Of a DNA stretch of 64,000 bases, positions 1 to 64,000 are shown in pieces. The DNA lies in the NCBI RefSeq assembly GCF_007860105.1, contig NZ_SJPU01000001.1:1532118-1596117 (forward strand), given 5' to 3'. Numbering within the stretch: the stretch's first letter is position 1; each line of letters opens with the position of its first letter. The DNA is from Allorhodopirellula heiligendammensis. Lineage in GTDB: Bacteria > Planctomycetota > Planctomycetia > Pirellulales > Pirellulaceae. The translations under genes and the position numbers were made by a program. The notes beneath the pieces are model-generated. The model worked only from the letters and a program-made list of their open reading frames with translations, was not told where the DNA came from and did no database searches.

Positions 1-252
1 TTGATCGCTGCGGTGGGACGACCCGAGATGATTCGGGGGAACATGATCCGTCCGGGTGCGGTCGTTGTGGACGTCGGTATCAACCGCGTCGATGACCGAC
101 TCGTCGGCGACGTTGCGTTTGCTGAAGCCGAACAGGTGGCCTCGGCAATCACGCCGGTCCCAGGTGGTGTCGGTCCACTGACGATTGCCATGCTGCTGCA
201 CAATACGCTGTTGGCTGCAAAACTTCAGGCCCGCGAAGGCGCCGTCGGATAG
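1..252 (+). CDS. folD: FolD C-terminal part (methylenetetrahydrofolate dehydrogenase/cyclohydrolase), cut by window edge
   Basis: The reading frame is open from base 1, so the start lies outside the window. The 83 residues match the C-terminal NAD(P)-binding half of FolD: a [16 protein letters not shown] strand, then the conserved [16 protein letters not shown] segment that closes the domain. FolD is a cytoplasmic bifunctional enzyme that oxidises 5,10-methylene-THF and hydrolyses 5,10-methenyl-THF to 10-formyl-THF, feeding purine and formyl-Met synthesis. Another folate/pterin-type enzyme, FolE, lies 1.9 kb downstream, but two unrelated genes separate them, so a shared operon is uncertain. 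Confidence 0.93.
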
Positions 253-261
253 AATGCAGGT

Positions 262-1005
262 ATGAAACGCATCTATTTCGCTACCGTTGTTTTTCCGACG
301 CTGATCTGGTTCACCACGGCGCCCGTCCCAGCGTTGTCGCAGACGGTTCAACTGCCCGCAATCCGGCAGTTTTGGTACAGCGGCGGCGTCGCGGTGCCTG
401 ATCGGGGTTCGGCTGACCTCGGTGGCAATCGATCTTCCGCGATTACGTCCTCGTCCCGCGGCGTTCCCGGCTTAGGGCGTCTGCCGGGCGGCACGTATCG
501 CAGTGCCCAGTCCTCGAGCGGCGGGGTGTCGGTGCATACAACTATCATTGACCTCGACGAAATGGATCGGCAGATATTGGGCTACGACCCGCATGAGGCA
601 AGACGAGCTCGTCAGCGAGGGACAACCGTCATCACGGCGGAATCAGAAATTGCTGAAGCGAAATCTCTTGTTCGCAATGCTCGGCGGGCAATCCGTGAGG
701 GAAATCGATCACTCGCCAATGACACGTATGCCTTGGCGATCGAGAAGTTGGGCCGGCACGAGGAGGCAGCCGAGCTGCTCGCCTACGCACGAGCAGAGCA
801 CGCCAGGGTATGTGAGGAAGTCTCTGCAGCACAGGAGCGGCCCCGCATTATCGCGTCGGCTTCTGTCACCCGAGCCAACCCCCGACGGGCGAACCCGTCG
901 GTCGACAATGTAGCCAGACAGCTCCGTCCGCCAGAGTTGGATGCTGCTCAGAGCTCCCGACGGGCGCCGTTTTCTCGTGATCATGTTTTGCGGGTGGAGC
1001 CTTGA
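262..1005 (+). CDS. Hypothetical secreted protein
   Basis: I do not recognise this 247-residue protein. It starts 9 bases after folD with ATG. Residues 1-27 look like a signal peptide (MKRIY, a hydrophobic stretch, then ALSQ). A Gly/Ser-rich segment follows at about 45-90. Residues 130-190 form a charged, probably helical region with repeated Ala/Glu pairs that resembles a single TPR-like hairpin. The C-terminus is basic and disordered in appearance. The stop TGA shares 4 bases (TTGA) with the start of the following gspF-like gene, suggesting translational coupling and possibly a role with that membrane protein in export or pilus-type assembly. That role is inference only. Confidence 0.65.
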   Translation: MKRIYFATVVFPTLIWFTTAPVPALSQTVQLPAIRQFWYSGGVAVPDRGSADLGGNRSSAITSSSRGVPGLGRLPGGTYRSAQSSSGGVSVHTTIIDLDEMDRQILGYDPHEARRARQRGTTVITAESEIAEAKSLVRNARRAIREGNRSLANDTYALAIEKLGRHEEAAELLAYARAEHARVCEEVSAAQERPRIIASASVTRANPRRANPSVDNVARQLRPPELDAAQSSRRAPFSRDHVLRVEP

Positions 1006-2039
1006 TAGGCCAGCGGATGGGCTTAAAGGCTGCCAGAGATTTCTGTCAACGTTTCGCGACCGGAATGCACGCCGGCGTGGACCTGCTGCGGATGCTCGAC
1101 AGCGAAGCAAAGATCGGTCCTCCCCGGCAACGGCTGGCGATTACAGAACTCCGCGGCGAGGCCGCCGCCGGCGTGACGCTGGCCGACGGCATGAAAAAGC
1201 AGCCGAAATTCTTCCCGCCACTACTGCGATCGATGACCCATGTCGGCGAGGCGACCGGCACGCTGGAACGGACCCTGTTCAAATTGGCGGAGTACTACGA
1301 CCAGCAGCTCACCCTGCGGAACAATTTCCAGCGTGCGATTGCGTGGCCGGCAATTCAATTCGTGATCGGTGTGGGTGTGCTGTCGCTGGTGATCTGGATC
1401 ATGGGAATCATGAATACCGGTGGTCGCCAAATGGCAGACATTCTGGGCATGGGGCTGACCGGAACGTCCGGCGTGTTGAAATTCTGGGGAATATTGCTGC
1501 TATTTTTCGCTTTTGTGACCGCTGCAATTGTTTCCTTTCAGAAGAACGTCGGGGGAATTCAGAATGCAATTCCGCTGCTCTATAAAATCCCAGGGATCGG
1601 CAGCCCCCTGCAAACGATCACGCTTTCACGGTTCACCTGGACACTTTCATTAGCCCTGGGCACGGGCTTAGATCCGATCCGAGCAATCCGGCTGGCGCTT
1701 GACTCGACCGATAGCGACTTTTATCGCAGCGGCGGGGACGACGCCGAAGCAGCTATCCGTGGGGGATCGACTCTCACCGAAGCGCTCCAGGCAACGGCCG
1801 TTTTTCCGGAAGAATTTTTGACTCAAGTGAGCGTGGCGGAATTGTCTGGGACCGACGCGGAATCGATTGCGCATGTCGCCCGGGACTACGACGCTCGCGC
1901 CAAAATGGCGACGCGGGTCATCGCTGGGATCGCGACCGGTGCCATCTGGCTGATGGTGGCTGGATTCTTAATTTTCTTCATTATTCGAATCGTCATGATG
2001 ATTGCGGGCGCCTACCAAGATGCACTGACGCCAATTTGA
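1002..2039 (+). CDS. Type II secretion / type IV pilus inner-membrane platform protein, GspF-like
   Basis: This 345-residue protein has the GspF/PilC layout: two T2SSF cytoplasmic helical domains, each followed by membrane segments. The first domain (about 8-115) contains FCQRFATGMHAGVDLL and HVGEATGTLERTL; membrane segments follow at about 115-140 and 160-185. The second domain (about 205-310) repeats the pattern with FTWTLSLALGTGLDPIRA and VSVAELSGTDAES, and a final hydrophobic segment ends the protein. Such proteins form the membrane platform for pseudopilus or pilus assembly. The start is TTG, overlapping the previous stop by 4 bases. No GspE, GspG or other secretion gene is nearby, so this is an isolated copy. 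Confidence 0.85.
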   Translation: MIGQRMGLKAARDFCQRFATGMHAGVDLLRMLDSEAKIGPPRQRLAITELRGEAAAGVTLADGMKKQPKFFPPLLRSMTHVGEATGTLERTLFKLAEYYDQQLTLRNNFQRAIAWPAIQFVIGVGVLSLVIWIMGIMNTGGRQMADILGMGLTGTSGVLKFWGILLLFFAFVTAAIVSFQKNVGGIQNAIPLLYKIPGIGSPLQTITLSRFTWTLSLALGTGLDPIRAIRLALDSTDSDFYRSGGDDAEAAIRGGSTLTEALQATAVFPEEFLTQVSVAELSGTDAESIAHVARDYDARAKMATRVIAGIATGAIWLMVAGFLIFFIIRIVMMIAGAYQDALTPI

Positions 2040-2113
2040 CGGCGACAAACGCCCTACCGATGCTTTATAATTGGCATCCACTGTCCATCTGAATTCACCT
2101 GGAATTGCCCTGC

Positions 2114-2779
2114 ATGATTGCTTCATCGAAAGCTGCCAAACCCGAGTCTGACGCGGACTCCCCCAGTGAGAAAACGCCGTTTTTCGTTGACAAAAACGCC
2201 CCCAAGAACGATGCGGTCGACTATCCGGCGATCGAGCAAGCTGTGCGCGTGATTTTGGGCGCAGTTGGCGAAGACCCTGATCGCGAGGGATTGCTCGAGA
2301 CACCGGCGAGGGTAGCGAGGATGTACGCCGAGATGTTCGCCGGGCTGAAATCGGATCCCGGCCGCCATTTAGAAAAAGTGTTCGAGGAAGACTACGATGA
2401 GATTGTGCTCGTCCGAGACATTAGCTTTTGCAGCATGTGCGAACATCATTTGCTGCCTTTCACGGGGAAGGCCCACATCGCGTATCTACCCAGCGGCAAG
2501 GTCGTGGGACTCAGTAAACTAGCGCGAGTCGTCGAGGAAGTCGCCCGTCGACCGCAGGTTCAGGAGCGGCTGACGCATACGGTGGCTAATCTGATCGAAG
2601 AACGACTTTCCGCCCGGGGTGTCGCGGTCGTCGTCGAGTCCACCCATAGCTGCATGACGATGCGGGGTATCCGCAAACCCGGCAGTCTGTGCCTGACCAG
2701 CGCCATGCGAGGGGCATTCAAAACCGATCCCAAATCGCGTGCCGAGGTGTTGGGATTGATTAATCGCAGCGCTGGATAA
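2114..2779 (+). CDS. folE: GTP cyclohydrolase I
   Basis: The enzyme converts GTP to 7,8-dihydroneopterin triphosphate, the first step of folate and pterin synthesis. The core from about residue 35 is typical: [19 protein letters not shown], then [11 protein letters not shown] with the zinc-binding Cys and the catalytic His pair, [19 protein letters not shown], and [11 protein letters not shown], which supplies the second zinc Cys. The total of 221 residues is normal for the bacterial type. An in-frame TTG exists 9 bases upstream, but ATG at 2114 is the more natural start. The first 30 or so residues are a non-conserved, charged leader. A likely intrinsic terminator follows the gene. Confidence 0.95.
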
Positions 2780-2802
2780 CGCTGCACAGGGGATGGGCAA
2801 CT

Positions 2803-2821
2803 CGCCTGGCGGGCGTTTTTT
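2803..2821 (+). terminator. Probable intrinsic terminator after folE
   Basis: A GC-only 4-base stem (CGCC at 2803-2806 pairing with GGCG at 2812-2815) with a short loop is followed directly by six T residues. It lies 24 bases after the folE stop. The stem is short, so confidence is moderate. Confidence 0.45.
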
Positions 2822-2963
2822 CCATTAAGTATCGGTCTGGGTTAGAATAGGGACGTTTGAGTACATCCTATTTTCTATCGCGTTTGATTCAGTAGCCGCG
2901 GCGATGGTTTCGTCAAGGGGCTATCTCCGCGATTGCAATCTACACCCAATCGAGTCTACCGCG

Positions 2964-4649
2964 ATGCGTTCTTGTCTGCCTACCCTCCCCTGTACTCTGC
3001 ACCATGCCAGTATTTTGCTGTTAAGCGTGGTATGTATTACGAGTGGTTCGGCTGTATTCGCAGCGGGGCCTGCGGTACCGCCTCAGGTCACGATGATCAA
3101 CGACGCGGTGGAACAGGTGTGGCGAGATTACGAAATTCGTCCTTCAGGTGAAGTCGACGACGCTCAGTGGTGTCGACGAGTCTTTCTCGATGTCATCGGT
3201 CGCATTCCCACCTATGATGAGCTCGTCGAGTTCATGTCCGATCGAACCCACGACAAACGTGGGGCCTTGGTGCAGCGTCTGCTCCATGATGATCGATATG
3301 TTGAAGAATACGCCAATCACTGGAGCGCGGTTTGGACCAATTTGCTGATTGGGCGTAGCGGTGGCACTGATCGCCGCGACCTGACCAACCGCACGGGGAT
3401 GCAGAAGTATCTGCGTGATAGTTTCGCTCAAAACAAAACATACGATCGTCTGGCTTACGAATTAGTTTCCGCGACCGGTTCATCGACCCCGGGCAATCCG
3501 AACTTCAACGGCGCGGTCAACTTCCTGATTGGCAAGGTGAATTCTGAAAAAGCGACCCTTGCTACGAGTAGTGTTTCACGGATTTTTCTCGGCCAGCAGG
3601 TACAGTGCACGCAGTGCCACAACCACCCGTTCAACCAGTGGAAACAGCAGAAATTCTGGGAATTCAATGCCTTTTTCCGGCAAACCCGCGCCTTGCGACG
3701 GTTTGTTGACGGCACCAACGACATCGAGTCCGCGGAGCTCGTTAACGAAGATTTTGCTGGTGAAGCAGGTACTCCAGAAGATGCGCTGGTGTTTTATGAG
3801 ATGCGAAATGGTTTGCAGAAAGTCGCCTATCCGGTATTCACCGATGGCACTGAGATTGGCAAGAGCGGGTATCTCGAAGACACCAACCGACGTGATGAAC
3901 TAGCAACGTTGATGCTCCAAAGTGAGTATCTGGACAAAATGATCGTCAATCGGATGTGGTCGATGTTTCTCGGCTATGGCTTCACGCGCCCCGTCGACGA
4001 CCTCGGGCCTCACCAAGCGCCTTCGCACCCTGTGCTGCTCGACGCTCTCGGCAAAGAGTTTCGCAAATCCAGCTACGATCTTAAGGAACTGATCACTTGG
4101 ATCACGCTCAGTCGGCCGTATCAACTCGAAGCCACATTGGGCAAACAAAATGAGATCGATGACCCGACCATCGGCGAATCACCCAAGTTCTCGCGGTTCT
4201 ATCTTCGCCAAATGAGTGCCGAACAGCTCTACGAGTCGCTGGTTGCGGCCTCGGATGCCAAGGGCAAGGGCAGCTACGCGGATCAAGAGGCGGAGCGGCG
4301 AAAATGGCTGGGGCAGTTTGTCACCGCATTCGGTACTGATGAGGGCGGCGAAGCGACAACGTTTAACGGATCGATCCCTCAAGCATTGATGCTGTTCAAT
4401 GGCGAACTGACCAAGAATGCCACCAGTGAAGAAGCGGGCGGCTTTATCGACCGCCTCTCCAAATCGGGGCGCTCGCCGCGAGATCGACTCACGCAACTCT
4501 ATCTCACGGGACTGGCCCGTCGACCCACCAAGAACGAAACCACGGTTGCTGGGAAACTGCTGACAGCTCGTCGCGGCAATGAAAAGGAAATGCTGCAAGA
4601 CATGTGGTGGGCGATCATCAACAGTAACGAATTCATCATGCAACATTAA
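2964..4649 (+). CDS. DUF1549/DUF1553 planctomycete protein with CxxCH motif
   Basis: Exported protein of a family expanded in planctomycetes. From ATG 2964 the N-terminus reads as a signal peptide ending near SAVFAAG. The DUF1549 domain follows (about 45-260), including [33 protein letters not shown] and the cytochrome-like [12 protein letters not shown]. The DUF1553 domain occupies roughly 320-555 with [21 protein letters not shown] and a C-terminal ARRPTKNE segment. The family function is not established; the CxxCH suggests haem or metal binding in the periplasm. A GTG-type... extension upstream to 2904 is possible but would bury the signal peptide. The DUF1501 gene follows 113 bases downstream, the usual pairing. 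Confidence 0.88.
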
Positions 4650-4762
4650 TCGCCGGCAACGCGACCAGACGCCAAACGCGATGAGGGCGCAGCTTTTTTG
4701 AACTCTCAATTTCTGTACCTGAACCCTCTCTTCTCTACACCCTCCTCTTGAAGGAAAACGCT

Positions 4763-6031
4763 ATGGACCTCTCGACCCCGACCGGCATGACCCGCCGCCA
4801 CTTCATGAGCCACTTGGCTGGTTCTTCAGCAGCGGCGGCAGCAGCGTTCACGCTCGGAAATTCGATCCAGGCCAATGCGGCGGAGATGACTCGCAATCGC
4901 AAATCCGCGATCTTGCTCTGGATGGGTGGTGGTCCGTCGACGATTGATTTGTGGGATCTCAAACCCGGAGCACCGACGAGCGGTCCCTTCCGACCGATCT
5001 CAACGACCGGTGACATGCAGATTTGTGAGCACCTGCCGATGGTCGCTCAGCAGATGAAGCATCTCTCGGTGGTGCGCAGCATGTCGACCCGCGAAGCCGA
5101 CCATGCGCGCGGCCGCTATTACATGCACACCGGTTACGTCCCCAACCCCAACATTGAGCATCCCGGCTACGGCAGCGTGGTCGCTCATGAGTTGATCAGC
5201 CAACGTCCGGAACTGGAGATCCCCCCATTCGTTTCGGTGGGAGGAGCAGGCACAGGGCCCGGATTCCTCGGCATGGCTTGGTCCCCGTTTTCGGTCACCA
5301 GCAGCGGGCGGGTGCGGAATCTCGAAATGCAGATGAGCGACCAGCGGCTGATGCAGCGGATGGCAGCTTTGAAAATGATCGAAGATGGCTTCGCCAATCG
5401 CACCCGCGATACCCCCGCCATCGAGCATGCCAAGGTGTTGGGGAAAACCTTTGATCTGATGACCAGTGATCAAATGAAAGCGTTCAAGGTGGCGGAGGAA
5501 CCTGAGGAGGTCAAGGAACGCTACGGCGTCAATGGCTTCGGCCAGGGCTGTCTGCTGGCCCGCCGGTTGGTTGAAACAGGTGTGCCGTTTGTGGAAGTCG
5601 ATCTGGGCGGATGGGATAACCACGCGGGGATTTTCCCCACCCTCAAAGACCAAAAATTGCCTCAATTGGACCAGGCCATGAGCGCCTTGGTCGAGGACCT
5701 GGCCCAGCGGGAACTGATCGACGACACCGTCGTGATGTGGATGGGTGAATTTGGCCGAACCCCCCGAATCAACCAGGGCGCGGGGCGCGATCACTTCGCG
5801 CGGGCCTGGTCCTGTGTGGTCGGGGGTGGTAACCTCAAGGGTGGGCTGGCCGTTGGCGAAACCAGCCGGGACGGCACCGCCGTGGAAACTGAACCGTACA
5901 GCAGCGAAGATTTGATGACGACGGTGTGCAAGGGTTTAGGGATTTCCACAGAGACCACGTTTACCAGTAAAAACGGTCGTCCGATGAAGATCGCCGGAGG
6001 TGGCAAATTGATCAATGAATTGCTTGCGTGA
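4763..6031 (+). CDS. DUF1501 family protein with Tat signal
   Basis: This protein of about 422 residues belongs to the DUF1501 family, which resembles the sulfatase/alkaline phosphatase fold and is nearly always encoded beside a DUF1549/DUF1553 gene in planctomycetes. The N-terminus carries a Tat-type motif (MTRRHFM) followed by an Ala-rich hydrophobic stretch ending near QANAAE, so export in folded form is likely. Recognisable family segments are LWMGGGPSTIDLWDLKPG, DHARGRYYMHTGY, DLGGWDNH and MWMGEFGRTPRIN. ATG 4763 was chosen because AAGGA lies 7 bases upstream; a TTG at 4748 is in frame. Its stop overlaps the sigma-factor start (GTGA), so the two are probably co-translated. Confidence 0.9.
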   Translation: MDLSTPTGMTRRHFMSHLAGSSAAAAAAFTLGNSIQANAAEMTRNRKSAILLWMGGGPSTIDLWDLKPGAPTSGPFRPISTTGDMQICEHLPMVAQQMKHLSVVRSMSTREADHARGRYYMHTGYVPNPNIEHPGYGSVVAHELISQRPELEIPPFVSVGGAGTGPGFLGMAWSPFSVTSSGRVRNLEMQMSDQRLMQRMAALKMIEDGFANRTRDTPAIEHAKVLGKTFDLMTSDQMKAFKVAEEPEEVKERYGVNGFGQGCLLARRLVETGVPFVEVDLGGWDNHAGIFPTLKDQKLPQLDQAMSALVEDLAQRELIDDTVVMWMGEFGRTPRINQGAGRDHFARAWSCVVGGGNLKGGLAVGETSRDGTAVETEPYSSEDLMTTVCKGLGISTETTFTSKNGRPMKIAGGGKLINELLA

Positions 6032-6555
6032 GTGAACTTTCGACGGCCGAACTTATAGAGCGGCACCAAAATGGGGTGTGGCGATACCTTCGTGCTCTCG
6101 GATGTGACACCAACACAGCGGACGATTTGACGCAGGAAACATTTCTGCGTGTACTTCGTCGCGATAACTTCGTTCAACATTCGGACAAAGCGACGTCGGA
6201 GTACCTTCGTCGAACCGCGTACAATTTATTGGTATCTAGTCACCGCAAACTGGGCAGGATGCGCGTCACCGCTTCGGAAGCGGTGCTCGACGAAAGCTGG
6301 CAGCAGTGGGCGGGCAAGGACCTAACGGGTGATGAGGCCGTCGATGCGCTGGGTGAATGCCTAAAACAGCTCACCGACCGGGCTCGTAGGGCCCTCCGAT
6401 TGCGCTTCGTCGATAACGTGCCCCGCGTCAAGATTGGCGAATCGCTCGGCATCACTGACCACGGCGCTCGAAACCTGATGCAGCGAGCTAAATCTCAATT
6501 GCGAGAATGCGTCGGCGAACGACTGAAAAAAACTATCGATGCCCCAAACATTTAG
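6028..6555 (+). CDS. ECF-type RNA polymerase sigma factor
   Basis: A 175-residue sigma-70 family protein of the extracytoplasmic-function class. Region 2 spans about 5-75, with ADDLTQETFLRVLR at its centre. Region 4 spans about 110-165, with LTDRARRALRLRF, a helix-turn-helix around VKIGESLGITDHGARNLMQRA, and a basic tail. The GTG start overlaps the DUF1501 stop by 4 bases. The next gene encodes a one-pass membrane protein with a small cytoplasmic N-terminal part, the usual arrangement for a sigma factor and its membrane regulator. The sigma factor may control the DUF1549/DUF1501 operon that contains it; this is inference from position. Confidence 0.9.
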   Translation: MSELSTAELIERHQNGVWRYLRALGCDTNTADDLTQETFLRVLRRDNFVQHSDKATSEYLRRTAYNLLVSSHRKLGRMRVTASEAVLDESWQQWAGKDLTGDEAVDALGECLKQLTDRARRALRLRFVDNVPRVKIGESLGITDHGARNLMQRAKSQLRECVGERLKKTIDAPNI

Positions 6556-6620
6556 TGTAGAACGGATGATTCCTTCTGGAACCGCCTGATACCGCTCCCC
6601 GTCCCACAAGGCGGATCACC

Positions 6621-8654
6621 ATGACTCCCCCCGAAAAAAACGACCCTCTCTCGTCTGGCGACGACGCTGGCGGCTTCGATACCGCCGATGCGATGCTCGA
6701 TGCGTTGCTAGCGGAAGTCCTCGCGGGGCAAACGCCGCCAGATCAGAGCGACGTCATTATCCGCCGGTTGCAACAGCCGATCATAAACAATACCGCAGCT
6801 GCACGGAAACCAGTCAATCGGCCATCGCGAGCGAGTAACTCGCGAGCGAATAACTCGCCTAGAAAGCAGTCGAGCTCAACTTGGAAGTTCACTCTGGTCA
6901 CCGCTGCCGGGCTGTTGCTGTGCGTCGGCGTGGCGGTCGGTATCCGATATCAGCGTGATATTGCCGTTGCGCAAAACTCTGACCCCTCCGGTGATTCCCC
7001 GACGGACAAGAGCGCGGACTCGCAAACTTCACCGCGAGCGGGCGAATCAGCAGCGCAGCGAAATACTGGTGATGGGAAGGCGAATACTCCCGCCCCACGT
7101 GAGCATGTCACATCGCCGCCGATTGCCTTGGCCGATGCGTCCTCCGACTCCGATTTGCCAAGCCGGGGCCCGATCGAGATGTTCGGCGACGAGACTCCTC
7201 AACCACTCGTGGCCCAAGCACCACGTCGGAAACCCGAGGCTCGCCCGTTGACGTTGGTTTCGACATCCCTGGCAAATCACTTAACGCATTACTGGGACCG
7301 TGTCGGTGTCCAGCCCACGAAGCTATTGCCGTCGGACGAAATTGCCAAACGCTTGGCGGATCAATTTCATTTAAAAGTAGACCCAGCGGCGACTGGAAAC
7401 AGCGAGGCGATGCGTTCGCTACTCGCTCGGCCAAGAAACGCGATGTCGCTCGCAGGGCCGATTCTAGCTGCGATCTCGTCGCGGCCGGATACGAGTCTCA
7501 CGCGGCCAGTCGATCAGCAGATGATCACCCAAGTCGCTAAAAAACTTCGCGAGGGCAAGGGTTTTGACCGGTTGGTAGCCTCATGGTTCATCGAACAGGA
7601 CAAGTCCGAAGACAAGCCTGCCGATGAGAGTGAATCAGCCATGGTGGCTTCGGTGGGCAATTTGCTGCGGCCGCTGAGTCAACATGAAGCCGTCGTGAGT
7701 ACCGCCGCCTTGACGCTGGGTACTGACATGCGATGCGTCCGGTGCCATGACTTGCCATCGAGCAGTGGCGACGCGACTGGGACGCAGCATGAGTATTGGC
7801 AGTTCGCAGCCAACCTCTCGCCCTGGCTGAGCGAAAAGACCAATGCACCGTCGGGATGGTTCTACGATACGCTCGATGGGCGCCGGCGGTTGGCCGAGGT
7901 AGATGCCCGTTCTAGTGTGCCACAGCAACTCGTTGGCTCGCGCCAGCTCGCCGAAGGTTTAGTAGGTGCCATGTGGAGAATGGTGCATGGTCGCCCACTC
8001 ACTTCGAGTCCCTACGACCTCACAGGTAGTGCTGACGATTCGGATTTGCAGCAACTTCGCGATGACCTCACGGACGATTTGATCGCGAGTGATTTTGATT
8101 TGCTGCGGACCATCTCATTGATCATGACCGATTCGATTGTGGGGCGTAGCACGCCTGAGGCGATGACTCCCAAGGGATTGCTGACGGCAAGTGCCGATCA
8201 ATGGATTCAAGCTGTGACGGCCGTGGAATCGTTTGCTGCGGCACCACCGGCATCGATGCCTTCATCGCGTGTGGACCGCCTGAACCTGGTGCTCAATGAG
8301 TTACCCCGCACAGGCTCCGTCGATTCGTCCAGCGCGTTGCTCGCCCAACCTCTAGGCAGCGATCAGCTGGGGTTGGACGCTCTCCAAGGCCCCCAGAGAT
8401 TTCTGCCCGCCGAGATGCCCAAACCCTCGCCCGCAACGCTGGCAGGGCTACCGCTGCGTGCGACAATCGTGATGCCTGCTTGGATGGGCAAATTGCCGGA
8501 CTTTGAAAGTCGACTCGTGCACATCGCGAACTTGGCCGGACTCAGCGAGGTTCCCGATGACGTCAACATGCTGGCTCAACAGATGCGAGATGCGGGACTG
8601 GAAGAAGCTTTGATTTTGCAGCGAATCTGGTGGATCATGCGACCGCAGGATTGA
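6621..8654 (+). CDS. One-pass membrane protein with degenerate DUF1549/DUF1553-like region; candidate sigma regulator
   Basis: The 677 residues divide into three parts. Residues 1-87 are cytoplasmic-looking and include DAMLDALLAEVLAG followed by a PP-D segment, a leader I associate with planctomycete membrane proteins. One transmembrane helix lies at about 88-108 (TLVTAAGLLLCVGVAVGI). A long low-complexity linker then leads to a periplasmic domain from about 210. That domain has DUF1549/DUF1553-like features: a MRCVRCHD motif near residue 373, a WMVHGRPLT-like segment and a C-terminal LILQRIWWIM helix. It directly follows the ECF sigma gene, so a regulator that senses periplasmic redox or haem state is plausible. 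No classical zinc anti-sigma motif is visible. Confidence 0.7.
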   Translation: MTPPEKNDPLSSGDDAGGFDTADAMLDALLAEVLAGQTPPDQSDVIIRRLQQPIINNTAAARKPVNRPSRASNSRANNSPRKQSSSTWKFTLVTAAGLLLCVGVAVGIRYQRDIAVAQNSDPSGDSPTDKSADSQTSPRAGESAAQRNTGDGKANTPAPREHVTSPPIALADASSDSDLPSRGPIEMFGDETPQPLVAQAPRRKPEARPLTLVSTSLANHLTHYWDRVGVQPTKLLPSDEIAKRLADQFHLKVDPAATGNSEAMRSLLARPRNAMSLAGPILAAISSRPDTSLTRPVDQQMITQVAKKLREGKGFDRLVASWFIEQDKSEDKPADESESAMVASVGNLLRPLSQHEAVVSTAALTLGTDMRCVRCHDLPSSSGDATGTQHEYWQFAANLSPWLSEKTNAPSGWFYDTLDGRRRLAEVDARSSVPQQLVGSRQLAEGLVGAMWRMVHGRPLTSSPYDLTGSADDSDLQQLRDDLTDDLIASDFDLLRTISLIMTDSIVGRSTPEAMTPKGLLTASADQWIQAVTAVESFAAAPPASMPSSRVDRLNLVLNELPRTGSVDSSSALLAQPLGSDQLGLDALQGPQRFLPAEMPKPSPATLAGLPLRATIVMPAWMGKLPDFESRLVHIANLAGLSEVPDDVNMLAQQMRDAGLEEALILQRIWWIMRPQD

Positions 8655-8822
8655 AAGGGAGTCAACTTCTCTAAATTTTCTGCCCCTGGGCGTATTCGCA
8701 TTTGCTAGATTGGAAGGTTGCGATCGAACAAGGGCGATGGATCGAACCTGAGCCACGCGTCCCTCTTTGATCGCGACGTGGCCTCTCTTCCTGTCGATCG
8801 TAAACCCCGCTTGGAGACATTG

Positions 8823-9920
8823 ATGATGTCAGCTGCCCTGCATGCACGCACCCGCACATCGGACCGCCCTGCCCTGCACCGGTCCGCGCCCACCGCTCGA
8901 GTGAAACCTTCGATCATCGATTCGTCGGCGGCCAAACCGTTCACCCTCGACCAGGAACTCAAGCAATTTGGAACCTGGGTGGACCAACCGATCTGGGTGC
9001 CACCCAAGGATGCGAGCGACAAGATGGCACGATCCATGCTACACCATGCATCCTGGTTCGCATCTCGTGAACAACGTTGGAACGACGTCACCGCACGCCA
9101 TCGTGAATCGTTCACGCAGGTCCGCGAAATCGAGATGACCAAGGCTTCGATTCGTTTGCCTCAGCAACGATTGTTCGTCAGCGTGACGGAACCCAAGGAT
9201 TTTGCGTCCATCACCGACGACATTCCCGCATGCGTGCAAACTCGGCTCGATGAATTCATGAGCGGTCCCGGGCGACGTCCGGGTGTGAAAGTGTCTTACC
9301 TCAAACCGCTCTGTGTGGAGGTCGATGATCAACTGCACTTCACCTCGCAAGAGGATATTTTTGCTGCAATTGAGAAGATCAAATCCGAAGTGTTTTCGCA
9401 CTATCGCCGGTGGTTGCCGCTCTATGCCGCCAAGGACATCAGCAAGGCCGGGCTGCAAGCGGCGATATTCGTACCACGAGTCTGCACGCAGTTCGTCGCA
9501 AATCGCCGACAGAAGGCGCTCAACGATTATCGTGCCAAGCTCGAGTTTCAGCGGCGACGCACCGCACTCCGCGCCGTCAAGGCACATCGCCAATGCCGCA
9601 CTCATGGATGCACCTTTGATGAGATGCTGGCCCTGACGAACCCCCTCGATACGGCTGACGTGATCCGTCAGTATGGCATCGAAAAACAGTTGACCCCATC
9701 ACGGCAAGATGAGCTATTACATTTGGCCGCAGGCGTCCTGCCCTGGTTTACCGCCTTTTCACTGGGGCTGTCGGGAGCCGTCTCGATCACGATGCTATTC
9801 CTGACCCCACTGGCGGTCTGCGACCCGGCATTCGTGGCAGAGTTCCCCGATGAACCAGGCGTGCTATGGAATATTGGCCACTTTGACGAGATCAACGGTG
9901 TGCGCCACGTGGAAATTTAG
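8823..9920 (+). CDS. Hypothetical protein
   Basis: I do not recognise this protein of about 365 residues. ATG 8823 was chosen because GGAG lies 6 bases upstream; the frame is open back to 8718. The N-terminus is basic and Ala-rich without a clear signal peptide. The middle contains two long charged segments, including QKALNDYRAKLEFQRRRTALRAV, which suggests a helical, possibly nucleic-acid-binding or coiled region. Near residue 310 a hydrophobic stretch (VLPWFTAFSLGLSGAVSITMLFL) may be a membrane helix, and a short acidic tail follows. It is flanked by the sigma operon on one side and convergent waaA on the other, with no clear link to either. Confidence 0.6.
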   Translation: MMSAALHARTRTSDRPALHRSAPTARVKPSIIDSSAAKPFTLDQELKQFGTWVDQPIWVPPKDASDKMARSMLHHASWFASREQRWNDVTARHRESFTQVREIEMTKASIRLPQQRLFVSVTEPKDFASITDDIPACVQTRLDEFMSGPGRRPGVKVSYLKPLCVEVDDQLHFTSQEDIFAAIEKIKSEVFSHYRRWLPLYAAKDISKAGLQAAIFVPRVCTQFVANRRQKALNDYRAKLEFQRRRTALRAVKAHRQCRTHGCTFDEMLALTNPLDTADVIRQYGIEKQLTPSRQDELLHLAAGVLPWFTAFSLGLSGAVSITMLFLTPLAVCDPAFVAEFPDEPGVLWNIGHFDEINGVRHVEI

Positions 9921-10093
9921 TCGTTTTGAATGCGGCTGATGCCGGCCAATCCAATGGTCGAGGTTGCCCCCCAAGCTCGAACTGTCGACAGCAGTTGATA
10001 CGGGGCAGGTGAGTGGCGAAATCGCTCGACTGGTCGCCAATGACCCTGGTTTTCCGAACTCAGTCGGTACACGATTTGGTCGCTGATGATGGT

Positions 10094-11413
10094 TTAAGCC
10101 GCGTTCTGCTGGGAGTCCTGCGGGATCGATTGCATGCCCAACAGTTCGATCGTCCGATGATAGGCGCCTCGATGCTGGTCGACGATTTGTTGGGCTGCAT
10201 GCCCCAAGGAATCAGCGGCGGGATGGTCATCGAGACATCGTCGCACAAACGCCGTGAGCTGTTCCTCATCGGCAACGCGGACGGCGCCATGACCGGCGAT
10301 GAGTTGCTCGGCGATGGTGGAGAAGTTTTTTGTATTGGGGCCGAAGGAGACCGCGCAGCCGTATCCTGCGGGCTCCAGCATATTCTGGCCACCGCGGTCA
10401 CCAAAACTGCCCCCCACGGTTGCGATGTGCGCGACGCCCCACCAGTGGCGTAACTCGCCAATCGTATCGACGAGAATGACCTCCTCGCCCTCCCACTCGT
10501 CATTGAATTGACTCTCGTTCTGGCTACGGCGGATGACCCGATCGCCACTCGCTACCACTAATTCTGCGACTTGGTTGAACCGTTCCGGGTGACGAGGCAC
10601 GAGAATCAGCCGCAGTTCGGGATGCTCAACACGCAGGCGTTGATAGATTTTCAAGGCCATCGCCTCTTCACCCGCCTGCGTGCTGCCGAAACACCAGACG
10701 CGGTGCCAGGGGCTTACGCCGGCCCAGTTAATCCGCGCATTGACTCCAGGGGTATCACGTGAACGGGGAGCATTGTCAAACTTCAGCGATCCGGTCACGC
10801 GAGCTCGATCGCGATCAACCCCGCAAGCAACGAAGCGATCCGCCGTTTCTGCATCCTGACACCCCACCGCAGTCAGCGACGCAAACGTCGGCCGCAATAG
10901 CCACGCAAACTTTTGGTAGCGTCCCGCACTACGCTCGCTAAGCCGACCGTTGATCACGGTAACGGCGCAGTTAACGCGAGTTGCAGCAGTAACCAGGTTG
11001 GGCCAAAGCTCGAGTTCAGCGAGCACTAACTGACGACACTTGAGATTCCGCAATGTGCACTGCACTGCCCACGTAAAATCGAGTGGGCAGAAAAACACGC
11101 GTTCCTGGCCAAAATGCTTGACCGCGAGATCATATCCAGTATCAGTCGATGCGCTGATCACAACTGCCGTATGAGGCGACCGCGCGGATAACAGTCGCGC
11201 AAGCTCAGGTAACAGATTGACTTCACCCACGCTCACCGCGTGCAACCAAATCGACTCGTCGCTACCGGCAAGAAGTTCGGACGCTCGCCGCTTTGACACA
11301 CCGAAAAGTTTCTCGGAGACACCCCGGCGGTAGCGTCCGTACCGGACGATTCGGTAGAGAATGACCGGCGAGAGCAGTGTCAGAGCGATCGCGTAGAGGA
11401 GATTGAGAAACAT
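10094..11413 (-). CDS. waaA: 3-deoxy-D-manno-octulosonic acid (Kdo) transferase
   Basis: The 439-residue protein matches WaaA/KdtA, which adds Kdo to the lipid A precursor at the inner membrane. It begins with a short membrane anchor (LLYAIALTLLSPVILYRIV). A GT-B fold follows, with the GEVNLLPEL and SASTDTGYDLA segments of the N-terminal domain, AELELWPNLV, INGRLSERS, and the C-terminal domain with GSTQAGEEAM, LILVPRHPERF and NMLEPAGYGCAVSFGPNTKNF. Length is near the family norm (about 425). Its presence supports a lipid A-bearing outer membrane in this organism. It stands alone between two unrelated genes. Confidence 0.93.
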   Translation of the reverse strand: MFLNLLYAIALTLLSPVILYRIVRYGRYRRGVSEKLFGVSKRRASELLAGSDESIWLHAVSVGEVNLLPELARLLSARSPHTAVVISASTDTGYDLAVKHFGQERVFFCPLDFTWAVQCTLRNLKCRQLVLAELELWPNLVTAATRVNCAVTVINGRLSERSAGRYQKFAWLLRPTFASLTAVGCQDAETADRFVACGVDRDRARVTGSLKFDNAPRSRDTPGVNARINWAGVSPWHRVWCFGSTQAGEEAMALKIYQRLRVEHPELRLILVPRHPERFNQVAELVVASGDRVIRRSQNESQFNDEWEGEEVILVDTIGELRHWWGVAHIATVGGSFGDRGGQNMLEPAGYGCAVSFGPNTKNFSTIAEQLIAGHGAVRVADEEQLTAFVRRCLDDHPAADSLGHAAQQIVDQHRGAYHRTIELLGMQSIPQDSQQNAA

Positions 11414-11531
11414 CCGTGTTCCCTTGAGAGTCGCGTAGTTTTTAGGAGATATCGAAGGACGTCAACTTCACGAGGACGACGGACAAGCTTCCCCGGAGGG
11501 ATAGCTGCACTCTGCCGAGAACGTCAGCCTC

Positions 11532-14500
11532 CTATACCATTTTTCTCATACAGCAGGATTTGTATTTCTTCCCGCTTCCGCAAGGGCACGGTGAGTTGCG
11601 ACCGATACGCGGTTCGTCTTTCCGGATTGGTTCCGGTTTGACTTCCTCGCCATCGCCACGCCCCTCGCTACCGGAGGCCGCTCGTTGGGCCGCTGTGTCG
11701 CTGGGCATGCGGGCGATCGAACCGGCTTCATGAGCGTCATCATGGCGAGGTCGAGCATCGACCCAGGTGCTACGAATGAACGCCTCATTGAAAGATTCCA
11801 TGCGGAAGATCAATTCGGAAACACGCTCTCCGATCGAGCCCCACATCGTCTCAAACATCCGCATCCCTTCGCGTTTGTACTCGACCTTGGGGTCCATTTG
11901 AGCGTAGCCCTTGAGCCCCACGCTGCTGCGCAGGTGATCCATTGTCAGCAGGTGGTTCTTCCAGGCATCGTCGACAATATTGAGCAGAATCTGCCGCTCC
12001 ATTCGCCGCATCTCTGGATAGAACCGATCATCCACGGCCCCTTGAACGGCGAGTGTCAACTCAGCCCGATCCATGCGCGACAGATCCTCGACAGTCGTTT
12101 CGTGATCGAGCTCCCTGCCGAGCCACTCAACCAGCGATTCTAACTGGCCACTGTCGCCACTGGCGAGCAAGGCGGTGGACTCATCATCTGCACCTGAGAA
12201 TAGCTCAGCAACCTTCGCAATGGCTTGCTCCTGTGCGGCCACGGACTGGCTCGCAGTTGATTTGCTGTGCTGGATCAACTGCAGCTTCAGGTCATCGCGA
12301 TTGAGTTTGATCTCATCAACTGATAATTCTGTATTGAAGCGACCTTGGACCCATGCAATCAAACCTTCACGATCGAGCGAGACCTGCGTCCCCTGTTTCT
12401 CCGTGAATCGTGAGATACCTGTGAGCACCGGGTACTCAGCTTCCTTCTCGGTGTAGGCGGCTTCCGCACGCTGCATCAGCGTGTCGGATACCTTCCGGCT
12501 GTCGTCGACGTCACGGAACTCGTCCGGCGTCGTTTCGATGCCGAATTTGTTTCGCATCCAAGCACACAGGACCCTCAGGCCGTACTCTGCGTCGAGCAGC
12601 GGCTCGCCTTCGCTCAGATCGGTGCTGGCGATCAAGGCGTGTGCCTTTTCGACAAAATCGTCGAGCATTTCCTCGCGATCAAGATTCTTGAGCTGGTGAT
12701 CTTGATAGTTCGTTTGCAGCCGCGTGTTGGCCCACGTTGCCATTGCTTTCCAGTTCCATTCTTCTTCCATGCCACTGGGCAGGTTCTCTTCGACGGCTTC
12801 GGCGATGGTGACCTCGGATTTCCGTTCCGCTTGATCCTTCGCGTAGCTATCGGCCATCTCGAAATCCATGTTCGAGAAATCGCGTGCGTCGAGCTGGCAC
12901 TGAAGCTGCGTGCCGGCGTAGTTGGCGAATGTCTCGATACCGTAATTAGGTTCGAGGAAGGTATCGACGTGGGATTCGATCTCAGCCCGGATCAGGCCGA
13001 GAATCATATTGCGTGAGGAGTGACCATCAAGCAGATTCTGACGATAGCGATAGACGCGTTTGCGTTGCTCGTCCATCACTTCGTCATACTCGAGCAAGCT
13101 TTTTCGAATTTCAAAGTTGCGCTCTTCAACCTTCTTCTGTGCTGCAGCGATGCGACGGGTGACGAGCGATGACTCGATCGCCTCACCTTCCTTCATACCC
13201 ATTCGCTCCATCACGCTCTTGACGAAGTCGCCGGCGAAAATCCGCATCAAGTCATCTTCGAGAGACAAGAAGAAGCGACTACCGCCAGGATCACCCTGGC
13301 GACCACAGCGACCACGCAACTGCAAGTCGATCCGACGCGATTCGTGGCGTTCGGTACCGAGCACATACAAGCCCCCGAGATCGCGTACGATCTCCCCTTC
13401 GGCACTCATCTGCTCTTGCTCATCGATCTCGTCGACGAGCTTCTTCCAGACGTCATCCGGCACTTCTAGCCGAGTCGGATAGGTATGTTGCAGTTGAGCC
13501 CAGGCCATCGTCTCAGGGTTACCACCGAGAATAATATCGGTTCCGCGTCCAGCCATGTTGGTGGCGATGGTAACCGCGCCGATGCGTCCCGCTTGAGCGA
13601 CAATTTCAGCTTCGCGACCGTGCTGCTTTGCATTGAGCACGTTGTGAGTGATGCCCCGGGTCTCGAGCATATGGCTGAGCCGCTCGCTCTTCTCAATGCT
13701 GACCGTACCTACCAAAACCGGCCGCCCAGCACGCTCGATCTTGACGATCTTCGCACGAGCAACACTCTCAGGCTGCTTCTCGTTTTTAGGCACGATCATG
13801 ACGGCATCATCCGCCTCGCTTTGGATCTTGCCCCAGATTTCGCTCCCGTCCTTGAGCGAGACGACGTCCCACTTGTGGGCGCGTTCAACGTCGTCTGCGA
13901 TCGCGCGGAATTTATCTTTCTCGTTGAGGTAAATCAAATCAGCATGCTCGATCCGTTGCATTTCCCGGTGAGTGGGAATGGCGACCACGTCAAGCTTGTA
14001 GATCTTCCAGAATTCGTCCGCTTCGGTCATCGCCGTGCCGGTCATCCCCGACAGTTTTTTATACATCTTGAAGATGTTCTGCAGCGACGCGGTGGCAAAG
14101 GTTTGAGTCTCTTGCTTGATCGGCACGCCTTCTTTGGCCTCACAGGCTTGATGCAGCCCATCGGACCATTGACGGCCTTCCATCAAGCGGCCTGTGAATT
14201 CATCGACGATGACAATCTGTTGGTCCTTGATGACGTAGTTGACATCGAGCTTGTAGAGGTAGTGAGCCTTCAGCGCGTTGTCGATCAGGTGCGGCCATTC
14301 CATGTTACCGGCGGTGTAAAAACTCTCGACACCAGCGAGTTCCTCTGCCGCGCGAACGCCTTCGTCGGTAAGCGTGACGTTGTGCTGCTTCTCATCAACG
14401 GTAAAGTGCAATTCCTTTTGCAGCTGCCGGGCAACACGATCGGCGTCGGCGTAACGTCCAAGATCTAGATCGGCTGGGCCGCTGATGATTAAGGGAGTTC

Positions 14501-15245
14501 GCGCTTCATCAATGAGGATATTGTCGACTTCGTCAATGATCGCGTAGTTCAGCGGGCCTTGGCACTGTTGGGCATCGCTGGGGAACCGGTCGTCGCCTTT
14601 CGCGGCCGGACGCATGTTGTCTCGCAGATAATCGAATCCGAACTCATTGTTGGTTCCGTAGGTGATATCGCACTGGTACGCCGCCTGTTTCTCCTGCGTG
14701 CTCATTCCAGACTGGATCGCATTGATCGTCAGTCCGAGATTCATGCAGAGAGGTGCCATCCACTCCATATCACGACGAGCGAGGTAATCGTTGACCGTGA
14801 TGACGTGAACGCCCTTGCCTTCGAGGGCATTGAGGTACGCAGGCAGCGTCGCGACCAGCGTCTTTCCCTCACCTGTCACCATTTCGGCAATCCCACCAGC
14901 GTGTAGCACCATGCCACCAATCAGCTGGACGTCATAATGGCGCATGTTGAGAAACCGCTTGCCGCCTTCTCGACACACCGCAAAGGCTTCCACGAGGAGG
15001 TCATCGAGCGTCTCCCCCTGGCGCAGTCGCTTGCGGAACAGCTCGGTTTGCGCACGTAACTCTTCGTCTGTGAACGCTTCGTACTTAGGCTCCAACGCGT
15101 TGATTTTTTCGACACGCTCTTGAAGCTTGGCGACATGCCTCGCATTGGCCGAGCCGAAGACGCTGGTGGCGGCCTGGCCGACCCGTTCGAAGGTTCCGCC
15201 GAAAACGAGACCGAGTAGGTCCCAAAGACGCTCGAAAATGGACAT
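11532..15245 (-). CDS. secA: SecA preprotein translocase ATPase, extended planctomycete form
   Basis: SecA drives Sec-dependent export. At 1237 residues it is about 350 longer than E. coli SecA. Visible features are [17 protein letters not shown] (Walker A), [16 protein letters not shown] (DEAD region), the [15 protein letters not shown] segment, [11 protein letters not shown], and [13 protein letters not shown] (motif VI). At the C-terminus a SEC-C zinc motif ([15 protein letters not shown]) binds SecB or ribosomes in relatives. Two insertions stand out: about 45 residues at 457-502, and a long acidic helical extension (about 790-1080) before the [19 protein letters not shown] scaffold helix. 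The gene is monocistronic and a NIF3 gene lies upstream on the same strand. Confidence 0.96.
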
Positions 15246-15279
15246 AGAGTTTTTTTAAGGGGTGAAACGCGTTGGTTGT

Positions 15280-15298
15280 AAAGGGTCTGACCCCTTTG
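15280..15298. repeat. Small palindrome around GGGTCTGACCC
   Basis: An almost perfect inverted repeat of about 19 bases (AAAGGG, then TCTGA, then CCCCTTT) lies between secA and the NIF3 gene. Similar GGGTCAGACCC palindromes recur as REP-like elements in many bacterial genomes. Only this copy was noticed in the window. Confidence 0.4.
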
Positions 15299-15336
15299 CG
15301 GATAGGTTCTTTCGTAAACCGTGCCAGTGTTCCACG

Positions 15337-16260
15337 TTACGGGTTTGGCGAATTTCGGTCAACTGCGATCACATCCCGCTCGCGGCGACTCGCCCAAACC
15401 CGAAAGTTGTCTACCGGAGTCGATTTGGCATGAATTTTGACCAGCTGGGGCAGAGTTTGCAAACGCTGGGCCAGACTCTCCATCGCAAACCGCTCGCTGG
15501 CATAGTGTCCGAGCATCACGAGCGTTATCCCCGTGTTTTCCGCTTCCAGACACGTGTGAAAGGTGGCCTCGCCGGTAATCAGCAGTTCACAACCAACCCG
15601 ACCGGCGGCCCCTACGAAACTGCCACCACTGCCACAAGCAAAGCCGATTCGCCGCACGGGTCGCTGCGGATCTCCTACCATTCGCGGCCGCGTCGCTCCC
15701 GAAAATTCCGCAGCGAGCTTTAAAATTTCATGCGCAGAGCGCCAGTCGGGCAGATCCCCATACCGCCCCGCCCCGAGCGACCTATCTCCCCTATTCTTCG
15801 CACTGCCCTCATCCTTCTCAATGTAGCCGTCCCATGCCGCCGGTCCGAGTTGCTCACCCGCCCCGCCCAAGTTCGGCTTGGGTATCAATGCACCCACCCC
15901 TTTCACCCTCAACGCGTCACACCACTGATCGTTGATCCCCCCGGGCGCGGAGTCATAGGCAGTATGGGCGCTATACAGAGCCGTCCCGTTGCGGCACAGT
16001 CGCCATACCAGTTCACCGGCGGCTGAATCCACCGTGATTTTTCTCAGCGGCTGAAACGGCAATGGGTGATGAGCGATGACGAGGTCAACATTTTCCGCCT
16101 CGGCTTCGTCAATGACCGCGGGAGTGACCGTCAAACAGGTCATCACGCGCGTGGCCGTTGCCGTCCGGTCACCCAGCAGCAAGCCGACGTTGTCCCAGTC
16201 TTCGGCGAACCGCACCGGAGCAAGCTCAGCCATCGCCTGGCAAAAGTGTTGGATTTGCAT
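15337..16260 (-). CDS. NIF3 / dinuclear metal centre (YbgI-type) protein
   Basis: The protein belongs to the NIF3 family of hexameric proteins with a two-metal centre; the cellular role is not settled. Metal-ligand regions are clear: AEDWDNVGLLLGD near the N-terminus, DLVIAHHPLPFQPLR, SAHTAYDSAPGGINDQ, and at the C-terminus GEATFHTCLEAE followed by LGHYASERFAME. Length is about 307 residues from this ATG, within the range of forms that carry a middle insertion. The frame is open to an upstream ATG at 16329, but family members start with the equivalent of MQIQHFCQAM, so 16260 is preferred. It lies between secA and the RDD gene on the same strand. Confidence 0.88.
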   Translation of the reverse strand: MQIQHFCQAMAELAPVRFAEDWDNVGLLLGDRTATATRVMTCLTVTPAVIDEAEAENVDLVIAHHPLPFQPLRKITVDSAAGELVWRLCRNGTALYSAHTAYDSAPGGINDQWCDALRVKGVGALIPKPNLGGAGEQLGPAAWDGYIEKDEGSAKNRGDRSLGAGRYGDLPDWRSAHEILKLAAEFSGATRPRMVGDPQRPVRRIGFACGSGGSFVGAAGRVGCELLITGEATFHTCLEAENTGITLVMLGHYASERFAMESLAQRLQTLPQLVKIHAKSTPVDNFRVWASRRERDVIAVDRNSPNP

Positions 16261-16450
16261 GAATCGTCGCTTCAAGTCAGGAGGATAATGCCGTCCAAAA
16301 TTTTCACGAGCCGTTTTGGCGTTAACCATGGCTCTCGGTTCCTAGCTGTCAAAACCGGGGCTAGCGCCCAAACGGCTCATTCAGCGTGAATGCCATCAAA
16401 AAATAAAGTTTGGCGGTGGGAGGCGTCGTGAGGATCGGCAACAAAATCCA

Positions 16451-17452
16451 CTACGATGGAACGACGCGTGCTTGGTCACGCCGCAGCGGGCTGTATCCGG
16501 CCAGCGGCCCCAGATCGGCGGGCTCGTCGGTGGGGGCGGACAGGAAGGTGCGGTAGTATAGCGCAAGCAGGAGTAAATCGAAGTCGACGCTAGGGACAAA
16601 ATCGAACCTCTCGATCAAAGGGATGGCGAGATGACGTGCGATTTCAGCACGGCGACCGGGTGTCAGGTAATGACGCCGCTCAACATAAATTGCCAGCGTC
16701 CGCGCCATACTCCGAGAAACGCTGTAGTCCCCTGGGATGAATGAGGCCAATGGCGCCACTCGTGGATCCTCCACCTTGGCAATCGGTAGCCGCCATGTTT
16801 TTTCATCGACGATTACCATGGTCCCGGCCGCAATGTCACCGAGCCGCTGCATCCGTCGCGTGCAGATCACACTGATTAGCCCCACGATCCCAGTGGGAAT
16901 GAAAAATACAGGCGGCACGTCTACGGCGAGCTGAGGGAGAGCCGCCATCGGGGCCATGTCGGCGACCCGCAATAGATTCCGCACAATCGCGCGCCGACCA
17001 GTGATCGGGCATCCATCGATGTCGATCACGCGGATACCAAACATCCACTTGCCGACCGTGCGGCCATTGAAATAGGTCTCCATCGAGGCCCCGTAAAACC
17101 AACTGATCACAAAGTAGCAGACCAGAACTGCGCCCACGGCGAACGCCCCCAGGAGTTCGATGGCCAGTGTCCCGACCAAGAACCACAGCACCATCACGAT
17201 GCAGAACATCATTCCATAACGCACCAACACGTCGATGACATAGGCTGGCAGCCGCCGAAATGGCCCCGCCAGCTGGTACTGAAAAGCAATGTTCTCAGGC
17301 GTCACCACCTCGATCGTGGTATCGAGCGGACGCACTGAGCTCTCACCGACTCCCAGCATCGATGCATCTGAACGCTGTTCCGACTCCCTGATGCGATCAG
17401 CGAGATCGGGTTCTGCGGCAACGGTGACGGCACGTGGGGAGGCGGTGGGCAT
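16451..17452 (-). CDS. RDD family membrane protein
   Basis: A 333-residue inner-membrane protein with an RDD domain at about 60-215. After an acidic cytoplasmic leader comes the signature AGPFRRLPAYVIDVLVRYG, with the Arg and Asp residues in the first helix, then FNGRTVGKWMFGIRVIDIDG, a loop typical of the family, and a third helix before RRMQRLGDIAAGTMVIVDE. The C-terminal 110 residues are cytoplasmic and helical, including YLTPGRRAEIARHLAIPLIER, as in planctomycete and actinobacterial relatives. RDD proteins have been tied to ion transport or to stage II sporulation-M neighbours, but no such partner gene is visible here. Confidence 0.85.
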   Translation of the reverse strand: MPTASPRAVTVAAEPDLADRIRESEQRSDASMLGVGESSVRPLDTTIEVVTPENIAFQYQLAGPFRRLPAYVIDVLVRYGMMFCIVMVLWFLVGTLAIELLGAFAVGAVLVCYFVISWFYGASMETYFNGRTVGKWMFGIRVIDIDGCPITGRRAIVRNLLRVADMAPMAALPQLAVDVPPVFFIPTGIVGLISVICTRRMQRLGDIAAGTMVIVDEKTWRLPIAKVEDPRVAPLASFIPGDYSVSRSMARTLAIYVERRHYLTPGRRAEIARHLAIPLIERFDFVPSVDFDLLLLALYYRTFLSAPTDEPADLGPLAGYSPLRRDQARVVPS

Positions 17453-17836
17453 GGTGCCAATTTACACGAAATGACTTGTTCGCGAGGGGCGTGGGACAGC
17501 CCACTCACCGGTCTCATAAAAACAAACTCATTTGGCTGGGGCGTTTGGCAGGGACGTTTGGCAGGGACGTACGGGGTCGAGTCCCTGGTCCCCAAGGACT
17601 CGATCCCGAGGACTCATTCCCGCGTCTCCTGGACTGGCGTCCCCAGCATAGAACTTTCGTCTCGTGGGGGGACGCTGAGGAGGCATCTCGCTGGGGCGAC
17701 TCTGTTAGCATGACCGAGTCGCGACACGAGCCTGGAGCGGACATCCATTTCGCCGGGGCGTTTTTCACGCTAAGTTACTTATCCAACAACTTCGGTGCCC
17801 TCCCCAGCACCTAGAAAATCATCCGAGAGGATCTCG
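17453..17836. other. Divergent intergenic region, RDD gene / POT transporter
   Basis: About 380 bases without a convincing gene. It must hold the promoters of both flanking genes. A 13-base tandem duplication (CGTTTGGCAGGGA, 17542-17567) and several short GC-rich inverted repeats around 17580-17620 are visible; no RNA family or operator was recognised. Confidence 0.5.
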
Positions 17837-19933
17837 ATGTCATCACCCGCAGTCGATCCAGTCGCTGGTCCCGAAACCGAATCGGGCAAGTCGTCATTCA
17901 CTTATCGCACCCGACCCGCTGCATCGCCCGGCATGCCCAGTGGGATTCCCTATATCATTGGGAACGAAGCCGCCGAGCGATTCAGCTTCTACGGGATGAA
18001 GGCCATCCTGACGATCTTCATGGTCGAGTATTTGCACTGGATGGGTACCAGCGCGCCGGCGGCAACGGCAGGGATGAGCAATGCTGAGGCCACCGAGCAT
18101 TTCCACACCTTCACCGCCGCAGCCTATTTCTTTCCCGTTTTCGGGGCACTGTTGGCCGACGTCTTCCTGGGCAAGTACCGGACGATCTTATATCTCTCGA
18201 TCGTGTACTGCGTCGGCCACGCGGCCCTGGCCCTGATGGGATCGCCGCCGGTGAACGCGGGTACGTGGCTGTTCATCGGTCTCCTGTTGATCTCGATTGG
18301 ATCGGGTGGCATCAAACCATGTGTGTCGGCCAACGTCGGTGACCAGTTCGGGAAAGCCAACCAGCATTTGCTTACGAAAGTATACCAGTGGTTCTATTTC
18401 AGTATTAACCTCGGTGCATTCGTCTCCACCCTCCTGACACCGTGGGTGCTGCAGCACTACGGACCGCACTGGGCATTCGGCATTCCTGGCGTGCTGATGG
18501 CCGTGGCCACCCTGCTGTTCTGGTTAGGCCGAAAAGAGTTTGTCCACATCCCGCCCGGAGGAATGGCATTCGTACGAGAAACGTTCAGCTGGACCGGCAT
18601 TTCCGCGATCCTCAAGTTGATGATTATTTTCTCATTCATCGCGGTATTTTGGGCGCTATTCGATCAAACCGGCTCGTCGTGGGTACTGCAGACGAAGAGT
18701 CTCGATCGAACGTTCTTAGGCATGACGTGGCTGGAATCACAAATCCAAGCCGTTAACCCCATTTTTATCCTGACGCTCATCCCGCTCTTCCAGTTCGTCA
18801 TTTATCCGCTGGTCAATCGTGTCTTTACGCTCACCCCCATTCGCAAAATCTCCATTGGCTTGTTTGTGATGATGGGTGGCTTTGCGATCGTGTCGGTGCT
18901 CCAAGAAAAAATCGATTCAGGATTGGAACCTTCGCTCGGGTGGCAGTTTTTTGCCTACGTGGTGTTAACCGCCTCGGAAGTCATGGTGTCGATCACGGGT
19001 CTAGAGTTTGCCTACACGCAAGCCCCGAAGAACATGAAATCAATCGTGATGGCATTGTTCTTACTGTCTGTCTCGCTGGGCAATATCTTTACCGCTTCGG
19101 TCAATCACTTTATCCAAACCCCTGCGGTCACCGGCCTCGTCAGTGGCCTTGCTTCCGCTCAGCTCACGCCGGGGACGGAGATCACCGAAGGTGGTTTCAC
19201 GTCGACCGTGCTGCCACTGGAAAATGACGATGCCCAAATCCGGCAGCTCTCCATCGCGGGGCCTGATGGCAAGACTGGGACTGACGACGACGTCGTGATC
19301 AGCGTCGATAACGAAGGTGTCATGCAATCCATGACGAATGCGTCCAAGCCCATTTTTGAAGCTGCCGCCGACAAAATCGAAAAGGCATTCTTCGATGGGG
19401 CGAGCGCGTCCGCTGATACGCTGCCAAGTATCACGCAGATTGACAGTTTGTTGGAAGGTCTGCAGGACGCTCATGGCAACCCAATTCAATACAAGTTGAT
19501 TTCTCGAGACCGCTACCAGCTCGCCTCCGCCGGTGCTGATGGCGTCGAGTGGACGAAGTGGGACGAAACCTTGACAGGAATCCTGCAACGCCCCAATGAC
19601 GACGAGGAACAGGATGCGTACAGTTGGCTGGAACGCAAAAAGATCGAATTGCTCGGCCAAGATGACCCCGCCAAGATCGCTGCAGCGAAAGCGAAGATCG
19701 ACCAAGAACGCGGCGGTGGCACGGAGTCGACATTCTCACGCGACTATGCCATCGGGGGCCGCGTGCTGCTCGAAGGCGCCGACTACTTTTGGTTCTGGAC
19801 CACGTGCATTTTCGTCGCCGCGGTCATCTTTGTTCCGGTCGGTTACTTCTACAAAGAGAAGACCTATATCCAGGACGACACCGACGGCCCCCTCGACGAA
19901 CGCTCCACCGCTGAGGAGTCGTTGGTATCATGA
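17837..19933 (+). CDS. Proton-dependent oligopeptide transporter (POT/PTR2 family)
   Basis: A multi-helix inner-membrane transporter of about 698 residues that should import di- and tripeptides with protons. The family signature appears early: [17 protein letters not shown] contains the ERFSYYG-type ExxER-like motif, and [13 protein letters not shown] and [19 protein letters not shown] follow. The transport core ends near residue 430. About 200 residues of acidic, non-membrane sequence, including [20 protein letters not shown], are then inserted before a final helix ([22 protein letters not shown]). Ordinary bacterial POT proteins are near 500 residues, so the insertion is unusual. The start at 17837 has GAGAGG just upstream. 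Its stop overlaps the next start by 4 bases. Confidence 0.88.
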
Positions 19934-20508
19934 TGCGATTGATCGCTGAGAGCCCTCTGATTGTCGCGGTGGTGCTCGGCGTGCTCGCGGCGGCACTGAT
20001 CTACGGATGGCTGCAAACGGGACGCAAGCCGCTGGCCATCATCGGGTTGATCGTGGCGTGTCTGATTCCCATCGCCTGGATCGTATCAGAGAACTGGGTG
20101 ACCGATCGGGAACAGATCGAACAGTTGATCTACCAGACGGCTGACGCAGTGGAAGCGAACGACTACGAACGAGCGGTCGCCGTCATCGGCGACGAGGCCA
20201 CTCGCCAGCAAGCGCTCAATGAATTGCCCCAATGGGAATTCAGCCAAGCCGATGTCGGTCGTATCCAAAGCATCCGTTTGATCGACGATACTCTGCCCAT
20301 GCAGGCCGATGTGGACATGACCGTCAAAGTCGAGGTCAGCAGCAAGCGAGGCGGACTGCAACAACTCCGCGTTCCTCGTCGACTGCTGTTGACCCTCGAA
20401 AAACGCGCAGACAACGCGGACCAGGTCGGCGGCGGATGGGTCGTAACGAAGTATGAGCATATGTCAATCGTTGGTGGCCCTGACAACTTTTCGACCCAGC
20501 CGAAATAG
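19930..20508 (+). CDS. Hypothetical membrane protein, translationally coupled to the POT transporter
   Basis: A 192-residue protein with two N-terminal membrane helices (about 8-26 and 34-54) and a soluble domain thereafter. That domain has an NTF2/DUF4878-like look: an [26 protein letters not shown] segment, a mid strand region and a closing [14 protein letters not shown] strand. No catalytic motif is visible. The start ATGA overlaps the transporter stop, so the two are probably made together; tmk follows after 23 bases on the same strand. An accessory or unrelated envelope role are equally possible. Confidence 0.7.
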
Positions 20509-20531
20509 ATCCCACACCCTGCAAGTTTTCA

Positions 20532-21173
20532 ATGACGCCCCCTCGCTTCATCTCGTTCGACGGCATTGATGGTGTCGGTAAATCAACGCAAATCGAACGA
20601 CTGGCTGAATACCTTCGCGATCAAGGAACCGATGTACTGGTCGTCCGTGACCCCGGAACGACTGAGATCGGATCAAAACTACGTGAGATTTTGCTCGATG
20701 GCAGCATGTCCATGCACCGGAGAACCGAAGCGATGCTGTTCATGGCGAGCCGCTGTGAAATGATCGAGACGGTGCTGCGGCCCGCCCTCGCCGCAGGCAA
20801 GACGGTCATCTCGGATCGTTTCCTACTCGCCAACGTAGTCTATCAAAGTACCAACGACACGCAGGGAGTGCCGCAGGTTGCACCCGAGATCCTGTGGAAG
20901 ATGGGGCACCTCGCCTGCGGTGGACTGCACCCTGACCTCACCCTACTATTGGATCTACCCGTCGATCAAGCGTACGGACGACTCGGTCAGAAAGTCGACC
21001 GGATGGAGGCTCGAGGCCGCGACTATCTCGATCGCGTCCGGCACGCATTTCTACAGCAACTGCCCGCCACAGGTGGCCGGAGTGTCGTGGTCTCGGCAGC
21101 GGGCAGCGTCGAGGAAGTAGCTGAACGAGTGACTCAGGCGGTGTTCGCAGGCCAAACTTCCAGCCAGTCGTAG
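20532..21173 (+). CDS. tmk: Thymidylate kinase
   Basis: The enzyme phosphorylates dTMP to dTDP in the cytoplasm. The 213 residues show the family pattern: FISFDGIDGVGKSTQIERLAE with the P-loop near the N-terminus, VVRDPGTTEIGSKLREILL with the conserved DPG/EPGGT-like loop, LFMASRCEMIETVLRPAL, VISDRFLLANVVYQ with the DR pair, and the LID region VDRMEARGRDYLDRV. Length is normal for bacterial Tmk. It is the last gene of a plus-strand run and is convergent with the trans-sulfuration gene, 27 bases away. Confidence 0.95.
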   Translation: MTPPRFISFDGIDGVGKSTQIERLAEYLRDQGTDVLVVRDPGTTEIGSKLREILLDGSMSMHRRTEAMLFMASRCEMIETVLRPALAAGKTVISDRFLLANVVYQSTNDTQGVPQVAPEILWKMGHLACGGLHPDLTLLLDLPVDQAYGRLGQKVDRMEARGRDYLDRVRHAFLQQLPATGGRSVVVSAAGSVEEVAERVTQAVFAGQTSSQS

Positions 21174-21200
21174 GGACTTGCGACAGGCTCGACGGCTGTT

Positions 21201-22424
21201 CTATGGACATGCGGCGAAGGCCTGCGTCAGATCCGCCTGCAAGTCTGCAAAATCCTCCAAGCCCACCGATAACCGGATTAGTGAATCGGTGATTCCGTAT
21301 TGAGCCCGATCCTCCGGAGCGTATGATGCGTGCGACATCGTCGCAGGTTGCTCGATGAGCGACTCGACCGCGCCCAAACTCACCGCGAGGTGGAACAATC
21401 GCGTGCTGCCACAGAACTTCTTGACTATCTCCAGGTCACCGTCGAGCTCAAACGTAATCATGGCGCCAAAACGCTTGGCCTCATCGGGCAGGCCCGCGTC
21501 GAATAGGTCGCGTGCTCGCGCCGCTTGCGGGTGCGACGCCAAACCGGGATAGAGCACCGATCGGACGCGATCATGTGATTCCAACCATGCCGCCAATTTC
21601 ATGGCCGTGGCGGACTGTTCGCGCACTCGCAGGTCAAGCGTTTTCAGGCCTCTCGAAATCAGGAAACAAGTCATCGGATCGAGCACCGCGCCGGTCGCGT
21701 TTTGGATGAAGTACAACCGGTCGTAAAGCTCTGCGTCGGCGACCGCAAGCGTGCCACCTAAGCAATCACTATGGCCGCCGAGATATTTCGTGGCTGAGTG
21801 CATGACAATGTCGACGCCCCATTGGAGCGGGCGGATGAGGGCCGGCGTGCCAAAGGTATTGTCGACACCGAGCAACACGGCATGCTGCTTCGCAATCTTC
21901 GAAATGGCGGGCAGATCAGGAATCGTCATGCGCGGGTTACCAATCGTTTCCGCCCAAATTAATTTGGTTTCCGGCCGAATCGCTGCTGCGACAGATGTCA
22001 CATCGGTCATGTCGACCAACGATACTTCGATGCCGCTGGCGTCACAGATCCGGTGCAGCAAGCGATAAGCACCTCCGTAGATATCCGTTCCAGCGACAAC
22101 ATGATCGCCCGATCGCAGCAGCATCGTGACGGTATGAATGGCAGCCATGCCAGAGGAGAACGCAAGCGATCCGGTGCAACTCGTGGTTTCAGAACTTTCG
22201 AGTGACGCAAGTGTTTTCTGCAACGCGGTACGAGTTGGATTGCCGCTGCGAGAGTAGTCGAATTGCCCCCACTGCCCTGCCCCGGGCTGACGAAAGGTGC
22301 TCGCGAAATGGACCGGCGCCACGACCGCGCCCGTGGCAGGATCGACTTCGCCACCGACATGAATCGCCCGGGTGCGGAAACCAGCGGAGGAGTTGTCATT
22401 CGACTGAGAGTTGGGGTTATTCAT
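21201..22424 (-). CDS. Cystathionine gamma-synthase/lyase-type PLP enzyme
   Basis: A 407-residue member of the Cys/Met metabolism PLP-dependent family. Diagnostic parts are YSRSGNPTRTALQKTLASLE, FSSGMAAIHTVTMLLRSGDHVV, DIYGGAYRLL, the WAETIGNPRM loop, DNTFGTPALIRPLQWGVDIVMHSATKYLGGHSD with the PLP lysine, and SLGAVESLIEQPATMSH near the C-terminus. These fit cystathionine gamma-synthase or gamma-lyase (MetB/MccB-like); sequence motifs alone do not separate the two. The gene stands alone, so the direction of trans-sulfuration cannot be read from context. The upstream 200 bases show no clear SAM-riboswitch fold. Confidence 0.9.
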   Translation of the reverse strand: MNNPNSQSNDNSSAGFRTRAIHVGGEVDPATGAVVAPVHFASTFRQPGAGQWGQFDYSRSGNPTRTALQKTLASLESSETTSCTGSLAFSSGMAAIHTVTMLLRSGDHVVAGTDIYGGAYRLLHRICDASGIEVSLVDMTDVTSVAAAIRPETKLIWAETIGNPRMTIPDLPAISKIAKQHAVLLGVDNTFGTPALIRPLQWGVDIVMHSATKYLGGHSDCLGGTLAVADAELYDRLYFIQNATGAVLDPMTCFLISRGLKTLDLRVREQSATAMKLAAWLESHDRVRSVLYPGLASHPQAARARDLFDAGLPDEAKRFGAMITFELDGDLEIVKKFCGSTRLFHLAVSLGAVESLIEQPATMSHASYAPEDRAQYGITDSLIRLSVGLEDFADLQADLTQAFAACP

Positions 22425-22514
22425 TTTCGTTCAATCTCCTTGAGAATTGAGGGCAGTCCAAAGCGGCAATCAATGATAGTGACAGGGTGCACCCGCATAG
22501 CCTAGAGGGCCGTT

Positions 22515-22600
22515 GATTTACTAACCCGACACGCCAGCGAGGCAGTTTATCTCGTCTTTCGCTAGCGATTCAGGTTCACGTTCGTGCATCCAAATAGTGA
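22515..22600. repeat. 86-base dispersed intergenic repeat, copy 1
   Basis: It aligns over its full length, without gaps, with 59359-59444 (about three quarters of bases identical by eye), beginning GATTTACTAACCCGA and containing GCCAGCGAGGCAG. A third, more divergent copy may lie at 53191-53240. It sits upstream of the minus-strand PLP-enzyme gene. Confidence 0.6.
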
Positions 22601-22636
22601 CAGCGGCTCGCTTAACAGGCCGGTAGAACGCACGAA

Positions 22637-23284
22637 CTATTTTCCATCGGATGGCAATTGCCAAATCTGATCAACCTGCTCGAGTTCTCGCATTTCGCCA
22701 TTCATTTCCACGTGAGGCTTTCCTTCACGGCGGGTGAGTTCTCTCCACTCGCCAGCAATATGAACCGCATAGTCCTTGCCGGGGCCCATGCGGTGGTCGT
22801 ATCGACCATCCATGTCACTATCGACAAAGTGGATTGAGTCTAGTCCTGTGCCCGTCACGTAAACGTAGGAATCGAGCGTGCCGTCGCCGTCCTCGTCGAT
22901 GACAGTCAAGTGCCGCCCGTCCTTTCCAAAAACTGAAACAGTATCCACCGCATCTTGATCCGCGTCATGGGAGAATAACACGAGCGGCCGGTGCGTTCTG
23001 GAACGGGGATAACAAAGCGCGTCGGAAGAATGCTCTTTTGCAGTAACCAAGGCAAAGTCTCCTACGACGGAACTTTCTGCCGATTTCATCCAAGCAGGCA
23101 ACACTTCCTGTAGCGATACGGGAATGCTGCTTGCGAAAGTCTTGTTCTCTTGGGAAACAGTGCGTCCGCTCGAAAACACGGACGCAGTCGCTATCCCAAG
23201 TGCAAAGCAGACGAGACTCACCACGAGATGGGAGAGACACCGCTGGGACCACTGGGGCATGTGCATGGACTTCGCTGGACACAT
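22637..23284 (-). CDS. Hypothetical secreted or membrane-anchored protein with Ca-loop-like Asp motifs
   Basis: An unrecognised 215-residue protein. A hydrophobic segment at about 18-37 (LVVSLVCFALGIATASVF) should act as signal peptide or anchor. The rest contains several Asp-rich loops resembling calcium-binding repeats: SHDADQDAVDTV, DEDGDGTLDSYVYV and VDSDMDGRYDHR. A polar C-terminal region ends with LEQVDQIWQLPSDGK. Such loops often decorate extracellular planctomycete proteins. It borders the duplicated island but is not itself duplicated. Confidence 0.6.
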   Translation of the reverse strand: MCPAKSMHMPQWSQRCLSHLVVSLVCFALGIATASVFSSGRTVSQENKTFASSIPVSLQEVLPAWMKSAESSVVGDFALVTAKEHSSDALCYPRSRTHRPLVLFSHDADQDAVDTVSVFGKDGRHLTVIDEDGDGTLDSYVYVTGTGLDSIHFVDSDMDGRYDHRMGPGKDYAVHIAGEWRELTRREGKPHVEMNGEMRELEQVDQIWQLPSDGK

Positions 23285-23364
23285 TTGGTTCGATCGAAAG
23301 GTGAAACGAGGAAATCAAGAGAACGTTCACTGTGCGCGACTGCAATAGCACGCGAGTTGCGTTA

Positions 23365-23698
23365 GGCCACAACTGACGGATGCCCGAAAAAAATTTCAAA
23401 CTCTTTTCAGCAGACCCTAATGCCAGCGAAACAGTAATCGAAGCGACGGATGTCGATTTTAGACAGCGATCCGCAATGAATTGGACGATCATGTGTATTG
23501 AGTTGACGTGCTGCGGCGGGTCCTGGCTGGCGAAACGGACTGGTCATCGCTGAGTCCCTCTGCCTGGAGTGACTTGTACCCCAGAATCTACCCGTGTCCA
23601 CCGCAAAATGAACGCCGGCAAGCGTCCAACCGCAAATGAGCCCGACCTCGACAACTCCAAAAATAGCCGTCATCCCACCGGGACGAACGGTGCAGACC
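23365..23698 (+). repeat. Leader segment of the duplicated unit, copy A
   Basis: About 330 bases strongly similar to 26043-26374, from ACTGACGGATGCCC to CCACCGGGACGAAC. In copy B it lies upstream of the large lipase-domain gene; here it runs straight into the relic 3-prime end of that gene. A 57-codon frame (23380-23553) is open in both copies over most of its length but is disrupted by indels at a run of A residues, so coding is doubtful. Confidence 0.75.
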
Positions 23699-23702
23699 CC
23701 GG

Positions 23703-23898
23703 TGATGCTGAATTGGCTGGTGTCGGCATCGTATTTTTCGCTTCAAAGCTCATCCCTGGTGCGGGGCGGGTGAACGTTGCTTCTGAACTCGGGGCGCGAG
23801 CGTATTATATGGGGTTGTCACACACTATACTTTACTATCAGTACGGCCTGATGGTCGATGAAAGCACTGGATGGGACATTCATGGCTATGATCTTTAA
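23703..23898 (+). pseudogene. Relic 3-prime end of a second large lipase-domain gene
   Basis: The frame encodes about 64 residues matching the last residues of the 1247-residue protein (ELAGVGIVF to DIHGYDL), with about seven substitutions. The rest of the gene is absent. The residue matching His1230 of the intact protein, a candidate catalytic His, is Tyr here (TAC at 23842). The frame is accidentally open into the leader repeat from GTG 23569, so a 109-residue hybrid could be made, but there is no sign it is functional. The relic keeps the overlap with the following ankyrin gene. Confidence 0.8.
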
Positions 23899-24943
23899 TA
23901 CATCACGACGTCGTAGGCTACTAAAGTTCGAAGCTGATTTACTACAAATAGCTTTGGCAACGCTGGTGGTTCTGACAATGACACCTGGGTGTGAAGTCCC
24001 GGCGGTGATGAGTTCACTGCTTCCGACTGCCACCTTTCATGAGAAGCTCAATTTGCATGCAGTTGACTTCTTTGAGGATGAACAAGTCGTCGAGCTATGC
24101 GAAGCCATTGAGGACAATGATCTCGATGAGATGAAGCGATTGATTGCGGCGGGGGTTGATGTCAATACGATCGGCAAGGGTGGCGTAACCCCTCTGTTCT
24201 GGGCTTTCCCCGACAACCAGCTCGAAAGATTTGTACTCTTATTGAAAAAGGATGCAGATCCCAACGTCCGTCTCACTTCTGATCTGGGTTTGCCAAACGT
24301 CTTTCGATCGGGAGATACGGTGATGCATTTGGCCGCTCGATCGCAATTCCCAACACAATTTCTCGAGGTGATGAAACATGGGGGTGATCCCACGGTGCCA
24401 GGCAGACACGGTGACACCGTTTTACACGAGATTATCAGAGCTGGGGTGCGAAATGCGCATGAACGAATCGCGGCGGCAGTCGCCAAGGGAGCGGATATCA
24501 ACGCGATCGACCATTTGGAAGCGACACCCATTGAAACTGCCGTAGGACGATTTGGACAATACGACCTGGCGATCGAGTTGCTTGAAATGGGGGCTGACCC
24601 CACGATCGCAAGCGATGAACGACTCGGAAATACCATTCACTCAGTTTTGGCGAATAAGCGTTCGGTCGACAATGGAAAGGGCGTGATGTTCCCGCGTGAA
24701 TATGCCGCCATAGAGCGATTCCTCGCTGCTTTGCAAGTCAAAGGCTACGACGTCGATCAGGCACAGGAGGATATCGAACGCTGGGCCGAGCTTTCGAAGC
24801 AAAACCCTGCACGCCCCGGGTGGTTTCGCAAGAATGAAATATTGCGACTAAAGAAGCGGAATGCGAGGGTTCAAAAAGCAGAACAGCATGCGACCGAACA
24901 AAGCAGCGGAAAACATGTCGAGAAGGCTGATGCCACTCAATGA
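23888..24943 (+). CDS. Ankyrin-repeat lipoprotein, copy A; candidate orphan immunity protein
   Basis: From ATG 23888 the protein has about 351 residues. The N-terminus has an Arg-rich n-region (TSRRRR), a hydrophobic core (LLQIALATLVVLTM) and a TPGC sequence resembling a lipobox, so it is probably lipid-anchored in the periplasm. Ankyrin-like repeats run from about 75 to 260: DVNTIGKGGVTPLFWAF, GDTVMHLAARSQ, HGDTVLHEIIRAGV, GADINAIDHLEATPIETAV and GADPTIASDE. The C-terminus is charged. It differs from copy B at about 11 positions. An earlier in-frame ATG at 23858 exists. It follows only a fragment of the large gene, so its proposed partner is missing here. Confidence 0.82.
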   Translation: MIFNTSRRRRLLKFEADLLQIALATLVVLTMTPGCEVPAVMSSLLPTATFHEKLNLHAVDFFEDEQVVELCEAIEDNDLDEMKRLIAAGVDVNTIGKGGVTPLFWAFPDNQLERFVLLLKKDADPNVRLTSDLGLPNVFRSGDTVMHLAARSQFPTQFLEVMKHGGDPTVPGRHGDTVLHEIIRAGVRNAHERIAAAVAKGADINAIDHLEATPIETAVGRFGQYDLAIELLEMGADPTIASDERLGNTIHSVLANKRSVDNGKGVMFPREYAAIERFLAALQVKGYDVDQAQEDIERWAELSKQNPARPGWFRKNEILRLKKRNARVQKAEQHATEQSSGKHVEKADATQ

Positions 24944-25043
24944 AACATCTACTAGCTTTTGTCATGAGGCGATGAGGACGGTCAGTTCAAAGAGACCGGC
25001 ACCTCGTCCACGGAGATCACGGGTACGCCCACAGGAAATGCAA

Positions 25044-25267
25044 ATGTCTTTCATACATATTCTGCGATTTCAAACACTGCTCGTGTCGTCAGTTTGTATG
25101 CCAGCAGCAGCCTGGTGTTCAGAAGATGGCTGCGGTTCTGGGCCTGCTGTTTCAGCGGCAGTCCAAGTCGATGCCGGCGACACTTCTAGCAGCAGTTTAA
25201 GCCGCGTGTATCTCGATCTCGACATTGATAGCGACAACAACGATGGCTTGTTGCTGCCTTACAGCCT
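25044..25267 (+). pseudogene. Truncated secreted protein with DLDIDSDNN motif
   Basis: From ATG 25044 a signal-peptide-like start (LRFQTLLVSSVCMPAAAW) leads to VYLDLDIDSDNNDGLLLP. The same motif occurs near residue 790 of the large lipase-domain protein (GIDLDIDSDNNNGFNYP), so this is probably the beginning of a related gene. Similarity stops where the IS1182-type remnant begins. A frame continues to 25325 but the residues after 25260 look unrelated. I treat it as a broken gene. Confidence 0.5.
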
Positions 25268-25324
25268 ATTAATTTTCAACACGCTCGCGCTATCTTCTAT
25301 GCTTCACATTTTGGAGAGGTATTG

Positions 25325-25906
25325 ATGGCACTTGGCAAGCGAAGGCCAGAACGGTAGGACACGTTCTGGGTCACTGCCGATAAACTCAGCAATGGACCGC
25401 GGAACGTTTTCTACGACCGGCTCGATCAGTTACTCGCCGAGATCGATTTCGACGGCAAACTGGAGTTGGCAGTCAAGCCGTTTTATCAGAAGACGGGACG
25501 CAAATGCCTTCCACCGGGCATCTATTTCCGCATGATCTTCATCGGCTATTTTGAAGATATCTCCTGCCAGCGAGGCATCGCGTGGCGGTGCGACGACAGC
25601 CGATCGCTGGCTCGATTCCTTGGCTACGGCCCCGGTGAATCCATGCCCGATCACAGCACACTGTCGCTTACCCGCCAACGACTGCCGATGGAGATCCACC
25701 AGTGTGCCTTTGAACTGATTTTGCAAGCGACCCGTGACAACGGACAGCTTCGAGGCAAGACGAACGGCGTCGACGCAACGGACCTCGAAGCCAACGCATC
25801 ACTCAAGAGCATCGTTCGCAAAGACAACGGCGATGATTGGCGGGCCTACCTGAAAAAGCTCTACGAAGAAGAGACAGGCAAAAGCGATCCATCTTCCGTA
25901 TCCTAG
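25325..25906 (+). mobile_element. IS1182-family transposase remnant (premature stop, C-terminus missing)
   Basis: The frame starts MALGKRRPER and matches the N-terminal part of IS1182-type transposases: PFYQKTGRKCLPPGIYFRMI, IGYFEDISCQRGIAWRC, MPDHSTLSLTRQRLP and GKTNGVDATDLEANA. An amber codon interrupts it at 25355-25357, and it ends at 25906 after about 190 codons, where a full transposase would have over 400. The first catalytic Asp region (GVDATDLEANASL) is present and the rest of the DDE domain is absent. Good GGAGAGG lies before the ATG. No terminal repeats were identified. Confidence 0.82.
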
Positions 25907-26042
25907 ATCGCCATAACAGTCCAATCATCGAATCAATGACCGATTGCTGGTCCGCTTCAACTCAGACAGGACCAATTTCATCCAAAGCCTAAGTTCGCTG
26001 GCCGATGACCAGTGACTGGGCGTAAATCAACAGGCGGTCAGC

Positions 26043-26374
26043 CCACGACTGACGGATGCCCAAAAAAATTCAAGCTCTTTTCAGCAGACCCTAATGCCAG
26101 CGAAACAGTAATCGAAACGACGGATGTCGATTTTAGACAGCGATCCGCAATGAATTGGACGATCATGTGTATTGAGTTGACGTGCTGCGGCGGGTCCTGC
26201 CTGGCGAAACGGACTGGTCATCGCTGAGTCCCTCTGCCTGGAGAGACTCACATCCCAGAATTTATCCGTGTCCACCGCAAAATGAACGCCGGCAAGCGTC
26301 CAAACCGCGAATGAGCCCGACCTCGAAACTCAAAAAATAGCCGTCATCCCACCGGGACGAACAGTGCAGGCCCA
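26043..26374 (+). repeat. Leader segment of the duplicated unit, copy B
   Basis: Matches 23365-23698 with few differences. It ends 163 bases before the ATG of the large gene, so it may hold that gene's promoter or a leader RNA. No known RNA family was recognised. Indels in a run of A residues near its left end distinguish the copies. Confidence 0.75.
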
Positions 26375-26537
26375 CGTTTACAGAAAGCCGCACGTCACTC
26401 ACGTCTCTGCCCAGATGCGAAGAAAAATCTAGTTTTCTAAAGAATTTCCTTGGCATGGGGCGTTCGCTTCCCTAGGGTGGGGGTTGTTGGGTGTGTGGTC
26501 ACCGTTGGCAGCGGCTTTCAGAGAGCGTGGGTCAATC

Positions 26538-29500
26538 ATGAAAACAAAATTTTCAACCTGGAAACGCGTTTCTATTTCTTGGAGAGATCTCGGCACCTCC
26601 AGGGGACTTCCGGCAAAGGTCTCTCCACCACGAGATTCGCGGCGGAGGTTGAGTGTTGAAACACTTTGCCCACGGCAGATGCTCGCCGCTGACTTGGGCG
26701 ATCAGCAGGACCCTCTTCCGGCGAACCTTACGGTCGTTCATACGGAAGTCGCACCGCTCGAAGGAGATGTCAATTTCGATGGTACTCTGACATCCCTCGA
26801 TGCCCTCGAGGTGTTGAACTCAATCAACGATCCCAACGCCTTTCCAGCGAGTCCCAAAATGGACTTAAACCAAAATGGAAAGGTCGATTTGGATGACTAC
26901 GCACTCGTGCTGTCGGCAATTGAATTGCAGAGTCACGCCACGAGCGATGACCAAACGCGATCCGGGGGAGACTCGGTTCCCATGGGCGGGGCCACGCAAT
27001 TGACGAGTGCGTGTGACGCCGATGAGGTGCTGTTATCAACTTTGCTATCGACTCGCGAGAATTTGGAGAGCCAACTTGCAGACGCAACAATTCCCTCTGA
27101 GATCAGTGGGTTGGGTGACCAAATTGCAGCGGTCGATTCATCGATCGCACAGGTTCAAGCGAGATTGGATGATTGCGATGCATACGGTGGAGACGGCGAG
27201 GAGGATGTCGATGGGATGACTGCGGGTACGCAGGAAGATCCGTATAGTGGTGACCCCAATGCTGGTGAAAATGGAACCACCGGAGCCACGACGGGTACGA
27301 ACGACGATCCATACTCCGGGACCAATGGAACGCTGGCGGCAAACAGCGGTACCGATTACAGTGCCTCAACTTATGGCTCAACTGTGGGGTCAAGCCCTGG
27401 TTCAGGCTATGGATCCACCGCAGGTACAACGAGCGGATCAACCATTGACACCGGCGGCACGACCTCGGGCACGACCGATGGCGGCGGCTATGGAACCACG
27501 TCAGGGACGAGCACTGGGACTACGACGGGCTCAACCATCGACGCCGGCTCAGGTGCCTCCGACGGCTCGACGAGTGGAACTTCCTCAGGAGCCACCGCTT
27601 CGGGAACAACACCAGGTACGACCATCTATGGAACCAGCGGAAGCACTTCGGGATCCAGTGAGGGAACGACGTCGGGTTCTACAGAGCCCACCACTTTTGT
27701 CATCGCAGGCTTAAGAGCGGGGATGTTCAATGACTTTCTCGATGGTGATGAAGCACCTCGAGTGGTGCGCGAGGGGAAGAATCTCCGCGTCGCTGGATGG
27801 GTAAATGGTCCTTGGAGCGAACGTCCCGCACCTGATCTCACCGTATTTGCAGACATCAACTTCGATGGGGACTTCGACGACGATGGTGAAATGGTGCGTT
27901 TCAAATCAGGTGAATTTGGGGCGCGATCGAAAGATTACGGTCTCTATGATCAGTACTCTGGATTTGACGCGTACTTTTCGATAATCGACGATGGCATATC
28001 CGAGGTTCAGAACGGTGTTCCTGGAAATAATACTCCCTCGGACGATGTCGAAATTCGCATCGAGTTCACTGGCGAACTGATCGAAAAAACAGCGGAGGTA
28101 AACAACGTTCAGCCGCTATTTACATCGCGGCCCAGCGTGACCACTGAAACGGCGTCGAACGGGTCGAAACTTCTAGTGGTTTCTTCCGCTCTGTGGGATC
28201 CTGGTGTCATGGATCGTCACCATGTCAGCGTAAAATGGGCGGACGGGACAACCTCAAACGCTACGGATGAGTCGACGACCGTCGATCCAGTCACACTTGA
28301 ATACCTGCCAACAAAATGGAAAATAATTCGTGTAGCACGACCGATGCCCACCGACGGTCAACCACTCTACCCGATCACCGTCACGCTCCACGATGACGAC
28401 AAGGGCGACACCAGCTATTTGATTCAAACCAGTGACGTCAGCCGGAACAACGACGATGACAACACGAATGGTATCGAAGATCTCTTCGAAGGGGGATTCG
28501 TCTTAGACGACGATGTCGTTGCACTGGAGCTTAGTTCGATCACGGGCGATCATGTCGCTGCTGCGAACCAGCCGGTGGAGGATCCACCAGCAGGAGATGA
28601 ACCGCCACAGGACCAAGGGGCATCGGAGCCCGAGGGCAATTTTTATCTTGGCTACGATACTCAGCAGATCAAGCTTTGGGACTCCCGGGAAAAGAATATT
28701 CAGTATACGCCAGGTGAGCAAAAGGACGTCGACCACCCGTACACTGGCGAGTCGGACGTATGGATTGAAGGGATTGGCGTGGGCACCACGCGAATCACAC
28801 TAAGCTGGCAACCCAGTTTCGGCGAAGATGAGCCCCCTGACTTCGAGCAGGAGCGGAACATCCTTCTCGGTCATATCAACGTGACTGTGTGGGGCATCGA
28901 TCTCGACATCGACAGCGATAACAATAATGGCTTCAATTATCCCGACAACTCTGAATGGGAGGAATATATAGAAGATAGCGAATACGGGATTGGAAAACTC
29001 GTATACCCGGATGCTTCTCATTTTGTTCCCGTTCGCCTACGTTTGCCGGCAGGACTCAATTTGGAAAGGAACGCTAGCACAATCTCTTTCGATTTTGAAG
29101 CGGCGGGTGCTTCTGGCGTGGTTAATATTTGGAACGTAGCGAAAGCTGCGACACGTATGAATATGAATATCCACGAAGGCGGAAACCGAATCTATGCACA
29201 CGATTCGTATTCGCTTACGGACTTGAACTATGATCCTGGGACAGGTGGGATTACGGTTTTTGTCCAAGGTGCAGACGCGTTTCCACGCCACGCGAAAAAG
29301 AAAGGCATTGACGATGCCGGCAAACCTGATGATCGAATTAAAGTGATCCTAAGTTTACCGGGCACTGCACCACTGGCAGACGAGGTGAAGTATATGGTTG
29401 TTGACGTCGGAACCTTCTACCCAAACCTTCAAGATCGTGAGCAATTACGCAATGCAATGGCTTCCGAAGGTGTGTATGAGCAAGCAGACCTGCCTCAATT

Positions 29501-30281
29501 CGCACTAAGACTGATCAGTGAGGCTGAACTTCGCGAACTCGGCATGTCGTGGTCGATTACTCAACTCATTGGTGAACCCGAGTCAGTACCAGGGTTCAAG
29601 AACGCAATTTACCTGGACTACGTATCGCGCGCGTATGTTCTGGCGTTCGCAGGAACGGACGACTACGACGACATTTTAGTTGACGTTTGGCAAGGCATTG
29701 GTGGCTTTACGGAACAATACCAAGCAGCAATGGATATTGGTTTCGAGTTTGCGAGAGTAGCAAAACGCGTCGATGCTGACCATATTGTCACCGGTCATTC
29801 TCTTGGCGGTGGTCTCGCTAGCGCGGCAGCAGTCGTTGGCAATTTCCGTGCAGATACATTCAATGCTGCTGGACTGATGGAATCTACATTATTCGAACGT
29901 GACCAAGATGGTGTTCGCATTGAGGGCTTAGAACAATTTCCTGGCTCTGTCGAGCGGTTTCGAAACCCATCGATGTTGATCGACGCCTATTATCTTGATT
30001 GGGATATTTTAAGCTTTGTTCAAGACTACAGCCCCGCAGTTATCCCTAGCGCCATCGGAAGAAGATACAAAATGGACGGACCCGTTGATGCTCAATTGGC
30101 AGGTGTCGGTATCGTATTTTTAGCTTCAAAGCTCATCCCTGGTGCGGGGTGGGTGAACGTTGCTTCTGAACTCGGGGCGAGCGCTTATTACATGGGGTTG
30201 TCACATACTACACTTTACTATCAGCACGGCCTAATGGTCGATGAAAGCACTGGATGGGACATTCATGGCTATGATCTTTAA
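26538..30281 (+). CDS. Large secreted protein with dockerin and C-terminal lipase-like domain; candidate toxin
   Basis: ATG 26538 gives 1247 residues. Residues 1-60 are basic and end in a LEPR-like motif (RRRLSVETLCPRQMLAAD) typical of planctomycete exported proteins. A dockerin-type pair of Ca loops follows at about 75-125 (GDVNFDGTLTSLDALEVL, DLNQNGKVDLDDYALVL). Residues 230-395 are a Gly/Ser/Thr-rich linker. Ig- and PKD-like segments occupy about 400-690 and a DLDIDSDNNNGF segment lies near 790. The C-terminal 270 residues look like a lipase (class 3/Mbeg1-like) domain: YVLAFAGTDDYDD, TGHSLGGGLAS with Ser1088, YYLDWDILS with Asp1156, and a final YYQHGLMVDES with His1230. The stop overlaps the ankyrin gene by 11 bases. 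A secreted lipase toxin is the favoured reading; a nutritional lipase is the alternative. Confidence 0.82.
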   Translation: MKTKFSTWKRVSISWRDLGTSRGLPAKVSPPRDSRRRLSVETLCPRQMLAADLGDQQDPLPANLTVVHTEVAPLEGDVNFDGTLTSLDALEVLNSINDPNAFPASPKMDLNQNGKVDLDDYALVLSAIELQSHATSDDQTRSGGDSVPMGGATQLTSACDADEVLLSTLLSTRENLESQLADATIPSEISGLGDQIAAVDSSIAQVQARLDDCDAYGGDGEEDVDGMTAGTQEDPYSGDPNAGENGTTGATTGTNDDPYSGTNGTLAANSGTDYSASTYGSTVGSSPGSGYGSTAGTTSGSTIDTGGTTSGTTDGGGYGTTSGTSTGTTTGSTIDAGSGASDGSTSGTSSGATASGTTPGTTIYGTSGSTSGSSEGTTSGSTEPTTFVIAGLRAGMFNDFLDGDEAPRVVREGKNLRVAGWVNGPWSERPAPDLTVFADINFDGDFDDDGEMVRFKSGEFGARSKDYGLYDQYSGFDAYFSIIDDGISEVQNGVPGNNTPSDDVEIRIEFTGELIEKTAEVNNVQPLFTSRPSVTTETASNGSKLLVVSSALWDPGVMDRHHVSVKWADGTTSNATDESTTVDPVTLEYLPTKWKIIRVARPMPTDGQPLYPITVTLHDDDKGDTSYLIQTSDVSRNNDDDNTNGIEDLFEGGFVLDDDVVALELSSITGDHVAAANQPVEDPPAGDEPPQDQGASEPEGNFYLGYDTQQIKLWDSREKNIQYTPGEQKDVDHPYTGESDVWIEGIGVGTTRITLSWQPSFGEDEPPDFEQERNILLGHINVTVWGIDLDIDSDNNNGFNYPDNSEWEEYIEDSEYGIGKLVYPDASHFVPVRLRLPAGLNLERNASTISFDFEAAGASGVVNIWNVAKAATRMNMNIHEGGNRIYAHDSYSLTDLNYDPGTGGITVFVQGADAFPRHAKKKGIDDAGKPDDRIKVILSLPGTAPLADEVKYMVVDVGTFYPNLQDREQLRNAMASEGVYEQADLPQFALRLISEAELRELGMSWSITQLIGEPESVPGFKNAIYLDYVSRAYVLAFAGTDDYDDILVDVWQGIGGFTEQYQAAMDIGFEFARVAKRVDADHIVTGHSLGGGLASAAAVVGNFRADTFNAAGLMESTLFERDQDGVRIEGLEQFPGSVERFRNPSMLIDAYYLDWDILSFVQDYSPAVIPSAIGRRYKMDGPVDAQLAGVGIVFLASKLIPGAGWVNVASELGASAYYMGLSHTTLYYQHGLMVDESTGWDIHGYDL

Positions 30282-31356
30282 TACATCACGACGTCGTAGG
30301 CTACTAAAGTTCGAAGCTGATTTACTGCAAATAGCTTTGGCAACGCTGGTGGTTCTGACAATGACACCTGGGTGTGAAGTCCCGGCGGTGATGAGTTCAC
30401 TGCTTCCTACTGCCACCTTTCATGAGAAGCTCAATTTGCATGCAGTTGACTTCTTTGAGGATGAACAAGTCGTCGAGTTATGCGAAGCCATTGAGGACAA
30501 TGATCTCGATGAGATGAAGCGATTGATTGCGGCGGGGGTTGATGTCAATACGATCGGCAAGGATGGCATAACCCCTCTGTTCTGGGCTTTCCCCGACAAC
30601 CAGCTCGAAAGATTTGTACTCTTATTGAAAAAGGAAGCAGATCCCAACGTCCGTCTCACTTCTGATCTGGGTTTGCCAAACGTCTTTCGATCGGGAGATA
30701 CGGTGATGCATTTGGCCGCCCGATCGCAATTCCCAACACAATTTCTCGAGGTGATAAAACATGGCGGTAATCCGACGGTGCCAGGCAGACACGGTGACAC
30801 CGTGTTACACGAGATTATCAGAGCTGGGGTGCGAAACGCGGATGAACGAATCGCGGCGGCAGTCGCCAAGGGAGCGGATATCAACGCGATCGACCATTTG
30901 GAAGCGACACCCATTGAAACTGCCGTAGGGCGATTTGGACAATACGACCTGGCGATCGAGTTGCTTGAAATGGGGGCTGACCCCACGATCGCAAGCGATG
31001 AACGACTCGGAAATACCATTCACTCAGTTTTGGCGAATAAGCGTTCGGTCGACAATGGAAAGGGCGTGATGTTCCCGCGTGAATATGCCGCCATAGAGCG
31101 ATTCCTCGCTGCTTTGCAAGTCAAAGGCTACGACGTCGATCAGGCACAGGAGGATATCGAACGCTGGGCCGAGCTTTCGAAGCAAAACCCTTCGCGCCCC
31201 GGGTGGTTTCGCAAGAATGAAATATTGCGACTAAAGAAGCGCAATGCGAGGGTTCAAAAAGCAGAACAGCATGCGAATGAACAAAGCAGCAAAAAACATG
31301 TCGGGAAGGCTGATGCCAGTCAATGAAACATCTACTAGCTTATGTCATGAGGCGAT
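30083..31356 (+). repeat. Right part of the duplicated unit, copy B
   Basis: Counterpart of 23699-24973: the end of the large gene, the ankyrin gene and about 30 bases downstream. The two copies differ at scattered positions and diverge fully after 31356. Confidence 0.8.
30271..31326 (+). CDS. Ankyrin-repeat lipoprotein, copy B; candidate immunity protein
   Basis: About 351 residues from ATG 30271, whose first 11 bases are also the end of the large lipase-domain gene, so translation is probably coupled. A lipoprotein-type leader (RRRR, then hydrophobic residues, then TPGC) is followed by four or five ankyrin-like repeats (DVNTIGKDGITPLFWAF, GDTVMHLAARSQ, HGDTVLHEIIRAGV, GADINAIDHLEATP). Ankyrin proteins are known immunity partners in polymorphic toxin loci, and a periplasmic location would suit neutralising a lipase aimed at membranes. 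The first 150 or so residues are nearly invariant against copy A, with changes mainly in the repeats and the tail. An upstream in-frame ATG at 30241 would add ten residues before the leader. Confidence 0.84.
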   Translation: MIFNTSRRRRLLKFEADLLQIALATLVVLTMTPGCEVPAVMSSLLPTATFHEKLNLHAVDFFEDEQVVELCEAIEDNDLDEMKRLIAAGVDVNTIGKDGITPLFWAFPDNQLERFVLLLKKEADPNVRLTSDLGLPNVFRSGDTVMHLAARSQFPTQFLEVIKHGGNPTVPGRHGDTVLHEIIRAGVRNADERIAAAVAKGADINAIDHLEATPIETAVGRFGQYDLAIELLEMGADPTIASDERLGNTIHSVLANKRSVDNGKGVMFPREYAAIERFLAALQVKGYDVDQAQEDIERWAELSKQNPSRPGWFRKNEILRLKKRNARVQKAEQHANEQSSKKHVGKADASQ

Positions 31357-31560
31357 AGGGGATCCAAGTTTACGGATATTGAGGATCGAGAATATCTGTT
31401 GGTATCGCAGATGCTCGTTCTCATTAGTTTTCAATGTATGCTTTTGACTGGCAGAATATTCTTGAGAGTACCTTGAGTTGCCGAGGATGTACTAGGGTTT
31501 TGAACGAACAAGGCACTTCAGAGGGATAAAATGGAGTAGCCCAGGGACGCTAGAATTTCA

Positions 31561-34077
31561 ATGCCAATTCTTCACCATCTAGCACGCACCGGCGGCACTC
31601 TCATCTCTCGCTGCCTGGCGTCGATGGATGGCGTTTGTTTGTTGAGCGAGATCAATCCTGGGGGCACGGATCGATTCAATCCGCTTCGGCAAGCCGCGAA
31701 TTGGTATGGGCTCCTTGCAGAGGACGAAGTTCGTGAAATCGCGACAGGCGATTCGGTGGCCTTCGTCGCGGCGATCGAGCTGATCGCGGCACGGGCGAAA
31801 GAGCGGGGGCTCATGCTCGTGATTCGGGATTGGTCGCACTTGGATTGGATTGGGTTTCCTTTTACTCAGCCACAAAAGAAATCCGCGTGGAACGCGTTGT
31901 CGATGCCGGCGTTGGTTGGTTGCGATCGCCCGTCCGACGCAAATTCGGCGCGTCCGGTGGAGAAAGACGAGGTGCACGGAAATCTTAAGTTAATGAGGCG
32001 CTGTGCGACGGTACGACACCCGGTCGATCAATACTTGAGTATGAAGCGATTGGGGGCTTTGGCGGCCCAGTGGGATGACATGGCGGTATGGCGCGGAATG
32101 CGCGAGTTTGCGGAATTTGTGCAGACGATGACCTGGATTCGCTTTGAAGATTTTGTGCACCGTCCTGATGCAGCTTTGCGTGTGATCTGCGATGTAATTG
32201 GATTGACTTACGACGATGGGTGGCAACTTCGTTGGCAAGACTACCACAAGATCACAGGAGACGCTTCACAGGGACGACGTCGTTCGATTGTGGCGAGGCC
32301 TCGCACAGCGGTCGATCCATCGCTCTGGAATTCATTACGCAACAACGGAGATTTCTTTGCGACATTGGAGTTGCTCGGATATCCGACGCCCGAACCACTT
32401 CGTCGTCGATGGTACGCGGCGTCGGAGTTGCCTGCGGATCGATTGGAGGGTGCTGACAAGCGGAGGCTGGATTGGGATGAAGAAGTGGTGCGGGCGCGTC
32501 AGGCGTATGAGGATGCGGGCGGCGACGTGGACAGTTCACTTCGGTTGGCGGAGGCATCGGGTTGGATCGGCCAAGTCGATGAGGCTGCCGATGTACTGTT
32601 GAAATTGGTGCAATTTTGTGAAGCTGGGCTCGAAGTTGAAGTGAAATCTCTGCCGCGGATCCTCTCGACAACCTGCGATATGCTTGACCGGGCGGAGCGG
32701 AAGTACGAATCCATCCCCATCCGCCGTCGTTGGGCGCAAGTCGATCCTACACATCAGGGGAATCTATTTCACCTTTCGCTTCTGCTCGCAGGCGTGGGCG
32801 AGATCGACGAATCACTGTCGTATTGCCGCCGTCTGCTCGACGTTGACGTGCGACATACGGGTGCGGCAGCGAACTATCTGCTTTATATGAACTACTCGGA
32901 TCGGTACTCTGCAGCCGAGATTTCAAATGAGCACTTTCGCGTTGGGATGCACTTTACCCAGCCTTCCGATTCGTTGCCGCCACGTCCGCGGATGGCTGCC
33001 GAAAAAATTCGCGTGGGCTATCTGGGAAGCGATTTTTATACCCATCCTGTTGGCAAAATTATCTTGCCGATTCTGCAGTCACACGATCTCAAACGATGTG
33101 AAATTAACATCTACCATGATGGAAAAAAATCGGATGCGACGACCAATGCGATCAAAGAATCGGTCGACTACTTTACAAGCGTGCAAGGATGGGCCGACGA
33201 TCGGCTGTTGGAAAGCGTCCGGCTGGATGACCTCGACGTGCTGATCGACTTGGGAGGATACACGGGTGGTGGGAATCGGCTTAGAGTGCTCGCGAAACGG
33301 TTGGCTCCAGTGCAGGCATCGTTTTTGGGTTACCCACATACTTCGGCAATCCCATCGATGGATTATCGGTTTACGGATCGATTTGCCGATCCGCCAGGCT
33401 TAACTGATCATCTCTATGGAGAGCGGCTTGTCTGGCTTGAGCATGCCCACCTCGCTTGGCGACCCTATGGGATCGCTGAGGACATCGTGTCAGTGCCAAG
33501 TTCACAACCGACGCTGGGAGTCTTCAATAACGTGGCGAAAATCTCTCCCACCGCAATTTCTACTTACGCAGAGATTTTACGTCGCGTTCCCCGTGCAACC
33601 ATCTTGTTCAAGTACGGAGATCGTTTCGCTGTCTCGACCTTGAGGGACCGTTATCGCCAGGTATTTGCCACCCACGGAATCTCTCCGGATCGGCTGCAGT
33701 TTCGCACACAGACGGAGACGCTCAAGGAGCATCTGCAGACGATGGCGAATGTTGATTTGGCGCTTGATTCGTTTCCGTACCAGGGCACAATGACCTCGCT
33801 TGAGTGTTTGTGTGTGGGCACTCCAATCATTTCTTGCTGTGGGAATTACTACGCTCATCGAGCGACGTCTGCGATGATGATTCGCATGGGGCTGCAGGAA
33901 CTTGTTGCCGACGACAGGAACGAATACGTTGAGATAGCAGTGGAAATGTTACACGACCGGGGCCGGTTGCCTGGGTTACGCAAAGAAATCCAGCATCGTT
34001 TTGATCGGAGTGCGTTGACCGACCCGACCGGTCTTGCACGTGAACTGGAGTCAACTTTCGAGGAGTGGGTCCGTTGA
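31561..34077 (+). CDS. Fusion: sulfotransferase-like domain, TPR linker and GT41 (SPINDLY/OGT-like) glycosyltransferase
   Basis: This 838-residue protein has three parts. Residues 1-275 resemble a P-loop sulfotransferase: HLARTGGTLISRCLASM fits the PAPS 5-prime-phosphosulfate loop and CATVRHPVDQYLSMKRL fits the 3-prime-phosphate loop. Residues 300-470 look like TPR-type helical repeats (VDEAADVLLKLV, HLSLLLAGVGEIDESLSYCRRLL). From about 482 the GT41 catalytic domain follows: KIRVGYLGSDFYTHPVGKI, LDVLIDLGGYTGG, APVQASFLGYPHTSAIPSMDY, FNNVAKISPTAI and DSFPYQGTMTSLECLCVGTPII. GT41 enzymes add GlcNAc to proteins. The next gene, a second glycosyltransferase, overlaps the 3-prime end. Confidence 0.85.
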   Translation: MPILHHLARTGGTLISRCLASMDGVCLLSEINPGGTDRFNPLRQAANWYGLLAEDEVREIATGDSVAFVAAIELIAARAKERGLMLVIRDWSHLDWIGFPFTQPQKKSAWNALSMPALVGCDRPSDANSARPVEKDEVHGNLKLMRRCATVRHPVDQYLSMKRLGALAAQWDDMAVWRGMREFAEFVQTMTWIRFEDFVHRPDAALRVICDVIGLTYDDGWQLRWQDYHKITGDASQGRRRSIVARPRTAVDPSLWNSLRNNGDFFATLELLGYPTPEPLRRRWYAASELPADRLEGADKRRLDWDEEVVRARQAYEDAGGDVDSSLRLAEASGWIGQVDEAADVLLKLVQFCEAGLEVEVKSLPRILSTTCDMLDRAERKYESIPIRRRWAQVDPTHQGNLFHLSLLLAGVGEIDESLSYCRRLLDVDVRHTGAAANYLLYMNYSDRYSAAEISNEHFRVGMHFTQPSDSLPPRPRMAAEKIRVGYLGSDFYTHPVGKIILPILQSHDLKRCEINIYHDGKKSDATTNAIKESVDYFTSVQGWADDRLLESVRLDDLDVLIDLGGYTGGGNRLRVLAKRLAPVQASFLGYPHTSAIPSMDYRFTDRFADPPGLTDHLYGERLVWLEHAHLAWRPYGIAEDIVSVPSSQPTLGVFNNVAKISPTAISTYAEILRRVPRATILFKYGDRFAVSTLRDRYRQVFATHGISPDRLQFRTQTETLKEHLQTMANVDLALDSFPYQGTMTSLECLCVGTPIISCCGNYYAHRATSAMMIRMGLQELVADDRNEYVEIAVEMLHDRGRLPGLRKEIQHRFDRSALTDPTGLARELESTFEEWVR

Positions 34078-35339
34078 GCCAGACGCGGCGGCCTCGTCGT
34101 GTGCTATACGCCTGGGAGTGGGGCGCAGGGTCGGGGCATGTCCAGAGGTTCCTGCCGATCGCCGATGCGGTTTCGCAAAACGGTGACGACGTCATTTGGG
34201 TACTGAAGGAGATGGATCGACTGAAGTCGTGTCCTACGCGCAAAGGGTATCAAGTAGTGCGTTGCCCGCAGCTGAAACCTTGCCGCTGTGGCGATGCGAT
34301 TCCACCCCGAAATTTGGCGGCAATTACTTGGAATTTGGGTTACCACGACGCGGAACGTCTGGTCTCGGTGGTGCGAGATTGGCTTGAGATATTCATCCGC
34401 ACTCGACCAGACTTGGTGGTCCAGGATTTCGGAGCGACGGCGGGAATGATTGCTCGATCCATTGGGATTCGAACCATGCGCATTGGTACCGGCTACACCT
34501 GTCCGCCTCGTCGCGAACTTCCGGTCGATCTACCTTGGTTTGCGAAACGGCTGAGCAGTGAGGAGCTACAGAACTCGCCATCGAATTCTTTCGCGAATTG
34601 CACAACCTCGCTGGCTTATGAAAAGGTAATGGACCGTATCGCAGCGGCGTGTCGGGTCAACGGTCTTTCGGTGCCAAGCCGGTGGGACGAAGTCGTCGAG
34701 GGCTGTGAGGATGATATTCTCGCGACGTTGCCGCTATTGGATCCGTACGCAGCGGTGCGAGCGTCTCCAACTTGGGATGGCGTTTGGGTTGGGCGTCAAT
34801 GCTTAGCCCGCGTGACCGACGATAACAATTCAGCATCGAACTCAGAGTCAGCAGCGGTATTGGCTTATCTCAAGCCATTTGCTCATTGGAAACAGCTTTT
34901 TGCTGCGTTGAAACAGCTTCGCGTTCGCGTGGACTTAGTCGCCGATGGCGTCAGTGAAAATTTACTGCAGCAGTGCGATCCCGCATGGGTGCGGATTTGC
35001 GATGGATTCCGCTCCATCGAGGCAGCGGCCGCTGGCGGCATGACTTTGATCAACAATGGCAATCACGGATCGACGGCTTTGTCACTGCTGCACGGGATGC
35101 CAGTTATTGCTTGTCCGCTCTTTTTTGAACAGCGATTAACAGCCGAGGCGATTGAGGAGGCTGGGGTGGGCACGTTTCTGGACGTGCGTTATCCCGATCG
35201 GTTTATTGAGACCTTGCGCACTGGATTGCAAGAGGAGCGTTTTCGTGCGCGGGCAAAGCGATTTGAGGAACGTCACGCAAGTTTGTTCCGTGATCAGAGT
35301 GCTGCTGTCCTCGACCGATTGAATCGTCAATTGGGATAG
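34074..35339 (+). CDS. GT1-like glycosyltransferase
   Basis: A protein of about 421 residues with a GT-B fold. The N-terminal domain begins RRVLYAWEWGAGSGHVQRFLPIADAV, the Gly-rich loop seen in MGT/UGT-type enzymes, and contains DLVVQDFGATAGMIARSIG. The C-terminal donor-binding part has VRICDGFRSIEAAAAGGMTLINNGNHGSTALSLLHGMPVIACPLFFEQRLTAEAIEEAG, an NGG/HGGxGT-like loop. The acceptor is unknown. TTG 34074 makes a 4-base TTGA overlap with the previous stop; GTG 34065 is an alternative. Coupling to the sulfotransferase/GT41 fusion suggests a shared protein- or glycan-modification task. Translation beyond the GT domain shows no signal peptide, so it acts in the cytoplasm. Confidence 0.82.
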   Translation: MSQTRRPRRVLYAWEWGAGSGHVQRFLPIADAVSQNGDDVIWVLKEMDRLKSCPTRKGYQVVRCPQLKPCRCGDAIPPRNLAAITWNLGYHDAERLVSVVRDWLEIFIRTRPDLVVQDFGATAGMIARSIGIRTMRIGTGYTCPPRRELPVDLPWFAKRLSSEELQNSPSNSFANCTTSLAYEKVMDRIAAACRVNGLSVPSRWDEVVEGCEDDILATLPLLDPYAAVRASPTWDGVWVGRQCLARVTDDNNSASNSESAAVLAYLKPFAHWKQLFAALKQLRVRVDLVADGVSENLLQQCDPAWVRICDGFRSIEAAAAGGMTLINNGNHGSTALSLLHGMPVIACPLFFEQRLTAEAIEEAGVGTFLDVRYPDRFIETLRTGLQEERFRARAKRFEERHASLFRDQSAAVLDRLNRQLG

Positions 35340-35722
35340 CGAATTTGGGGGAGGCGGCATCGGGATGCCGTCCCTGACGAGACTTAAGGCAGTTCACTCA
35401 ACATTGCTAGTTCGCTAACAAGGTACCGAAGGCTCGCGAGGTTCTTCTCGGAATTTAGTGGCACCGAACTCGCGGTTTGATTCGCAGTTGGCCTGCACAG
35501 TGTGGTGGATTTTCGAGGCATTGACTCCTGCGTCCAATGATTTTTTTGCATCGGTCGAGAGTAGACCGTACACTGACTTGTGCCGGGAAAAACGGACGCG
35601 GGCCTGGGAAGGGATATCTCGGTCGATAGCGCGCCAATGGTGCGACAAGTTCTCGACGGGAATACACTCGTCGAGGACTTCCTTTTTTGCCCATTGGACG
35701 CAGGAGTAAATGCCTGAAAAAT
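35340..35722. other. Intergenic stretch before the nested repeats
   Basis: About 380 bases with short open frames on both strands but no recognised protein, start context or RNA. A minus-strand frame (35415-35945) runs through the mobile elements next door and is probably accidental. Confidence 0.4.
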
Positions 35723-36038
35723 CGGTCCATCCGGGATTGTCGTGGGTAAATCCAGCATGTTGGATTTTAGAGGCATGGCGGTGGCGTCCGAAATGAGCGA
35801 TGCCGTCCCAGGGTAAACGCTGACGGCGGACGCATCCGCCGCCAGCCGAAGGCACCTTTCGGCTCACCCCGACCGAGATATTCCTCGGCAAGTTGCTTCC
35901 CAGCAGAGCTTGCTTCCGCCTCTCCCGGCAAAACGATCCTACCACAGCTGCATCAGCCTGACAAAGATTTCGGACGCCACCGACATGCCTTGAAAATCCC
36001 GCACACCTGGCTCACCGCTGCGAAACCCGAATGGACCG
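35723..36038. repeat. Palindromic element interrupted by a second palindromic element
   Basis: The outer parts (CGGTCCATCCGGGATT at 35723 and CCCGAATGGACCG ending at 36038, with CTCACCGCTGCGA inside) match the two halves of the uninterrupted element at 62950-63030. Between them sits about 240 bases bounded by 33-base inverted repeats, listed separately. Confidence 0.7.
35760..36003. mobile_element. MITE-like insertion with 33-base terminal inverted repeats
   Basis: Arms at 35762-35794 and 35967-35999 are inverted copies with 30 of 33 positions matching. They flank about 170 bases rich in small hairpins (for example GCGGACGCATCCGC, CCGAAGGCACCTTTCGG and CCGAGATATTCCTCGG). There is no transposase frame, so it would need an enzyme in trans. 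The flanking host sequence reads correctly if this segment is removed. Confidence 0.65.
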
Positions 36039-36116
36039 AAAAATCCAACATCCTGCACTCCAGCCACTAAAGTCCGTGAAGAACCACTCGCGACGGGCGG
36101 AGCCGTTGGTCGACTA

Positions 36117-37331
36117 TCAGAATTTGCGTGGGGTCACGCGGCCTTGGACTCGGCAGGGGAGACCGTGAATCCGCAGGAAGCCTTCAGCGTCGTCTTGGTT
36201 GTACGTGCCGCCACCTTCCATCGTTGCAATCTCTTCGTCGTAGAGGCTGTTCGGGCTCTGACGCGAAGCGACCATGATGTTGCCTTTGTAGAGTTGCAGG
36301 GTGACTTCACCGGTGACCGGTTTTTGGGCCTCCCGAATGAACGCGAACAGGGCGTCCATTTTCGGTGTGTACCAGAACCCGTAATAAACCATCTCGGCCA
36401 CTTCGGGGGCGAGCCGATCACGCAGGTGCATCAGGTCGCGGTCCATGGTGAGCTGCTCGACGTTCATCAATGCGTCGTAGAGGACGGTCATGCCGGGTGA
36501 TTCATACACACCACGGCTCTTCATACCGACAAAGCGATTCTCGACCATGTCGATTCGACCGACGCCATTGCGACCGGCGATCGTATTGAGCTGCTCGACC
36601 ATTTCGAGCGCTGAGACTTTTTTACCATTGAGTGTCACGGGCACACCGGACTCGAATCCGATCGTGACTTCTTCGGCTTTGTCAGGGGCATCTTGTGGAG
36701 AGACGCCCATGCCGAACTCGACCAGCTCGACACCATTGACGTCGAGTTCTTCCAGCTTGCCGGCTTCGTAAGAGATGTGGAGAACGTTTTCGTCGCTACT
36801 GTACGGCTTCGCGGTCGAGGCTTTAACGGGGATCCGTTTGGCATCGCAGTACTCGATCAGTTCGGTACGACCAGGGAAGGCTTCCCGGAACGACTTGATT
36901 CGCCACGGCGCGATCATTTCGATGTCGGGGTTGAGAGCTTCGGCGGCGAGCTGGAAGCGGCATTGGTCGTTGCCCTTGCCGGTAGCTCCGTGAGCGTAGG
37001 CGGTCGCACCAACTTCGCGTGCCACTTCGAGGCAGACTTTACTGATCAGCGGGCGGGCGATGGAGGTGCCGAGCAGATAGATTTGCTCGTATTTGGCTTG
37101 CCACGCCAGCACGGGGAAAGCGAAATCGCGGCAGAGTTCTTCGCGGACGTCGACCAAACGTGACGATTTTGCCCCGCAGTTGCGGGCCTTTTCCATGATC
37201 GCGTCACGATCTTCACAGGGCTGGCCCAAATCCACGTAGACGCAGTGAACTTCGTAGCCCTGGTCTTGCAACCAACCGAGGATGACCGAGGTATCGAGTC
37301 CACCGGAATAGGCCAGCACGCAACTTTTCAT
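36117..37331 (-). CDS. argG: Argininosuccinate synthase
   Basis: The enzyme joins citrulline and aspartate with ATP to form argininosuccinate, the penultimate step of arginine synthesis. The 404 residues match the family in length and motifs: CVLAYSGGLDTSVILGWL is the PP-loop ATP site, then SKVCLEVAREVGATAYAHGATGKGNDQCRFQL, MIAPWRIKSF, GRNGVGRIDMVENRFVGMKSRGVYESPG and YYGFWYTPKMDALFAFI. The Gly-rich YAHGATGKGNDQ loop binds aspartate and citrulline. The gene is monocistronic; larB lies divergently 200 bases away, and no other arg gene is nearby. Confidence 0.96.
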   Translation of the reverse strand: MKSCVLAYSGGLDTSVILGWLQDQGYEVHCVYVDLGQPCEDRDAIMEKARNCGAKSSRLVDVREELCRDFAFPVLAWQAKYEQIYLLGTSIARPLISKVCLEVAREVGATAYAHGATGKGNDQCRFQLAAEALNPDIEMIAPWRIKSFREAFPGRTELIEYCDAKRIPVKASTAKPYSSDENVLHISYEAGKLEELDVNGVELVEFGMGVSPQDAPDKAEEVTIGFESGVPVTLNGKKVSALEMVEQLNTIAGRNGVGRIDMVENRFVGMKSRGVYESPGMTVLYDALMNVEQLTMDRDLMHLRDRLAPEVAEMVYYGFWYTPKMDALFAFIREAQKPVTGEVTLQLYKGNIMVASRQSPNSLYDEEIATMEGGGTYNQDDAEGFLRIHGLPCRVQGRVTPRKF

Positions 37332-37535
37332 ATCGATTCAGCATCCAAATGCGGGGTGAGTTTGTCTATTGTATAGGAAAGAGAACATTTAACAGCCGTC
37401 TCGAAAAGGGGGGCACGGCCGCCAACGGGGAGCAGCGAATCGCGTCTGCAGCGCAGTGACCTGCCCCGACAGGCCTGCGGCAGTATAAACTGATCATCCG
37501 TCCGAGTTCGCATCCCCCCGCCATGAAATCCTCCG

Positions 37536-38417
37536 ATGAACTCTCCTGCCCCGTCATCGCCGTCCGCCGGCCAAGTCCCCTCCCCTGCCCTGTTAGAGAT
37601 GTTAGCGGCGGTAGCCGATGGAACCATGGCGGTCGAACAGGCAGCCGATGACTTAGCGGGAAGATTAGCGGCAACCGCCCGCGAAGCGTCCACTTTTGCG
37701 GGGATCGCTCCGATCCCGGGAGCGACCGTGGATATTGGTCGTCGGGCGCGCTGTGGATTCGGAGAAGTCATCTACGGCGAGGGCAAGAGCACGGAGTTAA
37801 TGATTCGCATCGTCGAAACGCAACTCGATGCAGGCGAGCACTGTTTGATCACGCGGATTGATTCGATGGCGGCCGCCCAGTTGCGACGGCATTTTGCGTG
37901 CACGCACCACAATCCACTCGCTCGCACGCTGCGAATTTCTGCTGAGGCGGATCTGCTCGTCTGTCCGCTACGTGAGGAAAGTATCGCTCACGTTGCCATC
38001 GTGACCGCCGGCAGTACGGATGCGGCGGTGGCCGAAGAGGCGGCCGAAACACTGGCTTGGATGGGTATCCCCCATGACCGGTTTGAGGACATTGGTGTCG
38101 CCGGACCGCAGCGAGTTTTGGCGGCGGTTCCAGAGCTGCGGAAGGCAGCCGCGATCGTCGTGATTGCAGGCATGGAGGGTGCACTGCCGCCAACGGTGGC
38201 CGGGCACGTGGCTGTGCCAGTGATCGCAGTGCCCACGAGCACCGGCTATGGCGCGAACTTTGCCGGCCTGACGCCGCTGATGGGGATGCTGACGTCCTGT
38301 GCTCCCAACGTGGCCGTGGTGAATATTGACGCTGGTTTTAAAGGTGCCTACTTAGCTGGCTTGATCGCGGCGGGACTCAACGCAAAGAATGGTAGCCAGA
38401 CGGCTGCGTCCCTCTGA
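37536..38417 (+). CDS. larB: LarB-type nickel-pincer nucleotide (P2CMN) synthase
   Basis: A 293-residue protein with a PurE-like C-terminal domain. LarB carboxylates and hydrolyses nicotinic acid adenine dinucleotide to start synthesis of the nickel-pincer nucleotide used by lactate racemase and related LarA enzymes. Family segments are RRARCGFGEVIYGEGKST, HVAIVTAGSTDAAVAEEAAETLAWMG, FEDIGVAGPQRVL, VIAGMEGALPPTVAGHV, VPVIAVPTSTGYGANFAGLTPLMGMLTSCAPNVAVVNIDAGFKGAY. Length fits the family (about 250) plus an N-terminal extension. LarC, LarE and LarA are not in the window. A nnrD-like gene follows on the same strand. Confidence 0.88.
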   Translation: MNSPAPSSPSAGQVPSPALLEMLAAVADGTMAVEQAADDLAGRLAATAREASTFAGIAPIPGATVDIGRRARCGFGEVIYGEGKSTELMIRIVETQLDAGEHCLITRIDSMAAAQLRRHFACTHHNPLARTLRISAEADLLVCPLREESIAHVAIVTAGSTDAAVAEEAAETLAWMGIPHDRFEDIGVAGPQRVLAAVPELRKAAAIVVIAGMEGALPPTVAGHVAVPVIAVPTSTGYGANFAGLTPLMGMLTSCAPNVAVVNIDAGFKGAYLAGLIAAGLNAKNGSQTAASL

Positions 38418-38585
38418 GCTAGCGGTAGCGCCCGTTGTCGCGTCGAGTGGAGCCGCCGATCGACGATCATTCCCATGAGTGGGGGTGATGCAACGGGTAC
38501 AATCACTGCGGCCCAACCCTACGACGCGTGCCCGGGAAGTTGCCGGTCTGCACACCGAACTGGCACGATTCCAAGGAGAGAACTC

Positions 38586-39500
38586 ATGACTGCGGCCTCG
38601 CCTCCGTTGCGTTTACCGTCTCGCGAATCCGCCGATCACAAAGGCACCTTTGGCCGTGTCTTGCTGGTGGGTGGATCGAGGGGAATGGCGGGTTCGATTA
38701 CGCTGTCCTCGATCGCGGCGCTGCATACCGGTTCGGGATTGGTTTCGGCGGCAGTTCCCGATCGAGTTCTGGAGACCGTTGCTGGTTTCCACCCTGCTTT
38801 GATGACGACCGCCCTGCCCTGCCTCGACGGCAGCTTTGCAACCGAGGCGTGGCCGGAGTTGCGTCCGGCCGTGGCGCGGCAGGACGCAATCGGCGTGGGG
38901 CCTGGGATGGGCACGGGAGAAGGTAGCACAGTGATTGTCGAGGAGTTGCTGCGACAGCGTCGTACGGCGCTGGTGATCGATGCTGACGCGCTGAATATCA
39001 TCTCTCAGGAACATTGGTTTGATGACGACGCCTGCGCTCGAGTCGCGGACAATGCTCCTGTGGTCCTGACGCCTCACCCCGGTGAACTGGCTCGTTTGAC
39101 GGGTGTTGATGCCAAGGACGGCGCGGCTCAGCTCACGGCCGCTCAACAGCTCGCCGACCGATTGCGGGTCACGATTGTGGTCAAAGGTGGCCCAACCCAC
39201 GTCGTCGATGGTTGTTCAGTGGATCGACCTCGCCGCGCCTACGTCAACGGCACCGGCAATCCTGGCATGGGGACGGCGGGTTGTGGAGACGTGTTGACCG
39301 GCGTGATTACGTCACTGCTCGGACAGGGATTATCGGGTTGGGATGCGGCCCGATTGGGGGTCTGGATTCATGGCCGGGCAGGCGATGCCGCCGCGGCCGG
39401 AATTTCTCAGACAGGGATGACGGCCTGGCATTTGGTCCAGACTCTCGCTGCTGTGGCCGATGAGATGGTTGATCGTCGCCGGACGGCCCCGTCCAGCTGA
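38586..39500 (+). CDS. nnrD: ADP-dependent NAD(P)H-hydrate dehydratase (YjeF C-terminal type)
   Basis: The protein repairs damaged NAD(P)HX by ATP/ADP-dependent dehydration. From ATG 38586, with AAGGAGAG 5 bases upstream, it has about 304 residues forming one ribokinase-like carbohydrate-kinase domain: [87 protein letters not shown] and [21 protein letters not shown] with the catalytic GCGD. The N-terminal epimerase domain found in many YjeF proteins is absent, so a separate NnrE would be needed. A frame open to 38475 was not used. Confidence 0.9.
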
Positions 39501-39612
39501 GGTGGGTGGTCGGGCGGTTACGATTGGTCGGGCAGATTCTCATTACGAGTGAGTTCGCCATCTCACGGACTCTCCCCCCACTGCGTTCGGGGAGGATGAA
39601 GTCACGCAAACG

Positions 39613-39688
39613 CTTGTGCCATAGGAAGAGGCTCGTGCCGTAGGAACAGGCTCGTGCCGCAGGAAGAGGTTCGTGCCGCAGGAAGAGA
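39613..39688. repeat. Four tandem copies of a 19-base unit
   Basis: Units begin at 39613, 39632, 39651 and 39670, each close to CTCGTGCCGCAGGAAGAGG; neighbours differ at two to four bases. The array lies 113 bases after nnrD and 74 bases before the ABC gene. There are no spacers, so it is not CRISPR. Confidence 0.85.
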
Positions 39689-39761
39689 AACGTGCGCGAG
39701 TTCAAAACGGGGCATCCTCAGAATCGGGTTTCCGCTGCGATTGACGATCCGCTAAGATCGC

Positions 39762-40790
39762 GTGGTTCGTTGTTCCTATTTGCCAAAGAAGTCCACTTTG
39801 ATTTCCACGCCGCCCCCCGCGATCTCTGTGAAGGACTTGCGTAAAAGCTACCCGCAACCGGGAGCCGGTTGGGGATTTGGTGGCGGGGCAGTCAAGCAAC
39901 ACGTGGCGCTCGACGGGATCACCTTTGAACTGCAGCAGGGCGAGCGTCTTGCATACCTCGGGCCGAACGGAGCCGGCAAAACGACGATGATTCGTTGTCT
40001 TTCCGGACGTGCCCAAGCGGACTCAGGGACGATCGATATGCTCGGGCAACGGGTCCAGCGGACTTCACCCCGCGATATGCTGGGACTCGTCCCCCAAGAA
40101 ATCGCGTTGTACGCGGATCTCACGACGCGCGAAAATCTATTTGCGTTTGGCCGTTTTCATGGTCTGCGAGGCTCGACACTTAAACGTCAAGTCGACTGGG
40201 CGTTGAAGTGGACGGGGCTGGCTGATCGCGGTGACGAACTCGTTGCCACGTTTTCGGGAGGGATGAAACGTCGCATCAATCTGGCCTGTGGCGTCTTGCA
40301 CGAGCCCGAAGTGCTGTTGCTTGACGAACCCAGCGTGGGTGTCGATCCCCAGAGCCGTGAACGGATCTTTCTTATGCTGGACCAACTCAGCGAGCGCGGC
40401 ACTTCGATCTTATTGACGACCCATCATCTCGATGAAGCGGAAACACAGTGCGACCGGATCGTGATTGCCGATCATGGTCGCGTCGTGGCTGCGGGCACAT
40501 TTGACGAATTGCTGCGGCAAACGATTGGCGTCGATCGCGTGGTTCGCATTCAACTTGAGCAACCCTTGCGAGGCCACGGCAACGAGCCACTGGCGACCAG
40601 CGGTGTCAGGTTGTCGGCGACACCGGGGGAGTCTCATGTCACTGCGAAGGTGTCTGAGATCGCCGTCGGCTTGCCCCGTCTGATCGAAGCTGTTGGAGCG
40701 GCGAGATATACCGTCGCGGACGTCGAAGTGCACAGTCCTACACTGCATCACGTGTTTTTGCATCTCACTGGTCGCGAGCTCAGGGATTGA
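39762..40790 (+). CDS. ABC transporter ATP-binding subunit
   Basis: A 342-residue NBD of the ABC-2 exporter type. It shows [16 protein letters not shown] (Walker A), the Q-loop [16 protein letters not shown], the signature [30 protein letters not shown] (Walker B) and the switch [15 protein letters not shown]-terminal extension of about 90 residues ([21 protein letters not shown]) is common in NatA/CcmA-like subunits. The start is uncertain: GTG 39762 is the earliest, and TTG 39798 would begin closer to the conserved domain. The permease gene starts 8 bases downstream, so the two form an operon. Substrate unknown. Confidence 0.9.
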
Positions 40791-40797
40791 ACGATCT

Positions 40798-42090
40798 GTG
40801 ATTTGGAAAGTAATTGAAATTCATCTGCGTCGCCTCCGCCATAATCGAGTGGAGTGGTTGTTGACGTTCGTAGTGCCTATCGCCTTCTTCAGTATTTTTG
40901 CGTGGATCTTCACCCATGGGGTGGGGACAACACCGAAAGTCAAAGTGGCGCTCGTCAATGCGGCGGGATCTGATCGTTGCCAAGAGATTCTTGACCAACT
41001 CAGTGAGAGCGAGGGGCTGCGAGTGATGCCGGGACCGGACGAAACGTCGGTGCTCGATCGGCAGGCCGCGGAAACGATGGTTCGCCGCGGCATTGCGACG
41101 ATCGCCGTAGTGCTTGATATCGATAACGATCAGCTGTCCGCTGAATTGCTCAATGATTCTTCCGACAAAGTCGCCAGCCAAGTGGTGACGGCCCTGGTCA
41201 CGCAGGCGGTGATCGGCGAGGCAATGCCCACGACTGTGCGGGCAGAGGGTCCGGCGGGATCACTGATAGGGGAACCAACCGAAGCGCGTACAGGAAATCC
41301 TGTACCGAAAAAAGAGACTGCCACTCAAGACGACACCACCCAAGACGACAGAGAGTTCGCTCAGTTCGTGCGCAACGTCGCGGCGACATCCAGACCCGGA
41401 TCACAGCCGGGCACCCCTTCCGCAGATCCGCCGCTGTTAGCAGCGCCCAGGATTGAGGTCGTCAATATTCTCGGGCAAGGCAAATCGAATCCAGTTGTCA
41501 GCGTCTATGCCGCTGGGATTGCGGTCATGTTCTTGCTCTTCAACGCCTCCACCGGTGGAGGCGTGTTGCTGGAAGAGCGTGAGAACCAGACGCTCGAGCG
41601 TCTGTTGGCCACGCAGATGACCATGGATCAGTTGTTGTTAGGCAAGTGGTTTTACCTGACCTTGTTAGGCTGTGTGCAGGTCACGGTGATGTTCTTGTGG
41701 GCCCAACTCGTCTTTGGGTTGGATCTACTCGGGCATCTCGATGGTTTTGCCATCATGACGCTGGCGACAGCTTCAGCCGCGGCTTCGTTTGGTTTGTTTT
41801 TAGCGACCTTGTGCCGGACACGTGGTCAACTCGGCGGCCTCTCCGTGATTGCCATCCTCACCATGAGCGCTTTGGGCGGCTCGATGGTGCCTCGCTACGT
41901 GATGAGCGAGTCGTTGCAGCAAGCGGGTTTGTGGACATTCAACGCGTGGGCGCTCGATGGCTACGACAAAGTCTTTTGGCGTGAGCTTCCCGTGGGCGAA
42001 CTCGGACCCCAGCTCACGGTGTTGTTGGCAGCTGCGTTCGGATTGCTGGTAGCCGCCCGCGTGCTGGCGATTCGCTGGGAGACTGCGTGA
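40798..42090 (+). CDS. ABC-2 type transporter permease
   Basis: About 430 residues from GTG 40798 (MIWKVIEIHLRRL), chosen because it falls just after the ATPase gene; the frame is open further upstream. There is one N-terminal helix (WLLTFVVPIAFFSIFAWIF), a large extracytoplasmic loop of about 210 residues containing VALVNAAG and a VVLDIDNDQ pattern typical of ABC-2/NatB-like exporters, then five C-terminal helices with LLEERENQTLERLLATQMTMDQLLLGK, the cytoplasmic coupling segment. A polar low-complexity stretch (about 185-225) interrupts the loop. It should form an exporter with the preceding ATPase. Confidence 0.87.
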   Translation: MIWKVIEIHLRRLRHNRVEWLLTFVVPIAFFSIFAWIFTHGVGTTPKVKVALVNAAGSDRCQEILDQLSESEGLRVMPGPDETSVLDRQAAETMVRRGIATIAVVLDIDNDQLSAELLNDSSDKVASQVVTALVTQAVIGEAMPTTVRAEGPAGSLIGEPTEARTGNPVPKKETATQDDTTQDDREFAQFVRNVAATSRPGSQPGTPSADPPLLAAPRIEVVNILGQGKSNPVVSVYAAGIAVMFLLFNASTGGGVLLEERENQTLERLLATQMTMDQLLLGKWFYLTLLGCVQVTVMFLWAQLVFGLDLLGHLDGFAIMTLATASAAASFGLFLATLCRTRGQLGGLSVIAILTMSALGGSMVPRYVMSESLQQAGLWTFNAWALDGYDKVFWRELPVGELGPQLTVLLAAAFGLLVAARVLAIRWETA

Positions 42091-42145
42091 GTCGGTACTG
42101 CGGACAGGATGGCCGTGGACCCATGCGCGACGGTTACCTGTGCAA

Positions 42146-42397
42146 TTAACCGGAGTACTTTTCGAGCAGCTTCGCCACGGCAGCAGGATCATCGGCGGCT
42201 CGCAGATCCTCGATCTGTTTCTCGGAAACGCCAATTTTTTCTAAATGACTGGCCAGCCGCTTCCAGACCGTCTCTCGCTTTTTGCCCTCGCTGAGATACA
42301 GATCCGTGACCGCCTCGGAGGCCTTTTGCAGACCGATCACGTCGCGATTCTGGTAGTAATTGCGAATGATCTTTTCTTGATGCGGTGTGCGATTCAT
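42146..42397 (-). CDS. Small conserved planctomycete protein
   Basis: An 83-residue soluble protein: MNRTPHQEKIIRNYYQN, then a predicted helical segment (IGLQKASEAVTDLYL), GKKRETVWKRLASHLEK and an acidic C-terminus (IEDLRAADDPAAVAKLL). I recognise no domain. Its start overlaps the stop of the upstream lipoprotein gene by 4 bases on the minus strand, so they are probably co-translated. The compact, charged, all-helical character and the coupling argue that it is real despite its size. Confidence 0.7.
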   Translation of the reverse strand: MNRTPHQEKIIRNYYQNRDVIGLQKASEAVTDLYLSEGKKRETVWKRLASHLEKIGVSEKQIEDLRAADDPAAVAKLLEKYSG

Positions 42398-42633
42398 CGC
42401 TGATTCAACTTTTCTTCGGCGCGGGCGGCGCGGAGTGCGGCTGCTTCACGTGGCAGCTTGAACTCAGGCCCCGCTGGGAAATACTGGACATCGTCCTGTA
42501 AATAGTACGGGCTCGGCAGCGTTTGACCATTCAGGGATGTTTGACAGCCTGTGGTAGCAGCCAGAATCGTCGTCAGGGTGGTCAGCGCCACTACAGTGGT
42601 CACATTTCGTCGTAGATTCATGATATTTGTCAT
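42394..42633 (-). CDS. Small lipoprotein
   Basis: From ATG 42633, with an AAAGGCG-type ribosome site upstream, the product has 79 residues. A signal peptide (RRNVTTVVALTTLTTILAA) ends in ATTGC, a good lipobox, so the mature protein of about 50 residues should be membrane-anchored. The remainder (SLNGQTLPSPYYLQDDVQYFPAGPEFKLPREAA) is polar and is followed by a charged helix. I have no function. The gene is upstream of, and overlaps, the 83-residue gene and is convergent with the ABC exporter. Confidence 0.7.
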   Translation of the reverse strand: MTNIMNLRRNVTTVVALTTLTTILAATTGCQTSLNGQTLPSPYYLQDDVQYFPAGPEFKLPREAAALRAARAEEKLNQR

Positions 42634-42903
42634 CGTGGTACGCCTTTTGCGCGATTCAGGTCCAGCCAATCGGTGGCACAATCGTTATCGGCGGCATAAC
42701 CCGGCTAACTTCACTGGATTCTTCGGAAATCGAGTGTTTCTCGATCTGACGTGGACGTGCTATCGTAGTGGGTGAGGATCTCGGTAGCTGGGGACCATTG
42801 CCCCGAGCGAGAAAATCGGTCACGGACGGGACCGCGGTCCCCTCCTACGAATCTTGAGACACCTATCCCGTCTTCGTCCCAGGCATCCTGACCAGGCTGT
42901 GCT

Positions 42904-43956
42904 ATGAACTTTCCTTCCATCGACCGCCGCCGATTTCTGCACGCCCTCGCCGCGGGCGGTTGCGTCGCGGCCGCCCAGGCGGTTCCCAACACGGCCAACG
43001 CTGCGATTCCAAAACCCAAGTGGCTGGAGGCGATCAACCGTGGTCTGGAGTATCTGGCCAGCAAACAGTCCTCACGTGGCCAGTGGAACACGACCGTTTA
43101 CCCGACTGCGATGGCGGCGTTATCCGGAACGGCTCTGATCGCCAGTGGGAGCACGACGACGCAGGGCCCGTACGCCCGCCAGATCGCTCGAGCTGCGGAT
43201 TTCATTATTAGCAAATCCCGCGGAAATGGCTTGATTGGCGACCCACAAACCGATGCGCGATACACGTATGGCCACGGCTTTTCGATGCTGTTTCTGTCGC
43301 AGGTCCTCGGCGAAGAAGGACTGCTCGACCGTCGGGAGGAAATCGTCGACGTGCTCAGCCGAGCGGTTCAATTCAGTGGAAACGCTCAAACCGCCGCTGG
43401 CGGGTGGGGCTACGTGTCAGCCAAGGAGGGCAATGATTTTGACGAGGGTAGCACCACCATTACGCAGGTTCAGGGACTGCGAGGCTGTCGCAATGCGGGG
43501 ATTCCTGTCAGTGGTGAGGTGATTGAGAAGGCGAAGGAATACATCTATCGCTGTCAAAACCCAGACGGCGGGATCAGCTACAGTAGCCGGCAAACGGGCA
43601 GCAGCCGACCAGCGATCACGGCGGCGGCTCTGGCGGCGCTCTACAACGCGGGCGATTACGACAGTGAGCAAGTGCCCGAGATGCTGGCCTACACCAAGGA
43701 ATCCCTGCACGATCTTGGTGACGCAGGCGCTGCGTTTGGCCACTGGCACTACACCTATCTCTACTACAGCCAAGTGGTCTACCGGCAAGGCGATCAGGAG
43801 TGGTTCCCGTTTCGCGACCGGCTGTACGATCGTATTTCGGCTGAGCAACAACCTGATGGCTCGTGGACTGGCCCGATTCACCCGGTGTACATCACCGCGT
43901 GTAACCTCACGATGCTGCAACTCGACCGCGGCTTTCTGCCGATCTATCAGCGGTGA
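42904..43956 (+). CDS. Exported squalene-cyclase/prenyltransferase-like (alpha-alpha toroid) protein
   Basis: A 350-residue protein with a Tat-type leader (IDRRRFLHALAAGG, then an Ala-rich stretch ending NAAIP). The mature part repeats the helical pairs of the terpenoid-cyclase/prenyltransferase toroid fold: GLEYLASKQSSRGQWNTT, YTYGHGFSMLFLSQVLGE, AGGWGYVSAKEGNDFDEGSTTITQVQGLRGCRNAG, YRCQNPDGGISYSS, FGHWHYTYLYYSQVVY and DRISAEQQPDGSWTG. The QW-like motifs are present but the DXDD catalytic motif of squalene-hopene cyclase is not, so it is probably not a cyclase. Similar exported toroid proteins are common in planctomycetes, without known function. Confidence 0.85.
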   Translation: MNFPSIDRRRFLHALAAGGCVAAAQAVPNTANAAIPKPKWLEAINRGLEYLASKQSSRGQWNTTVYPTAMAALSGTALIASGSTTTQGPYARQIARAADFIISKSRGNGLIGDPQTDARYTYGHGFSMLFLSQVLGEEGLLDRREEIVDVLSRAVQFSGNAQTAAGGWGYVSAKEGNDFDEGSTTITQVQGLRGCRNAGIPVSGEVIEKAKEYIYRCQNPDGGISYSSRQTGSSRPAITAAALAALYNAGDYDSEQVPEMLAYTKESLHDLGDAGAAFGHWHYTYLYYSQVVYRQGDQEWFPFRDRLYDRISAEQQPDGSWTGPIHPVYITACNLTMLQLDRGFLPIYQR

Positions 43957-43967
43957 CTCACAAAGTT

Positions 43968-43996
43968 CAAAAAAATCATCTGACTTGACTTTTTTG
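43968..43996. terminator. Possible weak AT-rich terminator hairpin
   Basis: CAAAAAA-TCA and TGA-CTTTTTTG arms (43968-43979 and 43986-43996) form an imperfect stem ending in T residues just after the toroid-protein gene. The stem is AT-rich, so it is only a candidate. Confidence 0.3.
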
Positions 43997-44057
43997 TCTC
44001 AAGTTTGCTAACCCCACGGCTAACGCATTGCGTGCGTTAACAGATTGTTGAAAAACT

Positions 44058-44155
44058 GAGCCGAGACGCGTGAGCGGTCGGGCCGGCGATCATGCCCGCT
44101 GCCTGGCGGCTCTCGATCGCGATCATGCCGGGGGCCTTGCGGCTCTCGGCTCACG
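44058..44155. repeat. GAGCCGAGACGCG repeat family, copy 1 (longest)
   Basis: Begins GAGCCGAGACGCGTGAGCGG and ends with TCTCGGCTCACG, so its ends are partly inverted copies. GGCTCTCG-type pieces recur inside. Related shorter copies start at 46112 and 59318. Confidence 0.6.
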
Positions 44156-44249
44156 ATCGTGGCAATCAACAGTCTGTTTTGAATTTATCACTGTGGGAGC
44201 GTCTCATCGCGTTGCCAGCCGTGTCCGGGTCTGAGGCCGTGATCATCAC

Positions 44250-46070
44250 ATGACAAAGCAAATCCAAGCGGGCGATGGCCCGAGTCACCTCGCCATGAAC
44301 GCTGCAAAGCTCTTGTTTGCACGCATTGGTGGAGGGCGTTGTGTGCGAGCGATGTCCCGGCTGAACACATGGGTGGCGGCTCCACAGAAGGCGGGTTCAG
44401 ACGAGAAAGTAGCGCCAGCCTACGTGCATTTTCGCCGCCTGCGCGCCGTCGCGGGAATCCTCCTAGTATGCGTTTGCAGTCCAGTGCCGCTGATCGCCCA
44501 GACGTCTCCGACGGCGTCGTCGCCGAGGCGGATACCCGTACGCGGCTACTCTGCGCCCAGCAGTGCCGATTCACGGATACTCAAAGAGAAGCCAGGCGTG
44601 CAGCCGGGCCGTGTCACCAGCGTTGAGATTCGAAACGCGGATGGCGAGGTCATGGACTCCGAGTTGGCCGAAGGCGAGTATTTCATGGGAGCGGCACCAT
44701 TGCCGATCGCAGTCGGACAATCCCTCCCCACCCGCATGGCCTCGTCACCGTCGATGGCGTTGGAGTCACCATTCTTGGACGACCCCGAAGTCATCGTTGG
44801 GGAGGAATACGCCGACCCCGAGGTGTTGGAGTTCGACGAGTACTCTGATTTCGAGGGCAGTCAGATGTTCGGCGACTCGATTGACGGCGGATGCGATGCT
44901 TGCGACGCAGCCACCACAGGAGTCTGTGACTCGTGTCGCTATGGAGATGGTTACTACGGGCCATATGATGCGCGAGTCGAACACCTGGCAAGATTCTTGG
45001 CACACCCGCTTGCCGGATTTTGGGCGCGTGCCGAATACGCCAACTTAACCCTCGATGGGCAAGGTGCACCGCCGTTGGTGACGACTGGCGATCCAGGCAC
45101 CCCGTTAGCAAACGCGGGTGTCCTGGGGCAATCGGGGACGCGAACGCTCTATGGCGGCAACGAACTGGGGGACGGCAGTCGCTCGGGTGGTCGCTTTGAA
45201 ATCGGTCGCTATTTTGGTGCCTCCGGGCTCGGTTTATCCGCATCGATTCTATTCGCCGACGATGTCGACGATCAGTTTTCTGCGGACTCCTCCACCTATG
45301 CCATTTTGGCCCGCCCCTATGTGGATGTCTCTCCGGGTGGGATGGGTAGCGATGCTGACCTCGTGAGTTTTCCCGCCCAGTATGCCGGTAGTGTCAACGT
45401 GCAGTCGTCAACGCAGTTCGCTGCCGGAGATGTACTGTTGCGAGCGATGTTAATCAGCCGGGCGGATCGGCAACTCGAAAGTCTGGTGGGCTACACGTAC
45501 CTCCAGCTCGACGATGATCTGAACATCAGTGACTCGACCCGGATCCTCGGCAGTAGCAGCGGACTGGGCATCGGCACATTGATCGATCGCACCGACCGCT
45601 TCCAAGCGACCAACCGGTTTAACGGAGCCGCATTCGGTGTTCGTACCGAAACCAGCTGGGGACGCTGGTCACTGGCGTCGATGTTGAAGCTCGGCATCGG
45701 CCGAACCAGTTCGACCGTGAAGGCTTACGGTCTAACGCGAACGACCGGTCCTGCGGTCGATATTCAGAACGGTGGACTGTTGGTGCAAAGCAGCAATATG
45801 GGTTCACGAGACTATAGCGAGTTTGCAGTCTCACCCGAGTTGCGGTTAATGCTCAGCCGCCAACTGCCCTACGGTTGGAACGCTTCGGTGGGATACCACT
45901 TTCTCTACCTCAGCCGGGTGCTGCGAGCGGGCGAGCAAATCGATCCTTACCTGAACCTGACGCAGGCCAGTCCCGGCGGTCTGCAAGGCTTCGCATCGCC
46001 TCGGCCTGACGTTTACTACAGTGACCTCACCGCCAACGCAATCACGTTTGGCGTGATGCGTAATTTCTAA
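44250..46070 (+). CDS. BBP7-type outer-membrane beta-barrel protein
   Basis: The 606 residues match the planctomycete BBP7-type outer-membrane barrel family. A signal-peptide-like stretch (RLRAVAGILLVCVCSPVPLIAQ) lies unusually far in, at about 63-84, so translation may start later, for example at GTG near 44424. Next come a variable acidic region and a short Cys-rich block (CDACDAATTGVCDSC, about 214-228). The barrel follows from about 245 (FWARAEYANLTLDGQGAPP, GGRFEIGRYFGASGLGLSASILF, LRAMLISRADRQLESLVGYTYLQLDDDL, VRTETSWGRWSLASMLKLGIG) and closes with LTANAITFGVMRNF, a C-terminal aromatic residue usual for outer-membrane insertion. Confidence 0.85.
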   Translation: MTKQIQAGDGPSHLAMNAAKLLFARIGGGRCVRAMSRLNTWVAAPQKAGSDEKVAPAYVHFRRLRAVAGILLVCVCSPVPLIAQTSPTASSPRRIPVRGYSAPSSADSRILKEKPGVQPGRVTSVEIRNADGEVMDSELAEGEYFMGAAPLPIAVGQSLPTRMASSPSMALESPFLDDPEVIVGEEYADPEVLEFDEYSDFEGSQMFGDSIDGGCDACDAATTGVCDSCRYGDGYYGPYDARVEHLARFLAHPLAGFWARAEYANLTLDGQGAPPLVTTGDPGTPLANAGVLGQSGTRTLYGGNELGDGSRSGGRFEIGRYFGASGLGLSASILFADDVDDQFSADSSTYAILARPYVDVSPGGMGSDADLVSFPAQYAGSVNVQSSTQFAAGDVLLRAMLISRADRQLESLVGYTYLQLDDDLNISDSTRILGSSSGLGIGTLIDRTDRFQATNRFNGAAFGVRTETSWGRWSLASMLKLGIGRTSSTVKAYGLTRTTGPAVDIQNGGLLVQSSNMGSRDYSEFAVSPELRLMLSRQLPYGWNASVGYHFLYLSRVLRAGEQIDPYLNLTQASPGGLQGFASPRPDVYYSDLTANAITFGVMRNF

Positions 46071-46111
46071 GTACAGACCCGAGCGGGAGCTCACTGGGAT
46101 GTCCTTCGAGT

Positions 46112-46160
46112 GAGCCGAGACGCGTAAGCGGCCGGGCTAGCGACGCTGCCTGGTGGCATT
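46112..46160. repeat. GAGCCGAGACGCG repeat family, copy 2
   Basis: Starts GAGCCGAGACGCGTAAGCGG and continues with GCTGCCTGGTGGCATTCGGC, which resembles the interior of the copy at 44058. It lies between the barrel gene and the M13 peptidase gene. Confidence 0.55.
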
Positions 46161-46286
46161 CGGCGCACCGCTGCGTCACACCCCAGTCCATGAAATCGAC
46201 GGCCCGTTACGTCTCCGGCAGAGTGCGGCCGTCGGATGAAACTCGCAGTTGATGAGAACCGCACACGATCGCGATCCGGCTACACG

Positions 46287-48383
46287 CTACCAAATGCGGA
46301 TGCGATTCTCCGGGGCAACGTAAAGTTTGTCGCTCTTATCGATGCCGAATGCCTCGTACCACTCATCCATGTTTCGCACGATGCCGTTAACGCGGTATTC
46401 GCTCGGGCTGTGAGGATCGGTGATCAAGCGTTTGCGAAGTTCTTGTTCGCGATACAATCGTCGCCAAATCTGTGACCAACCTAGGAAAAACCGTTGGTCT
46501 CCGGTGAGACCGTCGATGACCGGTGCTGCTTTGCCATCGAGAGACAGCTGGTAAGCGGCGTAGGCGACCGCGAGACCGCCCAGGTCACCGATGTTTTCGC
46601 CGAGCGTGAGTTCGCCGTTGACGTTCATATCTTCGAAAGGTTTGAATTGGTCGTATTGAGCGCTGAGGCCAGCGGCGCGTTTTTCAAACTCTTCGCGATC
46701 GGTCGGCGTCCACCAGTTGCGTAGGTTTCCATCGCCGTCGTATTTGCTGCCTTTGTCGTCGAAGCCATGGCTGAGTTCGTGACCGATGACAGCGCCGATG
46801 CCCCCGTAATTCACCGCATCGTCAGCGGCCATGTTGAAAAAGGGTGGCTGCAAAATCGCGGCGGGAAACACGATTTCGTTCATTGTGGGGTTGTAGTAGG
46901 CATTGATTGTTTGCGGCGTCATGTGCCATTCATTGCGATCGATCGGTCCCCCGAGTTTGTTCAGGTCGCGATCAAATTCGAACTTGGCCGCAGCAATCAT
47001 GTTGGTCGCGGGCGAGGCGTCGGTAATTGTCAGTTTCGAGTAGTCCTTCCACTCGTCGGGATAGCCGATCTTGGTGGTGAACTTGTCGAGTTTGACCTGG
47101 GCCTGCTTCTGAGTGCCCTTCCCCATCCACTCCCGGGTCTTGATCCGCTGGGCGAAGGCTGTCTTCAAGTTGTTGACCAACTCATTCATGCGGGCTTTCG
47201 CCTGCGGGGTGAAATGTTGTTCGACGTAGAGTTGGCCGACGACTTCGCCCAGGACCGCTCCCGTGCCATCGACCGCCCGCTTCCACATCGGTTGTTGTTC
47301 GTCGGTACCCGACACCGCTTTGCCATGGAATTCAAAATTTCGTCGCTCCAAGTCTTCCGTCAAGGCGGACGCGTAGGAATCCACGATGTGAAAGTCGAGA
47401 TAATGCTTCCATGCGTCCAGCGGCGTACCGGTGAGCACGGCATCGATTTCGGTAAAGAAACTGGGTTGGCGAACAACGAGGGCTGCTTGGTCTTTGATCT
47501 CGGCAGCCTCCAGCATTTGATTGACTGGGAACTCACTGACGAGCTCGTCGAGTTCGGCCATCGTTTTGCGATTATAGGTCGCGTCGGGGTCGCGGTTCTC
47601 CGTCTTGGTCCACTGTCGCTCGGCGATCTGTTTTTCGATTTCGAAGACCTGCTCGGCGGCTGCGGCGGGATCTTCTGTGCCGAGCACGCTGAGCATATCG
47701 GCGATGTAGGTCTTCAGTTCACTGCGCAGTTCGTTGTAGCGGGGCTCGTCCTCGAGATAGTAGTCGCGATCGGGCAGGGTCAGTCCCGACTGGGTTAGAT
47801 AAACGATGTACTCGTCGCTGTGTTTCGCATCGACACTGACATAGGGGGCGAGTGGTCCGTAGACGCCCCGCCGCACAAGTTTACCCATCGCGGTGGCGAG
47901 GTCTGCGGGGGATTCAATCCCATCAACGATTTTCAGAAGTGGCTGGATCGGTGTGATTCCTGCTTCATTGCGTTTTTTGACATCCAGCACGGAACGATAC
48001 ATGTCGCCCACCTTCTGACTGGGAGTGCCTGGGGCGGCATCCTCTTCCGCCGCAGCCTCGATCAGCGTGCGGACTTGTTCGCGAGTTTCATCATCGAGAA
48101 TGGTGAAGATTCCGTAGTTCGACTTGTCTGCAGGAATCGGGGTTTCATCCAACCATTTTTCGTTGGCGTAGGTATAGAAATTCTCGCCCGGCTTCACTGA
48201 TTCACTGAACAAGGACTGATCGATCCCTGAGACCTTGCCGGTGGCAGTTGCGTCCTCTGCAGTAACTTCTTCTGCGGATAGGCTGGGTGTGGATGGTAGA
48301 TAGCCCACGCTCATGCCAGCGAGCAGCGTTCCGGCTGCGATCGTACGAATGGCGCGAGGTGGTGGAAGCAGGTTTCGTTTCAT
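46287..48383 (-). CDS. M13 family zinc metallopeptidase (neprilysin/PepO-like)
   Basis: From ATG 48383 the protein has 698 residues, the usual M13 size. A signal peptide (TIAAGTLLAGMSVGYL) targets it to the periplasm or outside. The catalytic region has NPTMNEIVFPAAILQPPFF, GAVIGHELSHGFDDKGSKYDGDGN (HExxH zinc site) and ENIGDLGGLAVAYAAY (ENxxD third ligand region). The C-terminal motif CxxW is replaced by VRNMDEWYEAFGI with no Cys, as in several bacterial relatives. These enzymes cleave peptides of modest length. The frame is open to 48602 but that extension is atypical. Confidence 0.93.
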   Translation of the reverse strand: MKRNLLPPPRAIRTIAAGTLLAGMSVGYLPSTPSLSAEEVTAEDATATGKVSGIDQSLFSESVKPGENFYTYANEKWLDETPIPADKSNYGIFTILDDETREQVRTLIEAAAEEDAAPGTPSQKVGDMYRSVLDVKKRNEAGITPIQPLLKIVDGIESPADLATAMGKLVRRGVYGPLAPYVSVDAKHSDEYIVYLTQSGLTLPDRDYYLEDEPRYNELRSELKTYIADMLSVLGTEDPAAAAEQVFEIEKQIAERQWTKTENRDPDATYNRKTMAELDELVSEFPVNQMLEAAEIKDQAALVVRQPSFFTEIDAVLTGTPLDAWKHYLDFHIVDSYASALTEDLERRNFEFHGKAVSGTDEQQPMWKRAVDGTGAVLGEVVGQLYVEQHFTPQAKARMNELVNNLKTAFAQRIKTREWMGKGTQKQAQVKLDKFTTKIGYPDEWKDYSKLTITDASPATNMIAAAKFEFDRDLNKLGGPIDRNEWHMTPQTINAYYNPTMNEIVFPAAILQPPFFNMAADDAVNYGGIGAVIGHELSHGFDDKGSKYDGDGNLRNWWTPTDREEFEKRAAGLSAQYDQFKPFEDMNVNGELTLGENIGDLGGLAVAYAAYQLSLDGKAAPVIDGLTGDQRFFLGWSQIWRRLYREQELRKRLITDPHSPSEYRVNGIVRNMDEWYEAFGIDKSDKLYVAPENRIRIW

Positions 48384-48615
48384 AGCGGCATCGCGATCGG
48401 GAAAGAGGTCTTGGAAACGTTGCGGTCGTAATTTTGAGGCAATCTCGCTCCACTGCCCAGAGGGCTGTACCACCCTGCCCTGCCCCGTGGTTGGCGATGT
48501 GAGGAGGTTGAGGAAGCGTGGGCTGGGGATTCGGGGGCAGGCAGGAGGACTCTCGCTCGGTACGATGGATGGCTGGTTCCTGTTCCCCATCTCTATTTCC
48601 AACGCTTAAGTTCTC

Positions 48616-49344
48616 ATGCCTCGTGCAGCCCTGCGAAAGCCGAACCCTGACCTCGATCTGTCGAAATGGCTCAAGAAGCCGGAGGATTTGCCACGGGAGT
48701 TGTCCAGTCAAACACTCTTCGGGAACGATCAGCCGCTGGAGATCGAAGTTGGCAGCGGTAAAGGGCTATTTATTCAAACGGAGTCACAACGCTGCCCCGA
48801 GCACAACTATTTTGGAATTGAAATCGCCGGCAAATATGCCGCGCATGCGGCCGCGAGGTTGGCGCGTCGAAACCGTGCCAACGCCATGATGTTGTCCGGA
48901 GACGCCGAGCCCATTTTTGCCAGTGGCCCTCGCAACTACGCGCAGTCGCCTGGAACGCCCGGAGCTCCCGATGGCGGTAACGATGGTAGGCAAGCACCTC
49001 GAATCGCCAACGGATCACTCGAAGCGGTACACGTCTACTTCCCAGATCCATGGTGGAAGAAACGGCATCGCAAGCGGCGGGTGTTGAGCGATGCGAACAT
49101 CCGCGAGTTCAGTCGCGCACTTCGCACAGGCGGCCGCCTGCATTTTTGGACCGACGTCCTTGACTACTTTGAGCTCACCGTTGAATTGATCGCTGAGATT
49201 GCGCCGGAATTCGGCGTGCCGTTGCCAGAGGTGCAGCGAGAATCGACCCATGATCTCGATTATCACACCCACTTCGAAAGACGCAGCCGCAAATTCGGGA
49301 TACCGGTGTATCGAGTCTGCTATCGCAAACGCGACCGCTCATAA
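48616..49344 (+). CDS. trmB: tRNA (guanine-N7-)-methyltransferase
   Basis: TrmB methylates guanine 46 of tRNA using S-adenosylmethionine. In 242 residues the Rossmann fold shows LEIEVGSGKGLFI (SAM site), FGIEIAGKYAAHAAARLARRN, VHVYFPDPWWKKRHRKRRVL (the family signature) and GGRLHFWTDVLDYFELTVELI. Between the third and fourth strands is an insertion of about 28 polar residues (RNYAQSPGTPGAPDGGNDG) absent from typical TrmB. The C-terminal half carries FERRSRKFGIPVYRVCYR. The gene is divergent from the M13 peptidase gene, 232 bases from its chosen start. Confidence 0.93.
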   Translation: MPRAALRKPNPDLDLSKWLKKPEDLPRELSSQTLFGNDQPLEIEVGSGKGLFIQTESQRCPEHNYFGIEIAGKYAAHAAARLARRNRANAMMLSGDAEPIFASGPRNYAQSPGTPGAPDGGNDGRQAPRIANGSLEAVHVYFPDPWWKKRHRKRRVLSDANIREFSRALRTGGRLHFWTDVLDYFELTVELIAEIAPEFGVPLPEVQRESTHDLDYHTHFERRSRKFGIPVYRVCYRKRDRS

Positions 49345-49391
49345 CGCAGTTTGAGCCGAGTGCGGCAATTCTCCGTGAATCTAGATATTGA

Positions 49392-49469
49392 GTAGCCGTG
49401 GCTCTCCGAGCCACGTGTCCAGCGCTGATTACCGACGCCCTTATCCGAGCCTCGGAGTGACTCGGCTAC
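49392..49469. repeat. Hairpin-rich palindromic element
   Basis: Bounded by GTAGCCG and CGGCTAC. Inside, GTGGCTC-TCC-GAGCCAC (49398-49414) is a perfect 7-base stem and CCGAGCCTCGG a second small palindrome. It lies between trmB and the convergent AI-2E permease gene. Confidence 0.55.
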
Positions 49470-49486
49470 TGTACCGTTGTGGAATT

Positions 49487-50554
49487 TCAATCGTTCGCGG
49501 GGGTACTGGTCAGCTCGCCGGGATCGGGGTCACCCAGGTAGTCTTCGATGTACAGCATTTGCACGACCACCATGATTGCGACTACCATCGGTGCAGCCAT
49601 CATGATCCCCATCACACCGACCAGAACGCCCATTAGCAATTGAGCAGCGATCGTCAGGATCGGCGGCAGTGTGACCTCGCTCCGCTGGATCATGGGCGTA
49701 ATCAGGTAACTCTCGACTCCCTGCAGCACCACGTTGAATATGCCCACGTAGATCGCAGTTTCGGTGCTGACGTTGAGCGCGAGCAGAATCTGCGGTACCG
49801 CAGCGAGTAGCGGCCCGAAGTTGGGCAGGAACGTCAACAATGCTGCGAGGACACCGAGGGTGACCGGTAGCGGGACGTCGAGGAAATACAGGCCAATGGA
49901 TGTCAGCACTCCCACGATAGCCATCGACATCAGCCGTCCGATGATCCAGCGGACGAGCGCGCTGTTGAGTTGATCGAGCACTTCGCCAGCACGATCGCGC
50001 GATCGTAGCGGAACTAACTTTAGCAGCCCTGTCCGATAGAGCTGAGGCTCGTAAGCCGCGTACAGGCCCACAAACAGGATGACGAAAGCACCTGTGATTG
50101 CCGCACCGAGCGATCGCATTCCGGTCAGGACGCCTTTCCAGGCTGTGGCGGCATGTTGGAACATCGTTTGTTTGAGATCAACGGATTCAGGTACGACCTT
50201 TTTCGTCAGCTCTGATTCACTCGCTTGCTGCTGAGCATTCTGGAGAGATGTCTGCAACTCGGCCGCAAACTCGTCTGCTCGATCCACGACGAGTGAGCCC
50301 AGGTAGTAGAAACCTAGGCAGGTCGCGAGGAGAAACACAGTCACCACAATCATGTAGTTTGATTGGTATGACAGTGGCGTATGATCGGCGAGCCAGTTCG
50401 AGATGCCGTGGATGAGTAGCCCGAACAGCAGCCCGGCAAACACCAATAGCAACACATTAACAGCCGAAATCAATAGCCCCGCTGCCGCCAGTACCAAGCC
50501 AAGCAGCAGAGTTCCGAGGGCAAGTAGTTGAAAGTGGCGCAGACGATTAGGCAC
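49487..50554 (-). CDS. AI-2E family transporter
   Basis: About 355 residues from GTG 50554, close to the family's usual 350. Eight or so membrane helices are visible, with a cytoplasmic/periplasmic segment of low hydrophobicity at about 90-140. Family motifs include LLLVFAGLLFGLLIHGISNWL, FVILFVGLYAAYEPQLYRTGLLKLVP, RAGEVLDQLNSALVRWIIGRLMSMAIVGVLTSIGLYFLDVPLPVTLGVLAALLTFLPNFGPLLAAVPQIL and the LITPMIQRSEVTLPPILTI region. Members export AI-2 or act as sodium/proton antiporters, so the name should be read loosely. An upstream ATG at 50671 would add 39 residues. Confidence 0.88.
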   Translation of the reverse strand: MPNRLRHFQLLALGTLLLGLVLAAAGLLISAVNVLLLVFAGLLFGLLIHGISNWLADHTPLSYQSNYMIVVTVFLLATCLGFYYLGSLVVDRADEFAAELQTSLQNAQQQASESELTKKVVPESVDLKQTMFQHAATAWKGVLTGMRSLGAAITGAFVILFVGLYAAYEPQLYRTGLLKLVPLRSRDRAGEVLDQLNSALVRWIIGRLMSMAIVGVLTSIGLYFLDVPLPVTLGVLAALLTFLPNFGPLLAAVPQILLALNVSTETAIYVGIFNVVLQGVESYLITPMIQRSEVTLPPILTIAAQLLMGVLVGVMGIMMAAPMVVAIMVVVQMLYIEDYLGDPDPGELTSTPAND

Positions 50555-50853
50555 GGGTGACTCAGCGGGAGATGAAAACGAGAAAGGCTGTAGGACGTCG
50601 AGACGAAATGCTGCAACAGCAGCGTTGCCGGAGCAGAAGCACTTTTCATACCAGTGGTGCTGCCGAAGCACTCTAACCTCTGGGGAGCGATCGCGCGAAC
50701 ATGGTGAACGTCTGGCGGCGCGAACACTCCGTCACAGGGACTGTTCTTGGTACCGACCGTCCGCTGTGCGGGACACGCAACCCGACCACTACCGGGGAAA
50801 CCTCAATCGTACGACATCCGGCGCCCGTCGTTGAGAAGGATCGGACGTGCTTG

Positions 50854-51891
50854 TTAGTTCAGTGGGCTGTCAGGGGTGTTTTCACTTTTGCCCGGTGCAA
50901 TGCCGAACCAGAGTCGTTGACGATCTTGGAATGGAATGCGTAGCTCAAAATTCTCGAAGCAGACGCCGCCAGCAATCGGTGCCACCGTCCCCCAGTAGGT
51001 TCGCCGTGCATTGACCGCAACGGTGGGAGCTGATTCTGCTTCAGTACGCCAAACGTGCGTCGCCCCCTGCCCTGTGTATCGCCACTGCGGCGGTACTACG
51101 GTTGCGTAGGCGGCGTGAGCCGGCTGTTCGAAATTGCTGCTCAGGCTGACCTCGTACTCGCCCTTGCCGGTCCGTCCCAACTTCTCTGCGGGCCACGACC
51201 GCCAGGGCAGGAACCCTAACCCGTCGAGCTGTTCGTCACTCCAGAGATCCGCGGCTCGCGCGGTTTGACCGTCGGCAAGATGAAGTTCTCGCAACATTCC
51301 GTAGTTCCCCATCGTCGCCGAAATCACGCAGCTCTCCATCGGAGCACTGTGGGGCGCGGCGTGGATCGTGATCTCGACTTCGTGAGGACGCCCGCGATAG
51401 AAGATCAACTCCAGAATCGGATGGGCACCATTTCGAAACGGCTCCGGATGGACAAACAGAGTCAACGTCCCCGCTTGTGGATCGAGTATTCCCGACGGCA
51501 ACTCATCAGCCGCCGTCACCTTCAACACTTGATTCGCTGGCGTGAACGTTAAACCACTCTGTCCAGGGTGCTGGCGGCTTTGCTCCAGTTCAGATTGCCC
51601 ACGTCCCGGCAGTCCCGTGACCGCCGGTTCGACAGACAAAAAGTTTACCATCCGCGGGTATTGCTGGCGGAGGTACGGCGCATAAATACGAATCAGCCCC
51701 TGGGGACCGGGCGCCGGGGCCAAGCCGATTCGTAATCCGTCACGGTGTCCCCAGGTCGGCCGGTCTGCGGGGACGCCATGGCCGGGCCAGACGAACTCAT
51801 CGCTGGCAGTGGCCGGTCGACTGGCCAGCAGCAGGACCAATAGGATCCCACGAACCAGTGAGCCTGAGACGGTTCCCTCGGGGCGTCTCAT
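50854..51891 (-). CDS. Hypothetical exported protein
   Basis: I do not recognise this protein of about 345 residues. ATG 51891 gives a clean signal peptide (VRGILLVLLLASRPATASD); ATG 51918 is also in frame. The mature part has a repeated all-beta flavour: GHRDGLRIGLAPAPGPQGLIRIYAPYL, MVNFLSVEPAVTGLPGRGQSE, GTLTLFVHPEPFRNGAHPILELIFY and ESCVISATMGNYGMLRELHL. There is no catalytic motif I can name. A carbohydrate-related lectin-like role would fit the context of sugar genes downstream, but this is speculation. The kdgK gene lies downstream of it, also on the minus strand. Confidence 0.65.
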   Translation of the reverse strand: MRRPEGTVSGSLVRGILLVLLLASRPATASDEFVWPGHGVPADRPTWGHRDGLRIGLAPAPGPQGLIRIYAPYLRQQYPRMVNFLSVEPAVTGLPGRGQSELEQSRQHPGQSGLTFTPANQVLKVTAADELPSGILDPQAGTLTLFVHPEPFRNGAHPILELIFYRGRPHEVEITIHAAPHSAPMESCVISATMGNYGMLRELHLADGQTARAADLWSDEQLDGLGFLPWRSWPAEKLGRTGKGEYEVSLSSNFEQPAHAAYATVVPPQWRYTGQGATHVWRTEAESAPTVAVNARRTYWGTVAPIAGGVCFENFELRIPFQDRQRLWFGIAPGKSENTPDSPLN

Positions 51892-52011
51892 GAACTTCAC
51901 GCGTGGACGATCAAGCATCAGCTAACTCGCATCGGCGTCTGACGAAACTGAAAATCCCGTCATGGGTAGCTCCTGAGATTCGATAGGAAGACCGATAGGT
52001 CTCGCCCTGTG

Positions 52012-53100
52012 CTAGCGTTGTACCCGAGCGGAACCGCCCTTGGCGAAGGCTTCGACTTCAGCGAGCGAGGCGCGGCTGACGTCGCCGGGATAAGTCGTCA
52101 GCAAAGCTCCGTGAGCCCAGCCCAAACGCAGGGCTTCGTCTGGACTGCGGCCATCGAGCAGGCCGTAGGTCAGTCCGGATGCAAACCCATCGCCACCACC
52201 GATCCGGTCGAGCACGTCCAGCTCCGCAGTGGGTGCCACGTACTCTTTGCCTTCGTGCCACAGCACGGCGCTCCACGAGTGGCGGTTGGTCGAATGAACT
52301 TCCCGCAATGTGGTGGCAACCGCTTTGACGTTCGGGAATTTCTCGACGGCGTCACCGATCATCTTGAAGAAGTTCTTGGGATCGAGCCCGCCACCGGACT
52401 TCTCTTCCACGTCGGGGCCTTTGATGCCGCAGCCCTTCTGTAGGTCTTCTTCATTGCCGACGAGCAAATCGACATTTTGAACGATCTTGGCCATCATCTC
52501 TTGGCCTTTGGGCAGGCCGCCAATGGTGTCCCATAATTTAGCGCGGTAGTTTAAATCGAAGGAGCGAATGGCACCGTGACGTCCGGCCGCTTCCATCATT
52601 TCAATGACGACTTGAGCAGTCGTTTCGGACAAAGCAGCGAAGATCCCACCGCTGTGAACCCATCGCACGCCGCCCGCGAAAATCTTGTCCCAGTCAAAAT
52701 CACCTGGCTTGAGCATTCCGCCGGCTTCGTTGGCCCGGTTGTAGAACACGACCGGCGCGCGAACGCCCTGTCCACGATCACTGTACACGGTGGCCATGTT
52801 CGGACCTCGCACACCATCATGTTCGAAGTGCTTGTAGAACGGTCGCACGCCCATCGCCCGGACTTGACGCTGGATCAATTCCCCGATGCCGTTGTTGACC
52901 ATGGCGGTTGCGACTCCAGTCGACAAACCGAAGCAGGACGATAGGTTCGCGGCGCAGTTGTATTCACCGCCCGAAACATGCACGTCAAAATTGGTGGCTG
53001 TGCGAAACGGGATCACGCCCGGGTCGAGACGGTGCACCAAGGCCCCCAGAGCGAGGAAATCAAGATCGGCACCCGCGGCGGGAATGTTCAAAGAAGCCAT
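52012..53100 (-). CDS. kdgK: PfkB-family sugar kinase, 2-keto-3-deoxygluconate kinase-like
   Basis: A 362-residue PfkB/ribokinase-family enzyme. It most resembles KDG kinase, which makes 2-keto-3-deoxy-6-phosphogluconate for the Entner-Doudoroff route from uronic acids. Visible parts are FLALGALVHRLDPG and SGGEYNCAANLSSCFGL at the N-terminus, RGQGVRAPVVFYNRANEA (sugar contact region), FDLNYRAKLW, LLVGNEEDLQ, and the PfkB signature DRIGGGDGFASGLTYGLLDG with the catalytic Asp. An insertion (GPDVEEKSGGGLDPKNF) lies between the last two. An SDR follows on the same strand 246 bases away, which supports sugar-acid catabolism. Confidence 0.8.
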   Translation of the reverse strand: MASLNIPAAGADLDFLALGALVHRLDPGVIPFRTATNFDVHVSGGEYNCAANLSSCFGLSTGVATAMVNNGIGELIQRQVRAMGVRPFYKHFEHDGVRGPNMATVYSDRGQGVRAPVVFYNRANEAGGMLKPGDFDWDKIFAGGVRWVHSGGIFAALSETTAQVVIEMMEAAGRHGAIRSFDLNYRAKLWDTIGGLPKGQEMMAKIVQNVDLLVGNEEDLQKGCGIKGPDVEEKSGGGLDPKNFFKMIGDAVEKFPNVKAVATTLREVHSTNRHSWSAVLWHEGKEYVAPTAELDVLDRIGGGDGFASGLTYGLLDGRSPDEALRLGWAHGALLTTYPGDVSRASLAEVEAFAKGGSARVQR

Positions 53101-53190
53101 GTTTTTACCATTTCATGCAAAGAGGAGTGGGTGAGCCGTTTGGACGCTAGCGGCCTACGGATGAACACGCTTTCGCGTTTTTGAATGAGC

Positions 53191-53240
53191 AAAGACCAAC
53201 CCGAAGGGCCAGCGAGGGCAAAATAGACCGCTTCGTTGGT
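53191..53240. repeat. Possible divergent third copy of the 86-base repeat
   Basis: ACCAACCCGAAGGGCCAGCG resembles the left part of the repeats at 22515 and 59359 (ACTAACCCGA..GCCAGCGAG). The similarity is limited to about 30 bases. Confidence 0.35.
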
Positions 53241-53346
53241 GTTGTGGGTTAATCGAATTAACAGCCCTCAAGGGGCCGCCATGTCTGTCAAGTCAACCCG
53301 GAGCCTAACAGCTAAACGCAATTCACTCGCGGCCATTCGCTAACAG

Positions 53347-54156
53347 TTAAATCGTGACAGAGGCGAAACCGCCGTCGACGGCGATGTTCTGGCCGGTGAC
53401 GAACGAGGATGCTTGGCGACTGGCTAACCAGATTGCTGCTCCCGCGAGTTCTTCGGCTTTGCCGAACCTCGCCATGGGGGTGTGACCGATGATTTGGCCG
53501 CCCCGTTCGGTGTAACTGCCGTCTTCCTGGAAGAGCAATTTGCGGTTTTGCTCGGCAGGAAAAAAGCCTGGGCTGATCGCGTTGACGCGAACGCCAGTGG
53601 TCGCCCATTCGCGGGCCAGCCACAGAGTGAGATTGATCACAGCGGCTTTTGCCGCCGAATAGGCAACGACTCGCGACAGCGGAATGATGCCTGACATCGA
53701 AGCGATATTGATGATGCTGCCGACACCGGCGTCGATCATCGCGGGCGCAAACACTTGGCTGGGCAATAGTGCACCGCCGACGAGATTGAGGTCAAAGACC
53801 GTTTGCCAAGCGTCCAGGGGCAGGCCACAGATGTCGCCGCCGGGCGGGATGGTGGCATCGGGGTGATTGCCGCCTGCGGCATTGACGAGCACGGTGGGCG
53901 TACCCGCCCATGCGATCACGTTATCGCGGGCGGCTTCGAGCGATTCTCGCTGCAGCCCATCGGCGGCGAAAAACTTGGCGTCGCCGCCTGCCGCCACAAT
54001 CGCTTCGGCACGTGCGTTGCCGCGTTCGGCATTGCGACCAAGTACGGCGATTTTCGCCCCCGCACTGCCAAGGGCCTCGGCCATCTGCCCGCCGAGTTCA
54101 CCGGTGCCGCCGATCACCACGGCGACGTCATTACTGAGATCAAAGAGTTTATTCAT
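53347..54156 (-). CDS. SDR family oxidoreductase
   Basis: A protein of about 269 residues with a short-chain dehydrogenase fold: VVIGGTGELGGQMAEALGSAGAKIAVLGRN (NAD(P)-binding GxxxGxG), VLVNAAGGNHP, SIINIASMSGIIPLSRVVAYSAAKAAVINLTLWLAREW with the Ser-Tyr-Lys catalytic set, and RVNAISPGFFPAEQNR. The sequence resembles uronate-pathway members such as fructuronate/mannonate oxidoreductases, but the substrate is not certain. It lies upstream of kdgK on the same strand, which strengthens the sugar-acid reading. ATG 54156 is preferred to the upstream TTG 54168. Confidence 0.85.
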   Translation of the reverse strand: MNKLFDLSNDVAVVIGGTGELGGQMAEALGSAGAKIAVLGRNAERGNARAEAIVAAGGDAKFFAADGLQRESLEAARDNVIAWAGTPTVLVNAAGGNHPDATIPPGGDICGLPLDAWQTVFDLNLVGGALLPSQVFAPAMIDAGVGSIINIASMSGIIPLSRVVAYSAAKAAVINLTLWLAREWATTGVRVNAISPGFFPAEQNRKLLFQEDGSYTERGGQIIGHTPMARFGKAEELAGAAIWLASRQASSFVTGQNIAVDGGFASVTI

Positions 54157-54313
54157 AGTGGCCGACAATCTAACCGTCTGTCGATGGAAAGACTAGCCCG
54201 GCCCACACCGCAGGCTCCACCCGTTTTCAGGGCGGAGGGGACTGGCGCTTTCTCGACGGGCCGAACCGTCGCTCGGCAATGCTCCCCAGACTTGTCGGTC
54301 CGGTATCACCGCA

Positions 54314-55093
54314 TTAGAAGTCGAACGGGTCGTCCGAAGTACCGGTGCTGAAGGGGTCGCTGCCGCCGGCGGGATTGGCGAATGGGTCACCACCGGGAGC
54401 GTCAAATGGGCTGCCTTCACCACTCGGCTCAGGAGACGCCGCTGCTTCGCCTTCGGCGGGGACGGCGTTGTCCGCGACTCCCTCGAGGACGTCGTTGGAT
54501 TCGATGACGGGGTCTTGATCCATGTCATCGGCAAAGGGATCGTCACCCGCGGGCACGGCGGGTGCCATCACGGCACGAGGTTTCGCTGCGGGGGCGTTTC
54601 TCGTGGGTGCCGGAACGGGCTTGGCGGCCGTGCCGGCCGGGGACGCTCCGAGTTCACCGTAGCGTGCTTTGGATCGCGCCTGACCTTTCGCCAGAGCATG
54701 CAATCGAGCGGTTTCACGAATCTGTTCCAACTTCATTCGAGTTGGGCCTTGCACGCGGGCGAGTGCTCGACCGACCGAATTGCCAAAGGCGCCGGTGGCT
54801 TCGATCTCCGCCCCCTTCTGGAAATCACCCTCCGCTTCAATTTCGCGACCACTCGCAGCAGCACTGAAACCCAGGAAGTAATAGGCTCGCGGATCGCTGT
54901 AGCCGTTGTCAATTGCCATGTTCAGCCATTCGGAGGCACGGTCGTACTGTCCGGCGTTATACGCATGGACCCCTCGACCATAAATCTCAGACAAAACCGC
55001 AGATTGAGCGTGGCAGGTGGTCCCTGAAACGGTCGCTACCAGAGCAATGACACCGGCGAGGACGTTAAAAATGGAGGTGAAGCGAATTTTCAT
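54314..55093 (-). CDS. Secreted Sel1/TPR-type repeat protein
   Basis: About 259 residues. A signal peptide (RFTSIFNVLAGVIALVATVSGTTCHAQ) precedes a TPR/Sel1-like pair at 35-105 (VLSEIYGRGVHAYNAGQYDRASEWLNMAIDNGYSDPRAYYFLGFSAAASGREIEAEGDFQKGA). A basic helical patch (QIRETARLHALAKGQARSKA) follows. The rest is Pro/Ala/Asp-rich and disordered, with repeated DPFAD/DPFAN-like words near the end (GDDPFADDM, GGDPFANPAG, GTSDDPFDF). ATG 55093 was chosen because it directly precedes the signal peptide. Function unknown. Confidence 0.75.
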   Translation of the reverse strand: MKIRFTSIFNVLAGVIALVATVSGTTCHAQSAVLSEIYGRGVHAYNAGQYDRASEWLNMAIDNGYSDPRAYYFLGFSAAASGREIEAEGDFQKGAEIEATGAFGNSVGRALARVQGPTRMKLEQIRETARLHALAKGQARSKARYGELGASPAGTAAKPVPAPTRNAPAAKPRAVMAPAVPAGDDPFADDMDQDPVIESNDVLEGVADNAVPAEGEAAASPEPSGEGSPFDAPGGDPFANPAGGSDPFSTGTSDDPFDF

Positions 55094-55595
55094 CGCAGAC
55101 GAGATCCTTGAGGAGGCAGTGAACACGAGAGGCGTCTGTGTTGGCAGCTTAACTTCCGAAACAACCGCTGGCAAACTTTTTGTCGTGGCAAGGCAGGAGA
55201 TTTGCTGCGAAAATCACGTATTCTTACGATGAGGAAGGCTGTTCGGGTGCTTTTTCAGTTGCGGGCGACGACGGATAGAGGGCGCATGGGCTCACTCGTG
55301 TGGCGGGTGTCCCCGCGATTGACGGTATCGGTCTGTGCGTTTTGTGAACGAAAATCGACTCGGTTTGCGGTCAGGGGTGGTGCCAATTTGGTAGAGTGGA
55401 GTCAGTTCGCGACGGGGGAGCCGTCCGTCGAGAGCCAATTTGCTTGCGAGTTGTTCTGCTTGCGTGGGGCAAAGTCGCTCACGACGGGCATCTTGCGGCG
55501 ACAGGCGAAGCCGTCGATCGACATTTGTAGTTACAGGGCTCCCCCGGTCTGCACTGGTTGAGCCTGCACTTCATTTTTTGCGGATTGTTCTGACG
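55094..55595. other. Divergent intergenic region
   Basis: About 500 bases between two divergent genes for exported repeat proteins. The sequence has short open frames but no recognisable domain, no clear RNA and no strong repeat. It must contain the promoters of both genes; a TTTTGTGAACG-rich stretch near 55335 is notable only for its local AT content. Confidence 0.4.
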
Positions 55596-57557
55596 ATGTT
55601 TTTCGGCCTGCCTGTATTGAATCTGTCTGCGTGTCGTCGGCGAACCTTTGTCATGGTCGCGGTGTGGGCATGGGTTGGTATCGGATCGGCGGTGCCCTGC
55701 TCTGCTGTCCAGCAGGATTTGTCGGCGGTTAGCGACGCAGAGATCGCGAGGTTGATCGAGGGGTTGGCGTCGGATAGCTACGCGATGCGATTGCGCTGCC
55801 GCGATCGACTCATGCGAATTGGCTTGGCCGCCTTCGATCAATTGCGAGACGCACGCAATCATCCCGATAGTGAAGTAGCCATAGTGGCAAGGCGTTTGAC
55901 GAGCGGTTTGAGGGTCCAGTGGTCCACTCCTACGGACGCCACCGAGGTCCGAGAACTGTTGTCCGAGTACAGTTCCCACAGTGTCGCGCAGCGGCAGATG
56001 CGGATCGAGTCGATTGCAGATCTCCCTCGCGGTGACGCATTTTCGCCCTTGTTGCGATTGGCTCGCTTTGAGCCGGAGCCAGCCCTCGCCCGCGCCGCAG
56101 CATTGGCACTGATCGGGTTGGACACTCGCCCCGCGACCTCCCTGCATCGCCGGACGCCCGAAACCAACTCGCAATCCTCCGTTCGCGATGGTTTGGAGGC
56201 TGCCCAGATCGAGGCCAGTTCACTGCCGCCGGGCAGAATCAGTAGCGCATGGCTGCAGCAGTACGCAGCTGATCTTCGTTCAGGGCGTTTGGATGTTCCC
56301 GCTTGGGAGAAGTTGATTTCGCAGAACCGTGAACATCTCGCCTTGGATGACGGCGACTTGATTAGCGAATCGAGTATTTCTGCGACCGAATTGCTCGATC
56401 TGATCGCCTTGACCGCTGAGCGAGCGCTCGCTCATGACAGCAAGGACGACGCGGTTGGGCTCATGATCGCCAACGTTGATTTGATTCCTGCGAAAACGCA
56501 GCGATTGATCGAGATCTCGACTTGGGCGCTGGAGCATTCGCTCGATCGTGTCGTCGTCGAGTTGTACGAATCCCAACGCGAATTGGTGGAGAAGAGCCCG
56601 ATACTACTCTATTCGGTTGCCGAAGCGTTCTCGCACCTTGATCGTGAGATCGATGCGAGCAAGCTCGCCGAAGCCGCCCTCGCCATCAATCCTCTCGCTC
56701 AAGAGGGCGATTCTGCGGTGCACCCCCAAACCCTTGAGTACAACGCGTTGGCGCATATTGAAATTGCCGCCGAGCTTGTTCAGCGAGGGCTGTTTCGCTG
56801 GGCCGAACAAGAGTTCGAGATTGTGATCGACCGGTTGCCTGTCGATACTGCCGTCTCATCATTCGCGAGATTGCGGTTGGCGGAGATGTTTGGCGAGATG
56901 CAGCGTCACGCCGATGTTGTCAGAACGCTCACGCCGTTGACCGAACGGATCAGTCAGGATGATGAGTTTCGCGAACGGTTAATCGCACGTCGCTTCTCGT
57001 ACACCGATGTGCAGAGCAATCTGGATTTTCATCGCGGGCTGCTGATGATCCAGCAGGGCGACAGCGAGGCCGCCAAGCCGGTCCTACGCAAAGCCTACGA
57101 CATGGACAAGGATAACATCGACATCCTGATCGCGATGTATCGTCTCGATGGTGACGAGCAGTGGCGCGAGTCGGTTGCCAGCATACTCGATGAGCAAATC
57201 CGGATGGCGCAAAGTGAAATCGACGATGCCCGCAACAACATGCAGCGGCTGGGGCCTTTTCGCACCTCGGATCTTGAATTGGCTCAACATCTCAATGCTT
57301 ACGCGTGGTTGGTCAGCAATACTGCGGGCGATACCGACAAGGCGCTGCGATATAGCAAGGAATCGCTGCGGATTTCGCCGGGCCGATCGGCATTGATGGA
57401 TACCTGTGCTCGCTGCTATTTCGCCGTGGGTGACCTCGAGGCAGCCGTCAAGATGCAAACCGAGGCGTGTGAGCTCACCCCGCATTCGCCTCCGCTCCTG
57501 CGCCAGCTCAAAGAGTTTCGTGACGCGTTGCAAGCGTCGCAAAAGCGTATAGATTAG
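55596..57557 (+). CDS. Exported TPR-repeat protein
   Basis: About 653 residues from ATG 55596; the frame is open upstream. A signal peptide or anchor (TFVMVAVWAWVGIGSAVPCSAV) is followed by helical repeats at 45-180 that resemble HEAT/ARM (ASDSYAMRLRCRDRLMRIGLAAFDQL, SPLLRLARFEPEPALARAAALALIGLD). From about 300 to 640 TPR-like hairpins take over (LLYSVAEAFSHLDREIDASKLAEAALAINPLA, FHRGLLMIQQGDSEAAKPVLRKAYDMDKDNIDILIAMYRL, YFAVGDLEAAVKMQTEACELTP). It is probably a scaffold for protein contacts in the periplasm; no enzyme motif was found. The araB gene follows 128 bases downstream. Confidence 0.78.
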   Translation: MFFGLPVLNLSACRRRTFVMVAVWAWVGIGSAVPCSAVQQDLSAVSDAEIARLIEGLASDSYAMRLRCRDRLMRIGLAAFDQLRDARNHPDSEVAIVARRLTSGLRVQWSTPTDATEVRELLSEYSSHSVAQRQMRIESIADLPRGDAFSPLLRLARFEPEPALARAAALALIGLDTRPATSLHRRTPETNSQSSVRDGLEAAQIEASSLPPGRISSAWLQQYAADLRSGRLDVPAWEKLISQNREHLALDDGDLISESSISATELLDLIALTAERALAHDSKDDAVGLMIANVDLIPAKTQRLIEISTWALEHSLDRVVVELYESQRELVEKSPILLYSVAEAFSHLDREIDASKLAEAALAINPLAQEGDSAVHPQTLEYNALAHIEIAAELVQRGLFRWAEQEFEIVIDRLPVDTAVSSFARLRLAEMFGEMQRHADVVRTLTPLTERISQDDEFRERLIARRFSYTDVQSNLDFHRGLLMIQQGDSEAAKPVLRKAYDMDKDNIDILIAMYRLDGDEQWRESVASILDEQIRMAQSEIDDARNNMQRLGPFRTSDLELAQHLNAYAWLVSNTAGDTDKALRYSKESLRISPGRSALMDTCARCYFAVGDLEAAVKMQTEACELTPHSPPLLRQLKEFRDALQASQKRID

Positions 57558-57684
57558 GTGTCGCAGGATTGGAAGGTAGCAGATTTTGCGAGAGATCTCC
57601 GTTCCCAGGGGACTTTCACAAGCTCCACTGCCCCGAGTGCTGCACACCCCTGAACGCACCTCTGTCGACACTGATGCAGCCAGC

Positions 57685-59292
57685 ATGACCCACCCCATCT
57701 CCCTTGGACTCGATTTCGGTACCGAATCTGTCCGTGCTGTATTGGTCGATTCGACTGGCAAACAGCACGGTACAGCGACGGTCCCGTACGCTCACGGCCA
57801 GATCACCTCCTCGCTGCCGGGCGGCTCGGAACCATTGCCGCCCCACTACGCTTTGCAAGCTCCGCAGGATTGGGTCGACTCGGCTGCCGAGGCCACGCGG
57901 GCGGCGATTGCCCAGGCGGGCATCACTGCCGATCGCGTGATTGGCGTCGGCGTCGACTTCACCAGTTGCACGATGTTGCCTACCACGCGTGCGGGGACGC
58001 CGCTGTGCGATTTGGAGACGTTTCGTGGCACGGCGCTCGCCTGGCCGAAGTTATGGAAGCATCATGGGGCGATGAAGCAGACGGCACACATGAACGAGGT
58101 CGCGACGGCCCGCAACGAGTCGTTTCTAAAACGCTACGGCGGCACGATTGGGCTGGAATGGTTCTTTCCCAAAATGCTCGAAACGATCGAGGATGCTCCT
58201 GAGGTCGCAGCAGCCGCTGAGATTTGGATCGAGGCCGGTGATTGGTTCGTCTGGCAACTCGTCGGCGGACCTGCTGACTCACTCGCTCGCTCGACATGCC
58301 AGGCGGGCTACAAAGCGATGTGGTCGGCAGCGGAGGGATATCCATCGCAGGAGTATTTCTCAGCGGTTTCGCCGCAGCTCGCCGCCGCAGTTGAAAACTG
58401 CCTGCCGGGCGAAATGCGGTCCCCCGGTGAACGGGCTGGTAGCTTGAGCGACGCGATGGCAGAGCGATTTGGCTTGGCTCCTGGCATCGCTGTTTCTACT
58501 GCGATCATCGACGCGCATGCTGCTGTTCCGGGCGTGGGTGCGGGCGACCCGGGCACTCTCGTCATGGTGATGGGGACCAGCAGTTGTCACATGCTCAACT
58601 CCCACACGCTGGCGGATATCACCGGGGTCGCCGGGGTTGTCGATGGCGGAATCTTGCCTGGGTTGTATGGTTACGAGACCGGCCAAGCGGCGGTAGGCGA
58701 TGCGTTCGCATGGCTGCGAAACCTGCTCGGATTAGAATCGTTTGATTCGCTGTCCGAATCGGCCATGCAACTGCCTCCAGGGGCGGAGGGGGTGACTTGT
58801 TTGGATTGGATGAATGGTTGCCGCACACCGTTGATGGATGGCGAGTTGCGAGGCGCGTTCACTGGTCTGGGGCTGCATCACAGCGGCGAGCACCTGTACC
58901 TCGCGATGTTGGAGGCCTCTGCCTTTGGACTCCGCTGGATCGTGGAGTTGCTGCGCGAGGGTGGAGTGGAAATCAACCGCCTCATCGCCACCGGTGGACT
59001 GCCGCATCACAACCGCGCATTTATTGAAGTCTACGCGGATGTGATTGGCTGCGAGATTGAAATTCATCCCTCTACTCAGGCAACGGCGGTTGGTGCCGCC
59101 GTTCTAGGGATGATCGCAGCGGGCTCTCAAGCCAGCGGTTTTAGTGAAATCGCTGCTGCCGCAACCGCCATGGCAGCAGCGCCGCAATCCCAGTTTGACG
59201 TCGTCAGTCCTCGTGCTGACCGTGCTGAAAAGTACAACGGACTGTACCGGAGATACCGAGATCTGGCCACCGCCGTGGCCGACGGGCTCTAG
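57685..59292 (+). CDS. araB: Ribulokinase
   Basis: A FGGY-family kinase of about 535 residues. It should phosphorylate L-ribulose in the arabinose pathway. Motifs are SLGLDFGTESVRAVLVDSTGK at the N-terminus (phosphate 1), VGVDFTSCTMLP, FSALETFRGTALAWPKLWKHH-type contacts, IEAGDWFVWQLVGG, VSTAIIDAHAAVPGVGAGDPGTLVMVMGTSSCHM (adenosine site), and LIATGGLPHHNRAFIEVYADVIGCEI near the C-terminus. DFGTxSxR and the absence of typical glycerol or xylose kinase loops favour AraB. The predicted ATG at 57685 is preferred over 57586, which adds 33 unconserved residues. An isomerase gene follows. Confidence 0.88.
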   Translation: MTHPISLGLDFGTESVRAVLVDSTGKQHGTATVPYAHGQITSSLPGGSEPLPPHYALQAPQDWVDSAAEATRAAIAQAGITADRVIGVGVDFTSCTMLPTTRAGTPLCDLETFRGTALAWPKLWKHHGAMKQTAHMNEVATARNESFLKRYGGTIGLEWFFPKMLETIEDAPEVAAAAEIWIEAGDWFVWQLVGGPADSLARSTCQAGYKAMWSAAEGYPSQEYFSAVSPQLAAAVENCLPGEMRSPGERAGSLSDAMAERFGLAPGIAVSTAIIDAHAAVPGVGAGDPGTLVMVMGTSSCHMLNSHTLADITGVAGVVDGGILPGLYGYETGQAAVGDAFAWLRNLLGLESFDSLSESAMQLPPGAEGVTCLDWMNGCRTPLMDGELRGAFTGLGLHHSGEHLYLAMLEASAFGLRWIVELLREGGVEINRLIATGGLPHHNRAFIEVYADVIGCEIEIHPSTQATAVGAAVLGMIAAGSQASGFSEIAAAATAMAAAPQSQFDVVSPRADRAEKYNGLYRRYRDLATAVADGL

Positions 59293-59317
59293 CAGTTAGG
59301 GTGACTGTTGATGTAGT

Positions 59318-59345
59318 GAGCCGAGACGCGTCAGCGGCCGCGCCG
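59318..59345. repeat. GAGCCGAGACGCG repeat family, copy 3
   Basis: Starts GAGCCGAGACGCGTCAGCGG and lies directly before the 86-base repeat copy at 59359. Only the left 25 or so bases match the longer copies. Confidence 0.55.
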
Positions 59346-59358
59346 TTACCTACCTGAT

Positions 59359-59444
59359 GATTTACTAACCCGATTTGCCAGCGAGGCAGTCCAGTTCGTT
59401 GCTCGCTGGCGTTTCGAGTTCGTATTTGTGCATTCGGATGGCGA
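59359..59444. repeat. 86-base dispersed intergenic repeat, copy 2
   Basis: Gap-free counterpart of 22515-22600. In this copy GCCAGCGAG and CTCGCTGGC form a perfect 9-base inverted repeat, so it could fold as a hairpin. It fills part of the 311-base space between araB and the isomerase gene. Confidence 0.6.
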
Positions 59445-59603
59445 AAGCAATTGACTCGACCGGCGATTACGACACTCGGCTCACTCGTGGGTCACCAACA
59501 TTGATTCAATCCAACATCTCATTCGTACGATCCATTTCCAAGAACGAGGGCGATTGATTTCGCCTGCGTTTTCATTCCTCCACCCCACCCTACCCTGCTG
59601 CTC

Positions 59604-61229
59604 ATGTCTACTGCATCATCCCATTCCAACATGCCGATTACACTCGTTGCTTCGGGCGACTTACGCGACTCTGCCAACCAAGTCTGCTGGGAAGCTCAGC
59701 AGGCCATGGAGAAGCAGCTCACTACCGCGATCAGTCGCTTCGGCCGCACCGTCGTTCGCGGTCACGAGTTTGACGAAACTCGAGGGCATGGTTTCATCCG
59801 TTCGCAGCGACAAGGGATGGACGTGTTCCGCGGCATCGACCCCGATTCGCCTGTGATCGTCGCCGAAGCTGTGTGGCAGTACTCCCATCACGTGCTCGCT
59901 GGATTGATCTCGCACCGCGGGCCAATTCTCACGGTGGCGAATTGGTCGGGACAATGGCCGGGCTTGGTGGGACTCCTGAATCTGAACGGTTCGTTGGCCA
60001 AGGCGGGGGTGAAGTATTGCTCGCTCTGGAGTGAGACTTTCGACGATGACGCTTTCCTGGAGAAATTGCAGTCGTGGCTTGATACGGGGGCGCTCACCCA
60101 CGACACTTCCCACGTCGCCCCGTTCGATCTTATGGCGTGTGATGATCAATCGCGTGCCGTCGGCCAAATCGTTGCTCAGACGTTGCAACGCGACCAAGCA
60201 ATCATGGGTGTGTTTGATGAGGGTTGCATGGGCATGTTCAATGCGATTATCCCAGACTCTCTACTCAACCCGCTCGGCATTTTTAAGGAACGGCTTAGCC
60301 AGTCGGCGTTGTATCACGAAACCCGGAATGTGTCCGATGGCGAGGCGCAGAAAGTCCGCGATTGGCTGGATGATCAAGGCATGACGTTTCATACCGGACC
60401 TGATCATACGAACGATCTCACGGACGCTCAAATTCTAGATCAGTGCCGCATGTATATCGCGACGCTCCGGATCGCCGATGACTTCGGCTGTGATTGTGTT
60501 GGCATCCAGTACCAGCAGGGGCTCAAGGATTTGTTGCCGGCGAGCGATCTCGTCGAAGGCATGCTTAACGACTCGGTACGGCCAGCGGTGATGTCCCACG
60601 ACGGATCACGGGAGCTGTTTGCGGGACGTCCACTAACGCACTTTAACGAGGTTGACGAGTGCGCGGGAGTTGATGGATTGTTAACCGAGCGCATCCATCG
60701 TGCCCTCGGCCAGCCGGTGGAGAACACGTTGCATGACTTGCGATGGTCCGATCGAGATGCCTCCGGCACGGTCGACAGCGAAGTATGGGTGCTGGAGATC
60801 AGTGGCGCGGTGCCCGCATCGCACTTTGCCGGTGGCTGGGCAGATGCGGAAGGCTTTCGTCAACCGCCGATGTATTTCCCCAGTGGCGGTAGTACCGTGC
60901 GCGGTATCTCGAAGCCAGGTTCGGTCGTTTGGTCACGAATCTTTGTCGCTGATGGACGTTTGAAGATGGATATCGGCCGAGCTACGGCCGTCGCGCTGCC
61001 CGCCGAGGAGACTCAACGTCGCTGGGACAGCACGACGCCCGTGTGGCCGGTCATGCACGCGGTGCTGCACGGCGTGACGCGAGACCAAATGATGGCGCGG
61101 CACCACGCCAATCACATCCAAGTCGCCTACGCCAACTCAGAAGCCGAAGCCGACCTCGCCATGCAGGCGAAGGCTGTCGCAGCGGCTGAGCTTGGGATCG
61201 AAGTGTTTCAGTGTGGGGGAGCGAAGTAG
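59604..61229 (+). CDS. L-fucose/L-arabinose isomerase-like protein
   Basis: A 541-residue protein of the fucose/arabinose isomerase superfamily. It should interconvert an aldose and its ketose with divalent metal. N-terminal Rossmann-like parts include [18 protein letters not shown] and [22 protein letters not shown]. The middle has [16 protein letters not shown] and [30 protein letters not shown], which look like the metal-binding strand with Glu and Asp, and the C-terminal beta domain includes [17 protein letters not shown] and [20 protein letters not shown]. Whether the substrate is fucose or arabinose is not decided by sequence; the neighbouring araB suggests arabinose or a related pentose. 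Confidence 0.8.
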
Positions 61230-61265
61230 GATGGGACCATTCTTGTGCGGCAAATCTCCAACGGC

Positions 61266-62801
61266 CTACGTCCCTACCGATTCAGCGTCCGGGAATCCAA
61301 GCACGTTCGTGTTGAGTTTGCCACCCGTAACGACGAGCTGGTGGATCGCTTCACGCATGATTTGATCGGTAACGACAATCGCGTCCGAGTCCGTTTCGTT
61401 GCAAGCGAGTAGCAACGCTCGTTTGCAGAGTTCTTGCAGGAACGCGGGGCTGGCTCGGTCTGTGCGTGCCGCCCAAGACGAGAGGTCGAGTGCGGCCGAA
61501 TGCACCAATTCGCTTGCATCGCCGGCGGCAAGTTCCTTTGCATGCGCTGGAGTGAGAAAAAGCTCCAGCAATCGCAATCGAGCTTGTTGATCGGGTAGTG
61601 GGAATTCGATGGCCTGCGACACTCTGCCGGGGCGTGACGCGAGTGCAGGCTCCAGTACATCAGGTCGATTTGTCGAGAGAATTACCATCGTATCGCTGCT
61701 CGACGACAGCCCATCCATTTCATTCATTAACTCTTGCAATCCCTCTAGCCGACCGTTGGCCTGCGTACGGTTGGTGGCTAAGAGGTCAACGTCCTCAACG
61801 ATGACAACGGTCGGCTCCAAGTATGCCGCCAGCCGAAAGCATTCCCGCAAGGTTTCCGGTTCCAGATCGGTGGGGACAATGACCGTATGGTCGACCAATT
61901 TCGAAAGTAAATACTTGGTCACCAACGTCTTGCCTGTGCCCGGTGGTCCATAAAACAAGAGACCGAGTCGCGACGAATGGCCGAATCCTGCCAAGCGATG
62001 GCGATGTTTGGCACGCGTAAGCAACAGGGTCTCGGCAAGAGATAAAACTTCGTCAGGGAGAACGAGCTCACCTCGTGTTGCTGTTGGACGATCGACAATC
62101 CGGACAGTAGTCGACTTGGAGCCAAAGGGGGCATGAACCTGCACGGCGTGCCCGCGAAAAATCGATGCTTGGCTGGACCGAGCCAACAGCCACTGCATCA
62201 ACGAATTGGCTTGCTCAATTGTGTCAGCGCAGAGTTGCAGTGGGTTGACCTTGCGATTGGAATACTCCTCCTCCTCGTCGAATGCATTGTTTTCGAACGT
62301 AGCTTTGACAATGCATTTTTGGTCTCCGATATGTAAAAAGAAGACTGCGTTCTCGGGAATGTTGATGAGCTTTCCACCATCGATATCCACCGTCCGCCAC
62401 GCGACGTCGTCAATGGTCGGGTTGCTGACACGCAGCGATTTCAGATCGAATCCGGCGGCCATCGCCAGTAGAGGCTGCGACGGGGATTCCTCACAGTGCT
62501 CCTGCATCGCTCGAACCACGTCGGCGAGCCGATTCATGGAGATATGTTTGTCAACAAACGTCAGGTCAGCGATGGGTCGCTGCATGAAACGGGCGACATG
62601 CCGGCGCATCCCGAACAGCCAAGTTGAAAAACAGTACCAGAACGTCCACCCGCAAACAGATAGAAAGGCGAATATCAGCGCGGATTTGTCGCGATCAAGA
62701 ATGACCTGACTGAGCGTGATGGCACAGCCCAGAAAAATAATCACGAGCCAAATAACGCCATTGGCAGCTCGTAGGCGTTTAATGGTTCTCATGGCTTGCA
62801 T
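61266..62801 (-). CDS. Membrane-anchored AAA+ ATPase
   Basis: A 511-residue protein with two N-terminal membrane helices (about 14-36 and 41-63). Residues 70-250 are an unrecognised region. The AAA+ module follows: Walker A GLLFYGPPGTGKTLVTKYLL near 280-300, Walker B PTVVIVEDVDLLATNR, a sensor-1 STNRPDVLEPALASRPGRVSQAIEFPLPD segment with the arginine finger, and a C-terminal helical lid. The signature resembles FtsH/Cdc48/BCS1-type enzymes, but there is no zinc protease site. It may remodel membrane or cytoplasmic proteins. The gene is convergent with the isomerase gene. Confidence 0.85.
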   Translation of the reverse strand: MQAMRTIKRLRAANGVIWLVIIFLGCAITLSQVILDRDKSALIFAFLSVCGWTFWYCFSTWLFGMRRHVARFMQRPIADLTFVDKHISMNRLADVVRAMQEHCEESPSQPLLAMAAGFDLKSLRVSNPTIDDVAWRTVDIDGGKLINIPENAVFFLHIGDQKCIVKATFENNAFDEEEEYSNRKVNPLQLCADTIEQANSLMQWLLARSSQASIFRGHAVQVHAPFGSKSTTVRIVDRPTATRGELVLPDEVLSLAETLLLTRAKHRHRLAGFGHSSRLGLLFYGPPGTGKTLVTKYLLSKLVDHTVIVPTDLEPETLRECFRLAAYLEPTVVIVEDVDLLATNRTQANGRLEGLQELMNEMDGLSSSSDTMVILSTNRPDVLEPALASRPGRVSQAIEFPLPDQQARLRLLELFLTPAHAKELAAGDASELVHSAALDLSSWAARTDRASPAFLQELCKRALLLACNETDSDAIVVTDQIMREAIHQLVVTGGKLNTNVLGFPDAESVGT

Positions 62802-63225
62802 TGCTCATCACACGCGGGGGTAACGTCGTTAGTTTCCATTCTACCGTTTGACTCCCAGGGCGATGCCTTGGCCATACGCTGCCGGTGTTGTGGTCTTCCG
62901 GCTGAGGTACGAGGGTAAAAAGCGATCGTGCGAGGTGACGGGATTCGATTGGTCCATCCGGGATTATTGTGGGTAAATCCAGCACACTTGGCTCACCGCT
63001 GCGATACCCACGATAAATCCGGATGGACCATTTGATTGTACTACCTCTCCTTTGGTGTTGAACGTCAACGCTGGATCGGCGGAGCGATTCACGACTGTCA
63101 TTGCCGCCGAATTGCTTAAATTCGCGGTGGTCTGGCGACGCTGGTTCGCGTAAACTGTATAGCCCCGCCGCCGACCCAGTCGGTAAAGTCACCTCGCTCC
63201 CTATATTGCTCGCTCGGAGCACCTG
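62802..63225. other. Intergenic region containing a palindromic element
   Basis: Some 420 bases between two divergent genes. The 81-base palindrome at 62950-63030 is described separately. I see no gene or known RNA in the rest; it should carry the promoters of the AAA+ gene and the DUF1587-type gene. Confidence 0.45.
62950..63030. repeat. Uninterrupted 81-base palindromic element
   Basis: Arms at 62950-62975 (TGGTCCATCCGGGATTATTG) and 63005-63030 are inverted copies with about 23 of 26 positions matching. The 29-base centre contains CTTGGCTCACCGCTGCGA. The same two halves flank the insertion at 35760-36003. Confidence 0.7.
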
Positions 63226-64000
63226 ATGCTCGCGATACGTTTCGCCACGATTCTTCTGCTCTTGTTGGCTGGCGATTTGGTCGCCCGGGCGGAGTCTTTA
63301 CAGGCCACTTTTGAAGAGACCGTGCGCCCGGTTCTGCAGGCCAATTGCGTCGAATGCCACAACGGTGAAACCACCGAGGGCGATCTAGACTTGAGTGCTG
63401 ATGATAATCTGGCCTCCGTCATTAAAAATTTTCGTCGCTGGTCGGGCGTTTTGGATCGATTGGAGGCGGGGGAGATGCCGCCTGAGGATGCCGAACATCA
63501 GCCTAGCCCTGCCGAACGTGCGGCCGTGATTGCATGGATCGAGCAAGTGAAAGTTGCCGAAGCGGCGCGGACCAAGGGAGATCCGGGCATCGTGCTCCCG
63601 CACCGGCTCAGCAGCAGTGAGTACAATTACACGATTCGCGATTTGACTGGCGTCGATATCCAACCTGCCGCCGCATTTCCGGTCGATCCCGCCAACGAAG
63701 CCGGATTTGATAACTCCGGTGAATCGCTAGCCATGTCCCCTGCCCTGCTGAAGAAGTATCTAGGTGCGGCCAGCAAAGTCGCGGAACATTTGGCCCTGAC
63801 TCCGAGTGGATTTGAGTTCGCACCTCATCCGGTCATCACACCCACCGACCGCGACAAGTTTTGCGTCAACCGCATCATCGATTTCTATCGACGCCAGCGA
63901 ACTGACTACGCTGTTTACTTTGAAACGTTATGGCGGTTTCAGAACCGTGAGGAGCTTGGCCATGGTGACGCAACGCTTACGCAATTATCGCGTGAGCGTG
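63226..64000 (+). CDS. DUF1587/DUF1592-type planctomycete protein with CxxCH motif, cut by window edge
   Basis: The frame is open from ATG 63226 to the end of the window, giving at least 258 residues. A signal peptide (RFATILLLLLAGDLVARAE) precedes a planctomycete cytochrome-type domain: ETVRPVLQANCVECHNGE (CxxCH at about 46-50), LDLSADDNLASVIKN and RLEAGEMPPEDAEHQPSPAERAAVIAWI. From about 126 a DUF1587-like segment begins (LPHRLSSSEYNYTIRDLTGVDI, then FDNSGESLAMSPALLKKYLGAA). Full members usually continue with DUF1592, DUF1588 and DUF1585 and have a DUF1552 partner gene, probably to the right of the window. The haem-like motif suggests redox function in the periplasm. Confidence 0.88.
   Translation, partial: MLAIRFATILLLLLAGDLVARAESLQATFEETVRPVLQANCVECHNGETTEGDLDLSADDNLASVIKNFRRWSGVLDRLEAGEMPPEDAEHQPSPAERAAVIAWIEQVKVAEAARTKGDPGIVLPHRLSSSEYNYTIRDLTGVDIQPAAAFPVDPANEAGFDNSGESLAMSPALLKKYLGAASKVAEHLALTPSGFEFAPHPVITPTDRDKFCVNRIIDFYRRQRTDYAVYFETLWRFQNREELGHGDATLTQLSRER

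Follow-up and report, generated by a model that had tools for sequence, protein, structure and literature searches.

A Tle6-like lipase on a secreted carrier and its overlapping ankyrin gene as a likely toxin and immunity pair in planctomycetes

Why should a large exported lipase protein be encoded by a gene that runs into that of an ankyrin-repeat protein? In the window, the 64,000-nucleotide stretch of Allorhodopirellula heiligendammensis DNA analysed here, we confirmed the two ORFs originally predicted on the forward strand, where all the features given below also lie: the lipase ORF at 26538-30281 (1247 aa; the longest ORF starts from a TTG at 26484) and that of the ankyrin protein, whose end is at 31326. 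The lipase protein opens with a LEPR-type Planc_extracel motif (residues 35-52; 26640-26693) that scored below the Pfam cut-off (19.4 vs 25.5 bits), followed by a type I dockerin domain above it (Dockerin_1, E 2.3e-7; residues 76-125; 26763-26912) and by a Ser/Thr/Gly-rich linker, whose densest 60 residues (58% Ser+Thr) are encoded at 27495-27674. Comparison with relatives delimited a conserved pre-lipase region (residues 735-975; 28740-29462), containing an acidic motif, DxDxDSxN (residues 788-795), that possibly binds Ca. The C-terminus is a class-3 lipase domain (29463-30278), identified by profile and alignment, its Lipase_3 match being below the Pfam cut-off (16.8 vs 22 bits). Neither VgrG nor PAAR matched this LEPR- and dockerin-bearing protein.

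The lipase domain is, by sequence, of the Tle6 type. When a profile of 15 sequences was compared with the PDB, Tle6 (7ubz/9cys) was by far the nearest lipase of solved structure (E 1.2e-28; runner-up 0.0044); the window lipase as a single sequence also matched it (E 2.4e-8), and both share the stretches GHSLGGGLASA and TFNAAGL. The PDB alignment spans the Ser and the acid, Glu393 of Tle6 falling on D1156 when chain positions are counted, and stops short of the Tle6 His. Among the lipase relatives, the non-gap alignment rows carry S at residue 1088 in 135/135 (codon 29799-29801), D in 126, E in 7 and C in 1 of 134 at residue 1156 (30003-30005), and H in 108/108 at residue 1223 (30204-30206). 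Conservation thus bore out the Ser and Asp of the triad proposed at first, Ser1088/Asp1156/His1230, but not its third member: residue 1230 is mostly Y (86 of 108 rows, with H in only 8), which rules it out as the catalytic base, and H1223 is conserved in its place. In Tle6, an Arg-Lys methylglyoxal crosslink joins the first and last helices, according to the part of the report available to us (PMC11470151). The window protein lacks a Lys following H1223, and therefore the Tle6-type crosslink is absent on the His side.

The partner gene has three possible starts (30241, which gives the longest ORF, 30265 and 30271). We favour 30265 (30265-31326) because several database-predicted relatives begin with MAM or MAT. 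The overlap noted before measures 17 bases from this start and 11 only if the ATG at 30271 is used. The ankyrin, originally predicted to be a lipoprotein, is exported and probably lipidated; its lipobox (TPGC) is irregular. A simple lipobox test was passed by 19 of the 30 ankyrins found as lipase partners in other loci or here; judged by eye, most of the remaining 11 open with a signal-peptide-like or membrane-anchor segment, and one (L136) with neither. Searching the PDB with the ankyrin was uninformative on partnership, since generic ankyrins and designed repeats score above Tli, the immunity protein of Tle6. In PADLOC the ankyrin matched one candidate model, probably through its generic repeats, and the lipase and the GT41 gene described below had no match.

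The association of the two genes extends well beyond the window. Lipase-led searches of three overlapping sets of 246, 392 and 199 genomes gave 43 loci, of which 36 were usable, near-duplicates (G743/G757, G191/G049) included. The adjacent gene encoded an ankyrin of the window family in 30 of these 36, with a spacing of -107 to +84 nt, in 27 genomes and 17 genera; the other six lipases had no ankyrin as the next gene. Lipase and ankyrin distances were correlated (Mantel r 0.81, p 1e-4, n=30), a value confounded by descent. Starting from the ankyrin, the picture differs: among 57 matches in the 246 genomes, 15 of them placed by coordinates alone, in 10 a lipase match lay upstream at a distance of up to 1 kb (the window relic described below included), in two more at up to 5 kb, and in 45 there was none, and therefore the ankyrin family has other settings too. 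At least four of the ankyrin loci (L056, L062, L068 and L069) end at a contig edge upstream. The frequent occurrence of the ankyrin without the lipase, which had been named as an argument against a partnership, thus holds for 47 of the 57 at 1 kb, two of these being second in a tandem.

Upstream of the pair we found a second ankyrin and a lipase relic that were absent from the original prediction. A copy of the lipase-gene 5' region (23361-23699; 94% identical to 26037-26373) runs into the last 66 codons and stop of a lipase gene (23698-23898; 89% identical to residues 1182-1247), and these are followed by an intact ankyrin gene (23882-24943; ORF from 23858) whose product is 97% identical to the partner ankyrin and which lacks a lipase gene of its own. 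Beyond it, a 37-nt stretch (25213-25249), inside an ORF at 24861-25325, matches the part of the lipase gene encoding the acidic motif (28897-28933; 86%), and a DUF772 transposase fragment (25466-25906) separates the two units. The dN/dS between both ankyrins was 0.30 (NG86), and constraint on the upstream copy is merely suggested because they differ at just 24 nucleotides, 10 of the differences being synonymous. This arrangement would be that of an orphan immunity gene, left after a tandem unit lost its lipase body.

Lipase remnants also precede ankyrins in three genomes besides the window: a lipase tail and an ankyrin in two genomes with no lipase match (G713, G729), and a 95-aa lipase fragment upstream of two ankyrins in G220. 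A remnant search over 27 ankyrin loci gave three matches (L075, L189, L190). At least two ankyrins were present in 6 of the 36 usable lipase loci. The genome G652 has three, one of them 72% identical to that of the window; its lipase lies outside the 12 nearest of 30, a moderate distance, since identity remains at 42% across 84% of residues 690-1247. We infer that the multiple or kept ankyrins (the window copy and those of G713, G729 and G652) are immunity genes.

The lipase was further proposed to be a variable toxic tip. A search with residues 735-975, confined to proteins that were between 0.55 and 1.75 times as long as the query and had short words in common with it, gave 39 relatives; PF26363 was found in all but two, which are labelled as partial, and hence there is no tip exchange at close range, where the lipase tip is kept and the N-terminus varies. 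More distant relatives of the pre-lipase region are giant proteins without the lipase (12 stretches from 10 genomes); among eight C-termini tested, two carried a pretoxin HINT domain (PT-HINT; L148, L155) near the end and six had no family match above the cut-off, and a SUKH immunity gene lies behind one such relative. Invariant tips, named beforehand as an argument against the idea, are thus seen at close range only, the distant relatives being without the lipase. The lipase itself occurs on other carriers: Rhs_assc_core precedes it in two proteins (L131, L143), and it terminates RHS-repeat or giant ORFs in seven further cases (RHS repeats in L134, and below the cut-off in L058). An ankyrin is the next gene in six of these nine.

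The adjacency in 30 of 36 loci, the Rhs_assc_core carriers, the lipase remnants with kept ankyrins and the likeness to Tle6 and Tli, the nearest solved pair, together support the toxin and immunity part of the original reading, and we consider it likely that the lipase protein and the ankyrin are a toxin and its immunity protein. What the analysis establishes is the gene content, the homology, the recurrent pairing and the relics, whereas toxicity, phospholipid target, binding and delivery route are putative. An exported surface or extracellular protein, with a LEPR-type start, a dockerin, a Ser/Thr-rich stalk and an acidic pre-lipase module, would bear the C-terminal phospholipase, which would cut membrane phospholipids in neighbouring cells. 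The overlapping gene would encode an ankyrin solenoid, exported and probably lipidated, whose binding to the lipase in the periplasm would block it, via the lid helix as Tli does on Tle6, and the tandem unit upstream, with its 5' DNA, lipase tail and ankyrin gene kept, would have retained immunity alone.

The portions of the reports available to us describe three related systems. Tle6-Tli is a phospholipase of the Enterobacter cloacae T6SS and its ankyrin lipoprotein immunity protein, whose complex has been solved (PDB 7UBZ, 9CYS) and in which Tli holds the lid helix of Tle6 (PMC11470151). In both systems an exported ankyrin is encoded adjacent to the lipase; in contrast, the window lipase is on a LEPR/dockerin carrier and Tle6 on a T6SS one, and activation by a cytosolic ankyrin is unlikely where the protein is exported. 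Polymorphic toxins, with planctomycete members listed, include lipase-like toxin domains and ankyrin immunity proteins (Imm-ank), the latter listed with HNH/EndoVII-type toxins (PMC3482391). The lipases on RHS carriers and the recurrence of the pre-lipase region in PT-HINT proteins resemble them, but the close relatives of the window protein hold the tip and vary the N-terminus. In Staphylococcus aureus, the secreted phospholipase A TslA is neutralised by the immunity lipoprotein TilA (PMC10730906), a likeness of description; the TslA lipase is N-terminal and exported by a T7SS. No planctomycete lipase/ankyrin pair was found in the titles and abstract openings of the open-licence PMC papers that our searches retrieved. 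Our results carry a pair described for the T6SS over to planctomycetes and to carriers that are secreted or of the RHS type; the remnant lipases with kept ankyrins serve as natural experiments pointing to immunity, and the locus offers a handle on possible planctomycete competition without an obvious injection machine.

Other explanations have to be weighed. The lipase might instead serve nutrition or biofilms and be no weapon, the ankyrin being its dedicated folding helper or regulator in the periplasm; the producer of an exported phospholipase needs protection anyway, and Tli is described as also activating Tle6 (PMC11470151). Ankyrins that persist where only a lipase remnant remains, loci with two or more of them and the same lipase behind Rhs_assc_core make this reading very improbable. 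Planctomycetes of this kind often live on algae and particles, and the presence of a dockerin and a stalk hints at a protein of the cell surface or matrix, so that the enzyme could be aimed at eukaryotic membranes (algae, grazers) and the ankyrin solely guard the producer. The lipase is patchy in the genus, being present in 4 of its 13 genomes, and ankyrins stand behind lipase tails in two relatives devoid of lipase; both observations fit bacterial rivalry better, and we regard a eukaryotic target as very improbable. That the genes merely travel together in a mobile cassette, functionally unlinked, could be argued from the transposase fragment between the units, but it is scarcely credible given overlapping or near-touching pairs on different carriers in 27 genomes and 17 genera. 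A transposase-like ORF, recognised by eye, also adjoins the G231 lipase fragment and would speak for such mobility.

Under the preferred toxin and immunity reading, a recurrent neighbour of the lipase deserves mention: a sulfotransferase-like/GT41 protein (31561-34077; PF13844), whose gene is the sole PF13844 gene found in its genome and overlaps one for a glycosyltransferase-like protein (34065-35339; EryCIII-like and UDPGT matches, both below cut-off). The GT41 enzyme may modify the Ser/Thr-rich stalk. Within the genus, GT41 occurs in 4/4 genomes with the lipase and 0/9 others (Fisher p 0.0014); within the family, the lipase is present in 8/13 GT41 genomes vs 22/199 overall (p 5.5e-6, uncorrected for descent), and six loci have GT41 beside the lipase. 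Against this link, 14 of the 22 lipase genomes of the family lack a GT41 match, Ser/Thr-rich linkers are also present in lipases without GT41 (L122, L126, L128, L137), and two genomes (G642, G700) have their GT41 gene away from the lipase, with no Ser/Thr-rich ORF adjoining it. It is thus only a tentative proposal that some planctomycetes would carry a Tle6-type phospholipase on an exported stalk, rich in Ser/Thr and bearing a dockerin, with no need of an injection machine, that GT41 and the next glycosyltransferase would decorate the stalk, and that lipase, ankyrin and glycosylation genes would constitute one surface weapon. In its favour, the GT41 gene of G220 faces a protein that looks LEPR-like by eye and has long SGG repeats; against it, the GT41 copies of G683 and G764 are in pieces. 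Outside this group, a contig scan gave a weak single locus in an alphaproteobacterial MAG.

Both ORFs at this locus were confirmed: the lipase ORF at 26538-30281 (1247 aa) and the ankyrin ORF that overlaps it and extends to 31326. Pfam detected ankyrin repeats in the latter product, and in the lipase protein Dockerin_1 scored above its cut-off and Planc_extracel and Lipase_3 below theirs. Two of the three catalytic residues of the original prediction withstood a count over a 184-row alignment, in which rows with a gap at the position were left out: Ser1088 is S in all 135 rows with a residue present, and Asp1156 is a conserved acid (D 126, E 7, C 1). The third, His1230, is H in only 8 of 108 rows and had to be given up as a conserved histidine; residue 1223, in the same alignment, is H in 108 of 108. 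The gene overlap, formerly read as 11 bases, is more probably one of 17, because several ankyrin relatives in the database start MAM or MAT.

A profile of 15 lipase domains matched Tle6, the T6SS phospholipase of Enterobacter cloacae, at E 1.2e-28, the next lipases following at 0.0044 and above. Excerpts of PMC11470151 attribute phospholipase A1 and A2 activity to Tle6, and describe its immunity protein Tli as an ankyrin lipoprotein gripping the Tle6 lid helix, a cytosolic form of which promotes the Arg180-Lys461 crosslink in Tle6 that is required for activity; this double role is also described in excerpts of the commentary PMC10294624. Tle6 effectors are said in the former excerpts never to be encoded without an ankyrin immunity protein. 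Unlike Tle6, the window protein lacks a Lys following H1223, and none of its domain matches is to a T6SS carrier; it is therefore called, by its sequence, a Tle6-like lipase, an assignment that stops short of Tle6 effector.

Lipase-led searches of overlapping genome sets gave a match in 15 of 246 order, 7 of 392 phylum and 22 of 199 family genomes, with 43 lipase loci in total, 39 of which have at least 500 bp downstream. An ankyrin of the window-ankyrin family lay within 150 nt in 30 of these 39, and it was the next gene, at gaps of -107 to +84 nt, in 30 of the 36 usable loci, where the lipase also scored at least 100 bits and was C-terminal. The 30 pairs are spread over 27 genomes and 17 genera. 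The six usable lipases with no ankyrin next to them belong to genomes G164 (its second lipase), G190, G205, G140, G642 and G590. The next gene is an FGE-sulfatase-domain ORF in G205, an RHS cassette in G140 and a 113-aa protein with no Pfam match in G590. The second lipase of G164 is followed by a protein of 208 aa that contains hydrophobic segments and lacks a Pfam match (L045:8503-9129 (-)), and the lipase of G190 by a DKNYY-family protein with a start that appears lipoprotein-like by eye (L047:4967-5971), possibly an alternative immunity family. In G642 a lipase-like ORF with a signal-peptide-like start, in which GVGVGG replaces GHSLGG (L123:8173-9603 (-)), separates lipase from ankyrin and might be a dead decoy or relic.

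When the ankyrin was the starting point, 57 matches were counted in the order sample: 10 had a lipase match no more than 1 kb upstream, 45 had none, and 2 further ones were second in a tandem. In another place an ORF of 1116 aa (L061:1627-4977), with GYSHG and what looks by eye like an LEPR-type motif, stops some 1.8 kb before an ankyrin gene; the two may be another hydrolase/ankyrin pair. One of the 10 ankyrin matches is the relic in the window itself, where a second ankyrin gene (23858-24943), overlooked in the original prediction, lies 6.4 kb upstream and encodes a protein 97% identical to the window ankyrin. Positions 23361-23699 match 26037-26373, on the 5' side of the lipase gene, at 94%, and 23698-24977 match 30081-31359, the last 66 lipase codons plus the ankyrin gene, at 97%; the two copies are joined, and the junction lies ahead of the second ankyrin gene. 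The simplest history for these sequences would be a tandem duplication followed by loss of the lipase body from the first unit. The DNA that separates the units contains a fragment of a DUF772 transposase and a lipase-like piece of 37 nt. The ORF at 24861-25325, which has the motif DLDIDSDNND and a stretch resembling a signal peptide, is maybe a relic of a lipase-like gene. The two ankyrin copies show a dN/dS of 0.30 (dN 0.0149, dS 0.0504, NG86), from just 24 differences, and a third, partial copy outside the window (G000:C1:1508636-1509007) is 81% identical over 124 residues and 90% identical in DNA over 360 nt.

Similar remnants occur in relatives. Lipase matches were found in 4 and ankyrin matches in 8 of the 13 genomes of the genus sample, two of the latter (G721 and G763) weaker and inside longer ORFs. 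In front of the ankyrin, the lipase-less G713 and G729 retain a lipase tail of 81 and 28 aligned residues, respectively, and in G729 the third of three tandem ankyrins runs into a GT41 piece. G220 has a 95-aa lipase fragment followed by two ankyrins; G652 has three ankyrins, of which the outer two are 88% alike and the middle one shares 72% identity with the window ankyrin. Loss of the toxin with retention of the ankyrin would fit immunity better than a folding helper. In the likeliest mechanism the window protein is a phospholipase toxin on the cell surface or outside the cell, and the exported ankyrin protects the producer and its kin: the phospholipase would attack a target membrane, the delivery route and that membrane both being presumed, and the ankyrin would spare producer and kin by binding the lipase. 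In excerpts of PMC3482391, on polymorphic toxins, immunity by ankyrins and toxin domains resembling lipases are already listed, along with members from planctomycetes.

As to the idea of a variable lipase tip, close relatives have a constant tip and a varying remainder; in distant relatives the pre-lipase region occurs in lipase-free proteins. Residues 690-1247 had 215 relatives at E <= 0.001 among 8000 candidates scored; in the best 120 of these, PF26363 is present in all but P0028, and the other Pfam accessions differ (PF00404, PF00353, PF03160, PF00041, PF12951). For residues 735-975, 37 of 39 relatives carry PF26363, the remaining two (P0028, P0123) being named partial. The pre-lipase region is present in 26 of 45 lipase ORFs, and its profile matched 11 of 392 phylum genomes, source genome included; the phylum lipase search gave no lipase match in the other ten. 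None of the 12 stretches examined (L146-L157) has an ORF with the lipase, and in most of them the matches cover profile positions ~30-178. Where the end is visible, the region lies 376 to 2280 residues from the C-end, usually far. Eight C-termini were tested, as three ORFs reach the contig end and L151 was left out: pretoxin HINT (PT-HINT) scored above cut-off in two giant ORFs (L155:5113-7037 (-) and L148:13783-15132), L146 gave a JAB match below threshold, and five had no Pfam match at E <= 0.1. An SMI1_KNR4 (SUKH-1) gene lies 2 nt behind the ORF of L155 (44.4 bits vs a cut-off of 25.4), and six other downstream genes tested gave no match above cut-off. From the lipase-free ORFs, the PT-HINT tips and the SUKH-1 neighbour, the pre-lipase region therefore appears common to other toxin-like giants.

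The lipase also has other carriers. Rhs_assc_core precedes it in L131 and L143, it terminates RHS-repeat proteins in L134 and, with repeats below cut-off, in L058, and it terminates giant ORFs in L133, L135, L139, L141 and L142; the ankyrin is next to it in 6 of these 9. L136 shows a PAAR match below cut-off. Beside the RHS-like protein with the lipase tip at L058:6430-9938 lies another RHS-like ORF, whose core is similar and whose tip differs.

The window ankyrin is followed by a sulfotransferase-like/GT41 gene, the sole PF13844 gene found in the source genome. Within the genus this gene occurs in 4 of 4 lipase genomes and 0 of 9 others (Fisher p 0.0014); in the family, the lipase occurs in 8 of the 13 genomes with GT41, vs 22 of 199 overall (p 5.5e-6, uncorrected for descent), and 14 of the 22 lipase genomes lack GT41. 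It is a neighbour of the lipase in six loci (two of them near-duplicates), and divergently in G164. Linkers of the adjoining lipases have a Ser/Thr fraction of 0.33 to 0.62 over 60 residues, and some lipases without GT41 also reach 0.47 to 0.52. The GT41 gene of G220 faces one whose product has long SGG repeats. In the window, the GT41 gene and an overlapping glycosyltransferase-like gene (31561-35339), which co-occur with the lipase in relatives, could be a stalk-modifying pair. Downstream of the glycosyltransferase gene, at 35508-35999, are two inverted-repeat pairs with arms of 32-33 nt.
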